Assembly (NCBI GenBank): GCA_905160935.1
Contig: CAJHZI010000474.1
Location: 124,001 to 188,000 of the forward strand
Reading direction: 5' to 3'
Origin: Enchytraeus crypticus
Taxonomy: Eukaryota; Annelida; Clitellata; Enchytraeida; Enchytraeidae
DNA length: 64,000 nt
Shown one piece after another: positions 1 to 64,000 of the stretch. Below the pieces are notes generated by a model. It ran no database searches, was not told the origin of the DNA, and saw only the letters and a program-made list of their open reading frames with translations. Made by a program: the position numbers and the translations under genes. Numbering within the stretch: the stretch's first letter is position 1; the number at the start of each line of letters is the position of its first letter.

Positions 1-90
1 TTGATTGCCGGCTTGGATTTGTCTCAATATTGCTCGATGTTATCATTGACGACTTTAGAAATCTAATTGTTGCTGTTGTTGCTCCAGTCT
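1..90 (+). repeat. 3' tail of LINE family B
   Basis: It resembles the tails at 25020-25090, 29030-29110 and 62300-62375: a tgctcgatgtt block, a gacga motif, then ctaattg and a TTG-rich run. Only the 3' end is inside the window. Confidence 0.5.
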
Positions 91-421
91 TTAAATAAAT
101 TGTCTTGATCTATATTCTTTCTCATCATTCTCACCGTTTTAGATATATCAGAGGTTATAATTTTTATCGGTTATACATTTTGTATGTTGCGGTAAAAGTA
201 TCAGCCCACGTTTAGATTTCTGGAGTCCTAGGTCCTCAGGACAACTCGAATCAGTATAATCATGCTGGTGTTAGTATTTGAGATGGAATAAAGAAGAATG
301 AGAACAATTGCGTTCTTCTTCCTATTCTTTGTTTACATATTGAAGATTTTAGCTGTATTTTATGCTATGATTTTAGAAAATAACAGCAATTAGTTACCGT
401 TAATTAGCTCTTAGCTACCGT

Positions 422-452
<31 letters not shown>

Positions 453-960
453 CTATGTTTATTTCTAAACGCTCAAAATATACAGTGACATATACAAACA
501 AGGCCGTCGAAAGGTCACAAGTAGCCTATCTGGTTGACCACCCCTCAACCATACAAATGTATGTAGTCATCAGTGACTACATCGAGCATTATGAAGACAA
601 ATCAAGCCGGCGAGAAGAAAGAAGATCCAAAAACTCTGCAAATGCCAAAATCCAGAAAATCTGTCATAAGATAAAGGGAATTATAAAAACGGAGGTTTAG
701 GCGCTGGTCGCAACTCATGGACACTGGATTAAAGAGCGGCGGAAGTGATAGGTTTTCATGTGCTTTTAGAACCCGTATTATATTTTTCCTTTAAAGTTTA
801 TTTTGAAATTATTCGATAGTTTAATTGCATTTAGCCGTAATAAGGACGTATTCATCTAAAAATAATGAATCACTATCAAAATATAAATCTTCTCATTAAG
901 ATGCTTACCAATATATAGCGTCATTTCATCATGCCGCTATACTGCAGGATTTAAGTATTA
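91..960. other. intergenic, no gene seen
   Basis: AT-rich sequence with a GA microsatellite at 421-449. An 81-codon open frame at 455-700 follows the GA run but has no recognisable domain, no clear splice signals and no second copy, so it is not called as a gene. Confidence 0.5.
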
Positions 961-965
961 GTAAT

Positions 966-1160
966 AATAATAAAGGTTTGATAATATAGGTTTAATGTGT
1001 GTTTCCTCATACAATGATGATATCAAGGACATCCCCCCATTATATGTCACTACAAATCGAAATCACCCCAAAACTATATGAAAAAATATGTGGTAAAAAG
1101 AAAGAAAAATATCCTAAATGGTGCCAGGCCGATGATCAAAAACCAGTCAGGCACCAAGAA
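966..1160 (-). mobile_element. LINE family C, 3' end
   Basis: Reverse-complement match to the tails at 42670-42850 and 9050-9248: gatcaccgg block, tcgttt/gggtgaatc block, gacgtcc, catcatcctt, a gacgttaaacc-like end and a TTATTA tail (here TAATAA at the left). Confidence 0.7.
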
Positions 1161-1621
1161 ATAATCAATGGCAGGACGAGATGTGTTTTCAACTTACAGT
1201 AGAAAGTAGAAGTAGTAGAATAGAGCAAAGATCTGGATGCAGAGAGTTCCTAACAGTAGGAGCTGAAAAAGAAAAAGAAAGTGTACCTAAAGAAGTGAGA
1301 ATATTAGAAATTTTGGTAGTTCGAAATCAGAAGAACGAAGCTTAGGAGAAACTTGATACTGGAATAGGAATCGGAAAGGTAAGAAGACTTACCAAAGATA
1401 ACTGTTTTGAAAGTTAACAAAGGAATTTTATACTTAATTCTTTGAACCACAGCAGGCATATCTGGAATTTATTATGCTCTATTTTTTGCAGCCAAAAGTA
1501 ATTAATGTAGTATAGTTAAATATCTAAATGTGATATGTTTTGTGTTGATATGTATCATCAGACTAGTTTGGGCAAGTCTCTTAGAATACTGAGCCCCCGT
1601 TCAACTGAAAATTCCTCAAAA

Positions 1622-1763
1622 ATGTCAGATTCGATTGATATCAAGCTTGAACCTGGCGTGTCAAGTGTCGGTGATGAGAGAGAAGATTTGTTGACACATT
1701 CGTCACTGGAAGAGAAGAATTTATCACCTGGATGTTACAACCAGACAATGATTAAGTGTGAAG
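1622..1763 (+). CDS. zinc-finger gene 1, exon 1
   Basis: ATG at 1622 opens 47 codons of acidic, Ser/Glu-rich sequence ending IKCE plus one base, followed by gtaaaaag. The frame is open upstream to 1535 without a better start. The phase-1 end matches the phase of the acceptor at 5222 and the arrangement in the paralogue. Confidence 0.6.
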
Positions 1764-4700
1764 GTAAAAAGTCTTTGTATCTTGTTTATTGGCTGAAAAT
1801 ATGAAACATTATAAGTTCCATAATATGTGATAACATAATATGTGAGTTGAGATTTGAGTTCACATTCATTACTGAAAGAGAATAATTTGTCAGGAAGATG
1901 CTTGAATAAATTGGAAGGTAATATATCTGTACTGTGATTTATTGATTTTAAACCCTATTTGAAAGAATTAAAATTTGTAATTTCCGAAAGTATTAGATTT
2001 TTTAGCTAGAATTGTAAAATGCATCTTTTTGCATGATCCTTCTATTAAAATTTATTAATATGTCTTGCAATATTTCTAAAACTGTTGCTATGATTTTCGA
2101 ACCTAGAGAGAGAAGATGGTCTTTAGACTATATTTTCCCTAATTTTAAACTTGGTAGTGATGACATTAATTTTTTCTCGCAATTTAAATATTTAGGTCGT
2201 TTGATTGATAATCGTTTATGTGGTGATAATGACATTAATCGTGAAATGGGTAATACCTTTGCCTGCACTAACACACTTTTAAGTGGATTTTTTAATTGCT
2301 CTCTTACAGTTAAAATGATTCTGTTTATGTTTTTACGATATTGCACTCTGGTCCAAGTTTAAAGTGTCTTCTTTAAGTTAATTTAGTTCATGTTGTATTA
2401 GTTGTGCCAAATGGTTCTTTGGTTTCAAAAGGCAGGATAGTTTATCTACCATGTTAGTTATGTAACTTCCTAGTTTTGATATGATTATATATAGCTCTAA
2501 ATGTGTGTATAATCAGTGTGTTAGTAAGTGTGGAGGTGCGCTGATTAATTGTTTTAGGTTGTGATTTTTCCATTTTAGAACTATAATATCTGATTTTATG
2601 AGTGTTTACCTGATTTATAACTGTGCTGTGCGTCTTGTATGCTTGGGCTTTGTGTGGGCTTTGCTGCCAGATTTCTAATTATAAATAAATAAATAATAAA
2701 TAAATAATAATTAGTTATTCAGTAATGATCGAAAGAACTACTCTACATTTACTCAGTAATTCAAACTAATCAAACAGTGTGGTTCTTGAGTTTTCAAGCT
2801 TTCCAAAGTAGTTCCTATTGACAAATTCTATAATTATGCGCTATTACTCAAATGCACTCAATTTTTTTCAAATTTACTCGCTAAAACGGCTGAAAATACA
2901 GATAGGGAAATTTGAATTGTTTAATTCAGTACATTATGACTCTCATCACGTTTTGCTCCTCTTATGCCACCCTTGAAGGCAAATTATAGTTGTCATTAAC
3001 ATAGAAATAGAGCCCTTTCTTTTTTATGCTCCCTCTTAAAAATATGTAGACTCTGAGTGAGAATAACTTCATCATGAGGATGCTTACAGAAGCAGCCATT
3101 AAATTTATGATTTATAATATGTGCTTTTATATTTACTTTTAATTATCTGTGTCTATCTGTAAAACGCTGGTAAAGCTAATGTTAACGTCAGTTACCTTAC
3201 TCGAATGCAATGTCAGTGACGGGCGAGCCCAGGATTTGAATCCCGCACCTACTGATGCACGGTCAAGTATCTTACTGACATCGCCACTGGCTCCAGCCGT
3301 TGGCGATGTATGTACCATGTATATACCTACATGTGCTTTTCTAACTGTGTAAGATTTCTGCATTTTCGCATATCCTAAAATAAACGAATAATAATAAGAC
3401 AAGTTATGCTAATTCATATTACATTTACTTTTATACATTTTATGTGATACTACTTGGTATATTCTTCTTGCATTGTGTTCGGGACACTGAAGAATAGAAC
3501 AACCGTTAACTACGCGTGTCATAAGAGATGACTGAGCAAGAACTGATATTGACGACGCAAATTCACCACAGAAACCTTATTTTTATCACGATAGAGTCTA
3601 CATAAGGTTTAGATAAGGCATAGCCTTTATGAAGGGATTAATTTGCTATCTATGGCTACCACTTGCAGAATACTAGTGAGAGATGATACTGTATTTGTTA
3701 ACACGAGACTTACGAGTCAGAATCACAGTGCCGACAACATCTTTGTTTTATTTCTTGAAGAATATTTTTTTAGCAAATATTAGAATTTAAATCAAATATT
3801 TATTACTTTGCTTATATAATTTTCAGAACTAAACGCAGATTGCTTAATTATCCAAGGATTAAGATAGAAGCAGCAACAATTAAGTAAATTTATCACTAAA
3901 GATTTAATCTGCTTTGTCACCAGGGTGCCATGACGTCATGGAAAGATTGTAATTCTGAGTGATGAGTTGTAACATGTGAATGATGAATATATAGTTAAAA
4001 TAATGATTGTAATAATGGTTTAACGTCCATTTCATATTCATAGGACGATATGAGGATTATTTAAATGTATTTTCAGGAAACTAAACAAAAATAGTCCTAT
4101 ATCAACATCTTGGAATTGATTTCCTTTTTGCATCTACTATAAAAAAATTTTATGTTGAAACTTAACAGCAATTCTTATTATCTAATTATTTAATTGTTTA
4201 TTAAAATTAACAGAACAAGTATTACAAAGACTGATTTCTCTAAAATTATTGTCTTTATATGCCTTGTGATGCCGTACTTTGAATATAGTATTCAGATACT
4301 TATCCACTACTATATTTACAATACTGTTGCTTTAATGTTAATTTTGTGCAGGTGAAACCAACGTACATCTGAGATCAGAACTACGAAACTGTTCAGTTGT
4401 ACTGAGACGTTTAGATGTCACATCCACTCTGAGATCAGGTTCTTTTAACCTAACACCTCATGATAATTACTGCATGTACTTGCTAGTTTTTATGTTAATG
4501 TATTTGTTTCTTTTAGCTAGGTTCATTATTAAAACTGAACCACAATATTGTTTGTAATGCATAATTATTAATATTTCTAGAAAATGTTTACAGTTTCTTT
4601 CATTGCAGTCTTTTTGTTAAATTTCATAAAATTTCAGATAAATTATCGCTTGCAGTAAAGGTAGAAGATTCTTTTTCATTATTTATTAATATTTCTTTTG

Positions 4701-6104
4701 TTCTGCATCACTATTTTTGTGCAACTCAGCCGTATTCCATCCAATTACCTCATTCAAGTTGTCATAGCTATATACTGTAGCTATGACTTACTTCTGTTTA
4801 TGAATGAATACATTATTTCTTGCTCGCCTACAAATATGCCAACCAAATCTAGGCCTGTACTTACCCAAACTTGCAATACAGAAACATGATAGTGTTGTTC
4901 ATCTGATGCTCTCCCAGTCACTGATATGCAATTTAAAGCTGACGTTGAAATGGGCCTTGGCTGTGATATAAAAAGAGCTAAGCTGGTGTAGCTCTGATTA
5001 GCATTTAATTAAAATGTTATACCTTTAAATTTGTCCTATGTTATAATTTATAAAAAGTTTGCATTGACAAATATACAATATATTGAATAGTAATGCTATA
5101 TTTGGGTATAATCTAGGATAAAATGTATTAATGAGCATTGAGAAGATGGAGCTACATTAAATTATGATGTTTCATTTTTATCATATTAAATCATTTTATT
5201 CTTTTTTATATGATTTCTCAGGTGTAACAGATTCCAGTAGAAGACCATCAAGTGAATCGGATCCTGCACGACGTGACAAATGTTCTCAGTGTGAGGTAAC
5301 GTTCAGTGAAACAGATCAAGTGAAGCCAAGTGCACAGTGTAAACAATTGAGTGACAGTCATTTTAGTTGTACTCAGTGTGAAAAACATTCAGCTATAACA
5401 AATACTTAAAGAAGCACATACAACGTAAACATGAGAACAGCAGAGGGCATTGTTGTACTCTGTGTGATAAATCATTCCGTCTTAAATCGCTCCTCACTCA
5501 GCATATCAAACACGTGCATAGAGATAACAAATATAAGTGTGACAAGTGTGATTTCAGTTCTAAGTACAGACAGCATCTAAATCATCACATCTCAGCTGTT
5601 CATTTAGAGGACAAACCTCACGAGTGTCCACAGTGTGACTATTGCTGCTCACAGAAGAGTGATCTAACACGCCACATACGTTTAGTTCACAGTAAAGAAA
5701 AGTCTTTTGAATGCTCCTCTTGTGACAAGAAATTCCCAACATCACAAAATCTTAATAAACACTGGAGATCAGTTCATTGTGGAGAAAAACCTTTCACCTG
5801 TTATCAGTGTGATTATAAGTGTTCAGAGAAGAGTGATCTTACTAAGCATAAGAGATGTGTTCATGATGGAATACGTCGTTTTGGCTGTGCTCAGTGTGAA
5901 TACAAGAGTTCTACCAAGAGTTACCTCAAGCAGCATTGGTTATCAGTACACTATCAACAGAGACCCTATTCTTGTACTGTGTGTGGTCGAGCTTTCAGTA
6001 GTAAAACTAGTCTTGTATATCACGCTTACATTTCTTATAAACAGCAGTTTATAAGAAATGTAAGCCTCGTTCAGCAAATGAATGTAGTACATCTTTCAGT
6101 TTAG
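1622..6104 (+). CDS. C2H2 zinc-finger gene 1 (frameshifted)
   Basis: Probable nuclear DNA-binding protein, paralogous to the gene at 16348-19645. Exon 1 (1622-1763) gives an acidic N-terminus starting MSDSIDIKLEPG and ends in phase 1. The finger exon starts at 5222 after a ctcag acceptor, also phase 1. It opens with a degenerate CxxC segment (CSQCEVTF) and then carries classical fingers of the CxxC-x12-HxxxH type with near-identical order to the paralogue (SSKYRQHLNHH, CDYCCSQKSDL, CDYKCSEKSDL). The A-run at 5381-5385 is one base short of what the paralogue predicts, so the first finger shifts frame and stops at 5407-5409; the correct frame then runs open to 6104. This is either a real pseudogenising change or a homopolymer error. 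The last finger lacks its closing histidine and ends in an inverted duplication. A small exon could exist near 4352-4438 but its donor is poor. Confidence 0.7.
1857..1921 (+). repeat. exon-like copy of exon 1's 3' end
   Basis: About 94 bases past the exon 1 donor the sequence again encodes a run like the exon end (HSLLKENNLSGRC against HSSLEEKNLSPGC) and again ends GAAG followed by a gtaata donor. It could be a cryptic alternative exon or a decayed tandem duplicate. A weaker third echo lies at 3050-3090. Confidence 0.5.
2015..2712 (+). mobile_element. non-LTR retrotransposon fragment (LINE E)
   Basis: The frame from 2033 reads as the segment just after a reverse-transcriptase palm (FKYLGRLIDNRL, then NTFACTNTLLSGF and SLTVKMILF). 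It decays through stops and ends in an AAATAA-type tail at 2685-2712, as expected of a 5'-truncated LINE insertion in intron 1 of zinc-finger gene 1. Confidence 0.65.
3166..3298 (-). mobile_element. tRNA-like SINE family A
   Basis: Full-length copy; the reverse complement begins ggctggagccagtggcgatg, has a GATTCAAATCC B box and ends ttaacattagctttaccagc-like. Confidence 0.85.
3593..3652 (-). repeat. fragment of repeat family G
   Basis: ataaggcatagcc and tgaagggattaa match the family G copies at 34600-34800 and 44070-44250. Confidence 0.5.
5222..6104 (+). CDS. zinc-finger gene 1, finger exon (frameshifted)
   Basis: The exon begins with phase-1 codon completion (G + GT). A CxxC pseudo-finger is followed, after the frame break at 5381-5385, by fingers starting at about CCTLCDKSFRL, YKCDKCDFSS, HECPQCDYCC, FECSSCDKKF, FTCYQCDYKC and FGCAQCEYKS, then a last one at YSCTVCGRAF. 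Linkers resemble the H/C link (EKPF, EKSF). The last finger is followed by 20-odd residues created by the hairpin at 6024-6065. Confidence 0.75.
6024..6065. repeat. perfect 19-bp inverted repeat, 4-base loop
   Basis: Arms gcttacatttcttataaac (6024-6042) and gtttataagaaatgtaagc (6047-6065) are exact reverse complements around agca. It sits inside the last finger's coding sequence and replaces the expected closing histidine region. Confidence 0.95.
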
Positions 6105-6220
6105 ACTGACATTTCAGAAGACATTAACGCTGTACATGGTGATATTAGGTTAAACTTGTGATAATAGTGTCAGTAGATTCACACGCTTTACAGTCTGCAT
6201 GTGCACTGCTCATGTGTATA

Positions 6221-6353
6221 AGCTGGTAAACTAATGTTAACGTCAGTTTCCTCACTCGAAAGGGATGTCAGTGACGGGCAAACACAGGATTTGAACCACG
6301 CACATACTGATCCGCGGTCGAGTACCTGACCGACATCGCCACTGGCTACAGTC
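6221..6353 (-). mobile_element. tRNA-like SINE family A
   Basis: Reverse-complement copy; B box region reads gatttgaacc on the + strand; one base is missing from the usual aaagctaatg end. Confidence 0.8.
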
Positions 6354-6555
6354 AATTACATTACCTTGTGATATAATTAGAAGATTTTCTTTTTTTAAGT
6401 TTCCTATTAAAATACTATATATTTTAATTCCTATTCCGCACGTATTTAAAGAATTTGTCCAGGTTTTATTGGCAAACTGTTCAATTGTAACTATGAACTT
6501 TTACTGCGCCTAACAATCTCGTCACTGCCAGCAGTCCTGCCTCAAAAGAATGACC

Positions 6556-7020
6556 TTTGTACATTTAGTAGAGTTACCCCAATGTACACTCAGTAAAGTC
6601 ACTCCAATGTACACTCAGTAAAGTCACTCCAATGTACACTCGGTTAAGTCACTCCAATGTACACTCAGTAAAGTCACTCCAATGTACACTCAGTAGAATC
6701 ACTCAAATGTACACTCAGTAGAATCACTCTAATGTACACTCAGTAGAGTCATTCCAATGTACACTCAGTAGAGTCACTCCAATGTACACTCAGTAGATTC
6801 ACTCCAATGTACACTCAGTAAAGTCACTCCAATGTACACTCAGTAGCGTCACTCCAATGTACACTCGGTAAAGTCACTCCAATGTACACTCAGTAGAGTC
6901 ACTGCAATGTACACTCAGTAGAGTCACTCCAATGTACACTCAGTTGAGTCACTCCAATGTACACTCAGTAAAGTCACTCCAATGTACACTTAGTAGAGTC
7001 ACTCCAATGTACAATTAGTA
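6556..7020. repeat. 25-bp minisatellite, about 18 units
   Basis: Head-to-tail units of the form agtcactccaatgtacact plus cagtag/cagtaa, with scattered single-base changes and weaker ends. Confidence 0.95.
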
Positions 7021-7411
7021 AGATATCAATTAACAAATTTTTTTACGAAAGGTTAAACACACTTTATATTTTGTCTGATCAGTCTACCTGCGAATCCATT
7101 CGATTTTATTGGAGACTCGTCGTTCATCTTAAATTACTTCTCTTGACGTTAAAGGTTTTGAACAGTAATTTGTTATCCGACACTGTTAATTGTAGCACTT
7201 TATTGCAAATTCTAATGCGATTTACTAAATTAAGAATAACCTGATGTCTTTCGTCTGATGGAGAGATCATAGTTGCTGTGCCGGGTGTCCCATGGGCGTG
7301 TATCTCGAGCGATTGAGTTGGCTTAAAGATGGCGGAATTCATGGGAAGTGGTACGGAAGACCAGGACAGAGTCTCGAAAATTATGCCGGAGCTGTTGGAT
7401 AGAATAGACGC

Positions 7412-7515
7412 CGAGTCAAAGGCAACGATTACTAATAAACATGAAGAGGAAGGAGGAAATGGGTCTTAAACAATCATCTGTGCTTCCTGACCAAGTGTGC
7501 CGTTATGTTTATGTT
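7412..7515 (+). mobile_element. 5S-derived SINE, 3' tail
   Basis: Carries ggcaacgattactaat, gaggaaggaggaaatggg and the end cttcctgaccaagtgtgccg found at the 3' side of the full copies at 44805, 48845 and 50165. The 5S part is missing. Confidence 0.7.
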
Positions 7516-7724
7516 TGAGCCATGTGGAGCCGCTAGAGCAAGCGCCTCCGTTCTTACACGGGCTCTGCAGGTATCCAATCCGTATAACAACCTGACATCT
7601 GTTGATCCTCTTCACTGCGCTGCCAAAGTATATTCACTGCCTCATTTGTCTGAGCAATTAACCCCATTGTTTAAATGTTGTATAAAAGTCTAATAAAAGA
7701 CTTCAAGATCATTTCTTCTGCTTC

Positions 7725-7885
7725 AGTGCACTGCCAAGAGAAAGGTTCATGATACTCAAAGTCTGTTTTCTCGCTTCATAAGAGCACTCCTTAGATCAAC
7801 AAGTTAATCCCTTCATAAAGTTTATGTCATATCCATACCTTACGTAGCCTATAGCTTGGGAGAGATATAGCTGTTGAACATAATA
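7725..7885 (+). repeat. interspersed repeat family G
   Basis: Shares gtgcactgccaag, ctcaaagtctg, cgcttcataagagcactcc and ttaatcccttc with copies at 44070, 57793 and (reverse) 34600. No coding potential is seen; class unknown. Confidence 0.6.
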
Positions 7886-7925
7886 AATGACTTATTAATG
7901 CTTTCGTTTTTATTTCGTTTTATTT

Positions 7926-7971
7926 ATATCCCTTCCCGCCGCGGTCGGATATCCCTTCCCGCCGCGGTCGG
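7926..7971. repeat. two 23-bp GC-rich tandem units
   Basis: The unit tatcccttcccgccgcggtc plus gga occurs twice in a row; no wider context is recognised. The bases from 7972 to 8150 hold no gene that I can see. Confidence 0.8.
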
Positions 7972-8150
7972 ATGACGCGATGAGAAGGAGCGATGAAGGA
8001 GGAAGCACCGGAGTAAGGATGGGGTCATAGTGGGAGAGCAAGGAGTGTGAACCCGGAGCCTCCACTAGAGAAACCATCGAGCCCTACGAGGACGACAATG
8101 TCCCTGGTCCTCCTCGTAAGCGACGAGGGAGCAAGCCTAACTCAACCTTT

Positions 8151-8220
8151 AGTGACGGGCGATCCCAGGGTTTGAACCCCGCACATAGTGATCCGCTGTC
8201 GAATAGCTAACCGACTGGCT
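8151..8220 (-). mobile_element. SINE family A, partial
   Basis: Only the tRNA-like half (gtgacgggcgatcccagg to ccgactggct) remains. Confidence 0.7.
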
Positions 8221-8569
8221 TCTGGTAGCTAGAAACTAAAAAAGTCATAAACTCTGTATGTTTGTAGTCATAAACATTACATAATGATTAATTTGATAGG
8301 CTATACTTGAGAAATAAGGATTATGATTTAATTAATTTAATAGATTTCTGACTTGGCAAATTTTAAAAATCATGTCGACGTACGCTAAATTCACATATAG
8401 GTTTCAAAGGTTAATACTTAGTTAATAATAGATTACTAAAGCGTTTTTATCCATGTGACTAAGTTTAGTAGGCAGTGAAAAACTTCTTTTAGCATTGTTT
8501 CAATTGATGCGATACAAGTTATGGTTCAGCGTAGGTAAAAGGAGAGGATAGTAAGTGGGCTTTAATGTT

Positions 8570-8735
8570 ATCAGTGGCTAAAGTGGAAATTGAGAGCTAG
8601 TGGAACGGTCAGAATTTTTCAGGCCCACATTTAGCCTAATGTATTTAGGCCTAGGCCTATATGTCTTCTAGTATCTGTAATATTGGACCCTAGCGGGGGA
8701 ACGCACTTCAGACAAAATGAGAACTATTAGAACGC
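8570..8735. mobile_element. small element with inverted ends (MITE-like)
   Basis: Left end aaagtggaaattgagagcta and the internal gaacgcacttc..atgagaac block match copies at 23648, 32845 and 35685. Those copies show reverse-complement ends (tagctctcaattcc), so this is probably a nonautonomous DNA element. Confidence 0.55.
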
Positions 8736-8924
8736 CGTTCCCACAGATTGTTGCTGATTAATTTGAAAAGTATAGGCCTTCAATGTAACCAATTCTTCAA
8801 AACTAGACTCTGTATTGTTGAATCCTGCATTTTCCCACTTTTAAGAAACCTAAACATATTCCTGTCGTTTCAGAAGCCTAGTAAATCCCAACCAAAATTG
8901 AAATAGGCCTTCTATAGTATGAAG

Positions 8925-9015
8925 AGGAGTTTCAAATATTTGGGTCATACTATAACCGATGACGGGAAGTGGGAGACAGAAATATGCAGTAGGATTGCAC
9001 CATGCAAACATTGAG
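8925..9015 (+). mobile_element. LINE family A fragment
   Basis: Encodes FKYLGHTITDDGKWETEICS-like sequence matching 53980-54060. It is directly followed by a LINE C end. Confidence 0.75.
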
Positions 9016-9049
9016 CACTGTGGAACCTTTTCCCACTGTAGACATAATC

Positions 9050-9216
9050 AATCTACCCTGACCATTTTTGATCACCGGACTGGCTTTCGTTTAGGATCTT
9101 ACTTCTCCACAGCACATTTCTTCTGCAGATTGGTCTGGGTGAATTGATCTGTAGTGATGTGTGCTGTTGGGGACGTCCCTGACATCATCCTTGGATGTGG
9201 AAACGGACGTTAAACC

Positions 9217-9248
<32 letters not shown>
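9050..9248 (+). mobile_element. LINE family C, 3' end
   Basis: tttgatcaccgg, gggtgaattgatctgtagtg, gacgtccctgacatcatcc and cggacgttaaacc followed by a TTA microsatellite tail. Confidence 0.8.
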
Positions 9249-9249
<1 letters not shown>

Positions 9250-9289
9250 ACCTAATCAAAGCCGATGAGCAGAGTGAGTGGTCCATAAA

Positions 9290-11523
9290 CAGTGCGAGCC
9301 AAAATCTGGGTAGTCAGTCCAAGGAAGGGTACTAGCTAAGGGTACTAGCGGAATAGAGGTTTACGTGTTGGTCTCAGTCCGTGGACGTTTGGTGGATAGG
9401 AAAAGTCAAACAGAAAAGCTTTAAATCGTCCATGAAACTGTTCGTAAAGTAGGAAAGGGTGATCAGGAATAGACGAGGGGGTGCGAACAGTGGAAGGAAG
9501 AGAATTCCAAATCTGTGGTGCAGCATGCTGGAAGGAGCGCCTAGACAGCTTGCTAGGTGAAGGAAGGCTCGGTCTCTCTAGAGTAACTAACTTAGAGGAC
9601 CTAGTGGACGACTGCCTGGAGGTAGGGTGCCCCACTTGTAGTAAGTGGGACATGTGACTAATACCGGGAGTGGTGATGGACTTATAAGTTAGAGAAACTG
9701 TCTTGTATGCATGTAGAATGCGTTCTCTAACTTTGAGCCATGGCAGTGCAAGGACTTGAGGATTAGAGTGACATGAGGATAGGCCATTTGGAGCTACGAA
9801 AGACTGTACCTGCAAGGGAATTCATAATGAACTGCAACCTATCAATCTCGCAACTGGGAAGATTTAGAAATAGGGAGTTGCAGTAATCTAGCTTCGAAGG
9901 CACGAGAGCAGCAAAAAAAAACACCAACTCAGTCTTGGATGGATTGAGTGCCAAGAAATTGGCAGACATCCAGGATGATATATGCTGAAAAGATTGCTGT
10001 ACATGCCTTTGCAGCAGGATAGGAGTGGGGGGGGGGGGGGTAAAGCATATGTACAGCTGAGTGTCATCAGCGAAAAGTTGATGGTCTAATGAATGTGAAG
10101 AGATCAAGGAGCTAAGTGGAGTAGTGTATAAGTTAAAGAGGATAGGACCAACAACGGAGCCCTGAGACACACCGTACTTGAGGATGGAAGGTGGAGAGGC
10201 ATACTCTTGCACTTTGACGCTGAAAGTATACTATCGGTGAGGTATGAAGTAGAGCAGGCAAGTGCATTGCCGTGGATACCAAACCATGAGGATTAAGACG
10301 CTGTAGAAGGATTTAGTGATCGATGGTGTCGAAAGCAGCAGACAGATCGAGAATACAAAGTCCAGTGACACGTTGAGTGCACATGGCGTTAGTAATAGTG
10401 TTACAGACAGAAAGAAGAACAGTTTCAGTAGAGCAATTTTGGGTATATGCAGATTGGTATTTATTGAAGAGGTCATTAGACTTAAGACGAGTGGAGTGTC
10501 TTCGAGAGACTGTACTAGTCTTTCGGTGAGTTTGGAAATGAAAGGTAGATTGGATACAGGCCTGCAGTTGGAGAGTGATTCCTTGTCGAGCGAGTGTTTC
10601 TTTAGGAGTGGAGTGACAATAGCATTAATTTGAATGACTGTGGAAATGTGCCAGACGACAAGGATAAATTAACAATTTTAGAAATTGCAGGTGCCAGAAA
10701 ATGGATGCACTTCTTCAACAGAGAAGTAGGGATAGGGTCGAGATCACAGTGCTTGGGAGAAGTCAAGACTTGTTGCGTGATCTCCTAAATGGTGACAGGG
10801 GTAAAGCTATGGAGCTGCTCATCGGTTGATTTGGTTGGTTGAGGATAGTGAGATGTGGAACTAGAGATGAGAGGAGTGATGGATGACCGGAGTTGGTTGA
10901 TTTTATCAGAGAAGTAAAGAGCAAACCGTTTAGGAAGTGATTCAGCTGGAAATGAAGGAAGAGACGGAGAGGGTGACCTATGTAATAAAGTGTTGACTGC
11001 TTTCCATAGGTTCTTGGAGTCTACTGCATTGCGGATGACAGTGGAGAAGTATCGTTTTTCTTAGCAGAGGCAATGGCAGAACGATACGCCTTATAGCCTA
11101 CTGTAGATTTGATGTAGTTTTCCAAACTACAGCATAGGTTTCACGCCACTTCCTGTCAGCTCTACACATTCAGCCTTCAACTTAGCTAGTTCTGGAGTGA
11201 ACCATGGGTTAGACTCCCTAATAGTTTTACGAGTTAAAGGTGCGTGGTTGTCAAGCAGGACAGAAAGTGTGGAGTTGTTCTGGTGTACAAGTTCATCAAG
11301 GTAAAGAGAAGGCGACTTGATAAGAGTCGAATTCTCGAGGTCAGAGCAAAATTGATCGATATTGATACTATTTATTTTCCGGTATGATATCGTAGTGGTG
11401 TTAGGTACAGTTTTGGATTTCATGTGGTTGAATGAGCAAGTGACGGGGAAGTGGTCAGATGGAGAATGAGATAAAATGTCAATGCTCCTAGGATCTATAG
11501 GCTGGTTAGATAGCCTATATGGC
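9290..11523 (-). mobile_element. non-LTR retrotransposon (LINE B, CR1/L2-like)
   Basis: Read on the minus strand, 11423-11127 encodes the linker between endonuclease and reverse transcriptase (NPWFTPELAKLK). 10212-9763 holds the palm motifs: GVSQGSVVGPILF (motif B region) and HQLFADDTQLYI (motif C, catalytic FADD). 9815-9345 is the C-terminus (APQIWNSLPSTVRT, GRFKAFLFDFSY). Frames are broken by several indels and the 5' end is missing, so the element is dead. Its 3' tail recurs at 1-90, 24660-25090, 28735-29110, 39160-39235 and 62215-62375. Confidence 0.9.
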
Positions 11524-12564
11524 TACATATCACGCACTGATGGTCATTATCGGCCTACGTGTGACAGGCGAGAGCTTATGCAGCTACTGCCGGACGTGAG
11601 ATGATGAGTGCTCAGCTACTGCAGCTGCGCCATCTAGCGCCACAGTTAAAATGACATATTCGTTTAATTCTCTTCATGCAATGCATGTATTAAAAGTTCA
11701 ATATCTTTGTCAATTAGGAACATATCAGCACGTATTTTGCTTCGTTTTGAAAAGAAATGATTGCTCTTCAAAATAGCATTAGCAGAAATTCTAAGTTACG
11801 TGTTCGCTATTAATTTTATAGCGATAATTTTATGCTGCATATAACACGCCCGTAATGGTGTACCGGAAATTTCCTAGCTTACCCCACTCCTATTCGCGAA
11901 ACTATAACTTACACGCTATTAGAGATATTCAAACGAAATTTCGCTATGTTTCGTAGAATTGCCATGGCTGTTACTCAAGTACTTAAATTTCAAGAACATC
12001 GGTCAACTCCTTACGACCTAATTGTAAAAATAATATTGGGTATCAGTTATAAAATAGACAATATGTATATGATTTTACAGTAAAAAATAATATTATAAAC
12101 AAGAAAATGACTAAAGAGTGCAAGTTTAATAAGAACATGAACAGGATCACATTAGAATTTTTTATTTTGGAAATAGTAAACACTAAATATTAAATTTATA
12201 TATTTTAAGTAAAGACAACTAAATTAATTAACGTTACAAAACATTAAAATGGTAAAGTAGTAAAATATATATAATACTAATATTAGTGGAAATTTAGGCG
12301 TATTGGAAATCAAATAGATATTATATTAACCAATATCAAACTTCAAATTAATGCTAGAAGTTGGGGGACTCTTTACTGACACGGTGCAAAGCTGAAATTC
12401 AAATATTGAAGATATTTGTTAAATATTAATAGATAAAATACCCTAAGTAATATACAATAAATTTATGTTAGAAAGTAGGCCTACTAAAATACCAAAAATT
12501 ATAAGAAATTAATGAACCTAAAATGAAATTAAATAATAACAAGTAATATTTGTAATTGGAAAAA
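11524..12564. other. AT-rich intergenic, no gene seen
   Basis: A short GC-richer patch near 11570-11650 is followed by AT-rich sequence with no open frame or repeat family that I recognise. The next gap, 12697-13199, is equally featureless. Confidence 0.5.
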
Positions 12565-12696
12565 GCTGGTAAAGCTAAGGTTAACGTCAGTTTCCTCACT
12601 CGAAAGCGATGTCAGTGACGGGCGAGCCCAGGATTTGAACACGCATCAACTGAGCCACGGTCGAGTATCTTACCGACTTCGCCACTGGCTCCAGCC
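12565..12696 (-). mobile_element. tRNA-like SINE family A
   Basis: Near full-length; ends gctggtaaagctaagg and cgccactggctccagcc on the + strand. Confidence 0.85.
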
Positions 12697-13199
12697 AGTA
12701 AAATATAAGCACCATAATAAAGAATACTAGAAATGAAATTTTAGAATTAGATAGAAGATTTCTTGCAATAGTGAAGTGATAAAATACTTAAGCAAAAATG
12801 ACATATGAGTATGAATTCTAGGGGAAAAGCACGTTGAAAAAGGATAATACTAAATACAGAAATAAGACTATTAAAGAATTAAAAGGTAGACCTAATATAT
12901 AAATTAAGGAAAGGAAAATGAAAATTCCTTTCAGGGAACTGAAATTTGAGAATTCAATAAAAAATAAAACATAACAAAAGTGCTTTACCTGCTTGAATAA
13001 ATACCTGGCAGAAGAATTAAAACATTGTCATGAATTAATTTTCAAAATTTATTGCAAAATTGTTTATTAAATTAGTTGGAGAAAATAGGAAAGATGGCAG
13101 AACTAACAAAAGGATAACTAAAGCATCTACAGAACCCCGGTAAATGAAAATGAAGAGCAGCAAATCTTATACCAATAATAGTATTTAACACTAAAAGAA

Positions 13200-13760
13200 A
13201 AAATGACTACAAGGTTATTAGAACAAAACTAGATGTGGATGTAATTTTAAGGTAGATGTGAGTTTTGACGGAGCCTCAAAAGAATCATTACTAGAAAATG
13301 AGATGTAAATCTGGGTTTCATCAGCTTCAAAGTGAAATTTCAATATTGAATCTGTTAGCAAGTTACTTAAAGGAGTGGTACATAATGTGAAAAGGAGAGT
13401 ACCGAGCATGGAGCTTGAGGAACCTCACAGACTAGAAAGCAGGATGATGATGGAGTTTTACCAATAATTATTGATTGAGTGCGCTGTGAGAGGTACATTG
13501 AAAATGAACAATTTGCCTTTTCCGAGATTCTGAAGCAAGAATTCAGTCTAGATAGGAGAATATTGTGGTTAGTCATGCTAACAGCAGCAAAGATGTTAAA
13601 AGGTGGAGCAGATGTACTTTCAGTGTTTCGATAGCTAGACCGAGATCTTTATGGATCTTCGCTAGTGCAGTTTCAGTGGAGTAGAATTTGGATAAGCTGA
13701 TCGAAAAGGTGAGAGTTATGACAAAGATGTGAATAAATACTCTAACTCTCTCAAGAACTT
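13200..13760 (-). mobile_element. decayed non-LTR reverse transcriptase
   Basis: Minus-strand frames 13576-13367 and 13409-13218 read as a broken palm: CFLVCEVPQAPCSVLSF replaces the G-V-P-Q-G-S motif B and FEADETQIYISF replaces the A-D-D box. The catalytic Asp pair is altered. Closest to the LINE B type. Confidence 0.7.
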
Positions 13761-13939
13761 TGGAAATTAATTATAAATTTTGAAGTGGTACTGGTTGATT
13801 AATATTATTTGGCTGTCTAGTTTGACAATAATGTTTTGGTCGTAATAGTGCGTCATATTTTAGTTCATGACAACTGCACTTTAATTGATGCTTTTATAAT
13901 TCTTCCAATTCATTTTGCCATTTCTTTCAGTTATTGTAA

Positions 13940-14175
13940 CAAAGCATCTATAAGCTTAGTTTAACATCACCTTAGTACCACAAGGGATAATTTATGAGAT
14001 ATTCGCTGGGATTCGAACCTACGTCCTACTGCCTTGCATGAACATCTGCTACCCACTCCCCCATTTAACTTGTACATACCAAATTCACGAGTTTTGTCTA
14101 GCCTGATGCCTCTTGAGCATCATGGCAGCATTGTGGCATTGATCTTGCTTTGGCCCCTGTGTGTAGTATTATAAA
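13940..14175 (-). mobile_element. tRNA-like SINE, third type (E)
   Basis: On the minus strand a gtgggtagcagatg A-box-like stretch is followed by ggttcgaatccc (B box) and an unrelated 3' part. One copy only; a lone tRNA pseudogene is possible. Confidence 0.5.
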
Positions 14176-14414
14176 TAAAACAAAACCATTGTTTGTATGC
14201 TATTATATTAATGTAGAGGTATGGCTACAGAAGTACGCAAGTTGCTGAATAAGTAGCGAGAAAAGCGAAAAAAAAGAGGAATAGTTGTCCTCCACAAAAT
14301 AAATATTCTGGTGATCAGCTTACTTCCTAAGAGAAGTTTTTAAAGAATAGTCACATGAGTGAAGCTTTGACCCTAAGTGAGATTGCAGTGGACATAAAGG
14401 AAGTTTTAGAGAGA

Positions 14415-16125
14415 ATGCCACTTCACACGCTATGATCTCTCGGCGGGTAGCTAAATTCCAGCGAGGTAAGCAATTGACAGAAGATGACTACAGTTCAGTA
14501 TGCCCTGTCCATGTCTATAACAGGTCCATGGTATATAACGCCTCCACTCTTCTCTGTCTTCCGCTTTCCCCTTCATTTCCACATATGAGTGGGTCTTTAA
14601 ATCATCTAACATACCTAATCTCGGCCTGCCCCTGCCTCTTTTTCCTTCTATTCTACTTTCTATGACCACTACTAATAGATGTTCTTGCCTTAGAATGTGT
14701 CCTATCCAACTCTTGTTCCCATTTCTTAATATATTATCAAGTGTTTATCGGTACCAACTCTCTCCAGAACTTCCTCATTTGTTACTTTTGAGTCCTGCTA
14801 ATCCTCTCTATTCTTCTCTAAATCCACATTTCCAAACCATCAGTTTCCTAAGACCTTCCTTCCTTAAGGTCCATGTTTCACATCCATACAATAGTGTGAT
14901 CCGAACCAAAGTTTTCACTCTCATTATCTTTGTGTCTTTCTTTAGACTTTTTGTTAAAAGTTCTTTCCTATTACCAAAGGCCGTTTCTGCTTGTGCAATC
15001 CTACTGTATATTTCAGTCTCTCATTTCCCGGCATCGGTTATAGTAGGACCCAAATATTTGAAACTACTTACCTGTTCCAATTTCGTACCATTTATTGTGG
15101 TATTAACTTCACCTTTGTTATTGGACACTCTCATAACCTTCGTCTTTTTTATATTGATCTTCATGCTATATCTCATCGCCGTATCATTCAGCCTATCCAT
15201 TATCTTCTGCAGTCCAATCTCGCTGCCCGCTACCATTCCTTGGTCATATGCAAATCGTACATCTTGTAACAATTTTCCTCCTACTTTTATTCATTCTTCC
15301 ATGGCTTCCTCCATCATTGCTTCAGGATATGATACAAAAAGATCAACCATAAGTTGTCATATAGCACAACCCATCATATTATTACTGATTTTCTGGGTTC
15401 CAAAAAGGCATGTGCAAGATGGGTTACTTGAAAGTTGACGGCTGAAATCAAGCAAGTCCGACTAACAACTTCTCGTGACAATCTCAATCTGTACAGAACA
15501 GACCAGGCAAAGTTTCTTTGCAGATATGTTACCATGGCTGAGACTTAGACTCACCATTTTGATTCACACACAAAACTGCGGAGTAGGGAGTGGAAATATA
15601 ACATTTCACCAACACTAGAAAAATTCAGCTTGATTTCAACAGCAGGTAATGTTATGAAATCTGTATTTTGGGACAGTGAAGGTATTCTAATGATTGGCTA
15701 CTTAGTGCGAGGAAAGACTGTCACAGCATTTACTATGCAGAGTTTATAAAGAAAACATTGTGCAGTTTTCAAGGATAAATGACGAGGAAAGTTGCGTCAA
15801 GGTGTACTGCTGCATCAGGAAATGCTCCTGCTCACCTCTCCGCTGTTGCAAAGACTGCCATTGATGAGTGTGGCTCGAATGGCTACAACATCCGCCATAT
15901 TCGCCAGATTTGAACCAATCTGACTTCCATCTGTTTTGATTTTTAAACGAATCACTCCGTGGACAGAAATTTGACAGCAATGAAAATGTCATAGATGCCA
16001 TAAATTACTGGTTTGAGGGCTTCATGAATCATTCTTCCAGAACGGTTTAAAAGCACATAAACGTCGCTGGAAAAAATATGTGAGCCTTGAGGAGAATATA
16101 TTGTGAAACTATGAAACAATTTTAT
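14415..16125 (+). mobile_element. mariner-type DNA transposon relic, split
   Basis: The N-terminal part at 14432-14500 reads RRVAKFQRGKQLTEDDY. After a LINE A insertion the transposase resumes near 15316 with a FWVPKRHVQDG-like stretch, then DSHTKLRSREW, VFWDSEGILMIGYL (second catalytic Asp region) and LLHQENAPAHLSAV (third acidic position; the usual Asp is Glu here). Several stops and shifts make it inactive. It ends with an AT-rich stretch before zinc-finger gene 2. Confidence 0.8.
14510..15315 (-). mobile_element. LINE family A, 3' half, inside mariner
   Basis: Minus-strand reading from 15272: DVRFAYDQGMVAGSE (the FADD box is changed to FAYD), INIKKTKVMRVSNN, FKYLGPTITDAGK, and at 14669-14510 EGKRGRGRPRLGMLDDLKTH and DREEWRRYIPWTC. 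It divides the mariner transposase, so it is the younger insertion. Confidence 0.85.
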
Positions 16126-16347
16126 TCAGATTTAAAAGCAGACAAAATAATATTTGTCTACTTTTCTCATTTCTTACTGAAATGAGAAAATATATTGTAG
16201 TATATTGTACACTGTATATTGTATATTGTATAAGCTTGGCATTTCTATTTATGATCTCAAAAACTCTATTTTTAAGTAATTCGATGCAATAAATTAATAA
16301 ATTTCTGACAGCGATTGTTGTAACCAATTGTTGAGGTGAACATTACA

Positions 16348-16897
16348 ATGACAGAAAAAATACAGTGTCTGATAAAGTTAGAAGCTGAACAGTCAGGTGC
16401 TGTATATGATGATGACTTGATTACACAGTCATCTCTGAGTGTAAGTTATATATCAGAAGTTCATCCAAATGAATCTATAATTAACTTCTTGAAATGTGAT
16501 GAAAGAGATTATCATAGTGTCAGTGCAACTCATTCTGATAAAACTGAAAGTAAAATGGCAGGAACAGATCTGACGAAGTTAGAAAATGAACAATCAAGTG
16601 CTGTAGATGATGATCTGATTTCACAGTCATCTCGGAGTGTAAATTATATATCAGAAGAACCTCAAAATCACCCAGTAATAAAATGTGAAGAACCAGAGGT
16701 TACATGTGTAAATGAAACAGATTTGTATGCATCTACTACACTTGAACATTTCTCAGATTCGTCTCATCAGATGACTTGTAAATCTGAGGATGTTTTACAA
16801 GACATATTGTTGGAGTTCTCTTCATCTTCATCTTTACCTTCAAGCACTCAGTTGTGTGCTGCTGAATGTCTCAACACTTCTCTACAGAGTTGTGATG
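16348..16897 (+). CDS. zinc-finger gene 2, exon 1
   Basis: ATG at 16348 (MTEKIQ) is the first ATG of a 217-codon frame that reads on into the intron; the phase-1 donor at 16897/16898 (GATG, then gtgaaa) matches the acceptor phase at 18912. The internal duplication covers about residues 9-60 and 72-115. Confidence 0.7.
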
Positions 16898-19645
16898 GTG
16901 AAAAGTCAAACCAACAATTTTCAGAAGTGCCAATTTCGACAAGTTTGTTCTCATTTTATTTTTATCTGATTAAAAATATTGTGTGTGTTCTAATAAGTTA
17001 ATTATCACAATGCTGAAACCATTAGCTTCTCCACTCTTTGTAATATATGTAGTAGGTGAGTATATCTGATAAGAAATAGAAGGATAATAATTATGATAAG
17101 AATAGAAGGTAATAAATGTGATAAGAAATACAAGGTTAGTAAATATGATAAAACTAGAACTAGAAGTAATAATAATTGCGACAAGAAATAGGTTTAAAAA
17201 TATGATAAAAATTAGAAAGTTAGTAAATGTGATAAGAAATAGAAGGTCAATAAATGTGATAAGGAATTAAAAGTTAATTTTGTGTTTGCAAGAAATTACA
17301 AAAAGTGTTCAACAGGACATATTTTAAAGGAGAACTGGTTGCTAAATGGAGTAATAGAAGGAAAAATGCATGGTAAAACTAGTTGAAGGCAGACAGAGAC
17401 AGGATGTATATGATTTGATAATATATTAATATATAGAGATTCAAAAGGAAGACTGGGGGTTGGAATTGGTTGATCGGAATAGTTATATGCCATGGACCTG
17501 CTGCTAGGCAGATCACTAACATTGCCTTGCAATTCGTTTAAAGATTCATAATTTACCTTCTACCTCTCCAATCCACTCTAGTTACTCGAAAAATTCCTAA
17601 CATCTACATCTAGTTTACTCTGTCAAAAGCTTTCTTAAAATCTATAAGCATATGAAAATCTTATTTCTCTCTTCTAAGCTGCTTTCACATATGACCTGCA
17701 TTACCCCTATAATGCTTCTCTTTTACCGTATCCTTTTCTAAATCGAATTTGTGATTTACTTAATTTCTGCCTTAGATTGAATGCGCTCATTTATTATTTT
17801 AATAGGATTTTTGACGCATATTATCTTCAGTTTATTGTTCTGTAGTCCGAACACACCACTGCATTTTCATTGTTTAGGAATATGGATAATTACTGCTCTA
17901 GTAAAGCCCTCAATCTTCATACCGGTTTCATATATTTCCTTGCTTATATTTGCTAGTCTTTGCAGTGTTTCTCTTAATATTTTCAGACATCTGCTGCTAT
18001 TTCATCAATTCCAGGTGCTTTACTTTTTCGTATCAATAATGGCTTTATAAATCAATTGTATTATCTTCTTTCACTATACCAGGCGCTCTTTTATCATTTT
18101 CAGTTACCAATTCCTCTTCCAATTTAAAATCTTCTGCTGTTGGTTTTGAGCATTGTCATGTAAATTCTCCACATATTCTCTCCATCTTTCTATTACCTCT
18201 TTTATTGCTGTCTTTAGTTCCTCATATTGATTCTAATTTTTTAAATTAGTTATGAATGTTTTTTCTTCCTACGTCTGTTTCTTGTCAACTGACATACTTC
18301 TTGGTACAACAAATTCCAACGTTGTCTTCTATCATAATCCGCTAGATCATTGCATTTTTTCATCCCTACATTGATCTCTTGTTTGTCCGTTTGCTCTTCT
18401 CGGCTCATTCTTTTATCTTGCATATTTCCTTTCCCCATATTCTGTCTGACAATTTTTTCATTTTCTTCTTTTTTCCATCTTGTTTAGCATTTCTCTATCG
18501 TTTCACTTGTGATTGGTTTTTTGGCTCTCTTTGCCTTTGTGAAACAATAAGCTTCTTTGGCTGCTGTTTTTTATGGCCTCTTTTATCTGCTTCTGTATCT
18601 CGTTTAATTCTCTATCTCCATGAGTCTTCACCCTTTTAATCTCCGTATATACTTTCATCTAAAATTGACCTTTCTGTTCGTCTGATCCGCTCACATTCCA
18701 TTTCTCTACACATTTCTTTACAGCTTATACCAGGGGTGCACAACCTCGGTGGACCGAAGGACCATTTTCTTTTTTTTAAAGCAGTCGCGGGCCACTCACT
18801 TTTTCGGTGGGGGGGGCGAAGTAAAGGTAGTAGGGAGGGGGAATTGTGGGTGGCTGCCTGTGATGAATTGTGATAAAGTGCCTTATATATTGGTATTTAA
18901 ATATATCTCAGGTACAGATGGTTCGAGACAATCAATGGATATTTCTACAGGAAGTGACGAATGTTCTCAGTGTGAGATAACTTTCAGTGAAACGGATCAA
19001 GTGAAACCAAGTACACAGTGTAAACACTTGAGTGACCGTCAGTTTCATTGTACTGAATGTGATCAATCATTCAACTGGATAACTCACTTGAGGCGGCACA
19101 TGTACCACAAGCATGACAGCAGCAGAGAGTACTGTTGCACTCAATGTGGCAAATGTTTCCGCAAGGAAAAATACTTGATGAATCACATACAAGTGTGGCA
19201 CGAGAATAACGGGCAGCATTGTTGTACTCTGTGTGATAAATCTTACAGTCTCAAATTACAGCTCAACAAGCATATCAACCTGGTGCATGGAGGCAAGAAA
19301 TATACGTGTGACAAGTGTGATTACAGTTCTAAGTACAGACGTCGTCTAAATAATCACATCTCAGCTGTTCATGTAAAGGAGAAACCTCACAAGTGTCCAC
19401 AGTGTGACTATTGCTGCTCAGTGAAGAGTAGTCTGACATCTCACATACGTTTTGTTCACGATCAAGAAAACTCTATTGAATGCTCTTCTTGTGCTAAGAA
19501 ATTCTCAAGTAATACATCTCTTAAAGTCCACGTTAAATCAGTTCATAATCGGGAAAAGCCTTTCAAATGTGATCAGTGCGATTATAAGTGTTCGCAGAAC
19601 TGCCATCTTAAACTGCATAAAAGACGTATACATGGTAAAGTATGA
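16348..19645 (+). CDS. C2H2 zinc-finger gene 2 (intact, 427 aa)
   Basis: Two exons join without a break: 16348-16897 (183 codons plus one base, then gtgaaa) and 18912-19645 (ctcag acceptor, stop at 19643-19645). The N-terminal exon is acidic, Ser-rich and internally duplicated (DDDLITQSSLSVSYISE against DDDLISQSSRSVNYISEE) with SUMO-like IKCEE/IKLE patches. The second exon has a degenerate CSQCEITF segment then seven C2H2 fingers: FHCTECDQSF, YCCTQCGKCF, HCCTLCDKSY, YTCDKCDYSS, HKCPQCDYCC, IECSSCAKKF and FKCDQCDYKC, each closing with HxxxxH. A sequence-specific DNA-binding role is inferred from finger number; the target is unknown. The intron holds LINE A pieces and a 27-bp repeat. Additional exons cannot be excluded. 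Confidence 0.8.
17055..17280. repeat. 27-bp intronic minisatellite, degenerate
   Basis: About eight imperfect units containing gtgataagaaatagaaggt, in the zinc-finger gene 2 intron. Confidence 0.8.
17300..17525 (+). mobile_element. LINE family A-like 3' end
   Basis: Encodes a GHILKGELV run like GHILRGEGLL and ends with gccatggacctgctgctagg, the family A terminal block. Confidence 0.6.
17535..18745 (-). mobile_element. LINE family A-like, reverse-transcriptase core
   Basis: The minus strand reads KAPGIDEI (fingers motif) at about 18015-18037 and YRRQRWNLLYQEV near 18330. The palm side toward 17600 includes a FRKAFDRV-like stretch. Many stops; inactive. Oriented head to head with the 17300-17525 piece. 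Confidence 0.7.
18912..19645 (+). CDS. zinc-finger gene 2, finger exon
   Basis: Starts after atctcag with phase 1 (G + GT). All seven finger motifs keep both Cys and both His. Linkers VKEKPH and NREKPF are TGEKP-like. Stop TGA at 19643. Confidence 0.85.
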
Positions 19646-20030
19646 TATTTAGGGTGTCATGTATTAAATGAGTAGAGTAGAGTAGATATGTTTATTTAAT
19701 GTTTTAATGAGACTAAACGCAACCTCAATTATCTGTGGATGTCTGTATATATGTCTCTATCTATGTCTGTATTCATTAGGGACTTGAATCATGAGCATGA
19801 TTCTAGTTTATAGTTCTTTTAATTTGTATTAGTTGTAATTTAGATTGTGGAAAGTATTATTTCAGAATTTTTTTAAAGGTTTTTTTTTTAGCCATTAAGG
19901 TCACCGTTTTTGGATGAACCCTATGGCATTTTTATTAGAACTATTTCTAGAAAAAAGCACCACAAAAATTTAATTGTTCTTTATGAAGCAGCAAATATTT
20001 TATGTAATTGTGTAACATGTAGTTACAGAA

Positions 20031-20036
20031 AATAAA
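20031..20036 (+). promoter_or_regulatory. AATAAA, possible polyadenylation signal
   Basis: It is 386 bases past the zinc-finger gene 2 stop, in otherwise unremarkable AT-rich sequence (19650-20435). Confidence 0.4.
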
Positions 20037-20439
20037 CATATTCATATTTACAGAAAATAAGCATATTCTATAATTACTTTGACTTTTCTAACTTTTTCCA
20101 AGTATTGTCAATGCTTCATCATGTTATTTGTTTGACTACTACAAACTTCATATAATAATTCTGGATGAAAGTACGGAATCTTCTTCAACGTAACGTTAGC
20201 CGTAATTCCATGACAACTGAATTCTTCTTGGTTCGCTTTCGTTATTCGTATTGAGCAACACCACTTGTAAGCCTACAAATGCAACACACTTCTACAGTGT
20301 GATGCATTTGTTGACCAGAATAGCAGAAGTTGACCGCAGTCCCACTTGGTGGCTTGTTCCAGCTACCGATTAGAATTGAAGTAAGAATGTCTTAACGGGT
20401 AACGAGTAATGAAATTATTTTCAAAATGAGTACGGGTAA

Positions 20440-20636
20440 CGTAATGAAATTTTAAATGACAGATCCTGAGTTGAATTGAACCCTCGTGGGTTCGAATCCC
20501 AGCCGCACTTATCTGAGAGTAAAATCTCAGACATTCATTGGACTGGTTTTACGGAAAATGGTCTAAATTGCCTAAATGGTTTAAACATGTGGTATTAAAA
20601 GTGATAGATATCAACACAGGTGATCATTTCACTATA
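20440..20636 (+). mobile_element. tRNA-like SINE family B
   Basis: aattttaaatgacagatcct, a perfect B box gggttcgaatccc, then attcattggactgg and a gtggtattaaaagtgataga tail; same as 35780, 53400 and (reverse) 56558. Confidence 0.85.
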
Positions 20637-20642
20637 TTAATT

Positions 20643-21420
20643 TTCATTCCGTTGGAATGAAAATTAATATCAGAAAGACAAAAGTGGGGAGAGTTTGAAA
20701 ATGATGGAGGAATCAATATAGCAATAGATGGTTTGTAGTTAGAAAAGCTTCAGATGTCAGAAGATGTGAAAAATATATTTATATGGATTTGCGCAAGTAA
20801 AAGACGTCTATGGTAAGAGGAAAGAACTTTTGAAGAAAACCACGAAAATAAAGATGATAAAAACTTTAGTGCGGGCCACGCTCCTGTGTGGCTGTGAAAC
20901 ATGGACTCTACAAAAAAGAAACTGAAGCGCTCGAAATACGGCTATGGATAAGAAGCTAGTAAAGCTAATGTTAACGTCAGTTTCTTCACTCGAAAGCGAT
21001 GTCAGTGGCGGGCGAGCCTAGGATTGAACCCCGCATATACTGATCCGCGGTTGAGTATCTTACCGACATTGCCACTGGCTCCATAATAATGTAGAAGATG
21101 AGATGGACTGACGAAATTACAATCGAAGAAGTTCTAAATTTAGTTGGTACTAGTAAAAAACTAATAAATGTCATACCTTAGGCCTATAATGAACAGAAAA
21201 TGAGTTGTCGTGTTTTGAGAAGGCTTAATAAAGGACGTAATTCAAGGAAAATGGCTTGGAGAGAAGGTTAGTGAGACTTGAGACTGGATGAATTGATAAT
21301 TTATTCTTATGTTGATATGAAATGAAATGTAGAGGATAGAAATAGGCCTATGTGAAGGGGTTCTACTGTTTAGGGCCCACTATAATCCTTGGACCTGCCG
21401 GTATAGGCAGTTAACTATAG
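20643..21420 (+). mobile_element. LINE family A relative, split by a SINE
   Basis: Encodes INIRKTKVGRV, KIKMIKTLVRATLLCGCETW and, after the SINE, DEMDW-like and RGRRPR-like decayed runs, ending near cacagtagtggacctg-type sequence at 21400. Stops throughout. Confidence 0.7.
20955..21083 (-). mobile_element. SINE family A inside a LINE
   Basis: Copy with gctagtaaagctaatg and gccactggctcca ends; it interrupts the LINE reading at an LEIRLWI-like run, so it is younger. Confidence 0.85.
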
Positions 21421-21421
21421 G

Positions 21422-21518
21422 CCTATATAGATGCATCTATGTGCATCTATATGTATGTGCTTGTTTGTATGTATATATACATGTATATGTATGTACACAT
21501 TGCGTCTATTCTTTGAGT

Positions 21519-21574
<56 letters not shown>

Positions 21575-21632
21575 GCATACATACATGCATACATACATCC
21601 ATACATACATACATATATATATATATATATGT
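21422..21632. repeat. AT and ATAC microsatellites
   Basis: TA run at about 21521-21570 flanked by ATGT/ATAC tracts. The bases from 21640 to 22505 hold no gene; a CT run lies at 22228-22277. Confidence 0.9.
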
Positions 21633-22507
21633 TGTTGGCATATAATAGCGTTTTCATTTTAGTTTGCATATTGCTTTTTTAGTTTGTATTTTTATGTATG
21701 CATGATGGGTGGACAACAAGATAGGTTTTATAACCTATTTCACTGCCTGATGTGTGTTATTGCATATTTGAGTATTTTTTTAATTAAATAAACATAGTTT
21801 TCTCTCTCTCACTAAGAACAAGATGTAGTATTATTAACATAATTTAAATTTTAACCCATGCTTAATCTTGTAACAGAGGATGCGAATGACATTGCGGACT
21901 ATAATTCATTTCAATTAAGTTACGAACTGAATTCATGTGATTCATAATTTCGAATTTCCTGCAAAATATGGAAGGCGTGCGAAAATAGATTTCTGTCTAG
22001 TATATATGTTGTTCGACTTGATGATTTTGTTATTGTTTATCGAATTCACATGTATTACACGATGAATATTACAGTACTTTACTGGTAGGCTTATATTACA
22101 AGAAGTTGGATTAAATGTACATTGCACTTTCTATTTTTGTTTTATGTTTGTGTGTATTTTGCATTCTTTTTATGCATTCCTTTTGCCTGATTGTATACAT
22201 TTTGTTTGACGTTTCTTAAACATATTTCTCTCTCTTCTCTCTCTCTCTCTCTATTTCTCATTCTCTCTCTCTCTCATATTTTCTGCGTTAGATATTTCAC
22301 CTTAAAGAGTTATTATTCTTGATTTGCACTGGTACTTGCCTATGTTTTCACCATTGAGTTGTGAAATAAATAAAAACTGAATACTACATATATTATTCGA
22401 TTACATTTTCAACTTATACAATTTGAAACTATAATAGTATTATTACTGTTTAACATTTTACAAGTTTAAATCGATATTGCTTATCATTATTCTTTCTTAA
22501 TATTCTG

Positions 22508-22600
22508 TCTGTGGATTAGTAAACGAAGGGTTCAATTCTGTGCTCGCCCTCTCACTATCATGCTCTCAAGCTGGAAACTAAGTTAAACTTTGCTATAGCT
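22508..22600 (+). repeat. very diverged SINE family A copy
   Basis: gggttcaattctgtgctcgc and gctggaaactaagttaaact keep the B box and 3' pattern of family A. Confidence 0.4.
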
Positions 22601-22619
22601 TGTTAGCCTTTAAACATAT

Positions 22620-23220
22620 TGCGTACAGGCTTGGAGATCTTTTTTAGGGAAGGATGTAGAATGTATGGAAAGAGTTCAAAGGAGATCAACTAGAATGATT
22701 GCTGAATGTAGAGGCACAAGCTATGAATCTAGGTTAAATGTATTAGGTCTAATTACGTAAAAAGATCGATATACCAGAGGGGACTTAATGAAAGTGTTTA
22801 AAATATTAAAGGTTTTGACAATATCGAATGTGGAGAATTTTCAAACTATCACATTATGCTAGAACAAGAGAGCATAGACTCAAAATAATAAAGGTTAGAT
22901 CCAGATTAGAAGGTAGAAGAAACTTTTTCAGTCAGATAGTTGTCAATATATGGAACGGGTTACCTCAGTATGTAGTAGAGGCATCGAATATGAAGAGTTT
23001 TTGAAATTACCTGATCATGGTAGAACTAGAGAAAATAAATTATAAATAACGACGGTTAGATCCAGATTAAAGATTAGAAGAATTTTTCTTCAGTCAGAGA
23101 TTTGTCAATATGGGGCCTATATCGAACGAGTTATCTCAGAGTCAGTGAATGCTTTTAAGAATTGGATGGATAAGTATTGGAAAGAATTACATTGAATTGA
23201 CAAATTGTTTTCTTTTAATT
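22620..23220 (+). mobile_element. non-LTR C-terminus (LINE G, jockey/CR1-like)
   Basis: Decayed frames give VECMERVQRRSTRMIAE, then RYTRGDLMKVFKILK and VVNIWNGLPQYVVEAS. The last 200 bases contain a partial second copy of the same segment (ggttagatccagatta at 22894 and 23053). Confidence 0.7.
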
Positions 23221-23484
23221 TTAATTTTGTTTTGTAAAGGTAGGTAGGCTGCTCAGTTGTGTACAATAGGTGGAAATTTTGTTTCTAGGTATTCATGAAT
23301 GTATGCATTGACGTTGTGTGTATGTGTGTGTTTATGTGTATGCCTATGTTGGCCCCTATTTTTGTATATTTGTGTATAGGCATGTATGTGTTGTAAGTGT
23401 ATGTGTGTTTGGCAAAGTGGTTGATGATGAACTGTGTAATCATATGTATGTGCGCATATTTTTGTCTGCATGTAGGTAGGGGTA

Positions 23485-23620
23485 AGCTGGTAAAGCTAAT
23501 GTTAACGTCAATTTCCTCACTGGAAAGCAATATCAGTGACGGGCGAGCCCATGATTAGAACCCCGCACATACTGATCCGCAGTCGAGTATCTTACCGACA
23601 TCGCCACCGGCTCTAGCCAG
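23485..23620 (-). mobile_element. tRNA-like SINE family A
   Basis: Full-length; follows a GT/ATGT-rich stretch at 23310-23480. Confidence 0.85.
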
Positions 23621-23647
23621 TGCAAGTGATTGTATTCTATGGTACTC

Positions 23648-23835
23648 ATTGGTTAAAGTGGGAGCTAGGCAACTCAGGGGAACTTCGTTAGCCTAGCTCT
23701 CATTTTGCCTAAGATGCGTTCCCCTCCTAGAGGCTTATATTAGATACTAGAAGACCTATAAATACATTACAGGGGGGGCCCGAAAAATTCTGAGCGTTCC
23801 CCTAGCTCTCAATTCCCTACTTTGGATGGCAAAAT
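23648..23835. mobile_element. MITE-like element with inverted ends
   Basis: Ends aaagtgggagctag and cctagctctcaattccctac are near reverse complements; interior matches 8570-8735. Confidence 0.6.
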
Positions 23836-24154
23836 TGCAGCAAAATTTTAGCAATAATTTCAGGAGTTACTTTAAGTTTTAGTCCACTAAAACTTTTTAT
23901 TTTTAAAATTTGTAACCTTTTTGACTAATTAAATCATTTGAGTCGTCTTGGAGACCAAATGTAAAAGAGACATGGAAAAGGTAGCACTACATACATGTTC
24001 CATGTCTACATATCACTATAAAAGATTTATTATTATAATAAATCAGGCCTATATTCATTTAAGTAACGAAATTTCTGCTTGAAGCGAGATTTAGTTGCCA
24101 ATACTGAGATGTCCTATGCTAATCGTATTGCAATATATCAAACCATAATTATAC

Positions 24155-24650
24155 TACAATGGAAATGTGGATTTGGAGAAGAATGGAGAGGATTAGCGGG
24201 ACCCAAAAGGTTAGAAATGAGGAAGTCCTGGAGAGAGTTGGCACAGATAAACAGTTGATAAATGTATTAAGAAATAGGAAGAAGAGATGGATAGGACATA
24301 TTCTAAGGGGGGAAGGTCTATTGAAAGAGGTCATGGAAGGAAAAAGAGGCAGGGGCAGGCCGAGATTAGGTATGTTAGATGATTTAAAGACCAACTATAT
24401 GTAGAAATGAAGAGGAAGGCGGAAGACAGAGAAGAGTGGAGGCGTTATGTACCATGGACCTGCCAGTAGGCAGTGCACTAAGAGAATTATACTACTAACT
24501 TTTTTAGGCAGGTCCATGGTTTACAACGCCTCCACTCTTCTCTGTCTTCCGCTTTCATCGGACGTTAAGAGGAAAGGGGAAAACAGAAAAAAGTGGAGGC
24601 GTTATATACCATGGACGTGCCAGTGGGCAGTGCACTAAAGAGAGAGAGAC
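24155..24650. mobile_element. LINE family A 3' ends, one inverted between two direct
   Basis: 24155-24480 (+) encodes MWIWRRMERISGTQKV, LINVLRNRKKRWIGHILRG and RGRGRPRLGMLDDLKT; 24495-24562 is the terminal block inverted; 24563-24650 is a further direct terminal block ending gtgcactaaagagagagaga. Confidence 0.85.
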
Positions 24651-24659
24651 TAGTTAATT

Positions 24660-25090
24660 AATTTAATTAGTGAGATTACTTGTACTTAGCTATCCTGTTT
24701 TGTAATTCGTTATTGCACGCTCTAAGCTATCTAATCGTTCTTCCCAGCATACTGCACCGCAGATCTGGAATTCTCTTCCTTCCAGTCGTCTGAAGTCTTC
24801 GTTTGAATAATATAGACTATAGGTATTTGCTTTCCTAAGTGCAGTTCCACAGACAGTTGAAGTCCTTCCTTTTCCATTTCTCATTTCCATCTCGCTTGTC
24901 CATTCGGTGTCCGTGAGTTGCGTCCTGAACATAAACTTCCTTTTCTCTAAAATTCCCTTAGTCTTTGGACTGATTTACTGGATTTTATATTTCATCATTT
25001 TAGACGTTTTTCTCACTGACTTAGATTTGTCTTAATAGTGTTTGATGTTGTTTTGGATGACAGTAGCACTCTAATTGTTGTTGTGTTATG
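24660..25090 (+). mobile_element. LINE family B 3' end
   Basis: ccgcagatctggaattctct encodes the PQIWNSLP block; the tail has gacagtagcactctaattgt. Confidence 0.7.
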
Positions 25091-25249
25091 CACTTCTATG
25101 CACTGATAGCCTATATTACAATACAAACTAGCATGTCATAAATTCTACAGCGGAGTCACTTGATGTGCTCTAGTCACAACTGATTTTACTAAAAAGTGTA
25201 AAAAGTAGGCCTACTACTGGCCGTCTACATATTAGTAAATGTTTAAACA

Positions 25250-25490
25250 TAAACATAAACATAACGGCACACTGGGTCAGGAAGAACAGATATATATCGT
25301 CAGCCCTATGTCATTTACTCTCAACAATATAATCAATAAATTCCATTAACACATTAACATCATTTAACATAACTTAACGGTACACTGGATCAGGAAGCAC
25401 AGATGCTTGCTTAAGACCCATTTCCTCCTTCCTCTTCATGGTTATTACTAATCGTTGCCTTTTGATGGCGCATCAATTGTAGCTAGCGCA
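25250..25490 (-). mobile_element. 5S-derived SINE tails, two fragments
   Basis: aacggcacactgggtcagg at 25263 and a second tail from 25375 with cccatttcctccttcctctt and atggcgcatcaatt. The 5S part is absent. Confidence 0.65.
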
Positions 25491-25660
25491 GAAATCCTTT
25501 AAATCCTCTAACATTCCTAATCTCGGCCTGCCTCTGATCTGCCTCTGTTTCCGTTCATTCTGCCTGATAGCTATGACATCTTTTAGTAAACTCCCCCCAT
25601 CCCCTTAGAATATGTCCCTTTCTTCCCCTTTCTTCATCCTTTATCAGCTGCTTAGCTATG
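25490..25660 (-). mobile_element. LINE family A fragment
   Basis: ctaatctcggcctgcc and ctatgacatcttttagtaaa match family A read in reverse. From 25661 to 26384 no gene is seen. Confidence 0.65.
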
Positions 25661-26384
25661 TACATGTCAGTTAGCTTTCAAAGCATATGCCGTCAGTAGG
25701 CCTAATGGATGTAATTTTACGGGGCTATCACATTCCAGGTGATTTTCGGTCTTTAGCTGTTCCTGGTATTTCAGAACTATTATTACTACTGTACGCTGCG
25801 CAACGTCGATCGGTGGACACCATAGTAGCCTCTTCAACCACTGAATTTTATATCTAAATGACTTATATAATAATTATATTGTTTAATTAATGTGTATTTA
25901 TTTCCCATTCCTACCCTCATTTTATTGTTTAGTAGTCCATAATTTAATGCTTTTCTAATTGGAGTGTTTTCATTTAGTCTCATGGACGTATTACTGGACA
26001 TGCTCAATATGCGAAAGCTTAAAACTTTACGCTCAAATGCACTGCACACCAGCCACAGGTCCTACAGAATAATTATTGAAATACTTTTGAACTAAAAGTT
26101 ACTGAATGCTCGACTGACTTCAAAGGCTGCGTCAAGGCGAGTTCTATTTGCATAAGACTTCTGCGTGCGATGAAAAGCTGTGCAAACAAATGTGTATAAA
26201 GTGGAATATGCAAGGTTATCCAAGGAAATTGAGTTTTAAGCCTTCTATTGCACTCGGTGTACGGGCTAGTATGGAGTGTGTGATAGGAGGGGGTTAGGGA
26301 TACATTCTCCCCTTTGCTAAATTAAACTTTGTTTAGATTTCACTGCGGTCATCGATCATGACAGTCGAGAAAGTCCATTAAAAA

Positions 26385-26492
26385 GCTGGTAAAGCTAATA
26401 TTAACGTCAGTTTCCTCACTCGAAAGCGATACCAGTGACGGGCCAGCCCAGGATTTGAACCTCGTATATACTGATTTGCGGTCAAATATCTT
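26385..26492 (-). mobile_element. SINE family A, truncated
   Basis: 3' and B-box parts remain (gctggtaaagctaatatt to gatttgcggtc). The following bases to 27235 show nothing recognisable. Confidence 0.75.
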
Positions 26493-27214
26493 TCCTTTTC
26501 CGAAATCTTATGATGTGGGAAACTGAAAATGGAAAACGGAAATTGAAATAGAAATGGAAAAAGCTGTTGCTAAATAAGCTAAATCATCCAGTGGTATCAA
26601 TTAAAGCCGAGTGAGTGTCGATCATTCCTAATAAACACGAGACCATCGAATCTACTCCAGCCGAATCGCTTACAGTCTCTCTTAATACTGAGTCTGAAAA
26701 GAAGCAAATATAGGAGATGAGGCTTTATAAATACTCGTGCATAATCGCCGTAAACTGTAAATTACGACAAAGCGATATTTAATTGTGTACATGTTTTTTA
26801 ACACCCTAGAATCGACTTTGAGGACAAAAGTACCCCACCAGTCTTAATGAGGGATCTATGTGTATATTGACGCTCACTTCCTAGTTGGGCTACTGACTGG
26901 TTTGAGATTTTATTTACACGCAAAAAACATAGCGTATAGTGCCTACTAGTCAATCATTAGCAAACTAGTAAGAGTTTCAGAATTCTTTAAAGTTTTACAT
27001 GTACTTTAGCTTTTAATTATCCATCTTAAGGGGATATCATTGAATGCTTAGATGCCGGCTATTGTTTGAATTAGATAGCTTACATTAGATACACGTACTC
27101 ATATTTTACAGATATTCGGAGGGAAATCTCAAATTACAATAAATATAAAATTAAAAAAAATAAACAATAATAAAACAAATAGAAATAAAATATATATATT
27201 GGCCATATATATAT

Positions 27215-27235
<21 letters not shown>

Positions 27236-27291
<56 letters not shown>

Positions 27292-27459
27292 TCATCATCA
27301 TCATCATCATAATCATCATCATCTTCATCATCATCATCATCATATTCCCTTAAATCCCAGTTAAACTAGGGTCGGGATACGAATAGACTGTCTCAAATCC
27401 TCTCTGTCCTACATCATATCATCCATCCGTCAATCCCTATTTGAGTTTTTCTATTCTTT

Positions 27460-27510
<51 letters not shown>
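27236..27510 (-). repeat. AT microsatellites around a family F 3' end
   Basis: AT runs at 27239-27288 and 27471-27507 flank a CAT run and ctagggtcgggatacgaata, the reverse of the family F end seen at 38950-39018. Confidence 0.75.
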
Positions 27511-27683
27511 TGTAGGTCTACATGTACGCCCACTATACTATGTATGAGATATAAGAAGTTTGATTTGTTAACTACCTATATCTCATATCTTATAACGCTC
27601 AGAAATTTTAATTTTACTTTGAATGTTATTTGTTATTTTCAGCGAACTTTATTGCAGTAACATTTTCTTAGACTACTTTTGCT

Positions 27684-27720
27684 ATGAATAGATCGATTAT
27701 CTTCCTAATAGTCTTATATG
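27684..27720 (+). CDS. plexin-like gene, exon 1
   Basis: ATG at 27684 encodes MNRSIIFLIVLY and ends phase 1 before gtaagtc. The hydrophobic core suits a signal peptide. The upstream ttttcag at 27641 could be an acceptor for a leader exon. Confidence 0.65.
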
Positions 27721-30700
27721 GTAAGTCTTCTAATAAGCATTCATTCATATTGATATTCTTTGCTGAAGATATTTTTTCTTAAATTTGCTACATATCGTTA
27801 TCAAATCATCCAATAGAACCGCGGACCACTCAATCAACAAGAATTTAACGTCCTTTTCCTCGCCATAAGGCTATGTCAGGGACTTCTCTTGCGGACTTTA
27901 CACGAACATGCGCCAAAGCACCACGCGATGACGACGGAGTACACAGAGACCTCAAGAGAAAGCGAGATCGAAACAGCACAAGTCTAAAATACAGGGCAAG
28001 CGGGTCAAAATTTAGACCAAGCATCTACCTCTGTCAGTCAGTGAGTAAAATAGAAGAACCTCAACATGTCTATGTCGTAAAATATACATGCAAATTTTAG
28101 ATCTCAAAATTCTTGAGCCGTTTGACGAACGAGCAAAATTTTCAATGCTAGGACCAGCTAATAGAAATGCTAACCCTGTGACAATAAAATTTATAGAAAT
28201 ATTGTGAGGGTGTTTACTGTTGTCTGAAACCTCTTCAAACGATTTTTATGATCGCAAGAGAATACGTTTGCATATAGGCTACATATAATGATGATCTTTT
28301 GAAAATTAATTCGAGTAAGGTTTCAAGAATGTGAATTGACTGTGTATTTTATTTAGATATTAAAGTCTTATGGTGCAAAAATTATAAGTTTAAAGCTTAG
28401 CCGACTCTAAAGCAGAGCATATGATCATTATAGCCTCCAAATCTCCAACTATATTACAAACAGATTGAAAGAAAATATACGAAAGGGAATTTCTGAATTC
28501 GTACTGAGCAGTCAAAAAATCCATCATTCTACCTACCAGGCTAAAGAAACAGCTAAAATAGCCTACTAGAAATTATTGCTCGGCAATGTATTTAGCGGTA
28601 ACTATGTATTTATAGTAATACTTATATAACTAAGTATTAATAAATAAAGAAATTAAATATTTAATTAAATTTAGAATATAAATACATAGTATAATAACTA
28701 CGTATTTATTGTAAAACTTACTTTAGAGCGATCTAGCATCCCTTCTCGCAGCAAGCTCTCCAAGCGCTTCTTCCAGCACACTGCTCCTCAGATCTGGAAT
28801 TCTCTTCCTGCCACCCTACGCACCCCCTCATATTCTCATGATCATCCTTTCCTTCCATACGAACAGTTTCATAGACGGTTGAAAGCTTTTCTCTTTGACC
28901 TCTCCTAATCATCCATTACACAGGAACTGAGACCAACACGCAAACCTCCATTCCACTAGTACCCTTCCTCGAACCGACGTCCCGGATTTTGGCTTGCACC
29001 GTTTATGGACTCCACACTCTGCTCATCGGATTTGATTTTGTACCACAGTGCTCATTGTTGTTATAGACGACAGTAGCACTCTAATTCTGTTGTTTTTGTT
29101 GTTGTTGTAATACTAATAAAGCTTTTTATGTTTTTCGCAGGCTATCTCTCAGGACTCAGAATTGGTAAGATGGTTTTCTAGAATTTGGATGAAGTAGAGA
29201 ACTGTACGAAACAGATACAGCCTGCTAGTAGATAGGCCTATATAGGCCTACCTTAGGCCTGTGTACATGTATATAGGCCTATGAATTTATGAGCGGAGAG
29301 AGGGTGAGAGAGAGAGAGAGAAATAGAGAGAAATAAAATATAACAACACTAGTTAGGGATAATGAAATAAATGACAATTATTAGTTGCCATCTGAAGCCA
29401 TAGTCATTTATAGAAACAACTTTAAATAAGAATAAGTTGCTGTAATGTTAACTGCAAACTGATGATATAAAAGTAAACCGTTCGACTTTTGAGTCAAAGA
29501 CAAAATTCATATAGACAAATAGGCCTATGCACGTGCATATGTTTAATTATATTATGGTACAATATCATTGAATCTGAAAACAAGGATATATGGGAATAGG
29601 CCTATAGTCTACGCATATTTTAACTCCACCTGGCGCTGAATTTAATGTAATTTTTCTTTGGGATGTTAAATTAAATAAGAATAACATTAATCTACGAAAT
29701 ATCTGCTGTGTTCACGTCTATGCCCAATGAATGTGAAATTGTGGAAATAGCGTTCAAATCTTTCACCATTTAAAACATCGTTGAACCTACTGTCTTTTAA
29801 CGTTAAATACATACGTGAAAATAATTTTTATCTAGATAGATAAATTACTTTTATATGCGAGTGTACCCTAGTAACTATACTCTCGATCAAATTTTGTCAA
29901 TTTTAACGTCAACGTTCTAATAGGCCTACATGTATATACAGATTGTAGTCCTATTTGCATAGCCTACGTAGCCTACATACATAAATATACAGACTGGGGG
30001 AAAAAAATAGTCTACTAGCGAAATCTCAACAACTTCAAGAAAACTCAAAATATCTTTGCTAAATTTTCGGAGCTTCTATGGGAGGATTTCTACGTATATC
30101 CTGCATATTTTGTCAAAATATTTTCAGTAGTTATGAAATTACAGCTTTTCTACGAAAAAAGTGCAAAAATCAATTTCAACAAGCCTTTTCGAAATGTCAG
30201 TCGTTCCTTTTTATGAAAATAACGACACTGAAAAGAGTCGTTTACTTAAGTGGTGGAGTATAAGCCTACACTACCTTGATAGCTGCTCCAATAGAAGATG
30301 CTTAAAAGTCGTTCTTCTGTTAAAATTATTCCTAAATTTGGAAGAAAATTTCCGTACTTTTGTTTAAATGAGCCCTGTTAAAATTGATTTTAACACTTTT
30401 TCCGGAGAAACGCTGTATTTCTTTTAATTCTGAGTATATTTTCACCAAATTTGCAGGATATACGCAGATCTTCCTCCTTTAAAAGCTTCGAAAATTTTGC
30501 AAAATTATTTTCAGCTTTGCTGTAGTTATTAAGACTTTTGGTAAAATTTGCCTTGTTAAAATTGATTTCTGCACTTTTTTCGTAGAAACGCTGTAATTTT
30601 TTTATTGTCCAAGAGATTTTAGATTTTCAGATTAGATCAGATTTGCAGGCTATATGTAGAAATTCCTCCTCTAGAAGCTCCAGAAATTTTGTACAAATAT

Positions 30701-31651
30701 TTTGAGTTTTTTGAAGTTATTGAAATTTCGCTAGGGGATTATTTTTTTGCCCCAGTCTGTATATATATAAATATATATAAGTTTAGTTTCTGAATTTTTT
30801 AGCTTTTATTTTACATTTTAGTTTAATTTAGTTTACATTTAGTTAGCATGTTAGTTTAGTTAAGTTTGCATTTAGTTTACATTTTAGTTTACATTTAGTT
30901 TACAATTAGTTTACATTTTTGTTTACACTTAATTTCCATACATTTAGCCTACTTTATGATTTTACTGCACTCTGATGCTCACAGGAATGTTTAATAATTT
31001 AATATTGATTTAATTAAAAGACGTTAATTTTGCTGCATCACGGTTGTTTGGACTGGCAGTCCTTTTTATCTCTTAAATACTTGTTGCCCATACTTTGAAC
31101 GACGAGATCCTTCATAATTGTTAGATAATAGATATACATCATTTAATTATAGATTATTGATCACGGGACCTGCACCGTTTAGGATCTTTTTCTTTCTCTT
31201 CAGCACATGTTTTTCAGATCGTTTGGGGTGAATCGATTTGTAGTGACATATGATGTGGGGACGTAACTGACATCATCCTTGAATGAGGAATGGACGATAA
31301 ACCTTTAGTATTATTATTATTATTTTTTTTTTTATTTTTTATTTTTTTATTTATACCCCGGTGTAAAGAACCTGGGATTTGATAAAAACGATTCAAGCAA
31401 TACGTGCTGAATCGCCGCCCGGCTACTCGAGGTCATCAATCGGCTTAAAAGAATTGTTGAAGCAGACTGCATGAAATCTTTGCAAAGTCATGGAAAGCCT
31501 TTGCCAAAGAAAAGATGTCTCTCGCTTATCGCCGGTTTGCTCTGTGATAAGTCTGCCTATGCCATTGATAAAGTCAACTCGTTCGGGATTCATCGGGCCC
31601 ATGGTTTCAATGACAACCGGAACAACTTCATATCCTGAGGACAGATCTCGG

Positions 31652-31692
<41 letters not shown>

Positions 31693-34600
31693 GTTATTAT
31701 TGATGACTGAGCGAGTGATTGGTTAATTGATTGATACCTGAACACAGTTAAATCACAGACTTGCTCCTCAGGATGTGAGGCCTGTGGCACATCACCCAGT
31801 CCTACCGCTCCCTGCTCTAAATGCTATCCGCTCCATGGACTTGATGGATCTGGAAGATGTATCCGTAAGTGTCCAACTTTTTTCTCTGTCATTTAACTCA
31901 ACAAAAGCGACTGTCTTCATGTAACGATAATAATATTAATATTTTGTTAACGTAACGTTTTCACGAGAATGGGTAGACCTATTACTATGGAATGGTGGGT
32001 TATGGTTATGGTATTTTAGCTACCGAAACCACGCCTGTTTTTCCAATCTTCGGCAGCAATGAGCAAAGTGGAAAACTGAATGAACCAGTACAGTTACATT
32101 TAGACACATCTATTTCTAATGTGGTTTAACGTCAAGATCAGAAGCCTGAAGGGCTTCTCTTCAAGGTGCCACGTGCACCGTTGTACAGTGAAAGATGAGT
32201 GTCTGAGATTTTACTCTTATCAGCTCTACCAGGCATTGATCCCAGGACCTCAGGAACATCCATTTAAAACATTATGCTATTGCCTATCGCGCTTACACAC
32301 TGAGCCACCGATACATTCTCGCATATGCCTTTGTTGAGCGTGTGCGAGAATGTATCGGTGGCTCAGTGTGTAAGCGCGATATTAATTGATTGATTGTCAG
32401 CCTGTAGTTCAGGGAACTCTGGGTGTCTGTTATGTACAAACACCTCAGTGTGTGACACTTGCTCCAGTAACAGTCAGGGTCCGGATAATAATGGATTAAA
32501 CACCTGCAGTGGTGAGTGTTGGATGCTCTCTCTCTCTCTCTCTCTCTATTAGTGCACTGCCTACGGGCAGGTCCATATTATATTACGCTTATACATAACT
32601 CTATCTTCCATTTTCCTTTTCATGTATACGAGAGGATCTTTAAACCATCTACATGTAGCTACAGCATTCCTTTTGATAAACCATTATTCTTGGGGGGTAT
32701 TTAGCTTATGACGAGGTGGACCCCTATGCCTTCCTTCGCTCTGACTAACATTTGCGGGGCAGAGGCGTAATTCCCTGAGAACACCATCCTATTTACCTGT
32801 ATTGGAGATATTATTGGATATTAAATATTAATTCCAGCGGTTACAGTGCGCTTGAGAGCTTGGGTAACTGTCATAATTTTTCGACCCCCTTTAATTTATT
32901 TATAGTTCTCCTAGTCTCCTAGTATCTAATATGAGTTCCTAGCAGGGCAACAAACCTTGCAAAAAATGAGAGCTTGGACTACCTTAACTACTGAATCTCT
33001 CTCTCTCTTTTAGTACATTGCCTACTGGCAGGTCCATGGTACATAACGCCTCCACTCTTCTCTGTCTTCCGATTTCATTCAATGCCTTCTTCTTCATTTC
33101 CACATATGCGTGGGTTTTCAAATTATCTAACATACCTAATCTCGGCTTGACCTTGCTTCTTTTTCCTTCCATTCTATCTTCTATAACCTCTTTTAATAGA
33201 CCTTCTCCCCTTAGAATGTGTCCTATCCATCTCTTCTTCCTATTTCTTAATACATTTATCAACTTTCTATCTGTACCAACTCTCTCCAGAACTTCCTCAT
33301 TTGTAACCTTTTGAGTCCAGCTAGTCCTCTCCATTCTTCTCCAAAGCCACATTTACAATACCTCCAGTTTCCTAATATGTTCCTTTCTTAAGGTCAATGT
33401 TTGAAATCCATACAATGGTGTGGTCCAAGGCCAGAGTTTTCATCACTGATTATATCTCATTTATGTCTCTGTGCAGTGACAGAGTTATTCAACTTTCGTC
33501 ACCATTCCCTAGGGGGAGACACGGAGAGACACTCCATTGAGATATCACCATCGCCACATTGGCCTCCTTTAGGCTACACGAGCCTCTTCGTCAGATAGCA
33601 GGCCTCAAAATTCCGACCCTCCAGTTAGAAATTTGTGGTTATGCCCCTGCCCAATGACTGATTGATTGAATGTTTGACATACGGTTTGATGAGCGAATTA
33701 TTATGATTGTTTGATCCATTGAAGAATTGATTAATGAATTGATTGATATCAATATTGAGTGATTTATTCAGTGATTAATTAGTTTAAAATCTGACGGATG
33801 GATAAATCAATTGAATGATCAATAGCTTAATGTATTAATTAATCGGTTGATTAATTGAATAATTGATGAATTGATAAATTGATTGATTGATTGATAGATG
33901 GATGGATTGGTTGATTGATTGATTGTTTGAATAATTGATAGGCTGATAATTTGTTTAGAAATTGTAAATCCTATTTAACTGCAGATTGCTCTAGCAACTG
34001 CGCATACTGTGGTACAAGTGGAGGCGGTAAGTGCGACGTGTGTAGCAGTGGATACACTCTGAACACGGCTAGACAGTGTCTTGGTAATTAGTATTCAGAT
34101 CTACATGTATGCCTTTCTTCTTTGGGCAATTCTACTTTTTATTTCTACTATCACCACGTTTTATTTCAACATTGCCACTGGCTGGATAATGTGGGTAAAA
34201 TATCCGACCACGGATCAGTATGTGCAAGATTTAAATCCTGGCCTAACCCGTCACTGATATATGCTTTCGATAGAAGAAACTGACGGTAACATCGGTTTTG
34301 CAGCTTTGTTTAGGGATTTCGTTGTTTCATCTAAATATATAAAGCTTCAATTCAACATTGCCCTATCCATTTCAACTCATCTTCTGTCTCTAACCTTTAT
34401 ATTAGGCTTCTACTTGTGTATTGTTCCCCGTGTTGTGATCGGGTGTGGTTGCACCATTGGAGAATAGGGAAATCGCAAACAATCTGCTACGTGTACGTAA
34501 GAGGCGACTAAGGCAAGAGCCGAGGGTGGCTAGAGGGGACCCACCTCACCATGAAATATTTTACCCAAGGATTAAATGGTAATTAATCTATCTAACTTAG

Positions 34601-37600
34601 GAAGGCAAAAGGAAACCACCTCAAAAGACATACTTTTCTCAAGCTATAGGCCACATAAGTTATGAATAAGGCATAGACTTTGTGAAGGGATTGACTAGTT
34701 GAACTAAGAAGTGCTCTTATGGTGCGAGAAAACAACTTTGAGTATGAATATTTGCCTTGAACCGGCCACTTGGCAGTGCACTGAAGAAGATGTAGATTGT
34801 AAACTGCCTCACTGTGAATTTGAGCAGCCTCGCAGATCCGGGTCTCTCTTACTTCCAATCAATCAATCAATCAATCAATAAGAATTAAACGTCCGGTTCC
34901 TCGCCATAAGGCAATGTCAGGTACGTCTCTTGCAGACTCTACACAAGCAGGCGCCAAAGCACCACACTATGACCATTCATCGTGTGGTCCAACTTGCAAC
35001 ACGAAGCACCAGACTTCCATTCATCAGAACTCTACTTCCTCGTGCCGGAAGTTGCGTGTGCTCCTTCCAACATGTATGCAGCAAAGTGCATACATAATTT
35101 ACAGCCAAATCTATTAATTTCATATCTATCGTTATTTTGGATATGAGTAATTGCAGTTTTTGTACCGTGAACTGTTTTATTGTAATTGTAGCCTTTGTAG
35201 GCATGCGTCAGATCCTTCGGACCTGTTTGTCAATTTTTCACATCGTTCTATGCATGGTGTACAGTGTCATTGTGATTTTTGTGAAAAATAAATATCACCA
35301 TTTAAGCCTGATGTTGTCATTGACGAAACTTATAACACTATGTTTCTTTGTTCGTAAATGTAGAGTTCACACATGACATACCGCATGTGCTACATAGTTT
35401 CCTTCCTTAGTTGCTGTTTTTGTAGTTTTGGTTATTTTCTCCTTTCCTTTCCATGGTCATTAGTAATCGTCACCTTTTGTTGGAGCATTAATTGCAGCCG
35501 CTGTTGATGCTGTTCTTGCTGTTGTTCAGCTTGTCCTACATATTGCTCTCAGTGTGACCCAAGCACCAGCAAATGTCTCTCCTGCAGTTCTGGCTATGAA
35601 TTAAGAACAGATGGAACGTGCGGAGGTAAGAGCAAACCTGGCATGAATAATATTTGAATGTATTTTAACTGGATTGTGTTCCATAGCTAGGGTGGGAGGA
35701 ACGCAAGTTAACTCAGTTCTCCTAGCTCACATTTTTTCTGAGGTGCGTTGCCCTGTTAAATGAATGTCTCAATAGCGTAGGGGTGACGTCATGAAGTTTT
35801 AAATGACAGATCCTGAGGTGAATTGAAACCTCGCGGGTTCGAATCCCAGCCGCGCTGATCTGAGAGTAAAATCTCGGACATTCACTGGACTGGCTACACG
35901 GAAAATGGTCTAAATTGCCTAACGGTTTAAACATGTGATATTAAAAAGTGATAGCTATCGACAGTGTTGATCAGTTCACTATAATGCGTGTTTACTTTTT
36001 TTACTTTTTAAGGAGCCAACAATAAATGTAGATATTAGGTGACGTGTTAGATATTACATGGGGCCCGAAAATTCAGAGCTTTCCCCTAGCTCTCAATTCC
36101 CACTTTAACCACTCATATATTTTGTATTGAATATCGAATATTGTGATAGCATTAGATAACACTGGCCCCAGCCAGTGTTATCTAATGCTATCTAGCACAT
36201 ATACGTGCTATCTACCTAGTGTTATCTGAGACCATTCATTTAATGTTATTTAACACATAGACGTGTTATCTATCTAGTGTTATCTAAGACCATATTGATC
36301 TAAAGTTATCTAACACATATACGTGTTATCTAACTAATTGGCTGGAGCCAGTGGCGATGTCGGTAAGATACTCGACCTCGGATCAGTATGTGCGGGTTCA
36401 AATCCTGGGCTCGCCCGTCACTGACATCGCTTTCGAGTGAGGAAGCTGACGTTAACATTAGCTTTACCGGTTTTTTTATGCTATCTGAGTCTATTGATCT
36501 AATGTAATGCAACACATATGGACCTTACATAAAAGGTGTTTACTTTAAAAAATCGAAAATTTATAAAAAAATTAAAAAATTAATATAAATTACTTTATAT
36601 ATTTTCTTTCGCTAGGAGGTGCCACCGTACAATCATAAACTTAATTGTTTTTAGGCAGGCAACTGCAACGTAATTTATCGTAAAAATGTTATATATCCTC
36701 TCTAGATAATCAATATAGACATATATTAAATGTAAATTAAGACATATGTTTATCATCATTTGATAGGCCTAAGTAATGGAAATATAATTTTTTTAAATAT
36801 TTAAAACACCATTCTGTTAGTAAATGACCTAAAACATAACAAATATATGGGAATATATAGAATATTGCCAGCTGGAAATATAAGCACACTCCCCTTCCCG
36901 CTCCCCCATTAGGCTTTGTTTATTATGTGAACAGAGTTACCGCTAGATATTATAAAAGGTCTATACGTGATATTCAACTTGTGTCATCTGAGTCCATTGA
37001 TCAAATGTTATTTGCCATCTTAGATTATACACTTTTTGTCCATTACATGACAATATGTACCTGAAGAGTTTGAAATCAAATTCTGCTGGATTTGCATTTC
37101 AGCGATAATTACTGATGCTCTGGAAGCTAGCACAGCAACAACAACAGCTAACACAGCAACAACAACAGCTAACACTGCAACAACAACAGCTAACACAGCA
37201 ACAACAACAGCAAACACCCAAACAAGAACAGCTAACACAGCAACAGCAACAGCTAACATAGCAACAACAACAGCTAACACAGCAACAACAACAGCTAACA
37301 CTGCAACAACAACAGCTAACACAGCAACAACAACAGCTAACACTGCAGCAACAACAGCTAACACAGCAACAACAACAGCAAACACCCAAACAAGAACAGC
37401 TAACACAGCAACAGCAACAGCTAACACAGCAACAGCAACAACTAACACAGCAACAACAACAGCTAACACAGCAACAACAATAGCAAACACCCAAACAAGA
37501 ACAGCTAACACAGCAACAGCTAACACAGCAACAACAACAGCTAACACAGCGACAACAACAGCTAACACAGCAACAACAACAGCAAACACCCAAACAAGAA

Positions 37601-40600
37601 CAGCTAACACAGCAACAGCTAACACAGCAACAACAACAGCTAACACAGCGACAACAACAGCTAACACAGCAACAACAACAGCAAACACCCAAACAAGAAC
37701 AGCTAACACAGCAACAGCAACAGCTAACACAGCAACAACAACAGCTAACACAGCAACAGCAACAGCTAACATAGCAACAGCAACAATTAACACAGCAACA
37801 ACAACAGCTAACACAGCGACAACAACAGCTAACACAGCAACAACAACAGCAAACACCCAAACAAGAACAGCTACTCTTACAACGGAAGCAGATAAGTTTA
37901 GTGAAACCTTTGTCACTGGAATTCAGACCACATGGATGGCAAGGAATCCAATAACCACAACAACAACAACAACAACAACACCTGCCAATCCCACCTTGAT
38001 TACTGCAGCACTGAGCAGAAGCTACGGCATTAAAGCGGGAGGCACGAAGGTTAATGTAACGCTGCAGTTTGACAGAAATGTGCCTACAAATAATTTCGCT
38101 AAGTTCATCTACTTCGGGCTAATTCCCGTCAACTTTTCGAGTCCAATTGAAATATCGCAGTGAGTATGTTAGTGATTAATGCATTAGAAGTAGCAGGTCG
38201 TATAGTCGTATACAACTAAGTATTAGTAATTGATGTTGATTTCTTTATTATTTATGAAAGATAATTGTTTCGTTAATAACTTAATACACCTCAAAGTATT
38301 GTTTTAAAATAATTTTAAGTTAGTTTAATATTTTTACAAGTTACATTTACATTACTTTCTACCTATTAACGAATTTAACTTTTAAATTTAACTTTACAAC
38401 TGTCAAATGAAAGCTTTTTGCGTACTTTATCTTCACTTTCTTTTTCATGAATTACCAAATGTACTTACGGAAATATTTTCTCCAATTATGTTAATGAAGT
38501 GTTATCTATAAGATTACGCTCTCTCTCTCTCTTAGTGCATTGCCTATTGGCAGGTCCATGGTACATAACGCCTCCACTCTTCTCTGTCTTCCGCCTTTCT
38601 ATTCATTTCCACATATGAGTGGGTCTTTAAATCATCTAACATACCTAATCTCGGCCTGCCCCTGACTCTTTTTCCTTCCATTCTACCTTCTATGACATCT
38701 TTTAATAGACCTTCTCCCCGTAGAATGTGTCCTATCCATCTCTTCTTCCTATTTCTTAATACATTTACGCTATCTATATAATAAGTTCCCCGTGTTGTGT
38801 CCGGTTTGCTTGAAGAATAAGCCAACAGCATGCATATGAACGTGTCGTAGAAGGCGACATTAAAACATGATCGATACCAACGTCAGAAAGGGTATTCATT
38901 TGGTGAGAGCCTAGGCTACAGAAATAGTAACAGAAACTTAAACGAGTGGATTGAAAGTCTATTCGAATCCCGACCCTGGTTAAACTGGGATTTAGGAGAA
39001 GAAGATGATGATGATGTTATCTATAAGCGTATGTAATATACAACTGTTTAGGCCTTACTATGGTAACTGCAACTAAAAGAATCGTGTTATCGTTATCTGC
39101 AGTGAACAGATTTCCTGGTACTTGATTTGTACCTTTGTTGAATTAATGGAATCATCGGTTTGGCTTTGTTTTTACAGTGCTTGTTGCTGTCACTGGCGAC
39201 AGTAGCGCTCTAATTGTTTCTGTTCTCAGTATCACTCTAATTGAGCTAGCAGACCCAGTGTCTAACTAGCCATGCATTAAGTAGATAATCTATGCTATAT
39301 ATTTGTAATTTTATTTCATTTTGGTTTATTTTCAATGCAGCAGTATTTGTTGTAATGCACTGTGGTATTTTTTGTTTGTTTGTTTATTGTAACTTGCTAC
39401 CACGTTTTGATGGTGTAATAAAGATTCATATATATTGGTATATTGTTCGACAGCAGGGTTAGCGAGTGCAAGGTTCAAATCCATGCTCTCCCGCAACTGA
39501 CATGTTATTGAGCAGGAAACTGATGTTAACTTTGCTTCAATCCTGTTTGTTACAAAATTAATAATTCATTAGTTGCATTGAAAGCTGGTAAAGCTAAGGT
39601 TAGCGTCAGTTTCCTCACTGGAAAGCGATGTTTGTGACAGGCGACCCCAGAATTTTAACCCCATGCATACTTATCCGCTGTCGAATATCTTACCGACATC
39701 GCCACTGGCTCCAGCCATTGACTGATTGATCACAGCAAGTACTAATACTGCTGCTATAAATAATCAATCGATCACTGTAATCATCGATTAATTAATCAAT
39801 GATCCCAGTGATCGATTGATTAATTACAGCAGCAGTACGGTGTATGAGATACGCAGTCCACCGGCAGACAGCGCGGGTAGTGTTAGCGTGTTACTGGAGG
39901 ACATAACAGGAAAGAACTGGACTGTGGCTTCCTTCAACTATAGAGAGAATCCGTCCATTAAGAGTATCCATCCAACACAACATCTAACGAGGTACTGCTA
40001 GCAATCAAGCAATTTATCTTCAATCTATCGACCTATCTATCACTCAATAAATCAATCAATTAATCTATCAATCAACCACTGAATTTTTTACGCAATTAAT
40101 CAATAAATTTTATATTTTAGGGATTTATCAATAAATTTAACAATTTCTTAATCAATAAGTCAGTTGGTCAATTAATAAATCGATCAATCGACCACTCAAT
40201 TTGTCTTTTGATTGATGATGCTCTAGCTGAGGTACTCGATTGTCTGGTTGATTGATCATACTTGCAACTGAGCTATACGATTGATTGATTGATTGACTGA
40301 TTTATTTACCATACTGGTAGCTGAGGCATTCGATTGATTGATTGGTCATACTTGTAGTTGAGGTACTTGATTAATTGACTGATTAATTGATTTATCGTAC
40401 TTATAGCTAAGGTACTCGATTGACTGATTGATTGTGTCAAGAACCTGATTCTACAATTTTTTATCTGAGGTAAAATGAGGACCTGACATCAAATGGTCCA
40501 GGATTCAAATTCCCAATAATATGCCTCTAATAATTATTTTGGAATCTTTACCTGTCCTCGATTTGACTGAATCTAGATCTCCTACTAAGTGATTGATAAC

Positions 40601-42205
40601 TTCAACGACTGTATTAAATTAGATATTAATTTAATACGAAAAGAAATAAAATAATACACGGATATATATATTGGAACGAAAACTAAAACGATTTCAAATA
40701 ACACGTGTAAGCAAATTACATATAACTTACAATTATACTTTCTATCGAATTATAGTTCACTTTAAATATCGTTAAAGTAAGTACTTTATATTACATACAA
40801 TCACTTTTGACATACAAATTACTAATACGCTCTCTAGCATAAATTTCTACACTTTACTTTTCTCTCGACTATTCGTCTATTAGGATACCTTCTAATATAA
40901 TCCCTAGGTTAGAATATTTCGATGGAACTCTCTTCCCTGTTCGATCCTCTACAAATCACTCTCCTCTCATCGACTGTTCGATGGACTACTAATTAGTTAG
41001 AATACCGAACCCTTCGAATTGCTCTTAAATTCGTCTACTCTTGAGATTCTTAAAATCTCCTAAATCTATTTTCAAGCTTGGCACGTTTTACGTCCGTGTT
41101 GTCACGCTTCCATCTTGGATCTCTCTCTTTCCTGTTTAGGCATGCCCTCATTGGTCACTTGCCCTAGCTTTTCTACCGCCTAGGATCTCACTTTATTAAA
41201 ACTCAATACTTTAAATCTTAACTTTACTTGTCCAGTGGTATTCTGAATACTTTACTATATATACAATTACAAATACAAACTAAATACATACTAATATATA
41301 TCGAATCGAGCTTTGACAGATTGATTGATTGAATGATTGATCGTAAAATTGATCGATTGATCACACTTGTAGCGATGGGCCTCGATTGACTGATTGATTG
41401 ATTGATTGTTCACACCTATAGCGGAGGTACTCGCCTGACAGTGGAGGGAGAGAACCTGGACGCCGCTCAGTCCTCAATCCTTCAGCTCACAGTCACCGTG
41501 CAGCGTCGAGATCAACCCCTGGAGGTCCGTGACCCCACCACTGCGGTGAGATAACTGTGTAATGTTGTGTAACAATTGCAATTACAATTACAATTCCAAT
41601 TGCATTTACAATTGCAATTGGCTGGGCTGCAGTTACATTGTAATTATTGTCCAGCCAGTGGCGACGTCGGTAAGGTACTCTACCGCAGATCAGTATGTGC
41701 GGGGTTCAGATCCCGGGCTCGCCCGTCACTGACATCGCTTTCGAGTGAGGAATCTGACGTTAACCTTAGCTTTAGCTTTTACAAACCAATCAGATGAATA
41801 AAATATAATATAAGTGTACATGGAAAAGGTTCTATTCTTATCCCGACCCTAGTTAATCTAGGATTTATGGGAAGCATGACAATGATGATGATGTGATGAA
41901 TTGTGTAATATCATATAGCCTCTCTCTCTTTCTCTCTCTCTCTTAGTGCTCTGCCTACTGGCAGGTCCATGGTATATAACGCCTCTACTCATCTCTATCT
42001 TCCGTCTTTCTTTTCATGTCCACACACGAGTGGATCTTTAAATTATTTATAACATTTATTTTGATATAGGCTACCATTATTTCGGGGGGATTCTGCATAT
42101 GACGAGGTAGGCCCCCATGTCTTCCTCAGCTTCGACTAACATTTACTGGGCAGGAGCGTCATATAGCCTCTGTGCTTGTAATTACATAAATAGCCTATGT
42201 GCAAG

Positions 42206-42274
<69 letters not shown>

Positions 42275-45200
42275 ACTATGCAATTACATATAGACTAAGT
42301 AAAGTAATCATAGGCTATTTAAGTAATTTAGGGCCCTAATGCACATTTTCTCTACATTTTCGCTGTTAGAACTTTTTAAATGTTTAAAAAGGACACAAAG
42401 GAAAATAAAATTAAATGTAGAAGCACTACATATCTTTAAATTTACAATTAAATACATGTACATATATATACTGGAGTAGGACAAACTGCTCAAAATTCCT
42501 AATATTCTCACCTCGTTAAGGCAGACGTTCATTTCCTTTCTCAGCTTCTAGCATCCTACTATTTGGAACTCTCTGCCTCCTGATCTTCGCTCACGTTCTA
42601 CAACTTCCACTTTCCGCTGTAGGTTGAAAACACATCTCTTGCCACCATGGATTTTTTTCATCTTGCCTGACTGTTTTTTGATCACCGGCCCGGCAGCGTT
42701 TAGCATCTTTTATTTCTCTTCAGCACGTGTTTTTTCAGATCGTTTAGGGTGAATCCATTTGTAGTGACATGTGATTGGGGGACGTCCTTGCCATCATCCT
42801 TGTACGAGGAAATGGACGTTAAACCTTTATTATTATTTATTATTATTAAATAAATCTGTGACTTCACACAGGATTGTTTCGGAGTAAACGTGACGTCACA
42901 GAGTCTTGTCTGCAGAATGCCGGCTCTGAATCTACCTGAGGACTTCCTGAAGAAACTGGAAAACGACTTCAGAGCTAAATCCAGCAATTCCACCAGCAAT
43001 GCCAGGAAGAAACGTGCCGCGGTTGACGCTTCCATTGAAGTGGCGCGATTTACCAATGACAGAAACGACTCTGCAATAGCCCGCATGAGGATTATAACAG
43101 ACGGCTACTCGAGTCTCTACAACGAGAGTTCGAATCTCAACTTTAATCCGCGGTTCATTGAGGTGTTTCCGGCTGCAGATGTCATACGAGTAAAGACCGG
43201 TGAACCTGAGGCGATACGAATACAGGTTTCATTAAGAATTATTTCAAATTATTTATGACAGGCATCACAAAAGTCAAAATATTATCAAACATTTGAGCTA
43301 TTATACTAAAATCTGATAGGTATTTAAAATGCACCAGAGCACAAAATTTACAGAGAAGGATTGTGCAAAAGGATGTGTGACGTACGTAAGTGGCGAAACA
43401 ATGGAAACGTGAGAGATATAGACAGAGACAGTTTACATTGTACTCCTTAGATGTCATTTTATAGGTATTTTCTATTTTATTTTACCCGATCTGTTACCTG
43501 GTTGTTGGAGAATGGACCAACCGTGGACTGCGTGTGTCGTAAAAGGCGATAAAGTACTAAGATCTAAACCAAAGCTAGAAAGGGCTTTCGGTTGCTGAGT
43601 GCCTAGGCTCCAGAAATTTCTTAAAAATTTTATAATCTCGACCATAGTTAGTGAGATTCAACGAAAGATGATGATAATTTTATATTTTATTTATCCTTTG
43701 TATTTAAAGGGTCGGGATATGTATAGACATTCTCCAGTCCTCTCTGTCCCACACCATACCATCAGTCAATCCTCTATTTTTCATGTCCTTCTTAATCACC
43801 GCATCCCACATTAGTTGTGGCCCATACCTATACCTCTCTCTACCTTTCTTAATTCCATTATTTTTACTTAGTATCTTTTAACTTTATCTTTTAACTCCAC
43901 CGGCTAGAGCCAGTGGCGAAATCGGTAAGATACTCGACCGCGGATCAGTATGTGCGGGGTTCAAATCCTGGGCTCATCCTTCACTCACATTGCTTTTGAG
44001 TGAGGAAACTGACGTTAACATTAGCTTTCACCATCTTTTATTCTTCGTATCTGCCTCTCTCTCTTCTTCTTCTGTGCACTGCCATGTGGCAAGTTCAAGG
44101 TACATATTTATACTCAAAGTCTGCTTTCTCGCTCCATAAGAGTACTCCATATATCAACAAATTAATCCCTTCGCAAAGTCCATGCCTTATCCATACCTTA
44201 TGTAGCCTGTAGCTTGGGAAAATTATGGCTTCTGAGGTGGTTTACCGTTGCCGTATCTGTCTGTTGACAGGGTAATAATTTCGGCCTAGTAGCTGCAGAT
44301 AACTACGTGATAACGCTGGGGGCTGATAACTGTAGCGTCACGACAGTGGTCGACAACCTCATCGTGTGTCTGCCTCCAGTCAGGCTGCCTCAGTCTTCCT
44401 CGTCCCTTCTTGCCAACATCAGCTGTGCTCACGACTACAGACCCGTTGTGGTAAGTTTATTTCTTCAGCGGGATATAATGCACTTGGTTTAGTTGCCCGT
44501 CAATAATTGAAGTTAAGGTAAGTCGGCCTTGGTTAGTACAAGGTTGGGTGACCACCTTGGAGGACTGAGTGTTGACAACTTGGAATGAAAAGAGCCCAGG
44601 GTGATGGAAGGTTATTCTTAAACTTGATTTAACGCACTTGGTTTAGTATTTACCTACTAGCACCGTTTAGGATATTTTTCTTTCTATTCAGCACATGTTT
44701 CTTCAGATCGTTTGGGGTGAATCGATTTGTGATGATATGTGATGGGGGTACGTCCCGGACATCATCCCTGTACGAGGAAACGGACGGTAAACTTTTATTA
44801 TTATTAGTTGCGCGCCAATAAAATAGTCGAAGTTAAGGTAAGTCGGACTCGGTTTGTAAATGGTTGTGTGACCACATAGGAGGTCCGAGTGTTGACAGCC
44901 TGAATGAAAAAATCCCAGTGTGATGGAAGGTTATTCTTAAATCAGCACCGGCTGCAATTGATGCGCCATCAAAAGGCAAAGATTGCTAATAACCATGGAG
45001 AGGAAGGAGGAAATGAGCGTTAAACAAATATCTCCACTTCCTGACCCAGTATGCCGTTATAATTTTGTATGATCTACCGTTTGTGTTGTGCCAAGTGACG
45101 CGTCTAAGATAGGCATTTAAGCACATTACAGTCTGTAGGATATCTGACAGAGGATATGTGCGGGTTCAAATGCAGGGCTCGTCTGTCACTGGTAGCGCTT

Positions 45201-46297
45201 TCTAGAGATGAAACTGACGTTGACATCGGCTTTACAGCTTTTTATAGGCATGTATATCTCCTGTGTTCTGCCAAGTGGCAGGTCCAAGATGATATATATT
45301 TAGGTACATTTCTGTATCAGGGCCATTCTGGTAAGTTTATATTCCCACTACTGGAAAAGTTAACGTTAGCTTTCGAGACTGGAAGCTTTAGTAAAACTGC
45401 GGACTAGATATCTCTAATTTAATTAAACTAAAATCTGTTGTTCTTGAGAAAAATTGAGACTATAGCCTAAGATACGTATTTAGGTACCTTTATATAGTCG
45501 GATATCTTCGTTAATTATACAGTTGTTCTTTATTCCAGAATATTCTCTTCAAAGCACACATATCTGATTTATAGCAAATACAGCACACTTATATGTTTCT
45601 TCTTTATGTTTTATTTTAAAGAAGTCCATTCAATGTAAGGTCTATTCTTCAGCTCCCGGACACAACACGGGTAATCACTTCTCTCTTATTCACCTCTTTG
45701 TTTCAGATCTCGCTGAATCTCAACACAGACGAGCTCTGGAGATACGGCTGTGCTATATATCATGATGAACTGCCGATCCTCATCATCTCGCTCTCGTCTG
45801 TGGGCGGGCTCCTCGCTCTACTCGTCCTCTCTCTGATCGCACTGCTCGTGGCTCGTGGGCTCAAGGCTCGCCGCCGAGCAAACAAGAAGCTTCTAGAACC
45901 CTGGCACCTTCCCCGAGCCCACGTGACCTCCTCCGTCGTCAACTCCCTTAGGGCGCCTTCCCTCAGCGGGTCCTCCCTCAGGGGGCCTTCCCTCAGGGGG
46001 TCCTCTCTCAGGGGGCCCTCGCTTAGGGGGCAGGCCCTCAAGGTGCCCTCCCTCAGGGGACCGTCCCTCAGGGGACCGGCCCTAGGTGTGCCTTCCCTCA
46101 GGGGGCGGGCTCTCAGGCTCAGTTCAGCCTCAACCAGAGAGAAACAGCTCCCAGAACCGTTCAGTAGAGACATCGACGAGTTGTACGGTGCGAGCAAGAA
46201 AAAGCGCGCTCAAAAAGAGAGAGATTGTTCGGGTCTGTTCTGTGAGGATTTGAATGAGCTGGATTGCGATGATAAGATTCAAGAAACTGATTTGTAG
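27684..46297 (+). CDS. plexin-like mucin/IPT membrane protein, 12 exons
   Basis: Exons: 27684-27720, 29141-29164, 31748-31864, 32401-32511, 33985-34083, 35530-35625, 37103-38159, 39830-39991, 41422-41545, 42872-43225, 44271-44450, 45707-46297. All have AG/GT edges, phases agree at every junction, and the sum is 984 codons. Predicted order: signal peptide (1-24); four Cys-rich modules like furin/growth-factor-receptor repeats (25-161); Thr/Ala/Asn mucin-like repeats (about 169-418); three IPT/TIG-like domains (about 445-810; NPSIKSIHPTQ, GGTRLTVEGENLDAA, SLVCRMPAL, GNNFGLVAADNY); one helix (811-836); a basic, repeat-rich tail. Domains 2-3 resemble the juxtamembrane IPT domains of plexins, but no semaphorin domain or RasGAP tail is present. 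A surface receptor or adhesion role is inference. Missed 5' or internal exons are possible. Its introns are full of SINEs and LINEs. Confidence 0.85.
27815..27950 (+). repeat. interspersed repeat family H
   Basis: aagaatttaacgtcc, cctcgccataaggc and gccaaagcaccacgcgatga match 34845-35050 and 60718-60800; preceded by caatcaa units. No gene is seen from 27951 to 28734 apart from intron sequence. Confidence 0.6.
28735..29110 (+). mobile_element. LINE family B 3' end
   Basis: Encodes APQIWNSLP-like and HRRLKAFLFDLS runs, then ccgtttatggactcc and the gacagtagcactctaatt tail with TTG repeats. Confidence 0.8.
29141..29164 (+). CDS. plexin-like gene, exon 2 (24-nt micro-exon)
   Basis: tttttcgcag precedes gctatctctcaggactcaga plus attg, then gtaaga. 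Phase 1 in and out; adds YLSGLRI to complete the signal peptide. Without it exon 1 could still join exon 3 in frame. Confidence 0.6.
29988..30769. mobile_element. foldback/MITE-like element with ~120-bp inverted ends
   Basis: Left end tacagactgggggaaaaaaa and right end ttttttgccccagtctgta are inverted copies; the match continues inward for about 120 bases. Inside, a block with gcacttttttcgtagaaacg recurs in both orientations. No transposase is encoded; TA-rich target. Confidence 0.75.
30780..30965. repeat. tttagtttacatt minisatellite
   Basis: Degenerate short units tttagtttacattt repeated about 12 times. Confidence 0.85.
31150..31325 (+). mobile_element. LINE family C, 3' end
   Basis: gatcacgggacctgcaccg, cgtttggggtgaatcgattt and catcatccttgaatgagga with a TTA tail. 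Confidence 0.8.
31400..31655 (-). mobile_element. non-LTR C-terminal fragment (LINE H)
   Basis: Minus strand from about 31645 reads VVPVVIETMGPMNPERVDF, INGIGRLITEQTGDKRETS and QRLSMTLQRFHAVCFN, a C-terminal block common downstream of reverse transcriptase in some LINEs. A TTA run at 31657-31692 flanks it. Confidence 0.65.
31748..31864 (+). CDS. plexin-like gene, exon 3 (Cys module 1)
   Basis: Acceptor aacacag; phase 1. Encodes CSSGCEACGTSPSP, CSKCYPLHGLDGSG and RCI, then gtaagt. A nearer AG at 31758 would create an immediate stop and is ruled out by phase. Confidence 0.8.
32110..32337 (-). mobile_element. tRNA-like SINE, type D
   Basis: The minus strand begins gtggctcagtgtgtaagcgc (A-box-like) and has tcctgggatcaatgcc (B-box-like), ending near ttgacgttaaacc. 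One copy plus the inverted stub at 32343-32381. Confidence 0.55.
32285..32381. repeat. perfect 39-bp inverted repeat, 19-base loop
   Basis: 32285-32323 and 32343-32381 are exact reverse complements. The right arm ends 20 bases before the exon 4 acceptor. Confidence 0.95.
32401..32511 (+). CDS. plexin-like gene, exon 4 (Cys module 2)
   Basis: Acceptor attgtcag; encodes CSSGNSGCLLCTNTSVCDTC and a short spacer; donor gtgagt. Phase 1 in and out. Confidence 0.85.
32545..32765 (-). mobile_element. LINE A-related 3' element (A2)
   Basis: gtgcactgcctacgggcagg, then a tail (ttcttggggggtatttagc, gacgaggtggaccccta) shared with 41930-42165 and 46430-46625 and different from family A. Confidence 0.6.
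32845..32990. mobile_element. MITE-like element, decayed
   Basis: cttgagagcttgggtaa left, aatgagagcttgg right, and tagtatctaatatgag interior as in 23648-23835. Confidence 0.45.
32995..33440 (-). mobile_element. LINE family A 3' part
   Basis: Minus strand from 33352: MWLWRRMERTSWTQKV, NEEVLERVGTDRKLINVLR, RKKRWIGHILRGEGLLKEVI; 3' end ctctctctctctctttta. Confidence 0.9.
33660..33960. repeat. degenerate GATT repeat
   Basis: Loose gattgatt arrays in the intron before exon 5. Confidence 0.8.
33985..34083 (+). CDS. plexin-like gene, exon 5 (Cys module 3)
   Basis: Acceptor aactgcag; encodes DCSSNCAYCGTSGGGKCDVC and SSGYTLNTARQCL; donor gtaatt. Phase 1. Confidence 0.9.
34170..34306 (+). mobile_element. 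SINE family A, diverged
   Basis: cactggctggataatgtggg, tttaaatcctgg and gaaactgacggtaacatc keep the family order. Confidence 0.65.
34600..34800 (-). repeat. interspersed repeat family G
   Basis: Reverse of 44070-44250; ends ggccacttggcagtgcactg. Confidence 0.65.
34845..35050 (+). repeat. interspersed repeat family H
   Basis: caatcaatcaataagaatt, cctcgccataaggcaatgtc, gccaaagcaccacac. Confidence 0.6.
35437..35502 (-). mobile_element. 5S-derived SINE tail fragment
   Basis: tccatggtcattagtaatcg and gcattaattgcagccg match the tail of full copies. Confidence 0.55.
35530..35625 (+). CDS. plexin-like gene, exon 6 (Cys module 4)
   Basis: Acceptor gttgttcag; encodes ACPTYCSQCDPSTSKCLSC and SSGYELRTDGTCG; donor gtaag. 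Phase 1. Confidence 0.9.
35685..36115. mobile_element. MITE-like element carrying a SINE
   Basis: Left ctagggtgggaggaacgc and right cctagctctcaattcccac ends flank SINE B at 35780-35990. Confidence 0.6.
35780..35990 (+). mobile_element. tRNA-like SINE family B (nested)
   Basis: atgaagttttaaatgacaga, gggttcgaatcccagccgcg, ggtctaaattgcctaacgg. Confidence 0.85.
36145..36340. repeat. 22-bp hairpin plus ~60-bp tandem repeat
   Basis: Arms 36145-36166 and 36171-36192 are exact reverse complements around ccca. From 36180 about 2.5 units of a 60-bp repeat follow (acacatatacgtgttatct, tctagtgttatctaagacc); further unit pieces appear at 36478-36525 and 36975-37015. Confidence 0.9.
36340..36470 (+). mobile_element. 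tRNA-like SINE family A (reference copy)
   Basis: ggctggagccagtggcgatg, gtaagatactcgacc (A-box side), gggttcaaatcctgg (B box), gctcgcccgtcactgacatc, then gacgttaacattagctttac. Ends gagcca/tgggctc can pair as an acceptor stem. It interrupts the 60-bp repeat array. Confidence 0.9.
37103..38159 (+). CDS. plexin-like gene, exon 7 (mucin-like repeat and IPT 1 start)
   Basis: Acceptor gcatttcag; 351 whole codons, phase 1 in, phase 2 out before gtgagt. After IITDALEAST it is nearly pure T/A/N to about residue 418, then TEADKFSETFVTGIQTTW, a short poly-Thr run and the first IPT-like segment (NPTLITAALSRSYGIKAGGT). Confidence 0.85.
37123..37872 (+). repeat. 21-nt coding minisatellite (ANTATTT)
   Basis: About 35 units of gctaacacagcaacaacaac plus a, coding ANTATTT, grouped by periodic variant units coding ANTQTRT (about six times). 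Long antisense open frames here are by-products. Confidence 0.95.
38525..38775 (-). mobile_element. LINE family A 3' end
   Basis: Reverse frame: VNVLRNRKKRWIGHILRGEG, RGRPRLGMLDDLKTHSY, EEWRRYVPWTCQ. Confidence 0.9.
38780..39020 (+). repeat. interspersed repeat family F
   Basis: gttccccgtgttgtg, gtcgtagaaggcgac, gtcagaaagggtattcattt, gagcctaggct, tcgaatcccgaccctgg and a GATGAT tail; also 43485, 47840, 41820 and reverse at 27288, 43690, 52785. Confidence 0.7.
39160..39235 (+). repeat. LINE family B tail fragment
   Basis: gcgacagtagcgctctaatt. Confidence 0.5.
39443..39546 (+). repeat. diverged SINE family A copy
   Basis: aaggttcaaatccatgctct and gaaactgatgttaactttgc. Confidence 0.5.
39584..39716 (-). 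mobile_element. tRNA-like SINE family A
   Basis: gctggtaaagctaaggttag to gccactggctccagcc. Confidence 0.8.
39830..39991 (+). CDS. plexin-like gene, exon 8 (IPT 1 end, IPT 2 start)
   Basis: Acceptor taattacag; phase 2 in and out; encodes SSTVYEIRSPPADSAG, VLLEDITGKNWTVASFNY and NPSIKSIHPTQHLT; donor gtactg (weak). Confidence 0.85.
40219..41421 (+). repeat. decoy copies of the exon 9 acceptor
   Basis: Six degenerate copies of acttatag plus ctgaggtactcg at about 40219, 40257, 40309, 40347, 40396 and 41361, joined by GATT repeats, precede the used acceptor at 41421/41422 (cctatag, cggaggtactcg). An 870-base unrelated stretch (40440-41310) without genes interrupts them. Confidence 0.85.
41422..41545 (+). 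CDS. plexin-like gene, exon 9 (IPT 2)
   Basis: Phase 2 in, 0 out; encodes GGTRLTVEGENLDAAQSS, the typical opening of an IPT/TIG domain, then LTVTVQRRDQPLEV; donor gtgaga. Confidence 0.9.
41651..41780 (+). mobile_element. tRNA-like SINE family A
   Basis: ccagtggcgacgtcggtaag, gggttcagatcccgg, gaatctgacgttaacc. Confidence 0.85.
41820..41895 (+). repeat. family F 3' end
   Basis: tatcccgaccctagttaatc and GATGAT tail. Confidence 0.55.
41930..42165 (-). mobile_element. LINE A-related 3' element (A2)
   Basis: gcctactggcaggtccatgg, then gattctgcatatgacgagg as at 32545. Confidence 0.65.
42208..42271. repeat. AT microsatellite
   Basis: Pure AT run in the intron before exon 10. Confidence 0.95.
42535..42850 (+). 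mobile_element. LINE family C C-terminus and 3' end
   Basis: Codes WNSLPPDLRSRSTTST and FRCRLKTHLLPPW, then the family C tail; ends only about 20 bases before the exon 10 acceptor, with a TTATTA run. Confidence 0.8.
42872..43225 (+). CDS. plexin-like gene, exon 10 (IPT 2 end, linker, IPT 3 start)
   Basis: Acceptor cttcacacag; 118 codons, phase 0. DCFGVNVTSQSLVCRMPALN is the cysteine-bearing end of a plexin-type IPT domain; FNPRFIEVFPAADVIRVKTG opens the next. N-glycosylation motifs NVT, NST, NES. Donor gtttca is weak. Confidence 0.85.
43485..43850. repeat. family F, two inverted copies
   Basis: 43485-43675 (+) has gtgtgtcgtaaaaggcgat and tgcctaggctccagaaattt; 43690-43850 is the family's reverse (gggtcgggatatgtatagac, accatcagtcaatcc). 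Confidence 0.65.
43905..44027 (+). mobile_element. tRNA-like SINE family A
   Basis: gagccagtggcgaaatcggt, gggttcaaatcctggg, gacgttaacattagctttca. Confidence 0.85.
44070..44250 (+). repeat. interspersed repeat family G
   Basis: gtgcactgccatgtggcaag, cgctccataagagtactcc, ttatccataccttatgtagc. Confidence 0.65.
44271..44450 (+). CDS. plexin-like gene, exon 11 (IPT 3)
   Basis: Acceptor ctgttgacag; 60 codons, phase 0; GNNFGLVAADNYVITLGADN then CSVTTVVDNLIVCLPP, matching the plexin pattern G-x-C..(L/I)xCxPP; donor gtaagt. Confidence 0.9.
44480..44640 (+). mobile_element. 5S-rRNA-derived SINE, 5' part
   Basis: gaagttaaggtaagtcggcc, ttggttagtacaaggttggg, tgaccaccttggaggactga: the 3' half of 5S rRNA (GAAG..TAAG, GGTTAGTACTTGG, GACCxCCTGG). 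Confidence 0.75.
44660..44800 (+). mobile_element. LINE family C, 3' end
   Basis: caccgtttaggatatttttc, cgtttggggtgaatcgattt, catccctgtacgaggaaacg. Confidence 0.75.
44805..45075 (+). mobile_element. 5S-rRNA-derived SINE
   Basis: 5S-like head (gaagttaaggtaagtcggac, gtgaccacataggaggtccg), body with gtgatggaaggttattctta, tail with gcaattgatgcgccatcaaa and cttcctgacccagtatgccg. Confidence 0.8.
45132..45330 (+). repeat. SINE family A 3' part, then family G fragment
   Basis: 45132-45242: gcgggttcaaatgcagggct and gaaactgacgttgacatcg. 45255-45330: tgttctgccaagtggcaggt. From 45331 to 45706 only intron sequence. Confidence 0.6.
45707..46297 (+). CDS. plexin-like gene, exon 12 (membrane helix and tail)
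   Basis: Acceptor tgtttcag; phase 0; IPT 3 end (ISLNLNTDELWRYGCAIYHD), helix LPILIISLSSVGGLLALLVL and on, stop-transfer RGLKARRRANKK, then SLRGP repeats and an acidic end (DLNELDCDDKIQETDL); TAG at 46295. No AATAAA is evident within 400 bases. Confidence 0.9.
   Translation: MSLNLNTDELWRYGCAIYHDELPILIISLSSVGGLLALLVLSLIALLVARGLKARRRANKKLLEPWHLPRAHVTSSVVNSLRAPSLSGSSLRGPSLRGSSLRGPSLRGQALKVPSLRGPSLRGPALGVPSLRGRALRLSSASTREKQLPEPFSRDIDELYGASKKKRAQKERDCSGLFCEDLNELDCDDKIQETDL
45948..46125 (+). repeat. 15-nt coding repeat (SLRGP)
   Basis: About 11 units like ccctcagggggccttc coding SLRGP/SLRGS/SLRGQ with drift toward the 3' side. Confidence 0.9.
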
Positions 46298-46429
46298 TTA
46301 GATATGATTGTTTAGACCCGATTCCCATTTCTCTTTCTCTTTCTCTCTCTCTCTCTCTTTCTCTCTCTTTTAACACACCACTGCAGAACTCAAGGTCTGC
46401 TCGAAAGTTTTAGTTTTGTACAATATCTC

Positions 46430-46625
46430 TCTCTCATTCTTAGTGCACTGCCTACCGGCAGGTCCATGGTATATAACGCTCATCTCTATCTTCCATTTTT
46501 CTCTTCGCGGCCACATACGAGTGGATCTTTAAATAATCTATAACATTCCTTATGATATATCATTATTCTTGGGGGATTTTGCTAATTACGAGGTGGGCCC
46601 CCTATACCTTCCTCAGCTTTGTGTA
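46430..46625 (-). mobile_element. LINE A-related 3' element (A2)
   Basis: gtgcactgcctaccggcagg, gggggattttgctaattacg. A CT run at 46330-46372 precedes it. Confidence 0.65.
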
Positions 46626-46636
46626 CAAATATATTT

Positions 46637-46642
46637 TTTATT
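46637..46642 (-). promoter_or_regulatory. AATAAA on minus strand, possible REV7 poly(A) signal
   Basis: Lies about 190 bases past the REV7 stop codon. Confidence 0.5.
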
Positions 46643-46830
46643 TGTGTATTGGATATTGTCTACAGAGTAATAGCTTTGCACGCAATATGCATTCTAAATG
46701 TTAGCAAATTTAGTCATCGTGTAGTAATAGCGACATCTTAAAGTGAACGAGTACAGTCACACTGTAGTACGAATTTATCGCAGTTACTCGAAGGTTCTGT
46801 CCTAAATTAATTCCAGAAGAATTTCGGTCA

Positions 46831-46863
46831 TCATGACCTCATTTCATGTACGTACATCTGCAC
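46831..46863 (-). CDS. mad2l2: REV7 exon F (C-terminus)
   Basis: Acceptor ttgctgcttttag; encodes VQMYVHEMRS and TGA, aligning with the MQLYVEE end of the human protein. Confidence 0.8.
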   Translation of the reverse strand: MQMYVHEMRS

Positions 46864-49800
46864 CTAAAAGCAGCAACAACAACAATAACAATATCAGAAT
46901 GTCAAAAGAAAAATGGTTATGTTAAATGCGTAAATATGTGTATATGCATGTATGTGGTAATGTGCACATATATGTGCGCAAGAACGTATGTGTGACACGT
47001 GTGTGTGTTATTGTGTGTGTATGTGTATGCGTGTGTATGTATGTGTGTATGTATGTGTATGTATGTATGCGAGTGCATGTATATGTGTATGTGTATGTAT
47101 GTGTATGTGTGTGTGAACCTGTAAGGCACAAGAAAGCGCTGTAGCTAGAGGTTGTATTTATATGTGTGTATGTATGTGTTTGTGTATGTGTGTGTATGTA
47201 TGTGTGAGCATCTGTAAGGCACGAGAGAGAGCTGTTGCTAGGGGTTGTATGTGTGTATGTGTGTGTATGTGTGTGTGTATATGTGTGAATGTATATGTGT
47301 GAGCACCTGTAAGGCACGAGAGAGAGCTGTTGTTGGAGGTTGTATGTATGTATGTGTGTATGTGTTTGTGTATGTGTATATGTGTATGCACCTGTAAGGC
47401 ACGAGAGTGCGCTGTAGCTAGAGGTTGTATGTGTGTATGTTTGTGTATGTATGTATGTATATGTGTGTATGTATGTGTGAGCACCTGTAGGGCACGAGAG
47501 AGAGCTGATGCTAGAGGTTGTATCAACGTTTCTCTGGTGAGCTCATCTGATTCACCCGCCTCTATCCACGCTGTGTCCTACCCCAATCAATCAATCAATT
47601 AATCACTCTAGAGCAAATAACTACATTCTCTGACTAACAATGTGGACCACTTGCTAATAAAAACAAGCCATACAGCCTTATATAGGCCTATAAGTGATTT
47701 TTTAATGATAGAAATGGAAATAAACTTTATTATTTATATTTATAACTCATTTTCCTTAATGACCATCTCGGTTCACACTTATGGACACTTACTTGATTCA
47801 CACTGGTTATGTCTTATTTTTGAACACGGTAGTATGTTTCCGTTTTTTCCACGTTGGTTGCTGACGAATACATAAGTCGTTGACTTCACGTGTCGTAAAA
47901 TGCGACGAAGAACTAACATCCGAACCCACGTCAGAAAGGGCATTCAGTTGGTGAGCGCCTAGGCTCCAGAAACTATCATAAAATTTTCTATTCACAATCC
48001 CTGTCGAACAGGGATTCGAGGGAAGATGATGATGATGTATGTGTTTGTACTGACTGTATACTGTGTATCTCTAATCGCTTGATCTATATAAACTGTACAG
48101 GGAGGATCCATTTAGTGTGTTCTAAATATATAACTAAATATGTCACACTGGTAAAGCTGGTAAAGCTAATGTTAACGTCAGTTTCCTCACTCGAAAACGA
48201 TGTTAGTGACGGCCAAGCACGCGATTTGAACCCCGCACATACTGATCCGCGGTCGAGTATCTTACAGACATCGCTCCAGCCAGAGCTTTCTACCACTACA
48301 CTGTTAATAGACAGTAGCAACAACTCTAGGACGTGCCTGACATCCCTTCAGGAGGAAACCAGACGTTAAATGATCAAAATCTTAATAAGTGAGAAGCTTA
48401 CACGTAGGCACTGTTGTTGTTGTAGCTCTAGATAAGCTAGTCGATTAGTACAGACCAGTACGGACCAAGTACAATCTACAAAATAGTACAATATATCAGC
48501 ACAGACCAAGTACGATCCACACTATAGTACAATGTATCAGTAGGCCTACAGACCAAGTACAATCTACAACATAGTACAATACATCAGTACAGACCAAGTA
48601 CAATCTACAACATAGTACAATACATCAGTACAGACCAAGTACAATCTACAATATAGCACAGTACATCAGTAGAGACCAGTACAATGTAAAAGTAATACAA
48701 TTATACAGCAGCCAAATCCATAAATAGGCATCCCTATATACAAAATACAATTTACACATCAGTACAATTACACAAGTTAATCTTTGCTTTATATTTTTTA
48801 TACGATAAACGAGAGAGATCCACGATCATTTATTTGTAACTGAATCAAAAAACATAACATAACGGCACACTGGGTCAGGAAGCATATATGCTTGTTTAAG
48901 ACCCATTTCCTCCTTCCTCTCCAAGGTTATTAGTAATCGTTGCCTTTTGATAGCGCATCAATTGCAACCGGCGCGGATTTAAGAATAACCTTCCATCACC
49001 CTGGGGTTTTTTCCTTCCTAAGCTTTTACCAACACTCGGTCTTCCAAGGTGGTCACCCACAAAGTACTAACCGAGGTCGATGCAGCTTAATTTCGATAAT
49101 TGACGCGCAACTAAACCAAGTGCGCTAATCCCGCCGTCTAATATCCACAAAGCGCATACAACGAGATAGACCACAAATAAAACGGTCGTCAGAAAGAGCA
49201 CAGTTGAGCTCTATCTAGCTGACTACCGGAAACATGGAAACATAGTTACATAGCAACATTCATGTTGTACAAAATTAGAGATAATAAACATTAATGACGA
49301 AAATAGCATTAAACTGCAAAGAGCAAAAGATTGCTGACTAATTAAAACAGAAACTAAAGATTTATAAAACTAAAAATGGGTTAAAATTAAAACCAGATTC
49401 AAACAATAGTACAGTAATAAACACACATACACACACACAGACCATCAGGCAGAGAAACACATACACACACACACAGAGTAAGAAATACACACACATACAC
49501 ACACATCGTAAGAAATACACACACATACACACACATAGTAAGAAATACACACACATACACACACATAGTAAGAAATACACACACATACACACACATAGTA
49601 AGAAATACACACACATACACACACATAGTAAGAAATACACACACATAGTAAGAAATACACACACATAGTAAGAAATACACACACATACACGCACATAGTA
49701 AGAATTACACACACACACACACACACGTAGTAAGAAATACACACACATACACACACATAGCAATCAATACACATACATACACATACAGAGTAAGAAACAC

Positions 49801-51941
49801 ACACATACACACACACAGACAGACATGCACACATACAGACCATCAGGCAGAGAAACACACACATAGTAAGAAATACACACACATAGTAAGAAATACACAC
49901 ACATAGTAAGAAATACACACACAAACACACATAGCAATCAATACACCCATATATATACACACAGAGTAAGAAACACACACATACATACACACACACCACC
50001 AGATACACACCATCAGGCAGAGGTTTGAGTTGACTCGCCGCACAGCTTATCTTCAGCAGCAGATCTCTGAACCTCTGCTCCAAGTCAATCACTTCCTCAA
50101 ACCTGTGAACATAATAATAATCTATTCCTTTTATTTCCATAATCAATCTGACAAACCGCAGACTGTAACAATATAACATAACATAACATAACGGCACACT
50201 GGGTCAGGAAGTACAGATGCTTGTTTAAGACCCATTTCCTCCTTCCTCTCCATGGTTATAAGTAATCGTTGCCTTTTGATTGCAGCCGGCGCGGATTTAA
50301 GAATAACCTTCCATCACCCAGGGATTTTTTCCTTCCTAAGCTTTTACCAACACTCGGTCTTCCAAGGTGGTCACCCACAAAGTACCAACCGAGGTCGATG
50401 CAGCTTAACTTCGATAATTGACGCGCAACTAAACCAAGTGCGCTAATCCCGCCGTCCAATATGACAGATAACATACCAATGCATCAGGTACAGGCAGAAA
50501 TTCAACACAAAATCAAAAATACAAGATTGAAAATAATAAGATAACATTAAAAAATATTGACCAAGGCAAACTTATCCTACTTTAAGAGTTCTATAGTCAC
50601 ACATAGCTATCTAAGAATTATTAAACAATAGTAGAAAACAATTTCAGCAGTTTAAAAAAACAGGTAGGCATTGTAAGTTAAAAGTTAATAATTTCTAGCA
50701 TCATTAAGTATAACAGGGGTAATAAAGTTCTTGTCACTTAAACTATTGCCTTTAGTACGAAGTGTGAAATTTCTACCGGCAACATTTCGTCTAGTTAGAT
50801 ATGGGTGATAGGCAAGTGGAGGCAAAAGCGGGGCAAGTAGATGGGCGCTATCACTATGTACATCTTTAAAAAGTTTATAATCAGCTGAAGCACACAAATC
50901 TTCAAAACTGGATTCCAAGTTGCAGAAATTTGCCTTTTTTGCTCGTCTTAAAAAAAGCTTCAAGTTTCTTTCTATCTTCCATAGTGGTAAAACCCCACCA
51001 AAATTGGGATGCATAGAGAAGCCAATTTAATGTAGATGCTTGAAATACTCTCTGAACGAGTACGTTGGATAGTCCTTTAGTGCATAGACTATACAAAGCA
51101 AAAATATTGCTGTAACTTGAGGATAAGAGATTATTTATGTGAGTAGAAAAAGAAAAATTGGAGGAGATTGTAACACCCAAACATTTCATATCTGACATGC
51201 GTTCTATGCCTTCAAGATGAGGGGCTGCAGAAGCCTGCCTCTTATTATTTGGGGAGTGGAATATAATTTCTTTAGATTTGATTCTATTTAATTTTAGATT
51301 GTTAAATTTGGCCCAATGTTCAATATGGGCAAGTTCAACTTCTATTAGATGAATATTGGATGCAGGCATAATTAAGTATGTGTCATCAGCATATTTAAGT
51401 ACCGAGTTTGATTTACTCAAGGTCTTGAGATCTGATGCTGTAACAACGAAAGCAGGAGGTCCAATGGCAGAGCCTTGAACTACGCTAGCATTAATTGTTG
51501 CACAAGAAGAAGTACGACCGTCAAAAATTGTCCAATGAGAGCGATTAATTAAAAAACTAGCAATCCATTTCGTTACAGGGCTTGGTACGTCTAGCAAGCT
51601 AAATTTATCAAGTATGTGCGAATGTCTGACAGTGTCAAACGCTTTACTAAAATCTAGAGCAATCACTCTGACAAAAGGTTGTGATTCTAGTAGTGAACTT
51701 ATAGTATGAAATAGGAATATAAGAGCAGCAGTAGTAGATCCAGTAGGGCGAAAAGCAAATTGATTAGTAAAATCTAGATGAGAGGGTGGAGATGAAAATG
51801 CTCGATATGTGTATCTTGAGGTAATAATTCGCTCAATAAGACAAGAGAGAACGGAGGTTATGTAATTAGGACGATAATCTGATGGTTGCATCAATAACAT
51901 CAATCAATCAATCAATCAATCACTTCCTCAAACCTGTGAAC

Positions 51942-51977
<36 letters not shown>

Positions 51978-53842
51978 GTCTTTCCTCAAACCTGTGAACA
52001 TCAATCAATCAATAAATTAATTAATTAATTAATCAATCAATCAATCACTTCCTCAAACCTGTGCACATCAATCAATAAATCAATCAAATCAATCAATCAA
52101 TCAATCAATCACTTCCTCAAACCTGTGAACATCAATCACTCAATCAAATCAATCAATCAATCACTTCCTCAAACCTGTGAACATCAATCAATCACTCAAT
52201 CAAATCAAATCAATCAATCAATCAATCACTTCCTCAAACCTGTGAGCATCAATCAATCAATCAATCAATCAATTACTTCCTCAAACCTGTGCATATCAAG
52301 CAATCAATCAATCAATCAACTGACGCTAATCACTTGATCAAATAGCTGAACGAGTGTGACATACGTTAAGAAGAAGAATCAATAAAAGAAGAATTACTTA
52401 AATTCAACCAATCAATCAATTAAGTTAAATAAATCAATCTATCAATTAAATTAAATCAATCAGTCAGTTAATTAAAATTGAGTAAAATGAAATCAATCAA
52501 TAGAGTTTATCACATAAGTGAAATCAATATATTAGTCAAGCAATTAAGAGAAATCAATCAATCTGTCAATTATCTACGTTAAGTCAATAAATCAGTCAGA
52601 GAATAAAGTGAAATCAATTAATTAGTTAATCAATATAATGAAATCAAGCAATCAATCAGTCCTTCAATTAAATGAAGTCAATCAATCGGTCCGTCACTAG
52701 TCAATTCATTTACACACACTGTACAACAAAACTAATCCCGTCTATAGAGAATTTTCACGAGGAATCGGACGTCAAACCTTTCTTATTCATCATCATCATC
52801 ATCTTCCCTATAATCTTAGTTTAATTGGGGCGGGATACAAATAGACTGTCTCAAATCCTCTCTGTGGTACATCATATCATCAGTCAATCCACTATTTGAG
52901 ACTTTTTCATTCGCTTAAATTTTTTTAGCAATTTCTGGAGCCTAGGGAGGAAATGACAAAAAGTACAAAAACAGAAACCAAGAAAGAAAACTATGTAGCA
53001 CATGCGATATGTCGTGTGTAACTACGCGAAACAAAAAAATCATACACGGCTGCTGTAAGAACCTGAGATTTTGCTGATTGAAGTCATGCTGAAGTTCTAT
53101 AACAAACTGTTCCATACAAGAGCTGCTCTCTCTCTCTCTAATCTCCACAACTACTCTCTCCACTCGACCCTGATCAGTCTTCATCATATCACATACACCC
53201 TGAAGTACGCCGTCTATGTACTGTTGTACACCCGAGTGTACACATATCTGTGCATACACATACAAATTAACATGAGAGTAATAAATAATGTAGTATTCAA
53301 TAATGTCCAGTAGTACATACATTTTAAGTCTTACTCATGCTTAGTCATTAACGTGCATAGAGAGAGCCAAATATCTCAATATCGCAGTGGCTAGAGGCGT
53401 CAGGTAAAGTGATGAAGTTTTAAATGACAAACCTTGAGGTGAATTGAACCCTTGTGGGTTCGAATCTCAGCCACGCTGATCGATAGTAAAATCTGGGACA
53501 CTCACAGAACTGGTTACATATAAAATGGACTCAATTGCTAATTGGCTTAAAAAGTGTTTAATATTCTAATTGGTTTAAACATATGGTATTAAAGGTGATA
53601 GATATTAACGTGGTTGATCATTTCATTAGAGCGTGTTATTATTAGTATGTACATCCCTCAATGCTACGGAAGAGCTTGCATCACAAACGGGCCAACAACA
53701 ACAACAATAGAACACAGGACCTGTACAGGTATCTGATATTTGCGATGAGGTTTGAAGATTCCTCTAGGGTAAATGTCCCTCGAGTAGAGTACAGAATGAA
53801 TAACTACATTGAGAAACTCTCGCATTAGTTCAATCCACAAAT
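46831..53842 (-). CDS. mad2l2: MAD2L2/REV7 HORMA protein (5' end incomplete)
   Basis: Six minus-strand exons: A 53842-53721, B 53247-53063, C 50102-50011, D 48475-48402, E 47577-47485, F 46863-46831 (TGA at 46831-46833). With one base from an upstream exon they make exactly 200 codons including stop, without breaks. Compared with vertebrate MAD2L2 the blocks REFLNVVIHSVLYSRDIYP, KYQIPVQ, QQYIDGVL, VERVVVEI, LLLKIS, CTWSVLV, AWIEAGESDE, LIQPL and QMYVHE fall in order and, apart from a two-residue insertion before VERVVVEI and a small gap before LIQPL, at the same spacing; the Tyr of QQYI and the Trp of AWI, both used in partner binding in the human protein, are kept. REV7 is the accessory HORMA subunit that joins REV3 and REV1 in translesion synthesis and SHLD3 in shieldin. 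Only about 12 N-terminal residues are missing (see 55522-55549). Introns hold LINE, SINE and exon-edge arrays. Confidence 0.9.
47118..47430 (-). repeat. array of REV7 exon E donor copies
   Basis: Four copies (ending about 47118, 47212, 47305, 47391) of the last ~36 bases of exon E with its donor (ctcgtgccttacag, then gtgctcac), separated by ATGT/GT repeats; unit about 90 bases. They lie downstream of the real donor, inside the intron. Confidence 0.9.
47485..47577 (-). CDS. mad2l2: REV7 exon E
   Basis: Acceptor gattggggtag; 31 codons DTAWIEAGESDELTRETLIQ and PLASALSRALQ, phase 0 at both ends; donor gtgctc. Confidence 0.85.
47840..48040 (+). repeat. interspersed repeat family F
   Basis: gtgtcgtaaaatgcgacg, gtcagaaagggcattcagtt, gcctaggctccagaaac, GATGAT tail. 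Confidence 0.7.
48155..48281 (-). mobile_element. tRNA-like SINE family A
   Basis: gctggtaaagctaatgttaa to cgctccagcc; followed by a LINE C-like end (gacgtgcctgacatccc) at 48328-48368. Confidence 0.85.
48402..48475 (-). CDS. mad2l2: REV7 exon D
   Basis: Acceptor ctattttgtag; phase 1 in, 0 out; DCTWSVLVCTNRLAYLELQQ then QQCLR; donor gtaagc. Spacing from CTxxVLV to the exon E Trp equals the human protein exactly. Confidence 0.85.
48476..48705 (-). repeat. array of REV7 exon D acceptor copies
   Basis: About five units of roughly 41 bases upstream of exon D; each has gttgtag followed by attgtacttggtctgtactg, i.e. the acceptor plus the first ~13-20 coding bases. Confidence 0.9.
48845..49137 (-). 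mobile_element. 5S-rRNA-derived SINE, full-length
   Basis: Minus strand: gcgcacttggtttagttgcg, gaagttaagct-like 5S part with ctcggttagtactttgtggg and gaccaccttggaagaccga, body gatggaaggttattcttaaa, tail ending cccagtgtgccgttatg. Confidence 0.85.
49425..49990 (-). repeat. CA-rich minisatellite with exon C donor copies
   Basis: Units of about 30 bases (agtaagaaatacacacacat) include two copies (49438-49458, 49837-49857) of the exon C 3' edge ctctgcctgatgg with its GT. The real edge is at 50011. Confidence 0.85.
50011..50102 (-). CDS. mad2l2: REV7 exon C
   Basis: Acceptor attatgttcacag; phase 2 in, 1 out; FEEVIDLEQRFRDLLLKISC then AASQLKPLPD; donor gtgtgt. Confidence 0.9.
50165..50462 (-). mobile_element. 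5S-rRNA-derived SINE, full-length
   Basis: Nearly identical to 48845-49137 but lacks part of the gcgcatcaatt segment; 60 bases upstream of the exon C acceptor. Confidence 0.85.
50685..51903 (-). mobile_element. non-LTR retrotransposon (LINE D), RT nearly open
   Basis: Minus-strand frame 51903-50902 (333 codons) holds palm motifs ALDFSKAFDTVRH (A), VVQGSAIGPPAFVV (B) and LKYADDTYLIMP (C); after one shift the frame 51014-50685 gives the C-terminus (YHPYLTRRNVAGRNF). 5'-truncated where it meets the exon C array. Youngest-looking LINE here, but it lacks endonuclease. Confidence 0.9.
51904..52330 (-). repeat. array of REV7 exon C acceptor copies
   Basis: Seven copies (51921, 51979, 52046, 52110, 52162, 52228, 52274) of a 23-bp block containing tgttcacag and gtttgaggaagtg, in CAAT repeats. 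Four copies match the true exon C edge at 50090-50112 at all 23 bases. Confidence 0.95.
52331..52720. repeat. degenerate CAATCAAT/ATCAATTA repeat
   Basis: Loose continuation of the tetranucleotide repeat without exon-edge copies. Confidence 0.8.
52785..52955 (-). repeat. family F 3' part
   Basis: CATCAT run, ggggcgggatacaaatagac, catatcatcagtcaatcc, tttctggagcctaggg. Confidence 0.65.
53063..53247 (-). CDS. mad2l2: REV7 exon B
   Basis: Acceptor tgtatgcacag; phase 0 in, 2 out; GVQQYIDGVLQGVCDMMK, RVERVVVEIRERESSSCMEQ, FVIELQHDFNQQNL; donor gttctt (weak). Confidence 0.9.
53400..53640 (+). mobile_element. tRNA-like SINE family B
   Basis: gatgaagttttaaatgac, gggttcgaatctcagcc, ggtattaaaggtgatagata. 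Confidence 0.8.
53721..53842 (-). CDS. mad2l2: REV7 exon A
   Basis: Acceptor ttgttgttgtag; starts with two bases (phase 1); DLWIELMREFLNVVIHSVLY, SRDIYPRGIFKPHRKYQIPV, Q; donor gtcctg (weak). Confidence 0.85.
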
Positions 53843-53879
53843 CTACAACAACAACACATTTACAATAAATTGATCTAAG

Positions 53880-54565
53880 TCCTGGAGAGAGTTGGCACAG
53901 ATTAGACAGGTTATGAGAGTGTCCAATAATTATAATAAAGGTGAAGTTAATATCACAATAAATGGTACGAAATTGGAACAGGTAAGGAATTTCAAATATT
54001 TGGGTCATACTATAACCGATGACGGGAAATGTGAGACTGAAATATGCAGTAGGATTGCACAAGCAAAAGCGGCCTTTGGTAATAGAAAAGAACCATTAAC
54101 AAAAAGTCTGAAGAAAGATACAAAGATGAAGACAGTGAAAACTTTGGTTTGGAAAACGCTATTTTATGGTTGTGAAACATGGGCCTTAAGGAAGATATTA
54201 GGAAACTGGAGGCATTGGAAATGTGGATTTGGAGAAAAATGGAGAGGATTAGTTGAACTCAAAAGGCTACAAATGAGGAAGTTCTACAGAGTGTTGACAC
54301 AGATAGACAGTTGATAAATGTATTAAGAAATAGGAAGAAGAGATGGATAGGACACATTATAAGGGGGAAGGTTTATTAAAAGAGGTCATAGAAGGTAGAA
54401 TGGAAGGAAAAAGAGGCAGGGGCAGGCCGAGATTATATATGTTAGATAGTTTAAAGACCCACTCATATGTGGAAATGAAGAGGAAGGTGGAAGACAGAGA
54501 AGAGTGGAGGCGTTATACACCATGTTATACCTGCCAGTAGGCAATGCACTAAGAGAGAGAGATTG
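53880..54565 (+). mobile_element. LINE family A, 3' half
   Basis: ITINGTKLEQVRNFKYLGHT, ITDDGKCETEICSRIAQAKA, KTVKTLVWKTLFYGCETW, then RGRGRPRLYMLDSLKTHSY in a shifted frame. Starts 37 bases upstream of REV7 exon A, in the opposite direction. Confidence 0.9.
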
Positions 54566-54870
54566 AGCTACTGTGTTTCTGGGAATTTTTATTTTTATTT
54601 TATTTCTTTCACATTTTTATTTCTTTCTGTATTTGTCAGTGATTTGGTGTTGATGCTGAAATAAACAAATATCTCTTGCTCTCTCTCTCGCTCAACTAAA
54701 TGTAGTTCATAGATTACTTTAAGACGATTAAAATAGAGTGCCAGAATGGTTCTAAATGGATAAAAGAGTATCAAATGGCGTGAGTTAAAAGGTCTCAATC
54801 ATCTATTTATCCAATTAAGCGCTGTCTCTCTCAAGATGCAGTATACATTTTGATGAAAGCCTTCAAAATT

Positions 54871-55004
54871 TGTGGAGTCAGTGACGAAGTCGGTAAGATA
54901 CTTGACCTTGGATCAGTATGTGAGGGGTTCAAATCCTCGGCTCTCCCGTCACTGACATCACTGTCAAGTAAGGAAACTGACGTTAACCTTAGCATTACCA
55001 GCTT
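54871..55004 (+). mobile_element. tRNA-like SINE family A
   Basis: gtcagtgacgaagtcggtaa, ggggttcaaatcctcgg, gacgttaaccttagcattac. Confidence 0.85.
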
Positions 55005-56555
55005 TAGTGCACATAATTAACTACTTCACCGTTACTAAGATTTATTGCATAGAACGACACCTGTAGAAATAATATTCACTTGGTACTATTATTAGTAATC
55101 GATATAGCAGCTGGACTTCAGCAGTCTGTAATATCAGCGAACTATCACATTAACCCTTGAAATCATAACTACCAGATTAAATGCTACGAACATGATTTCA
55201 TATCATGATTAGAAATTTCGAATTTATGAGTTTAAGGTTTCAGTCTGCGAATCGGTGAGTGCAGGGGTTCAAATTCTGTTCAGGTTTATCGCTGATGTCC
55301 CTTAATGTTATCTTAGAAATCATAACTATCAGTTTAAATGTTACGAACATGATTAACAGTTTTAGTTAAAAGTTTTAAGGAGTTCAAATCCTTCTCTGGT
55401 TCATCGCTGATGTCCCTTCAAGTGATAAACCTGATGTCAACTGTTGTGACGTTAATTACTAATTAATTATTAATAATTTTTATTTAACAATTAATTAATT
55501 ATTAATTATTAACTAGCGAACCTTTGTTAGACTGACACTTCGACTCCATTGTCGTCCACTTGTCCGGATTCCAATAACTATTGAGAATAATTTTTAAATT
55601 GCATACAAATAATTAACTAGAAATAAGTTAAAACAATCTAATCATTTATAATAATTAACTATCATTATATAAATCCATTAAAGTAAAATAGCTTCATATT
55701 TTAATATTTTCAAAGAACACAACATATCCCCATAGATCTGAACACCTACCAACTGCACATATTTTTAATTTATTTAAGACTTCTCTAATTCTTTTAGATT
55801 TAATTAAAGTATTTAGCTAAAGTAAATAAAATTACAGTAATTAGGATAATTAGCAAAAATTTAAGTTCAGTTCCTTTCAAAACATTTTAAACGATACGAG
55901 GCCCCATAGAAATCATCAAATTGGAAACCATTTATCATTATTATTACAAAAAGTTCATGCTAAGCAAGTTGAGAAGTACTTTGAGAGTATGCTCAATTTT
56001 AAAAGTTCCTTAATAACGAAATAAGAACTATTCCAGATAAATGTAAACATAGAATATCAATTTGTAGTCAACTTGGAATACAGATACAGAATGGTATCAC
56101 ATAACGAGTTTAGCATCCTATTCCTGATATTTCCGTGATATTCTTTCAAGGAACTTAAGTTTTGGTCAAATGTGGTTTAAATTAATAATGATGATATTAC
56201 TGTAACATAATTTCTAGACTGTAACTGTTAATACAGGAATAGACTGGGTCCAAGGTAATTCAATTAAATTAATATCTAGCAAAGAGCACAAATTATGGGA
56301 CAAAATATTACAGAATACCAAATTATCAAATGGCAAATATAAAGATCTGTTGGTAGGCTATCCCAGAGAGGTACTCATTATTCAATGGGCAAATCCACCT
56401 AACAACAACAAAGTTGTTAATGAATTAAAGTTCTACTGTCGTAAATGACAACATTGCGCATTATTAAAACAGAAATTACATTTTTCGCGATGCACAGTAC
56501 TGGAAAAAACTAAGCCAACGAGTATTTTAAAAAGTCACAAAAGTAAACCCGAATT
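55005..56555. other. AT-rich, upstream of REV7; no further gene seen
   Basis: Two faint B-box-like stretches at 55260 and 55380 (ggggttcaaattctg, gagttcaaatccttctc) may be old SINEs. AATTA-rich run at 55450-55510. Confidence 0.5.
55522..55549 (-). CDS. mad2l2: candidate REV7 start exon
   Basis: ATG at 55549 encodes MESKCQSNK plus one base, phase 1, then gttcgc. Phase and length fit what exon A needs (about ten residues), but the donor is poor and the sequence has no distinctive match. Confidence 0.25.
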
Positions 56556-56557
56556 AC

Positions 56558-56758
56558 AGTGAAATGATCAACTACGTTGATATCAATCACTTATAATACC
56601 ACATGTTTAAACCTTTAGTCCATTTTCCGTATAACCAATCCAGTGAATGTCAGAGATTTTACTCACAGATCAGCGCGGCTGGGATTCGAACCCAGGAGGG
56701 TTCAATTAAGTTCAGGGTCTGTCATTAAAAACTTCATGACGTTACCCTTGCGTTATTA
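56558..56758 (-). mobile_element. tRNA-like SINE family B
   Basis: gaaatgatcaactacgttga left, gctgggattcgaacccagg B box, aaaacttcatgacgtta right. Confidence 0.85.
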
Positions 56759-56809
56759 AGATATTTTATTTAATGGAAATATTATGCATTGATAATACTC
56801 GATTGTTAG

Positions 56810-56876
56810 GAGCCATAGGTCACTGACATCGCTTTCGAGTGAGGAAACTGACGTTAACATTAGCTTTGCCAGCTTT
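56810..56876 (+). mobile_element. SINE family A, 3' half
   Basis: gtcactgacatcgctttcga and gacgttaacattagctttgc. From 56877 to 57470 no feature is seen. Confidence 0.8.
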
Positions 56877-57470
56877 TATAATCACACAGCACGGCAGCAT
56901 ATTTAGAATAACATAAAGGTACTGAAATGATATGCACTCTAATACATGCAAAACCAGGCCATCACTGAGGGAGCATAACACCCTATCTAGTTGACCACCT
57001 GGATACCAATCACCTTGCTAACAATCGTCCTACATGTTTAAATCAATTTTTTAATTAAAATAAAAGAGTAACTGTGATCGACACAGTTAAGATTTAAATA
57101 CAGCAAAGGAGAAGTTGGATAAGAAAAAAATTTAACTATTGTGACCAATTTTCTAATAAGTACTGTTTATATTTTCTAGAAAAGTTTGGCAGCAATTTGA
57201 TGTTGCGTAATATGGGTAAAATTTGATTCTACTTGTACAAGCTTGATTTACATATGATTTATAGAATGCTGCATTGGATTTTTTAAACAGATAGTTGGAT
57301 TAAAGCGAATGGAATGAAGCCACCGTAGAATGGACGCCACTGAGTAACAGACACAAAATTAATACTAAAATAATTTAATACTATAGAAAATTAAACTGAA
57401 TTTGATCAGCTACAAATAATTTCAAAATATAAACAAACAGCGTTGCCAAAGTCTTTCCATTAAAATTTGG

Positions 57471-57488
57471 CTAGAGAGAGAGAGAGAC

Positions 57489-57551
<63 letters not shown>

Positions 57552-57610
57552 AAGAGAGAGAGAGAGAGCGAGTGAGAGAGAGAGAGAGAGAGAGAGAGAA
57601 GAGAGAGAGT
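57471..57610. repeat. GA microsatellite
   Basis: About 140 bases of GAGA with few interruptions. Confidence 0.95.
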
Positions 57611-57792
57611 CTAAGTTTTCCATTAATTAAACAATTTTGAGTTTTAGAAATTATAGAGAGTAAATTTATGACCATTTAAAAAGTATTTGAAACTTCCTTC
57701 CGTGAGATGACCTTAGGAAAACCACAACGCAGGCCCTATATTAGTACCGCAAGTGTCAAATTATCGCATCTTATTTTAAATGTCATCTCACT

Positions 57793-57935
57793 TCATTGCA
57801 ATGCCAAGTGGCAGATTCAATGTAGGCCTTCATATTTATATTCAAAGTCTGCTTTTTCGCTCCATAAGAGCACTTCTTAGATCAAGAATTTAATCTCCTC
57901 ACAAAGTCTATTCCCTATATACCTACTATGGTGAT
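57793..57935 (+). repeat. interspersed repeat family G
   Basis: ttgcaatgccaagtggcag, ctcaaagtct-like tcaaagtctgc, cgctccataagagcacttc. Confidence 0.6.
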
Positions 57936-58283
57936 GACTATTTTCTTTTTTTTCGATACAAAACTGAAACCACATACATTCGAGGACAATTGCATACAAA
58001 TGACAGTAACAACATTAATTTTAAAAAAGAATTTAAAAAGTTCCCCAACCTTTTACTTTTTCTTCTTCACACATATACCCCATGTTGACTATCGGTTTCA
58101 ATTTAACACTGAATTATATATGACGTTCTAGACTGCTTTTAATCACATTCCCAGTTAATTTCTCAGTTATTTGATGTCACCAACGTTAATGGAGAATGGA
58201 AAAGTACGGAGGATAAAGAGCTCTACCAGAGGCAAGTTAAGAGTGGAGGAAAGATTGGCTATTCAACGGTCAAACAAGCCCCT

Positions 58284-59610
58284 TTGAAATCAATCCATCC
58301 CAGAAAACGAATCCGACTATCAACAACTCAACCTCAAACCAGCTCTTCTCAATCACAACCTACACAAAAAGATAGTACTGTCTCAGAATCTGCGGATTCT
58401 GAAACCTTAATTGATTCTTCACCCGTATTGTCAGCCTCTTCTTCCACGTCATCTTCGCCTAAGTGCAAATAGAAGAACCAAAGAGCAAGCACTAGAACAG
58501 CGGGTTTACTTGTACTGAAATGCAACATTTCAACACAGAAAGCACTTGACGTTCTGGCAATCACTGCTGCACAGGGACGTGATGTTCCGGTTCCAAGTCA
58601 GACGGGTGTCTGGAGGCGAGTAATCTCCGAAGGAAAGAAAATGAAAAACAAAATAATTCAAAAACTTCAAGACAAATATCCCTATTGTCTACAGTTTGAT
58701 GGTAAGAGATTGCAAGGGGAAGAGTATCCAGTAGTGCTGCTGAAAAATATCACAACTGAAATCAAACTCGGTATTCTTAAATGTGACAGTGGTTCCGCTG
58801 CAGCCATTCACAAGGAATTACACTAGCTACTCTATGAATATGATACTTGGGAAAATATTCGCATGATTATCTACGACACGACCGCAGTAAATACTGGTCG
58901 TTTTCACGGGATTGTAAAGCTCATAAAGGATGATGTCCTGAGCAAGGGCTTTCAGAAGCCACTGTATATTGGCTGTCAGCATCATGTACTCCACCTCCTT
59001 CTGAAGCATGTCACGGATTTTCCTATTCAAGAGCCAAAGAGCAAACCAGAACTGAACTATTCCTACATTGACAAATTAACAGAAAACTATGATTCTCTTC
59101 AGGCTGATTACCACCTCGTTGCGACCAAAGATGTTAACACATACGAGAACCCTGCATGGATGGCGATCGAGATGATTTCAAGTTCTTATATGAACTTTGT
59201 CAGGCATATCGTCATTACGAAACAACTTCAAATTGGCCTCGAATCAGCTGGAAGAAACTCTCGAATTTACACCAGGCAAGATGAAACTGGCGTGAGATAT
59301 ATGCTGTGATAGCATTATTTCTTATACCAGAGTGGAATAAGCATTCTCGATCCAGCATGAGACTTCATCTGCTTCGAATGTGCAAATGCTTGGTTCCATT
59401 CACTGTTAATCTACAATGAAGCGTCCTTCAATGAACTGTTTACCTCACTCACAAAGAAAAAGTGCAAGAAGGCAATTAAGTGTTTAGAGACAAATGGGTC
59501 GGTCGAGGAGTCATTGATTGACATTCCCAGATCAAACCAAAGTGCTGAACGTGCTGTGAAACTGAAGGAGGAACTTCATGCAAAATCGAAAAAGTTGAAT
59601 TTTTGAATCT
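58284..59610 (+). pseudogene. transposase-like gene relic (hAT-like?)
   Basis: One frame runs 58284-59309 with two in-frame TAG codons (58470, 58824). N-terminus Ser/Thr-rich; then LLVLKCNISTQKALDVLAI, CLQFDGKRLQGEEYPVVLLK, MIIYDTTAVNTGRFHG, PLYIGCQHHVLHLLLKH; past 59309 a shifted continuation ends with NQSAERAVKLKEEL near 59540-59590. The Asp of FDGKR, the Asp of YDTT, the GCQHH motif and the Glu of AERxVKL suggest a DDE-type transposase found in many invertebrates; I cannot name its superfamily. No terminal repeats recognised. Confidence 0.6.
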
Positions 59611-59974
59611 AAAGTTCATAGGAAAAAATAATTTGTAAACATTTCTTGTACATTTTTTACAGAATACCAACTGTTCTGCATCTTATTTTTTAATAAAAGC
59701 TGCTTACTTAGTACTTTACTCTTTTGAATACAGAAAAAACATCATGTCCTTTTCGGGAAAAATTCGTTCATTGCTAAAATTTTCTATGTGTTCAAGTCCT
59801 CATCACCCAAGTCCAAGTCCTCAAAATCTGGACTTAAATCCAGTTCAAGTCCAATTCCAACTCCATACATCACTAAGAATTACATTTTTACTTATTCTAT
59901 ATCTTTGATTTCTTTATTATAAAATGCATTGATAAAATACACAATCAGCAAAAAAATTAACCATAAACCATTGA

Positions 59975-59976
<2 letters not shown>

Positions 59977-60029
<53 letters not shown>

Positions 60030-60313
60030 ATATTATTATAATAATATATATATAATATATATTATATATATTTTATAGATATATATACTATATATTATAT
60101 ATGATAGATATATATGTTGTATATATATATATGATAATAATAATATATATAATAATATAGATATCTAATAATATATATATATAATATATATATTATATCT
60201 ATTCGGGAAGTTTAGAAACATACATTTTTTATTGGCACCAATAAAACATTTGTCAGGCTCAGCGGGAATTTTTTGAAAACGCCGGTAATTCCCCTCGCCT
60301 TTCCTAAACCATG

Positions 60314-60389
<76 letters not shown>

Positions 60390-60400
60390 CATGTATATAT
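59977..60400. repeat. AT microsatellite block
   Basis: AT runs at 59977-60024 and 60315-60382 with irregular TATA/ATAA sequence between. From 59640 to 59976 no gene is seen. Confidence 0.9.
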
Positions 60401-60717
60401 ATATATACATGTATGGGGCCTGTATGAATTTGTCATCCGTCCCATATCCGCACACAAGTGCGTAGATCACAGCAACTTTTTCACCATCTCTATCTTTGTG
60501 CCCCTCCCTTTTGTATTTTAGTTTATAGACATTACTCTTCCTATATAGTGTATATGTCTATTTAGTATTAGTATATTTCCTATGTTTATTTAAAAATTCA
60601 TCGCACATCGACAAATAATTGTGAAACAGATAAATCAACAGTCAAAAATATATGCAACAAAAGTGTCTCTTTCCCTCCGAAAAAAGTGTCTGCCTCCTTC
60701 GCCCGTGCACTCTCTCT

Positions 60718-60800
60718 TCGTGCAATCAATCAATAAATAAGAATTTAATGTCCGGTTCCTCGCCGTAAGGCAATGTCAGGACTTCAACTAAGGAAAAGTC
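60718..60800 (+). repeat. interspersed repeat family H fragment
   Basis: caatcaatcaataaataaga, gtccggttcctcgccgtaag, gcaatgtcagg. Confidence 0.6.
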
Positions 60801-60959
60801 TCGAAAAGGCTTAATCGAAAGGCTCTATATCGTGAAATTCAAAAAAGCCTCTTTCTCCCTCCGAAAGACTCCTTCGCTCGTGCAACCTCGTGTCTACCTC
60901 CGCATCACACCATCCGCGACGGCGTGTTCCATAATGTTTGAGATCCTGTAGAGAAGATT

Positions 60960-61858
60960 ATATGATATTTTATAACTTTTTGTATATAGTAAATTATATT
61001 ATAGGATAAACTAACATGTCAAGCTGGTCAAGCTGGCAGTAGAATTGAAGGTGTTCATTATCAATTAAGTGACCAGGATTACTTTGAAATAGAATTGTGC
61101 CAGCTTCACGATGGAGGTTTCACTGGAGATTACGTAATGGCTTGTGCAAACCGTTATATGATCCTGGCTTGAGTCAGTTTATAACCGGCTTCCTTGTAGA
61201 CCATTGTGCAAAATTTTACATAAAGAGTTCTAGCTATTTCATCCGTAACTTGAGCCTTTAATTACTGTAACTAACCTAAAATAATGAATGACCCCACATG
61301 TAGACCTATCTAAAATCTTGGATTTTATTTTTTACGTCTGATTCTGTGGTTTTGAAAAATGAAGCTTGAAATCTGGCGTACGTGCAAGTCTGATTTTTCT
61401 CTTAAAAAGTGTTGTTTTGAAATGTAGGCCTACCATGAAAAGTGGCATTTGAAATTGTGTCGATTTTAATGCCATTCGCTTTCTATGTGTATGCAAATTT
61501 CAACAAAATCGGATGCAACTGATGCTTAAAATCTTGATATTAGCATATTCAATTTCAGTACGTGTAAAATTTGTCACATCTGACTTCAAATGAGTATGCC
61601 ATTTTCAAGATATTAACATGCAATTGTTAGTACGATTTTATCCACATTTTCAAATACATAGCAAGGGGTTAACTGCCAGTATGAATGATAACTTCGTCTT
61701 TCTTGAAGCTGGTTAATGAAACTCAAGTTGAATTGAATTTTTTCGATGCATATACTATAGGCCTATCTATTATTCAATTCCAATACAGCGGCCATCTGAA
61801 CGTTACGTGTTCGACTAATGTTAGAATAACTACGTAGGGCCGACGTTAAAAAGCAAAT
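60960..61858. other. no gene seen
   Basis: Moderately AT-rich single-copy sequence; no open frame over 60 codons with recognisable content and no known repeat. Confidence 0.5.
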
Positions 61859-61977
61859 GCTTACGTCAGTTTCCTCACTCAATAGCGATGTCAGTGACGG
61901 GCGAGCCCAGGATTTGAACCCCCCACATACTGATCCGCGGTCTAATAAAATACCGACATCTCCACTGCTCCTGCCAT
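61859..61977 (-). mobile_element. tRNA-like SINE family A
   Basis: gcttacgtcagtttcctcac, ggatttgaaccccccacat, ctccactgctcctgcc. Confidence 0.8.
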
Positions 61978-62214
61978 TAGAAGGTAACTGTTGGTCTCAC
62001 GTGTGATGTGTTTCAACATGAATAAACAACTTAAGCAAAATATTTCTCTCATAATTAAATGATAACTGTCTTAATTGGTCTTGAAAGACAAATAACCGTG
62101 ACAATCGATCAAGACCAACAGCAAGACGGTAAAATACTGTATCGAGACTGTATTGATCGAGTAAAACATGCATCTTTTTGTCTTGCTTCGATTACCACTA
62201 GTAGGCCTACGGTT

Positions 62215-62375
62215 CAGACTGTGCCGTTCCTTGGACTGATTTCCCCGATTTGGTAATCCGCGAATCCAGTATTTTTTCAAGCACTGTTTATGGACCCCTC
62301 ACTCTGCTCATCGGTTTTGATTTGGTTCCATAGTGCTCGATGTTGTAATGGGCTACAGTAGCACTCTAATAGTAT
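62215..62375 (+). mobile_element. LINE family B 3' tail
   Basis: cactgtttatggacccctca, ctctgctcatcggttttga, ctacagtagcactctaata. From 62376 to 62764 nothing further. Confidence 0.75.
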
Positions 62376-62764
62376 TGATACTTATACTCCACTAACTAAT
62401 AGGTTCCAATTAAAATGTAAATGGACAAATGTAATTCAAATACCACGGATCTCGAGCCAGGCGACGATAGAGGAATTAGTGTAAAAAATTACATGTAGGT
62501 AGAAATACATATCGTAATACAATAACTATTAAAATATGTTGAAGAATTTTATTAGGGCAAATGATGAATGTGAGCAGTTTGAAGTTAATTATTATAAGTT
62601 ATAGACAATAATGCAAAGATCTTTGACTATAAAAACTATTTAATTGTTAGAAATAAAGAGTCTATGTAGGTTTGAAATAATATGTCATACTATACAAGTA
62701 TAGCCTATTTTATGTTCTTTTACTTAGCGGCACAAGAATTATGACCTACTCTCAATTGTACAAT

Positions 62765-62792
62765 ATTCTTAAATGTTCTAAATTGTATAGCA

Positions 62793-62865
<73 letters not shown>

Positions 62866-62905
62866 GAATGCTATACAATTTAAAACATTATATACATTTT
62901 TATTT

Positions 62906-62952
<47 letters not shown>

Positions 62953-62987
62953 GAATGCTATACAATTTAAAACATTATATACATTTT

Positions 62988-63027
<40 letters not shown>

Positions 63028-63058
63028 GCTATACAATTTAAAACATTATATACATTTT

Positions 63059-63146
<88 letters not shown>
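62765..63146. repeat. AT runs with repeated 50-bp spacer, then GA run
   Basis: aaattgtatagcattca (62776-62792) faces its reverse complement at 62865-62881 across an AT run. The spacer gctatacaatttaaaacatt.. recurs after AT runs at 62869, 62956 and 63027. GA run 63096-63158. Confidence 0.9.
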
Positions 63147-63156
<10 letters not shown>

Positions 63157-63429
63157 TCATAAGATTTGCCTTTTGCAATAATGAACACAATTCTGTCACT
63201 GTGATCACCCATCTAAAGTAGGCTATAAATAGGCCTAATAGGCTATTTTATTGATGGAAATGAAACTTTTTAATAAAATTATGTACAGAGTTCAAATTGT
63301 TCACTGATACATTGGTTTACTCTTACATACATATTTACACATACAAATAGCTGCATGATCACATGCAATTGTAATAAATTTTATAACCGGGCCTATGGGG
63401 AGGGACCCTGAACCCCTCATATCTGCCAC

Positions 63430-63480
63430 TGCCGGTAGGAATAAACGCCATGGACCTGCCTATTTGCAGGACAACAGAGA
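63430..63480 (+). repeat. LINE family A terminal block
   Basis: aaacgccatggacctgccta followed by a GATA/GAGA run to 63550. Confidence 0.5.
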
Positions 63481-63519
63481 AGATAGAGATAGATAGATCG
63501 ATAGAGAGATAGAATAGAC

Positions 63520-63550
<31 letters not shown>

Positions 63551-63748
63551 AAGAAGCAATGAAAGAAAGAAGGAGAGAGAGGGGAAGAGAGGCGGGCAGA
63601 TATATTGTATTATGTAATATGTAACTATTTATGGCTGACCGGAAATCGGATTAAAATATCAACCCGTAAAGATTTTCTTTAATCTAACTCAAGCTTCGAT
63701 TAGACGTTGGCTTCCATAGTCAGTTCAATTGAAGAGCGCTGATTTCTG

Positions 63749-63916
63749 ATTGGTCGAAAACTCTAGATCATTCAGAGATCCTTCATATAAATACAAAGAA
63801 ATTTAAGTGTTGAAGTATATTTGACAAACTTCAGCTCATAGAGACAGGAATGCGACACATCTTATTTGGATATATCTACAAGCATCGTTTTTTCAACTTT
63901 GCTACGCTATAATCAG
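63749..63916 (+). promoter_or_regulatory. core-promoter-like block and possible first exon
   Basis: Inverted CCAAT (attgg, 63749-63753), TATAAATA at 63786-63793, then an expected start site near 63815-63830. A 20-codon frame (ATG 63850, TAA 63910) is followed by a good donor, cag/gtatgt at 63916/63917. Fits a 5' leader exon with a small upstream frame; the gene would lie beyond the window. Confidence 0.45.
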
Positions 63917-64000
63917 GTATGTCTAATTAATTTCTCTTGCATACATGTAGGTTACTCTTCTATATAACTTCTGATTTTCAGGAATATTTAAATTTTTAAA

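Follow-up and report, generated by a model that had tools for sequence, protein, structure and literature searches.

The REV7/MAD2L2 gene of Enchytraeus crypticus, on the minus strand at positions 46831-53842 of the window (the whole 64,000-nucleotide stretch of contig CAJHZI010000474.1 analysed here), carries within its introns tandem copies of the edges of its own exons. What process produced these copies, do they exceed what so repetitive a gene would yield by chance, and do they take any part in splicing? As set out below, the pattern is real and is of a known kind, the "mirages" described in lancelets, found here in a new host phylum and extended to the edges formed by stop codons.

Four splice edges of REV7 recur in intronic arrays

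Over residues 3-191, the draft protein resembles solved structures of REV7 (E=1e-26), and the gene model comprises six exons encoding 198 residues, with GT-AG boundaries at 5/5 introns and consistent phases. No N-terminal exon was found at the locus, and a large protein set yielded no REV7 homologue at E 0.001. Edges were examined as 24-nt windows centred on the splice site and compared on the same strand over distances of up to 2.5 kb with simple repeats masked, a score of at least 20/24 being counted as a copy. Four of the 11 testable edges, two donors and two acceptors, recur in intronic arrays, which together hold 17 decoys, 15 of them retaining AG or GT. Neither edge of exon A, the first exon identified (53842-53721), or of exon B (53247-53063) has a copy at 20/24. 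Both edges of exon C (50102-50011) have intronic copies, the exon itself being its single match in the 524-Mb genome. The acceptor edge of exon D (48475-48402) forms the terminal unit of a 41-bp array, and the last 39 nt of exon E (47577-47485) together with the donor likewise form a terminal array unit. Exon F (46863-46831), the last coding exon including the stop, corresponds to the C-terminal end of REV7 in the solved structures. All of these exons, and the arrays described next, are on the minus strand.

The exon C acceptor array (51890..52319) is based on (GATT)n and contains seven decoys spaced 47-67 bp apart, with first exonic bases at 52286, 52239, 52174, 52122, 52058, 51991 and 51933; AG is kept in 7/7, core identity is 21-28/28 and 18 exonic nt are captured. 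The nearest of these decoys lies 1.8 kb from exon C, the intervening DNA holding a reverse-transcriptase fragment (50688..51903, minus strand; PF00078, E=7e-21 on 50905-51903) and a 5S-rRNA-like SINE (50178..50465, minus strand; RF00001 at 25.7 bits, under the gathering score of 38). It is likely that this transposon insertion came after the array had formed. A second same-strand copy of the SINE is found within the REV7 introns at 48863-49147; Rfam at gathering scores and a tRNA scan returned nothing over the 64-kb window. On the other side of exon C, the TG-rich donor array (49411..50010) has two decoys (49841 and 49443; GT kept in 2/2) that are identical at 18-19/23 positions and capture about 12 exonic nt, and the repeat run extends up to the exon. 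The exon D acceptor array (48450..48701) is a 41-bp minisatellite devoid of any simple-repeat tract, its units 41-47 bp apart; the four decoys (48645, 48604, 48563 and 48516) are 34-38/41 identical, capture about 20 exonic nt and keep AG in 3/4. Finally, the unit of the exon E donor array (47056..47525) consists of the exon E end, the donor and a CA/TA tract, repeated at distances of 85-95 bp; its four decoys, with last exonic bases at 47392, 47307, 47212 and 47119, are 40-44/48 identical, capture 39 exonic nt and keep GT in 3/4. Arrays are thus contiguous with 3/4 of the repeated REV7 edges, and at exons D and E they end in the real edge as their terminal unit.

A preliminary description of this locus had counted correctly the copies at the exon C acceptor (seven), exon C donor (two) and exon E donor (four), while the "about five" that it gave for the exon D acceptor are four decoys plus the real site, and its 10-36 captured coding bases become about 12-39 nt when measured. 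Three of the four arrays have units ending in simple repeat, as the description says of all of them; the exception is the 41-bp unit of exon D.

Repeated edges and the repeat background of the gene

At 20/24, 4/11 REV7 edges have copies, compared with none in one simulated first-order Markov sequence of 64 kb, in which the maximum was 19. Across the window, 7.1% of positions reach the same score, against which 4/11 gives a binomial P=0.0055; inside the REV7 gene the figure rises to 22.4% and the excess at edges is not significant (P=0.22). Positions at this score make up 976/1943 of those in arrays, 480/2011 in transposons, 41/2353 in other intron and 20/455 in exon interiors. We also placed the five arrays of the gene at random, barring any placement covering more than 45 nt of an exon. 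Three array ends are observed to lie 10-45 nt inside an exon (D, E and the C donor), an outcome of three or more being reached in 0.7% of random trials (P=0.007) and of four or more in 0.03%. As REV7 was picked for its pattern, all of these P values are post hoc and serve as guides only, and as the gene is itself repeat-laden, the fairer chance figures are mixed. The initial view that four arrays in one gene are more than chance therefore stands against simulation and for the placement of array ends within exons, and does not stand against the repeat background of the gene. The latter is what would be expected if the overlaps were coincidental, i.e. if in an array-rich genome some arrays were bound to run across exon edges, a reading to which the other genes of the contig are also relevant.

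Coding edges elsewhere on the contig

The survey covered 200 kb of the same contig, in which ten open frames were scanned against Pfam, and 40 kb more, in which frames were read by eye. XXYLT1, which lies about 50 kb from REV7 and matches the solved structure 4wlg (E=2.5e-89), was the sole other conserved gene of several exons to be recognised. XXYLT1 is not a blind sample, since it was found partly through an adjoining array-like frame. Mirages occur at 3/6 of its splice edges and at its stop codon, so that REV7 is not the exceptional gene it had been taken for. At the exon 2 donor (L017:8370-8522), three ungapped copies stand in 24-bp units (8 codons), with a shuffled maximum of 15/22, and all three decoys retain GTAAGT and are in frame. 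At the exon 3 donor (L018:131-761), there are 22 copies in 25-bp units, GT being present in 22/22 (shuffled maximum 15/23). For the exon 4 acceptor, whose flank falls under the simple-repeat mask, the score is 15 when centred and 22 when shifts of up to 8 nt are allowed, and it was counted from local alignments instead: three copies (59/65, 48/58 and 59/73 bases) score 60-100, compared with a shuffled maximum of 24. The exon 1 donor, exon 2 acceptor and exon 3 acceptor have no copies that count; at the last of these, 20/24 is reached only off-centre in a TG repeat and was left uncounted.

The fourth XXYLT1 array (L018:2578-3137; contig C381, 228001-238000) does not involve splicing. The repeated edge consists of the last codons, the stop and a GATT tract, with no splice site there. 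Shuffled sequence reached at most 21, while the nine downstream copies score 34-50; in the alignment, the coding end coincides with the final residue of the protein chain in the solved structure. Similarly, a C-type lectin frame (PF00059) terminates in an array (L012:8551-8994) whose units of about 34 bp, recognised by eye, repeat the stop codon of the frame and about 10 coding bases. Thus, the rule seems to concern coding edges beside repeats rather than splicing. Elsewhere, a 15-bp tandem repeat (window positions 45943-46106) lies inside a long open frame after a possible membrane segment, for which there is a weak Pfam hint.

The zinc-finger genes, located by protein motif, gave no repeated edge at 20/24 among 12; donor exons were assigned to them by inference, a thirteenth row lacking an acceptor was dropped, and other zinc-finger genes were not picked up. 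Repeated splice edges therefore number 7/17 in REV7 and XXYLT1, and 7/29 when the zinc-finger edges, which are mutually related and hence not independent, are added. Part (1695-1726) of a probable zinc-finger exon ending at 1763 has a diverged copy 166 bp downstream (1861-1892; 23/28, score 31 versus a shuffled maximum of 27), which stops short of the donor and was not counted.

These results bear on two of the alternatives to be considered. Coincidence draws on the 0/12 zinc-finger edges as well as on the near copies available to 22.4% of REV7 positions, but it sits poorly with the excess of array ends just inside exons over random placement and with the 3/6 XXYLT1 edges, and we regard it as improbable. 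That the arrays are products of assembly, with repeats collapsed or over-expanded, has in its favour that repeats can be misplaced in hybrid assemblies. Against it, the REV7 units vary among themselves in sequence and spacing, the arrays of a second gene obey the same rule, and PacBio reads are reported to have contributed to the E. crypticus assembly (PMC8460440); an artefact is thus extremely unlikely.

Decoys and the use of splice sites

Could the decoys be working sites, tuning the REV7 isoform or dose through poison transcripts or an in-frame insert? AG or GT is retained in 15/17, and use of the first exon E decoy (47392) is predicted to insert 31 residues in frame, repeating the exon E end. 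In human UBC, tandem AGGT sites are reported to be used stochastically, and the UBC repeats resemble the C-acceptor and E-donor arrays of REV7 in consisting of tandem AG|GT units (PMC10809524); the dual-specific AGGT motif, able to act as donor and acceptor, occurs in both of these arrays as a matter of sequence only. The UBC repeats, however, are coding and used, whereas those described here are intronic and AG|GT is lacking at 5/7 repeated splice edges, on which count we also discarded the idea that AG|GT generally shields such arrays from harm. Moreover, the other 16 REV7 decoys are predicted either to cause a frameshift or a stop (15/17) or, in the case of 47212, to be in frame with GT lost. 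Core identity is in any case high, so the kept dinucleotides require no selection. Lancelet mirages reportedly leave splicing undisturbed, and the occurrence of like arrays at stop-codon edges, which have no splice role, argues against a role in splicing. Together, these points make working decoys distinctly unlikely.

The AGGT words raise a further possibility, namely that the copies record introns arising or growing as AG|GT proto-splice sites were duplicated in tandem. The gene has 21 AGGT words on its sense strand, of which 11 fall in the exon C acceptor array and in the exon E donor array, the real edge of exon E included, and intron gain from mirages has been proposed for lancelet globins. 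Yet the word is absent from the exon C donor and exon D acceptor arrays and from all listed copies of the XXYLT1 exon 2 and exon 3 donors, and AG|GT is found at 2/4 repeated versus 3/7 unrepeated REV7 edges. We consider this account very unlikely.

Relation to mirages and other minisatellites

The preliminary description knew of no named account of such arrays. There is one: minisatellite-like tandem repeats across exon-intron boundaries are reported in the amphioxus Adh3, globin, troponin C and PGBD5 genes under the name of mirages (PMC3087553, PMC3902484). As in those genes, the REV7 arrays span edges, being contiguous at the exon E donor and exon D acceptor, separated by transposons at the exon C acceptor and limited to two copies at the exon C donor; in both systems donors and acceptors are involved and many units keep AG or GT (15/17 in REV7). 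Unit lengths reported for mirages, 10-72 bp in Adh3, 150-160 bp in globins and 60 and 108 bp in PGBD5, scatter around those of REV7 (41-47 bp for exon D, 47-67 bp for the exon C acceptor and 85-95 bp for exon E).

A further likeness may lie in the behaviour of the outermost unit. Lancelet accounts speak of an "exclusion of cluster boundaries" from homogenisation. In REV7, the true edge of exon E differs from 4/4 decoys at two sites, and 4/4 exon D decoys have T where the exon has C. These differences suggest that the working edge may evolve apart from its array, as the boundary units of lancelet mirages are reported to do.

The two systems differ in host and in extent. The hosts in those reports are lancelets, while the present host is an annelid: the COX1 on its mitochondrial contig shares 95% identity over 446 residues with entries from Lumbriculus and enchytraeids among the best 120 matches, on which ground a lancelet origin was rejected. 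That COX1 reads through with code 5 excludes codes such as the ascidian one and no more. An arthropod origin gained no support, although the lack of a match to the cuticle family PF00379 says little, its control having matched nothing either, and a retroelement frame of the window gave 70 hits, most of them unnamed, with no taxonomic signal. Here four edges are affected in one gene, and stop-codon edges too, the latter going unmentioned in the available parts of the lancelet accounts. Among the matches listed in open-licence literature, there is no annelid case of mirages or of repeated splice sites, which is weak evidence of absence. Earthworm metallothionein introns are reported to contain minisatellites, with exon-edge copies unmentioned in the accessible portion of that account, and the words "minisatellite" and "splice" are absent from the main text of the genome paper on E. 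crypticus (PMC8460440).

Other animals offer looser parallels. In human segmental-duplication genes, minisatellites with mean units of 30 bp are reported at exon-intron boundaries, where they can create new splice sites (PMC2812944); those cases concern recent primate paralogs with new introns supported by transcripts, whereas the present arrays are described from DNA and exon C matches nothing in the genome but itself. In C. elegans, a minisatellite is reported to be enriched close to alternative splicing regions (PMC4039745).

A proposed mechanism

We propose that these arrays are mirages formed by near-neutral tandem duplication, seeded where a coding edge abuts repeats, and put the probability of this reading at roughly 0.78. 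Arrays would form where the coding edge adjoins a simple or minisatellite-like repeat. Where exon and repeat have a short word in common, the sequence across the edge could be duplicated through slippage, template switching or unequal exchange, after which the outermost unit would remain the working exon edge and the other units would be decoys. Duplications would survive on the non-coding side only, because of selection against changes inside the exon, and decoys would be retained since splicing ordinarily relies on the true site and the arrays have almost no effect on fitness. The structure of the arrays, their contiguity with three of the four REV7 edges, the divergence of their units and their presence at another gene and at stop codons are observed; the duplication process, its seeding by shared words, its neutrality and the non-use of decoys are what we infer.

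That tandem duplication within introns rich in repeats captured the exon edges, as originally suggested, remains the best reading. The exonic breakpoints fall on words that also occur in the adjoining repeat, namely GATTGA for exon C, read off the sequence, and ATACA for exon E. Five-mers of the exon E end are present in the spacer in 4/56 cases; the corresponding count for exon C is not usable, its spacer having contained pieces of copies. Several observations weigh against the mirage account: the exon C donor has two short copies (12 exonic nt) lying in a TG repeat, contiguity at the exon C acceptor is unseen, exon D is without simple repeat, the zinc-finger edges are 0/12, and the excess within the gene has P=0.22.

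Implications

A phenomenon reported from lancelets is hereby carried to a distant animal phylum, and the addition of stop-codon edges makes the mutational process separable from splicing. Whether mirage formation is genome-wide in this annelid, acting on any coding edge that touches a repeat, be it splice site or stop codon, and independent of that in lancelets, is a more tentative matter, to which we give slightly less than an even chance. With as many as 22 almost identical decoys next to a genuine site, the arrays offer a natural experiment on how the spliceosome passes over such decoys and on whether arrays of this kind contribute to intron gain, and they call for caution in gene-prediction and read-mapping pipelines applied to genomes of this kind. 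If the process is genome-wide, the genes of this worm would be bordered by decoys of their own making, from which new splice sites, terminal extensions and introns could continually arise.
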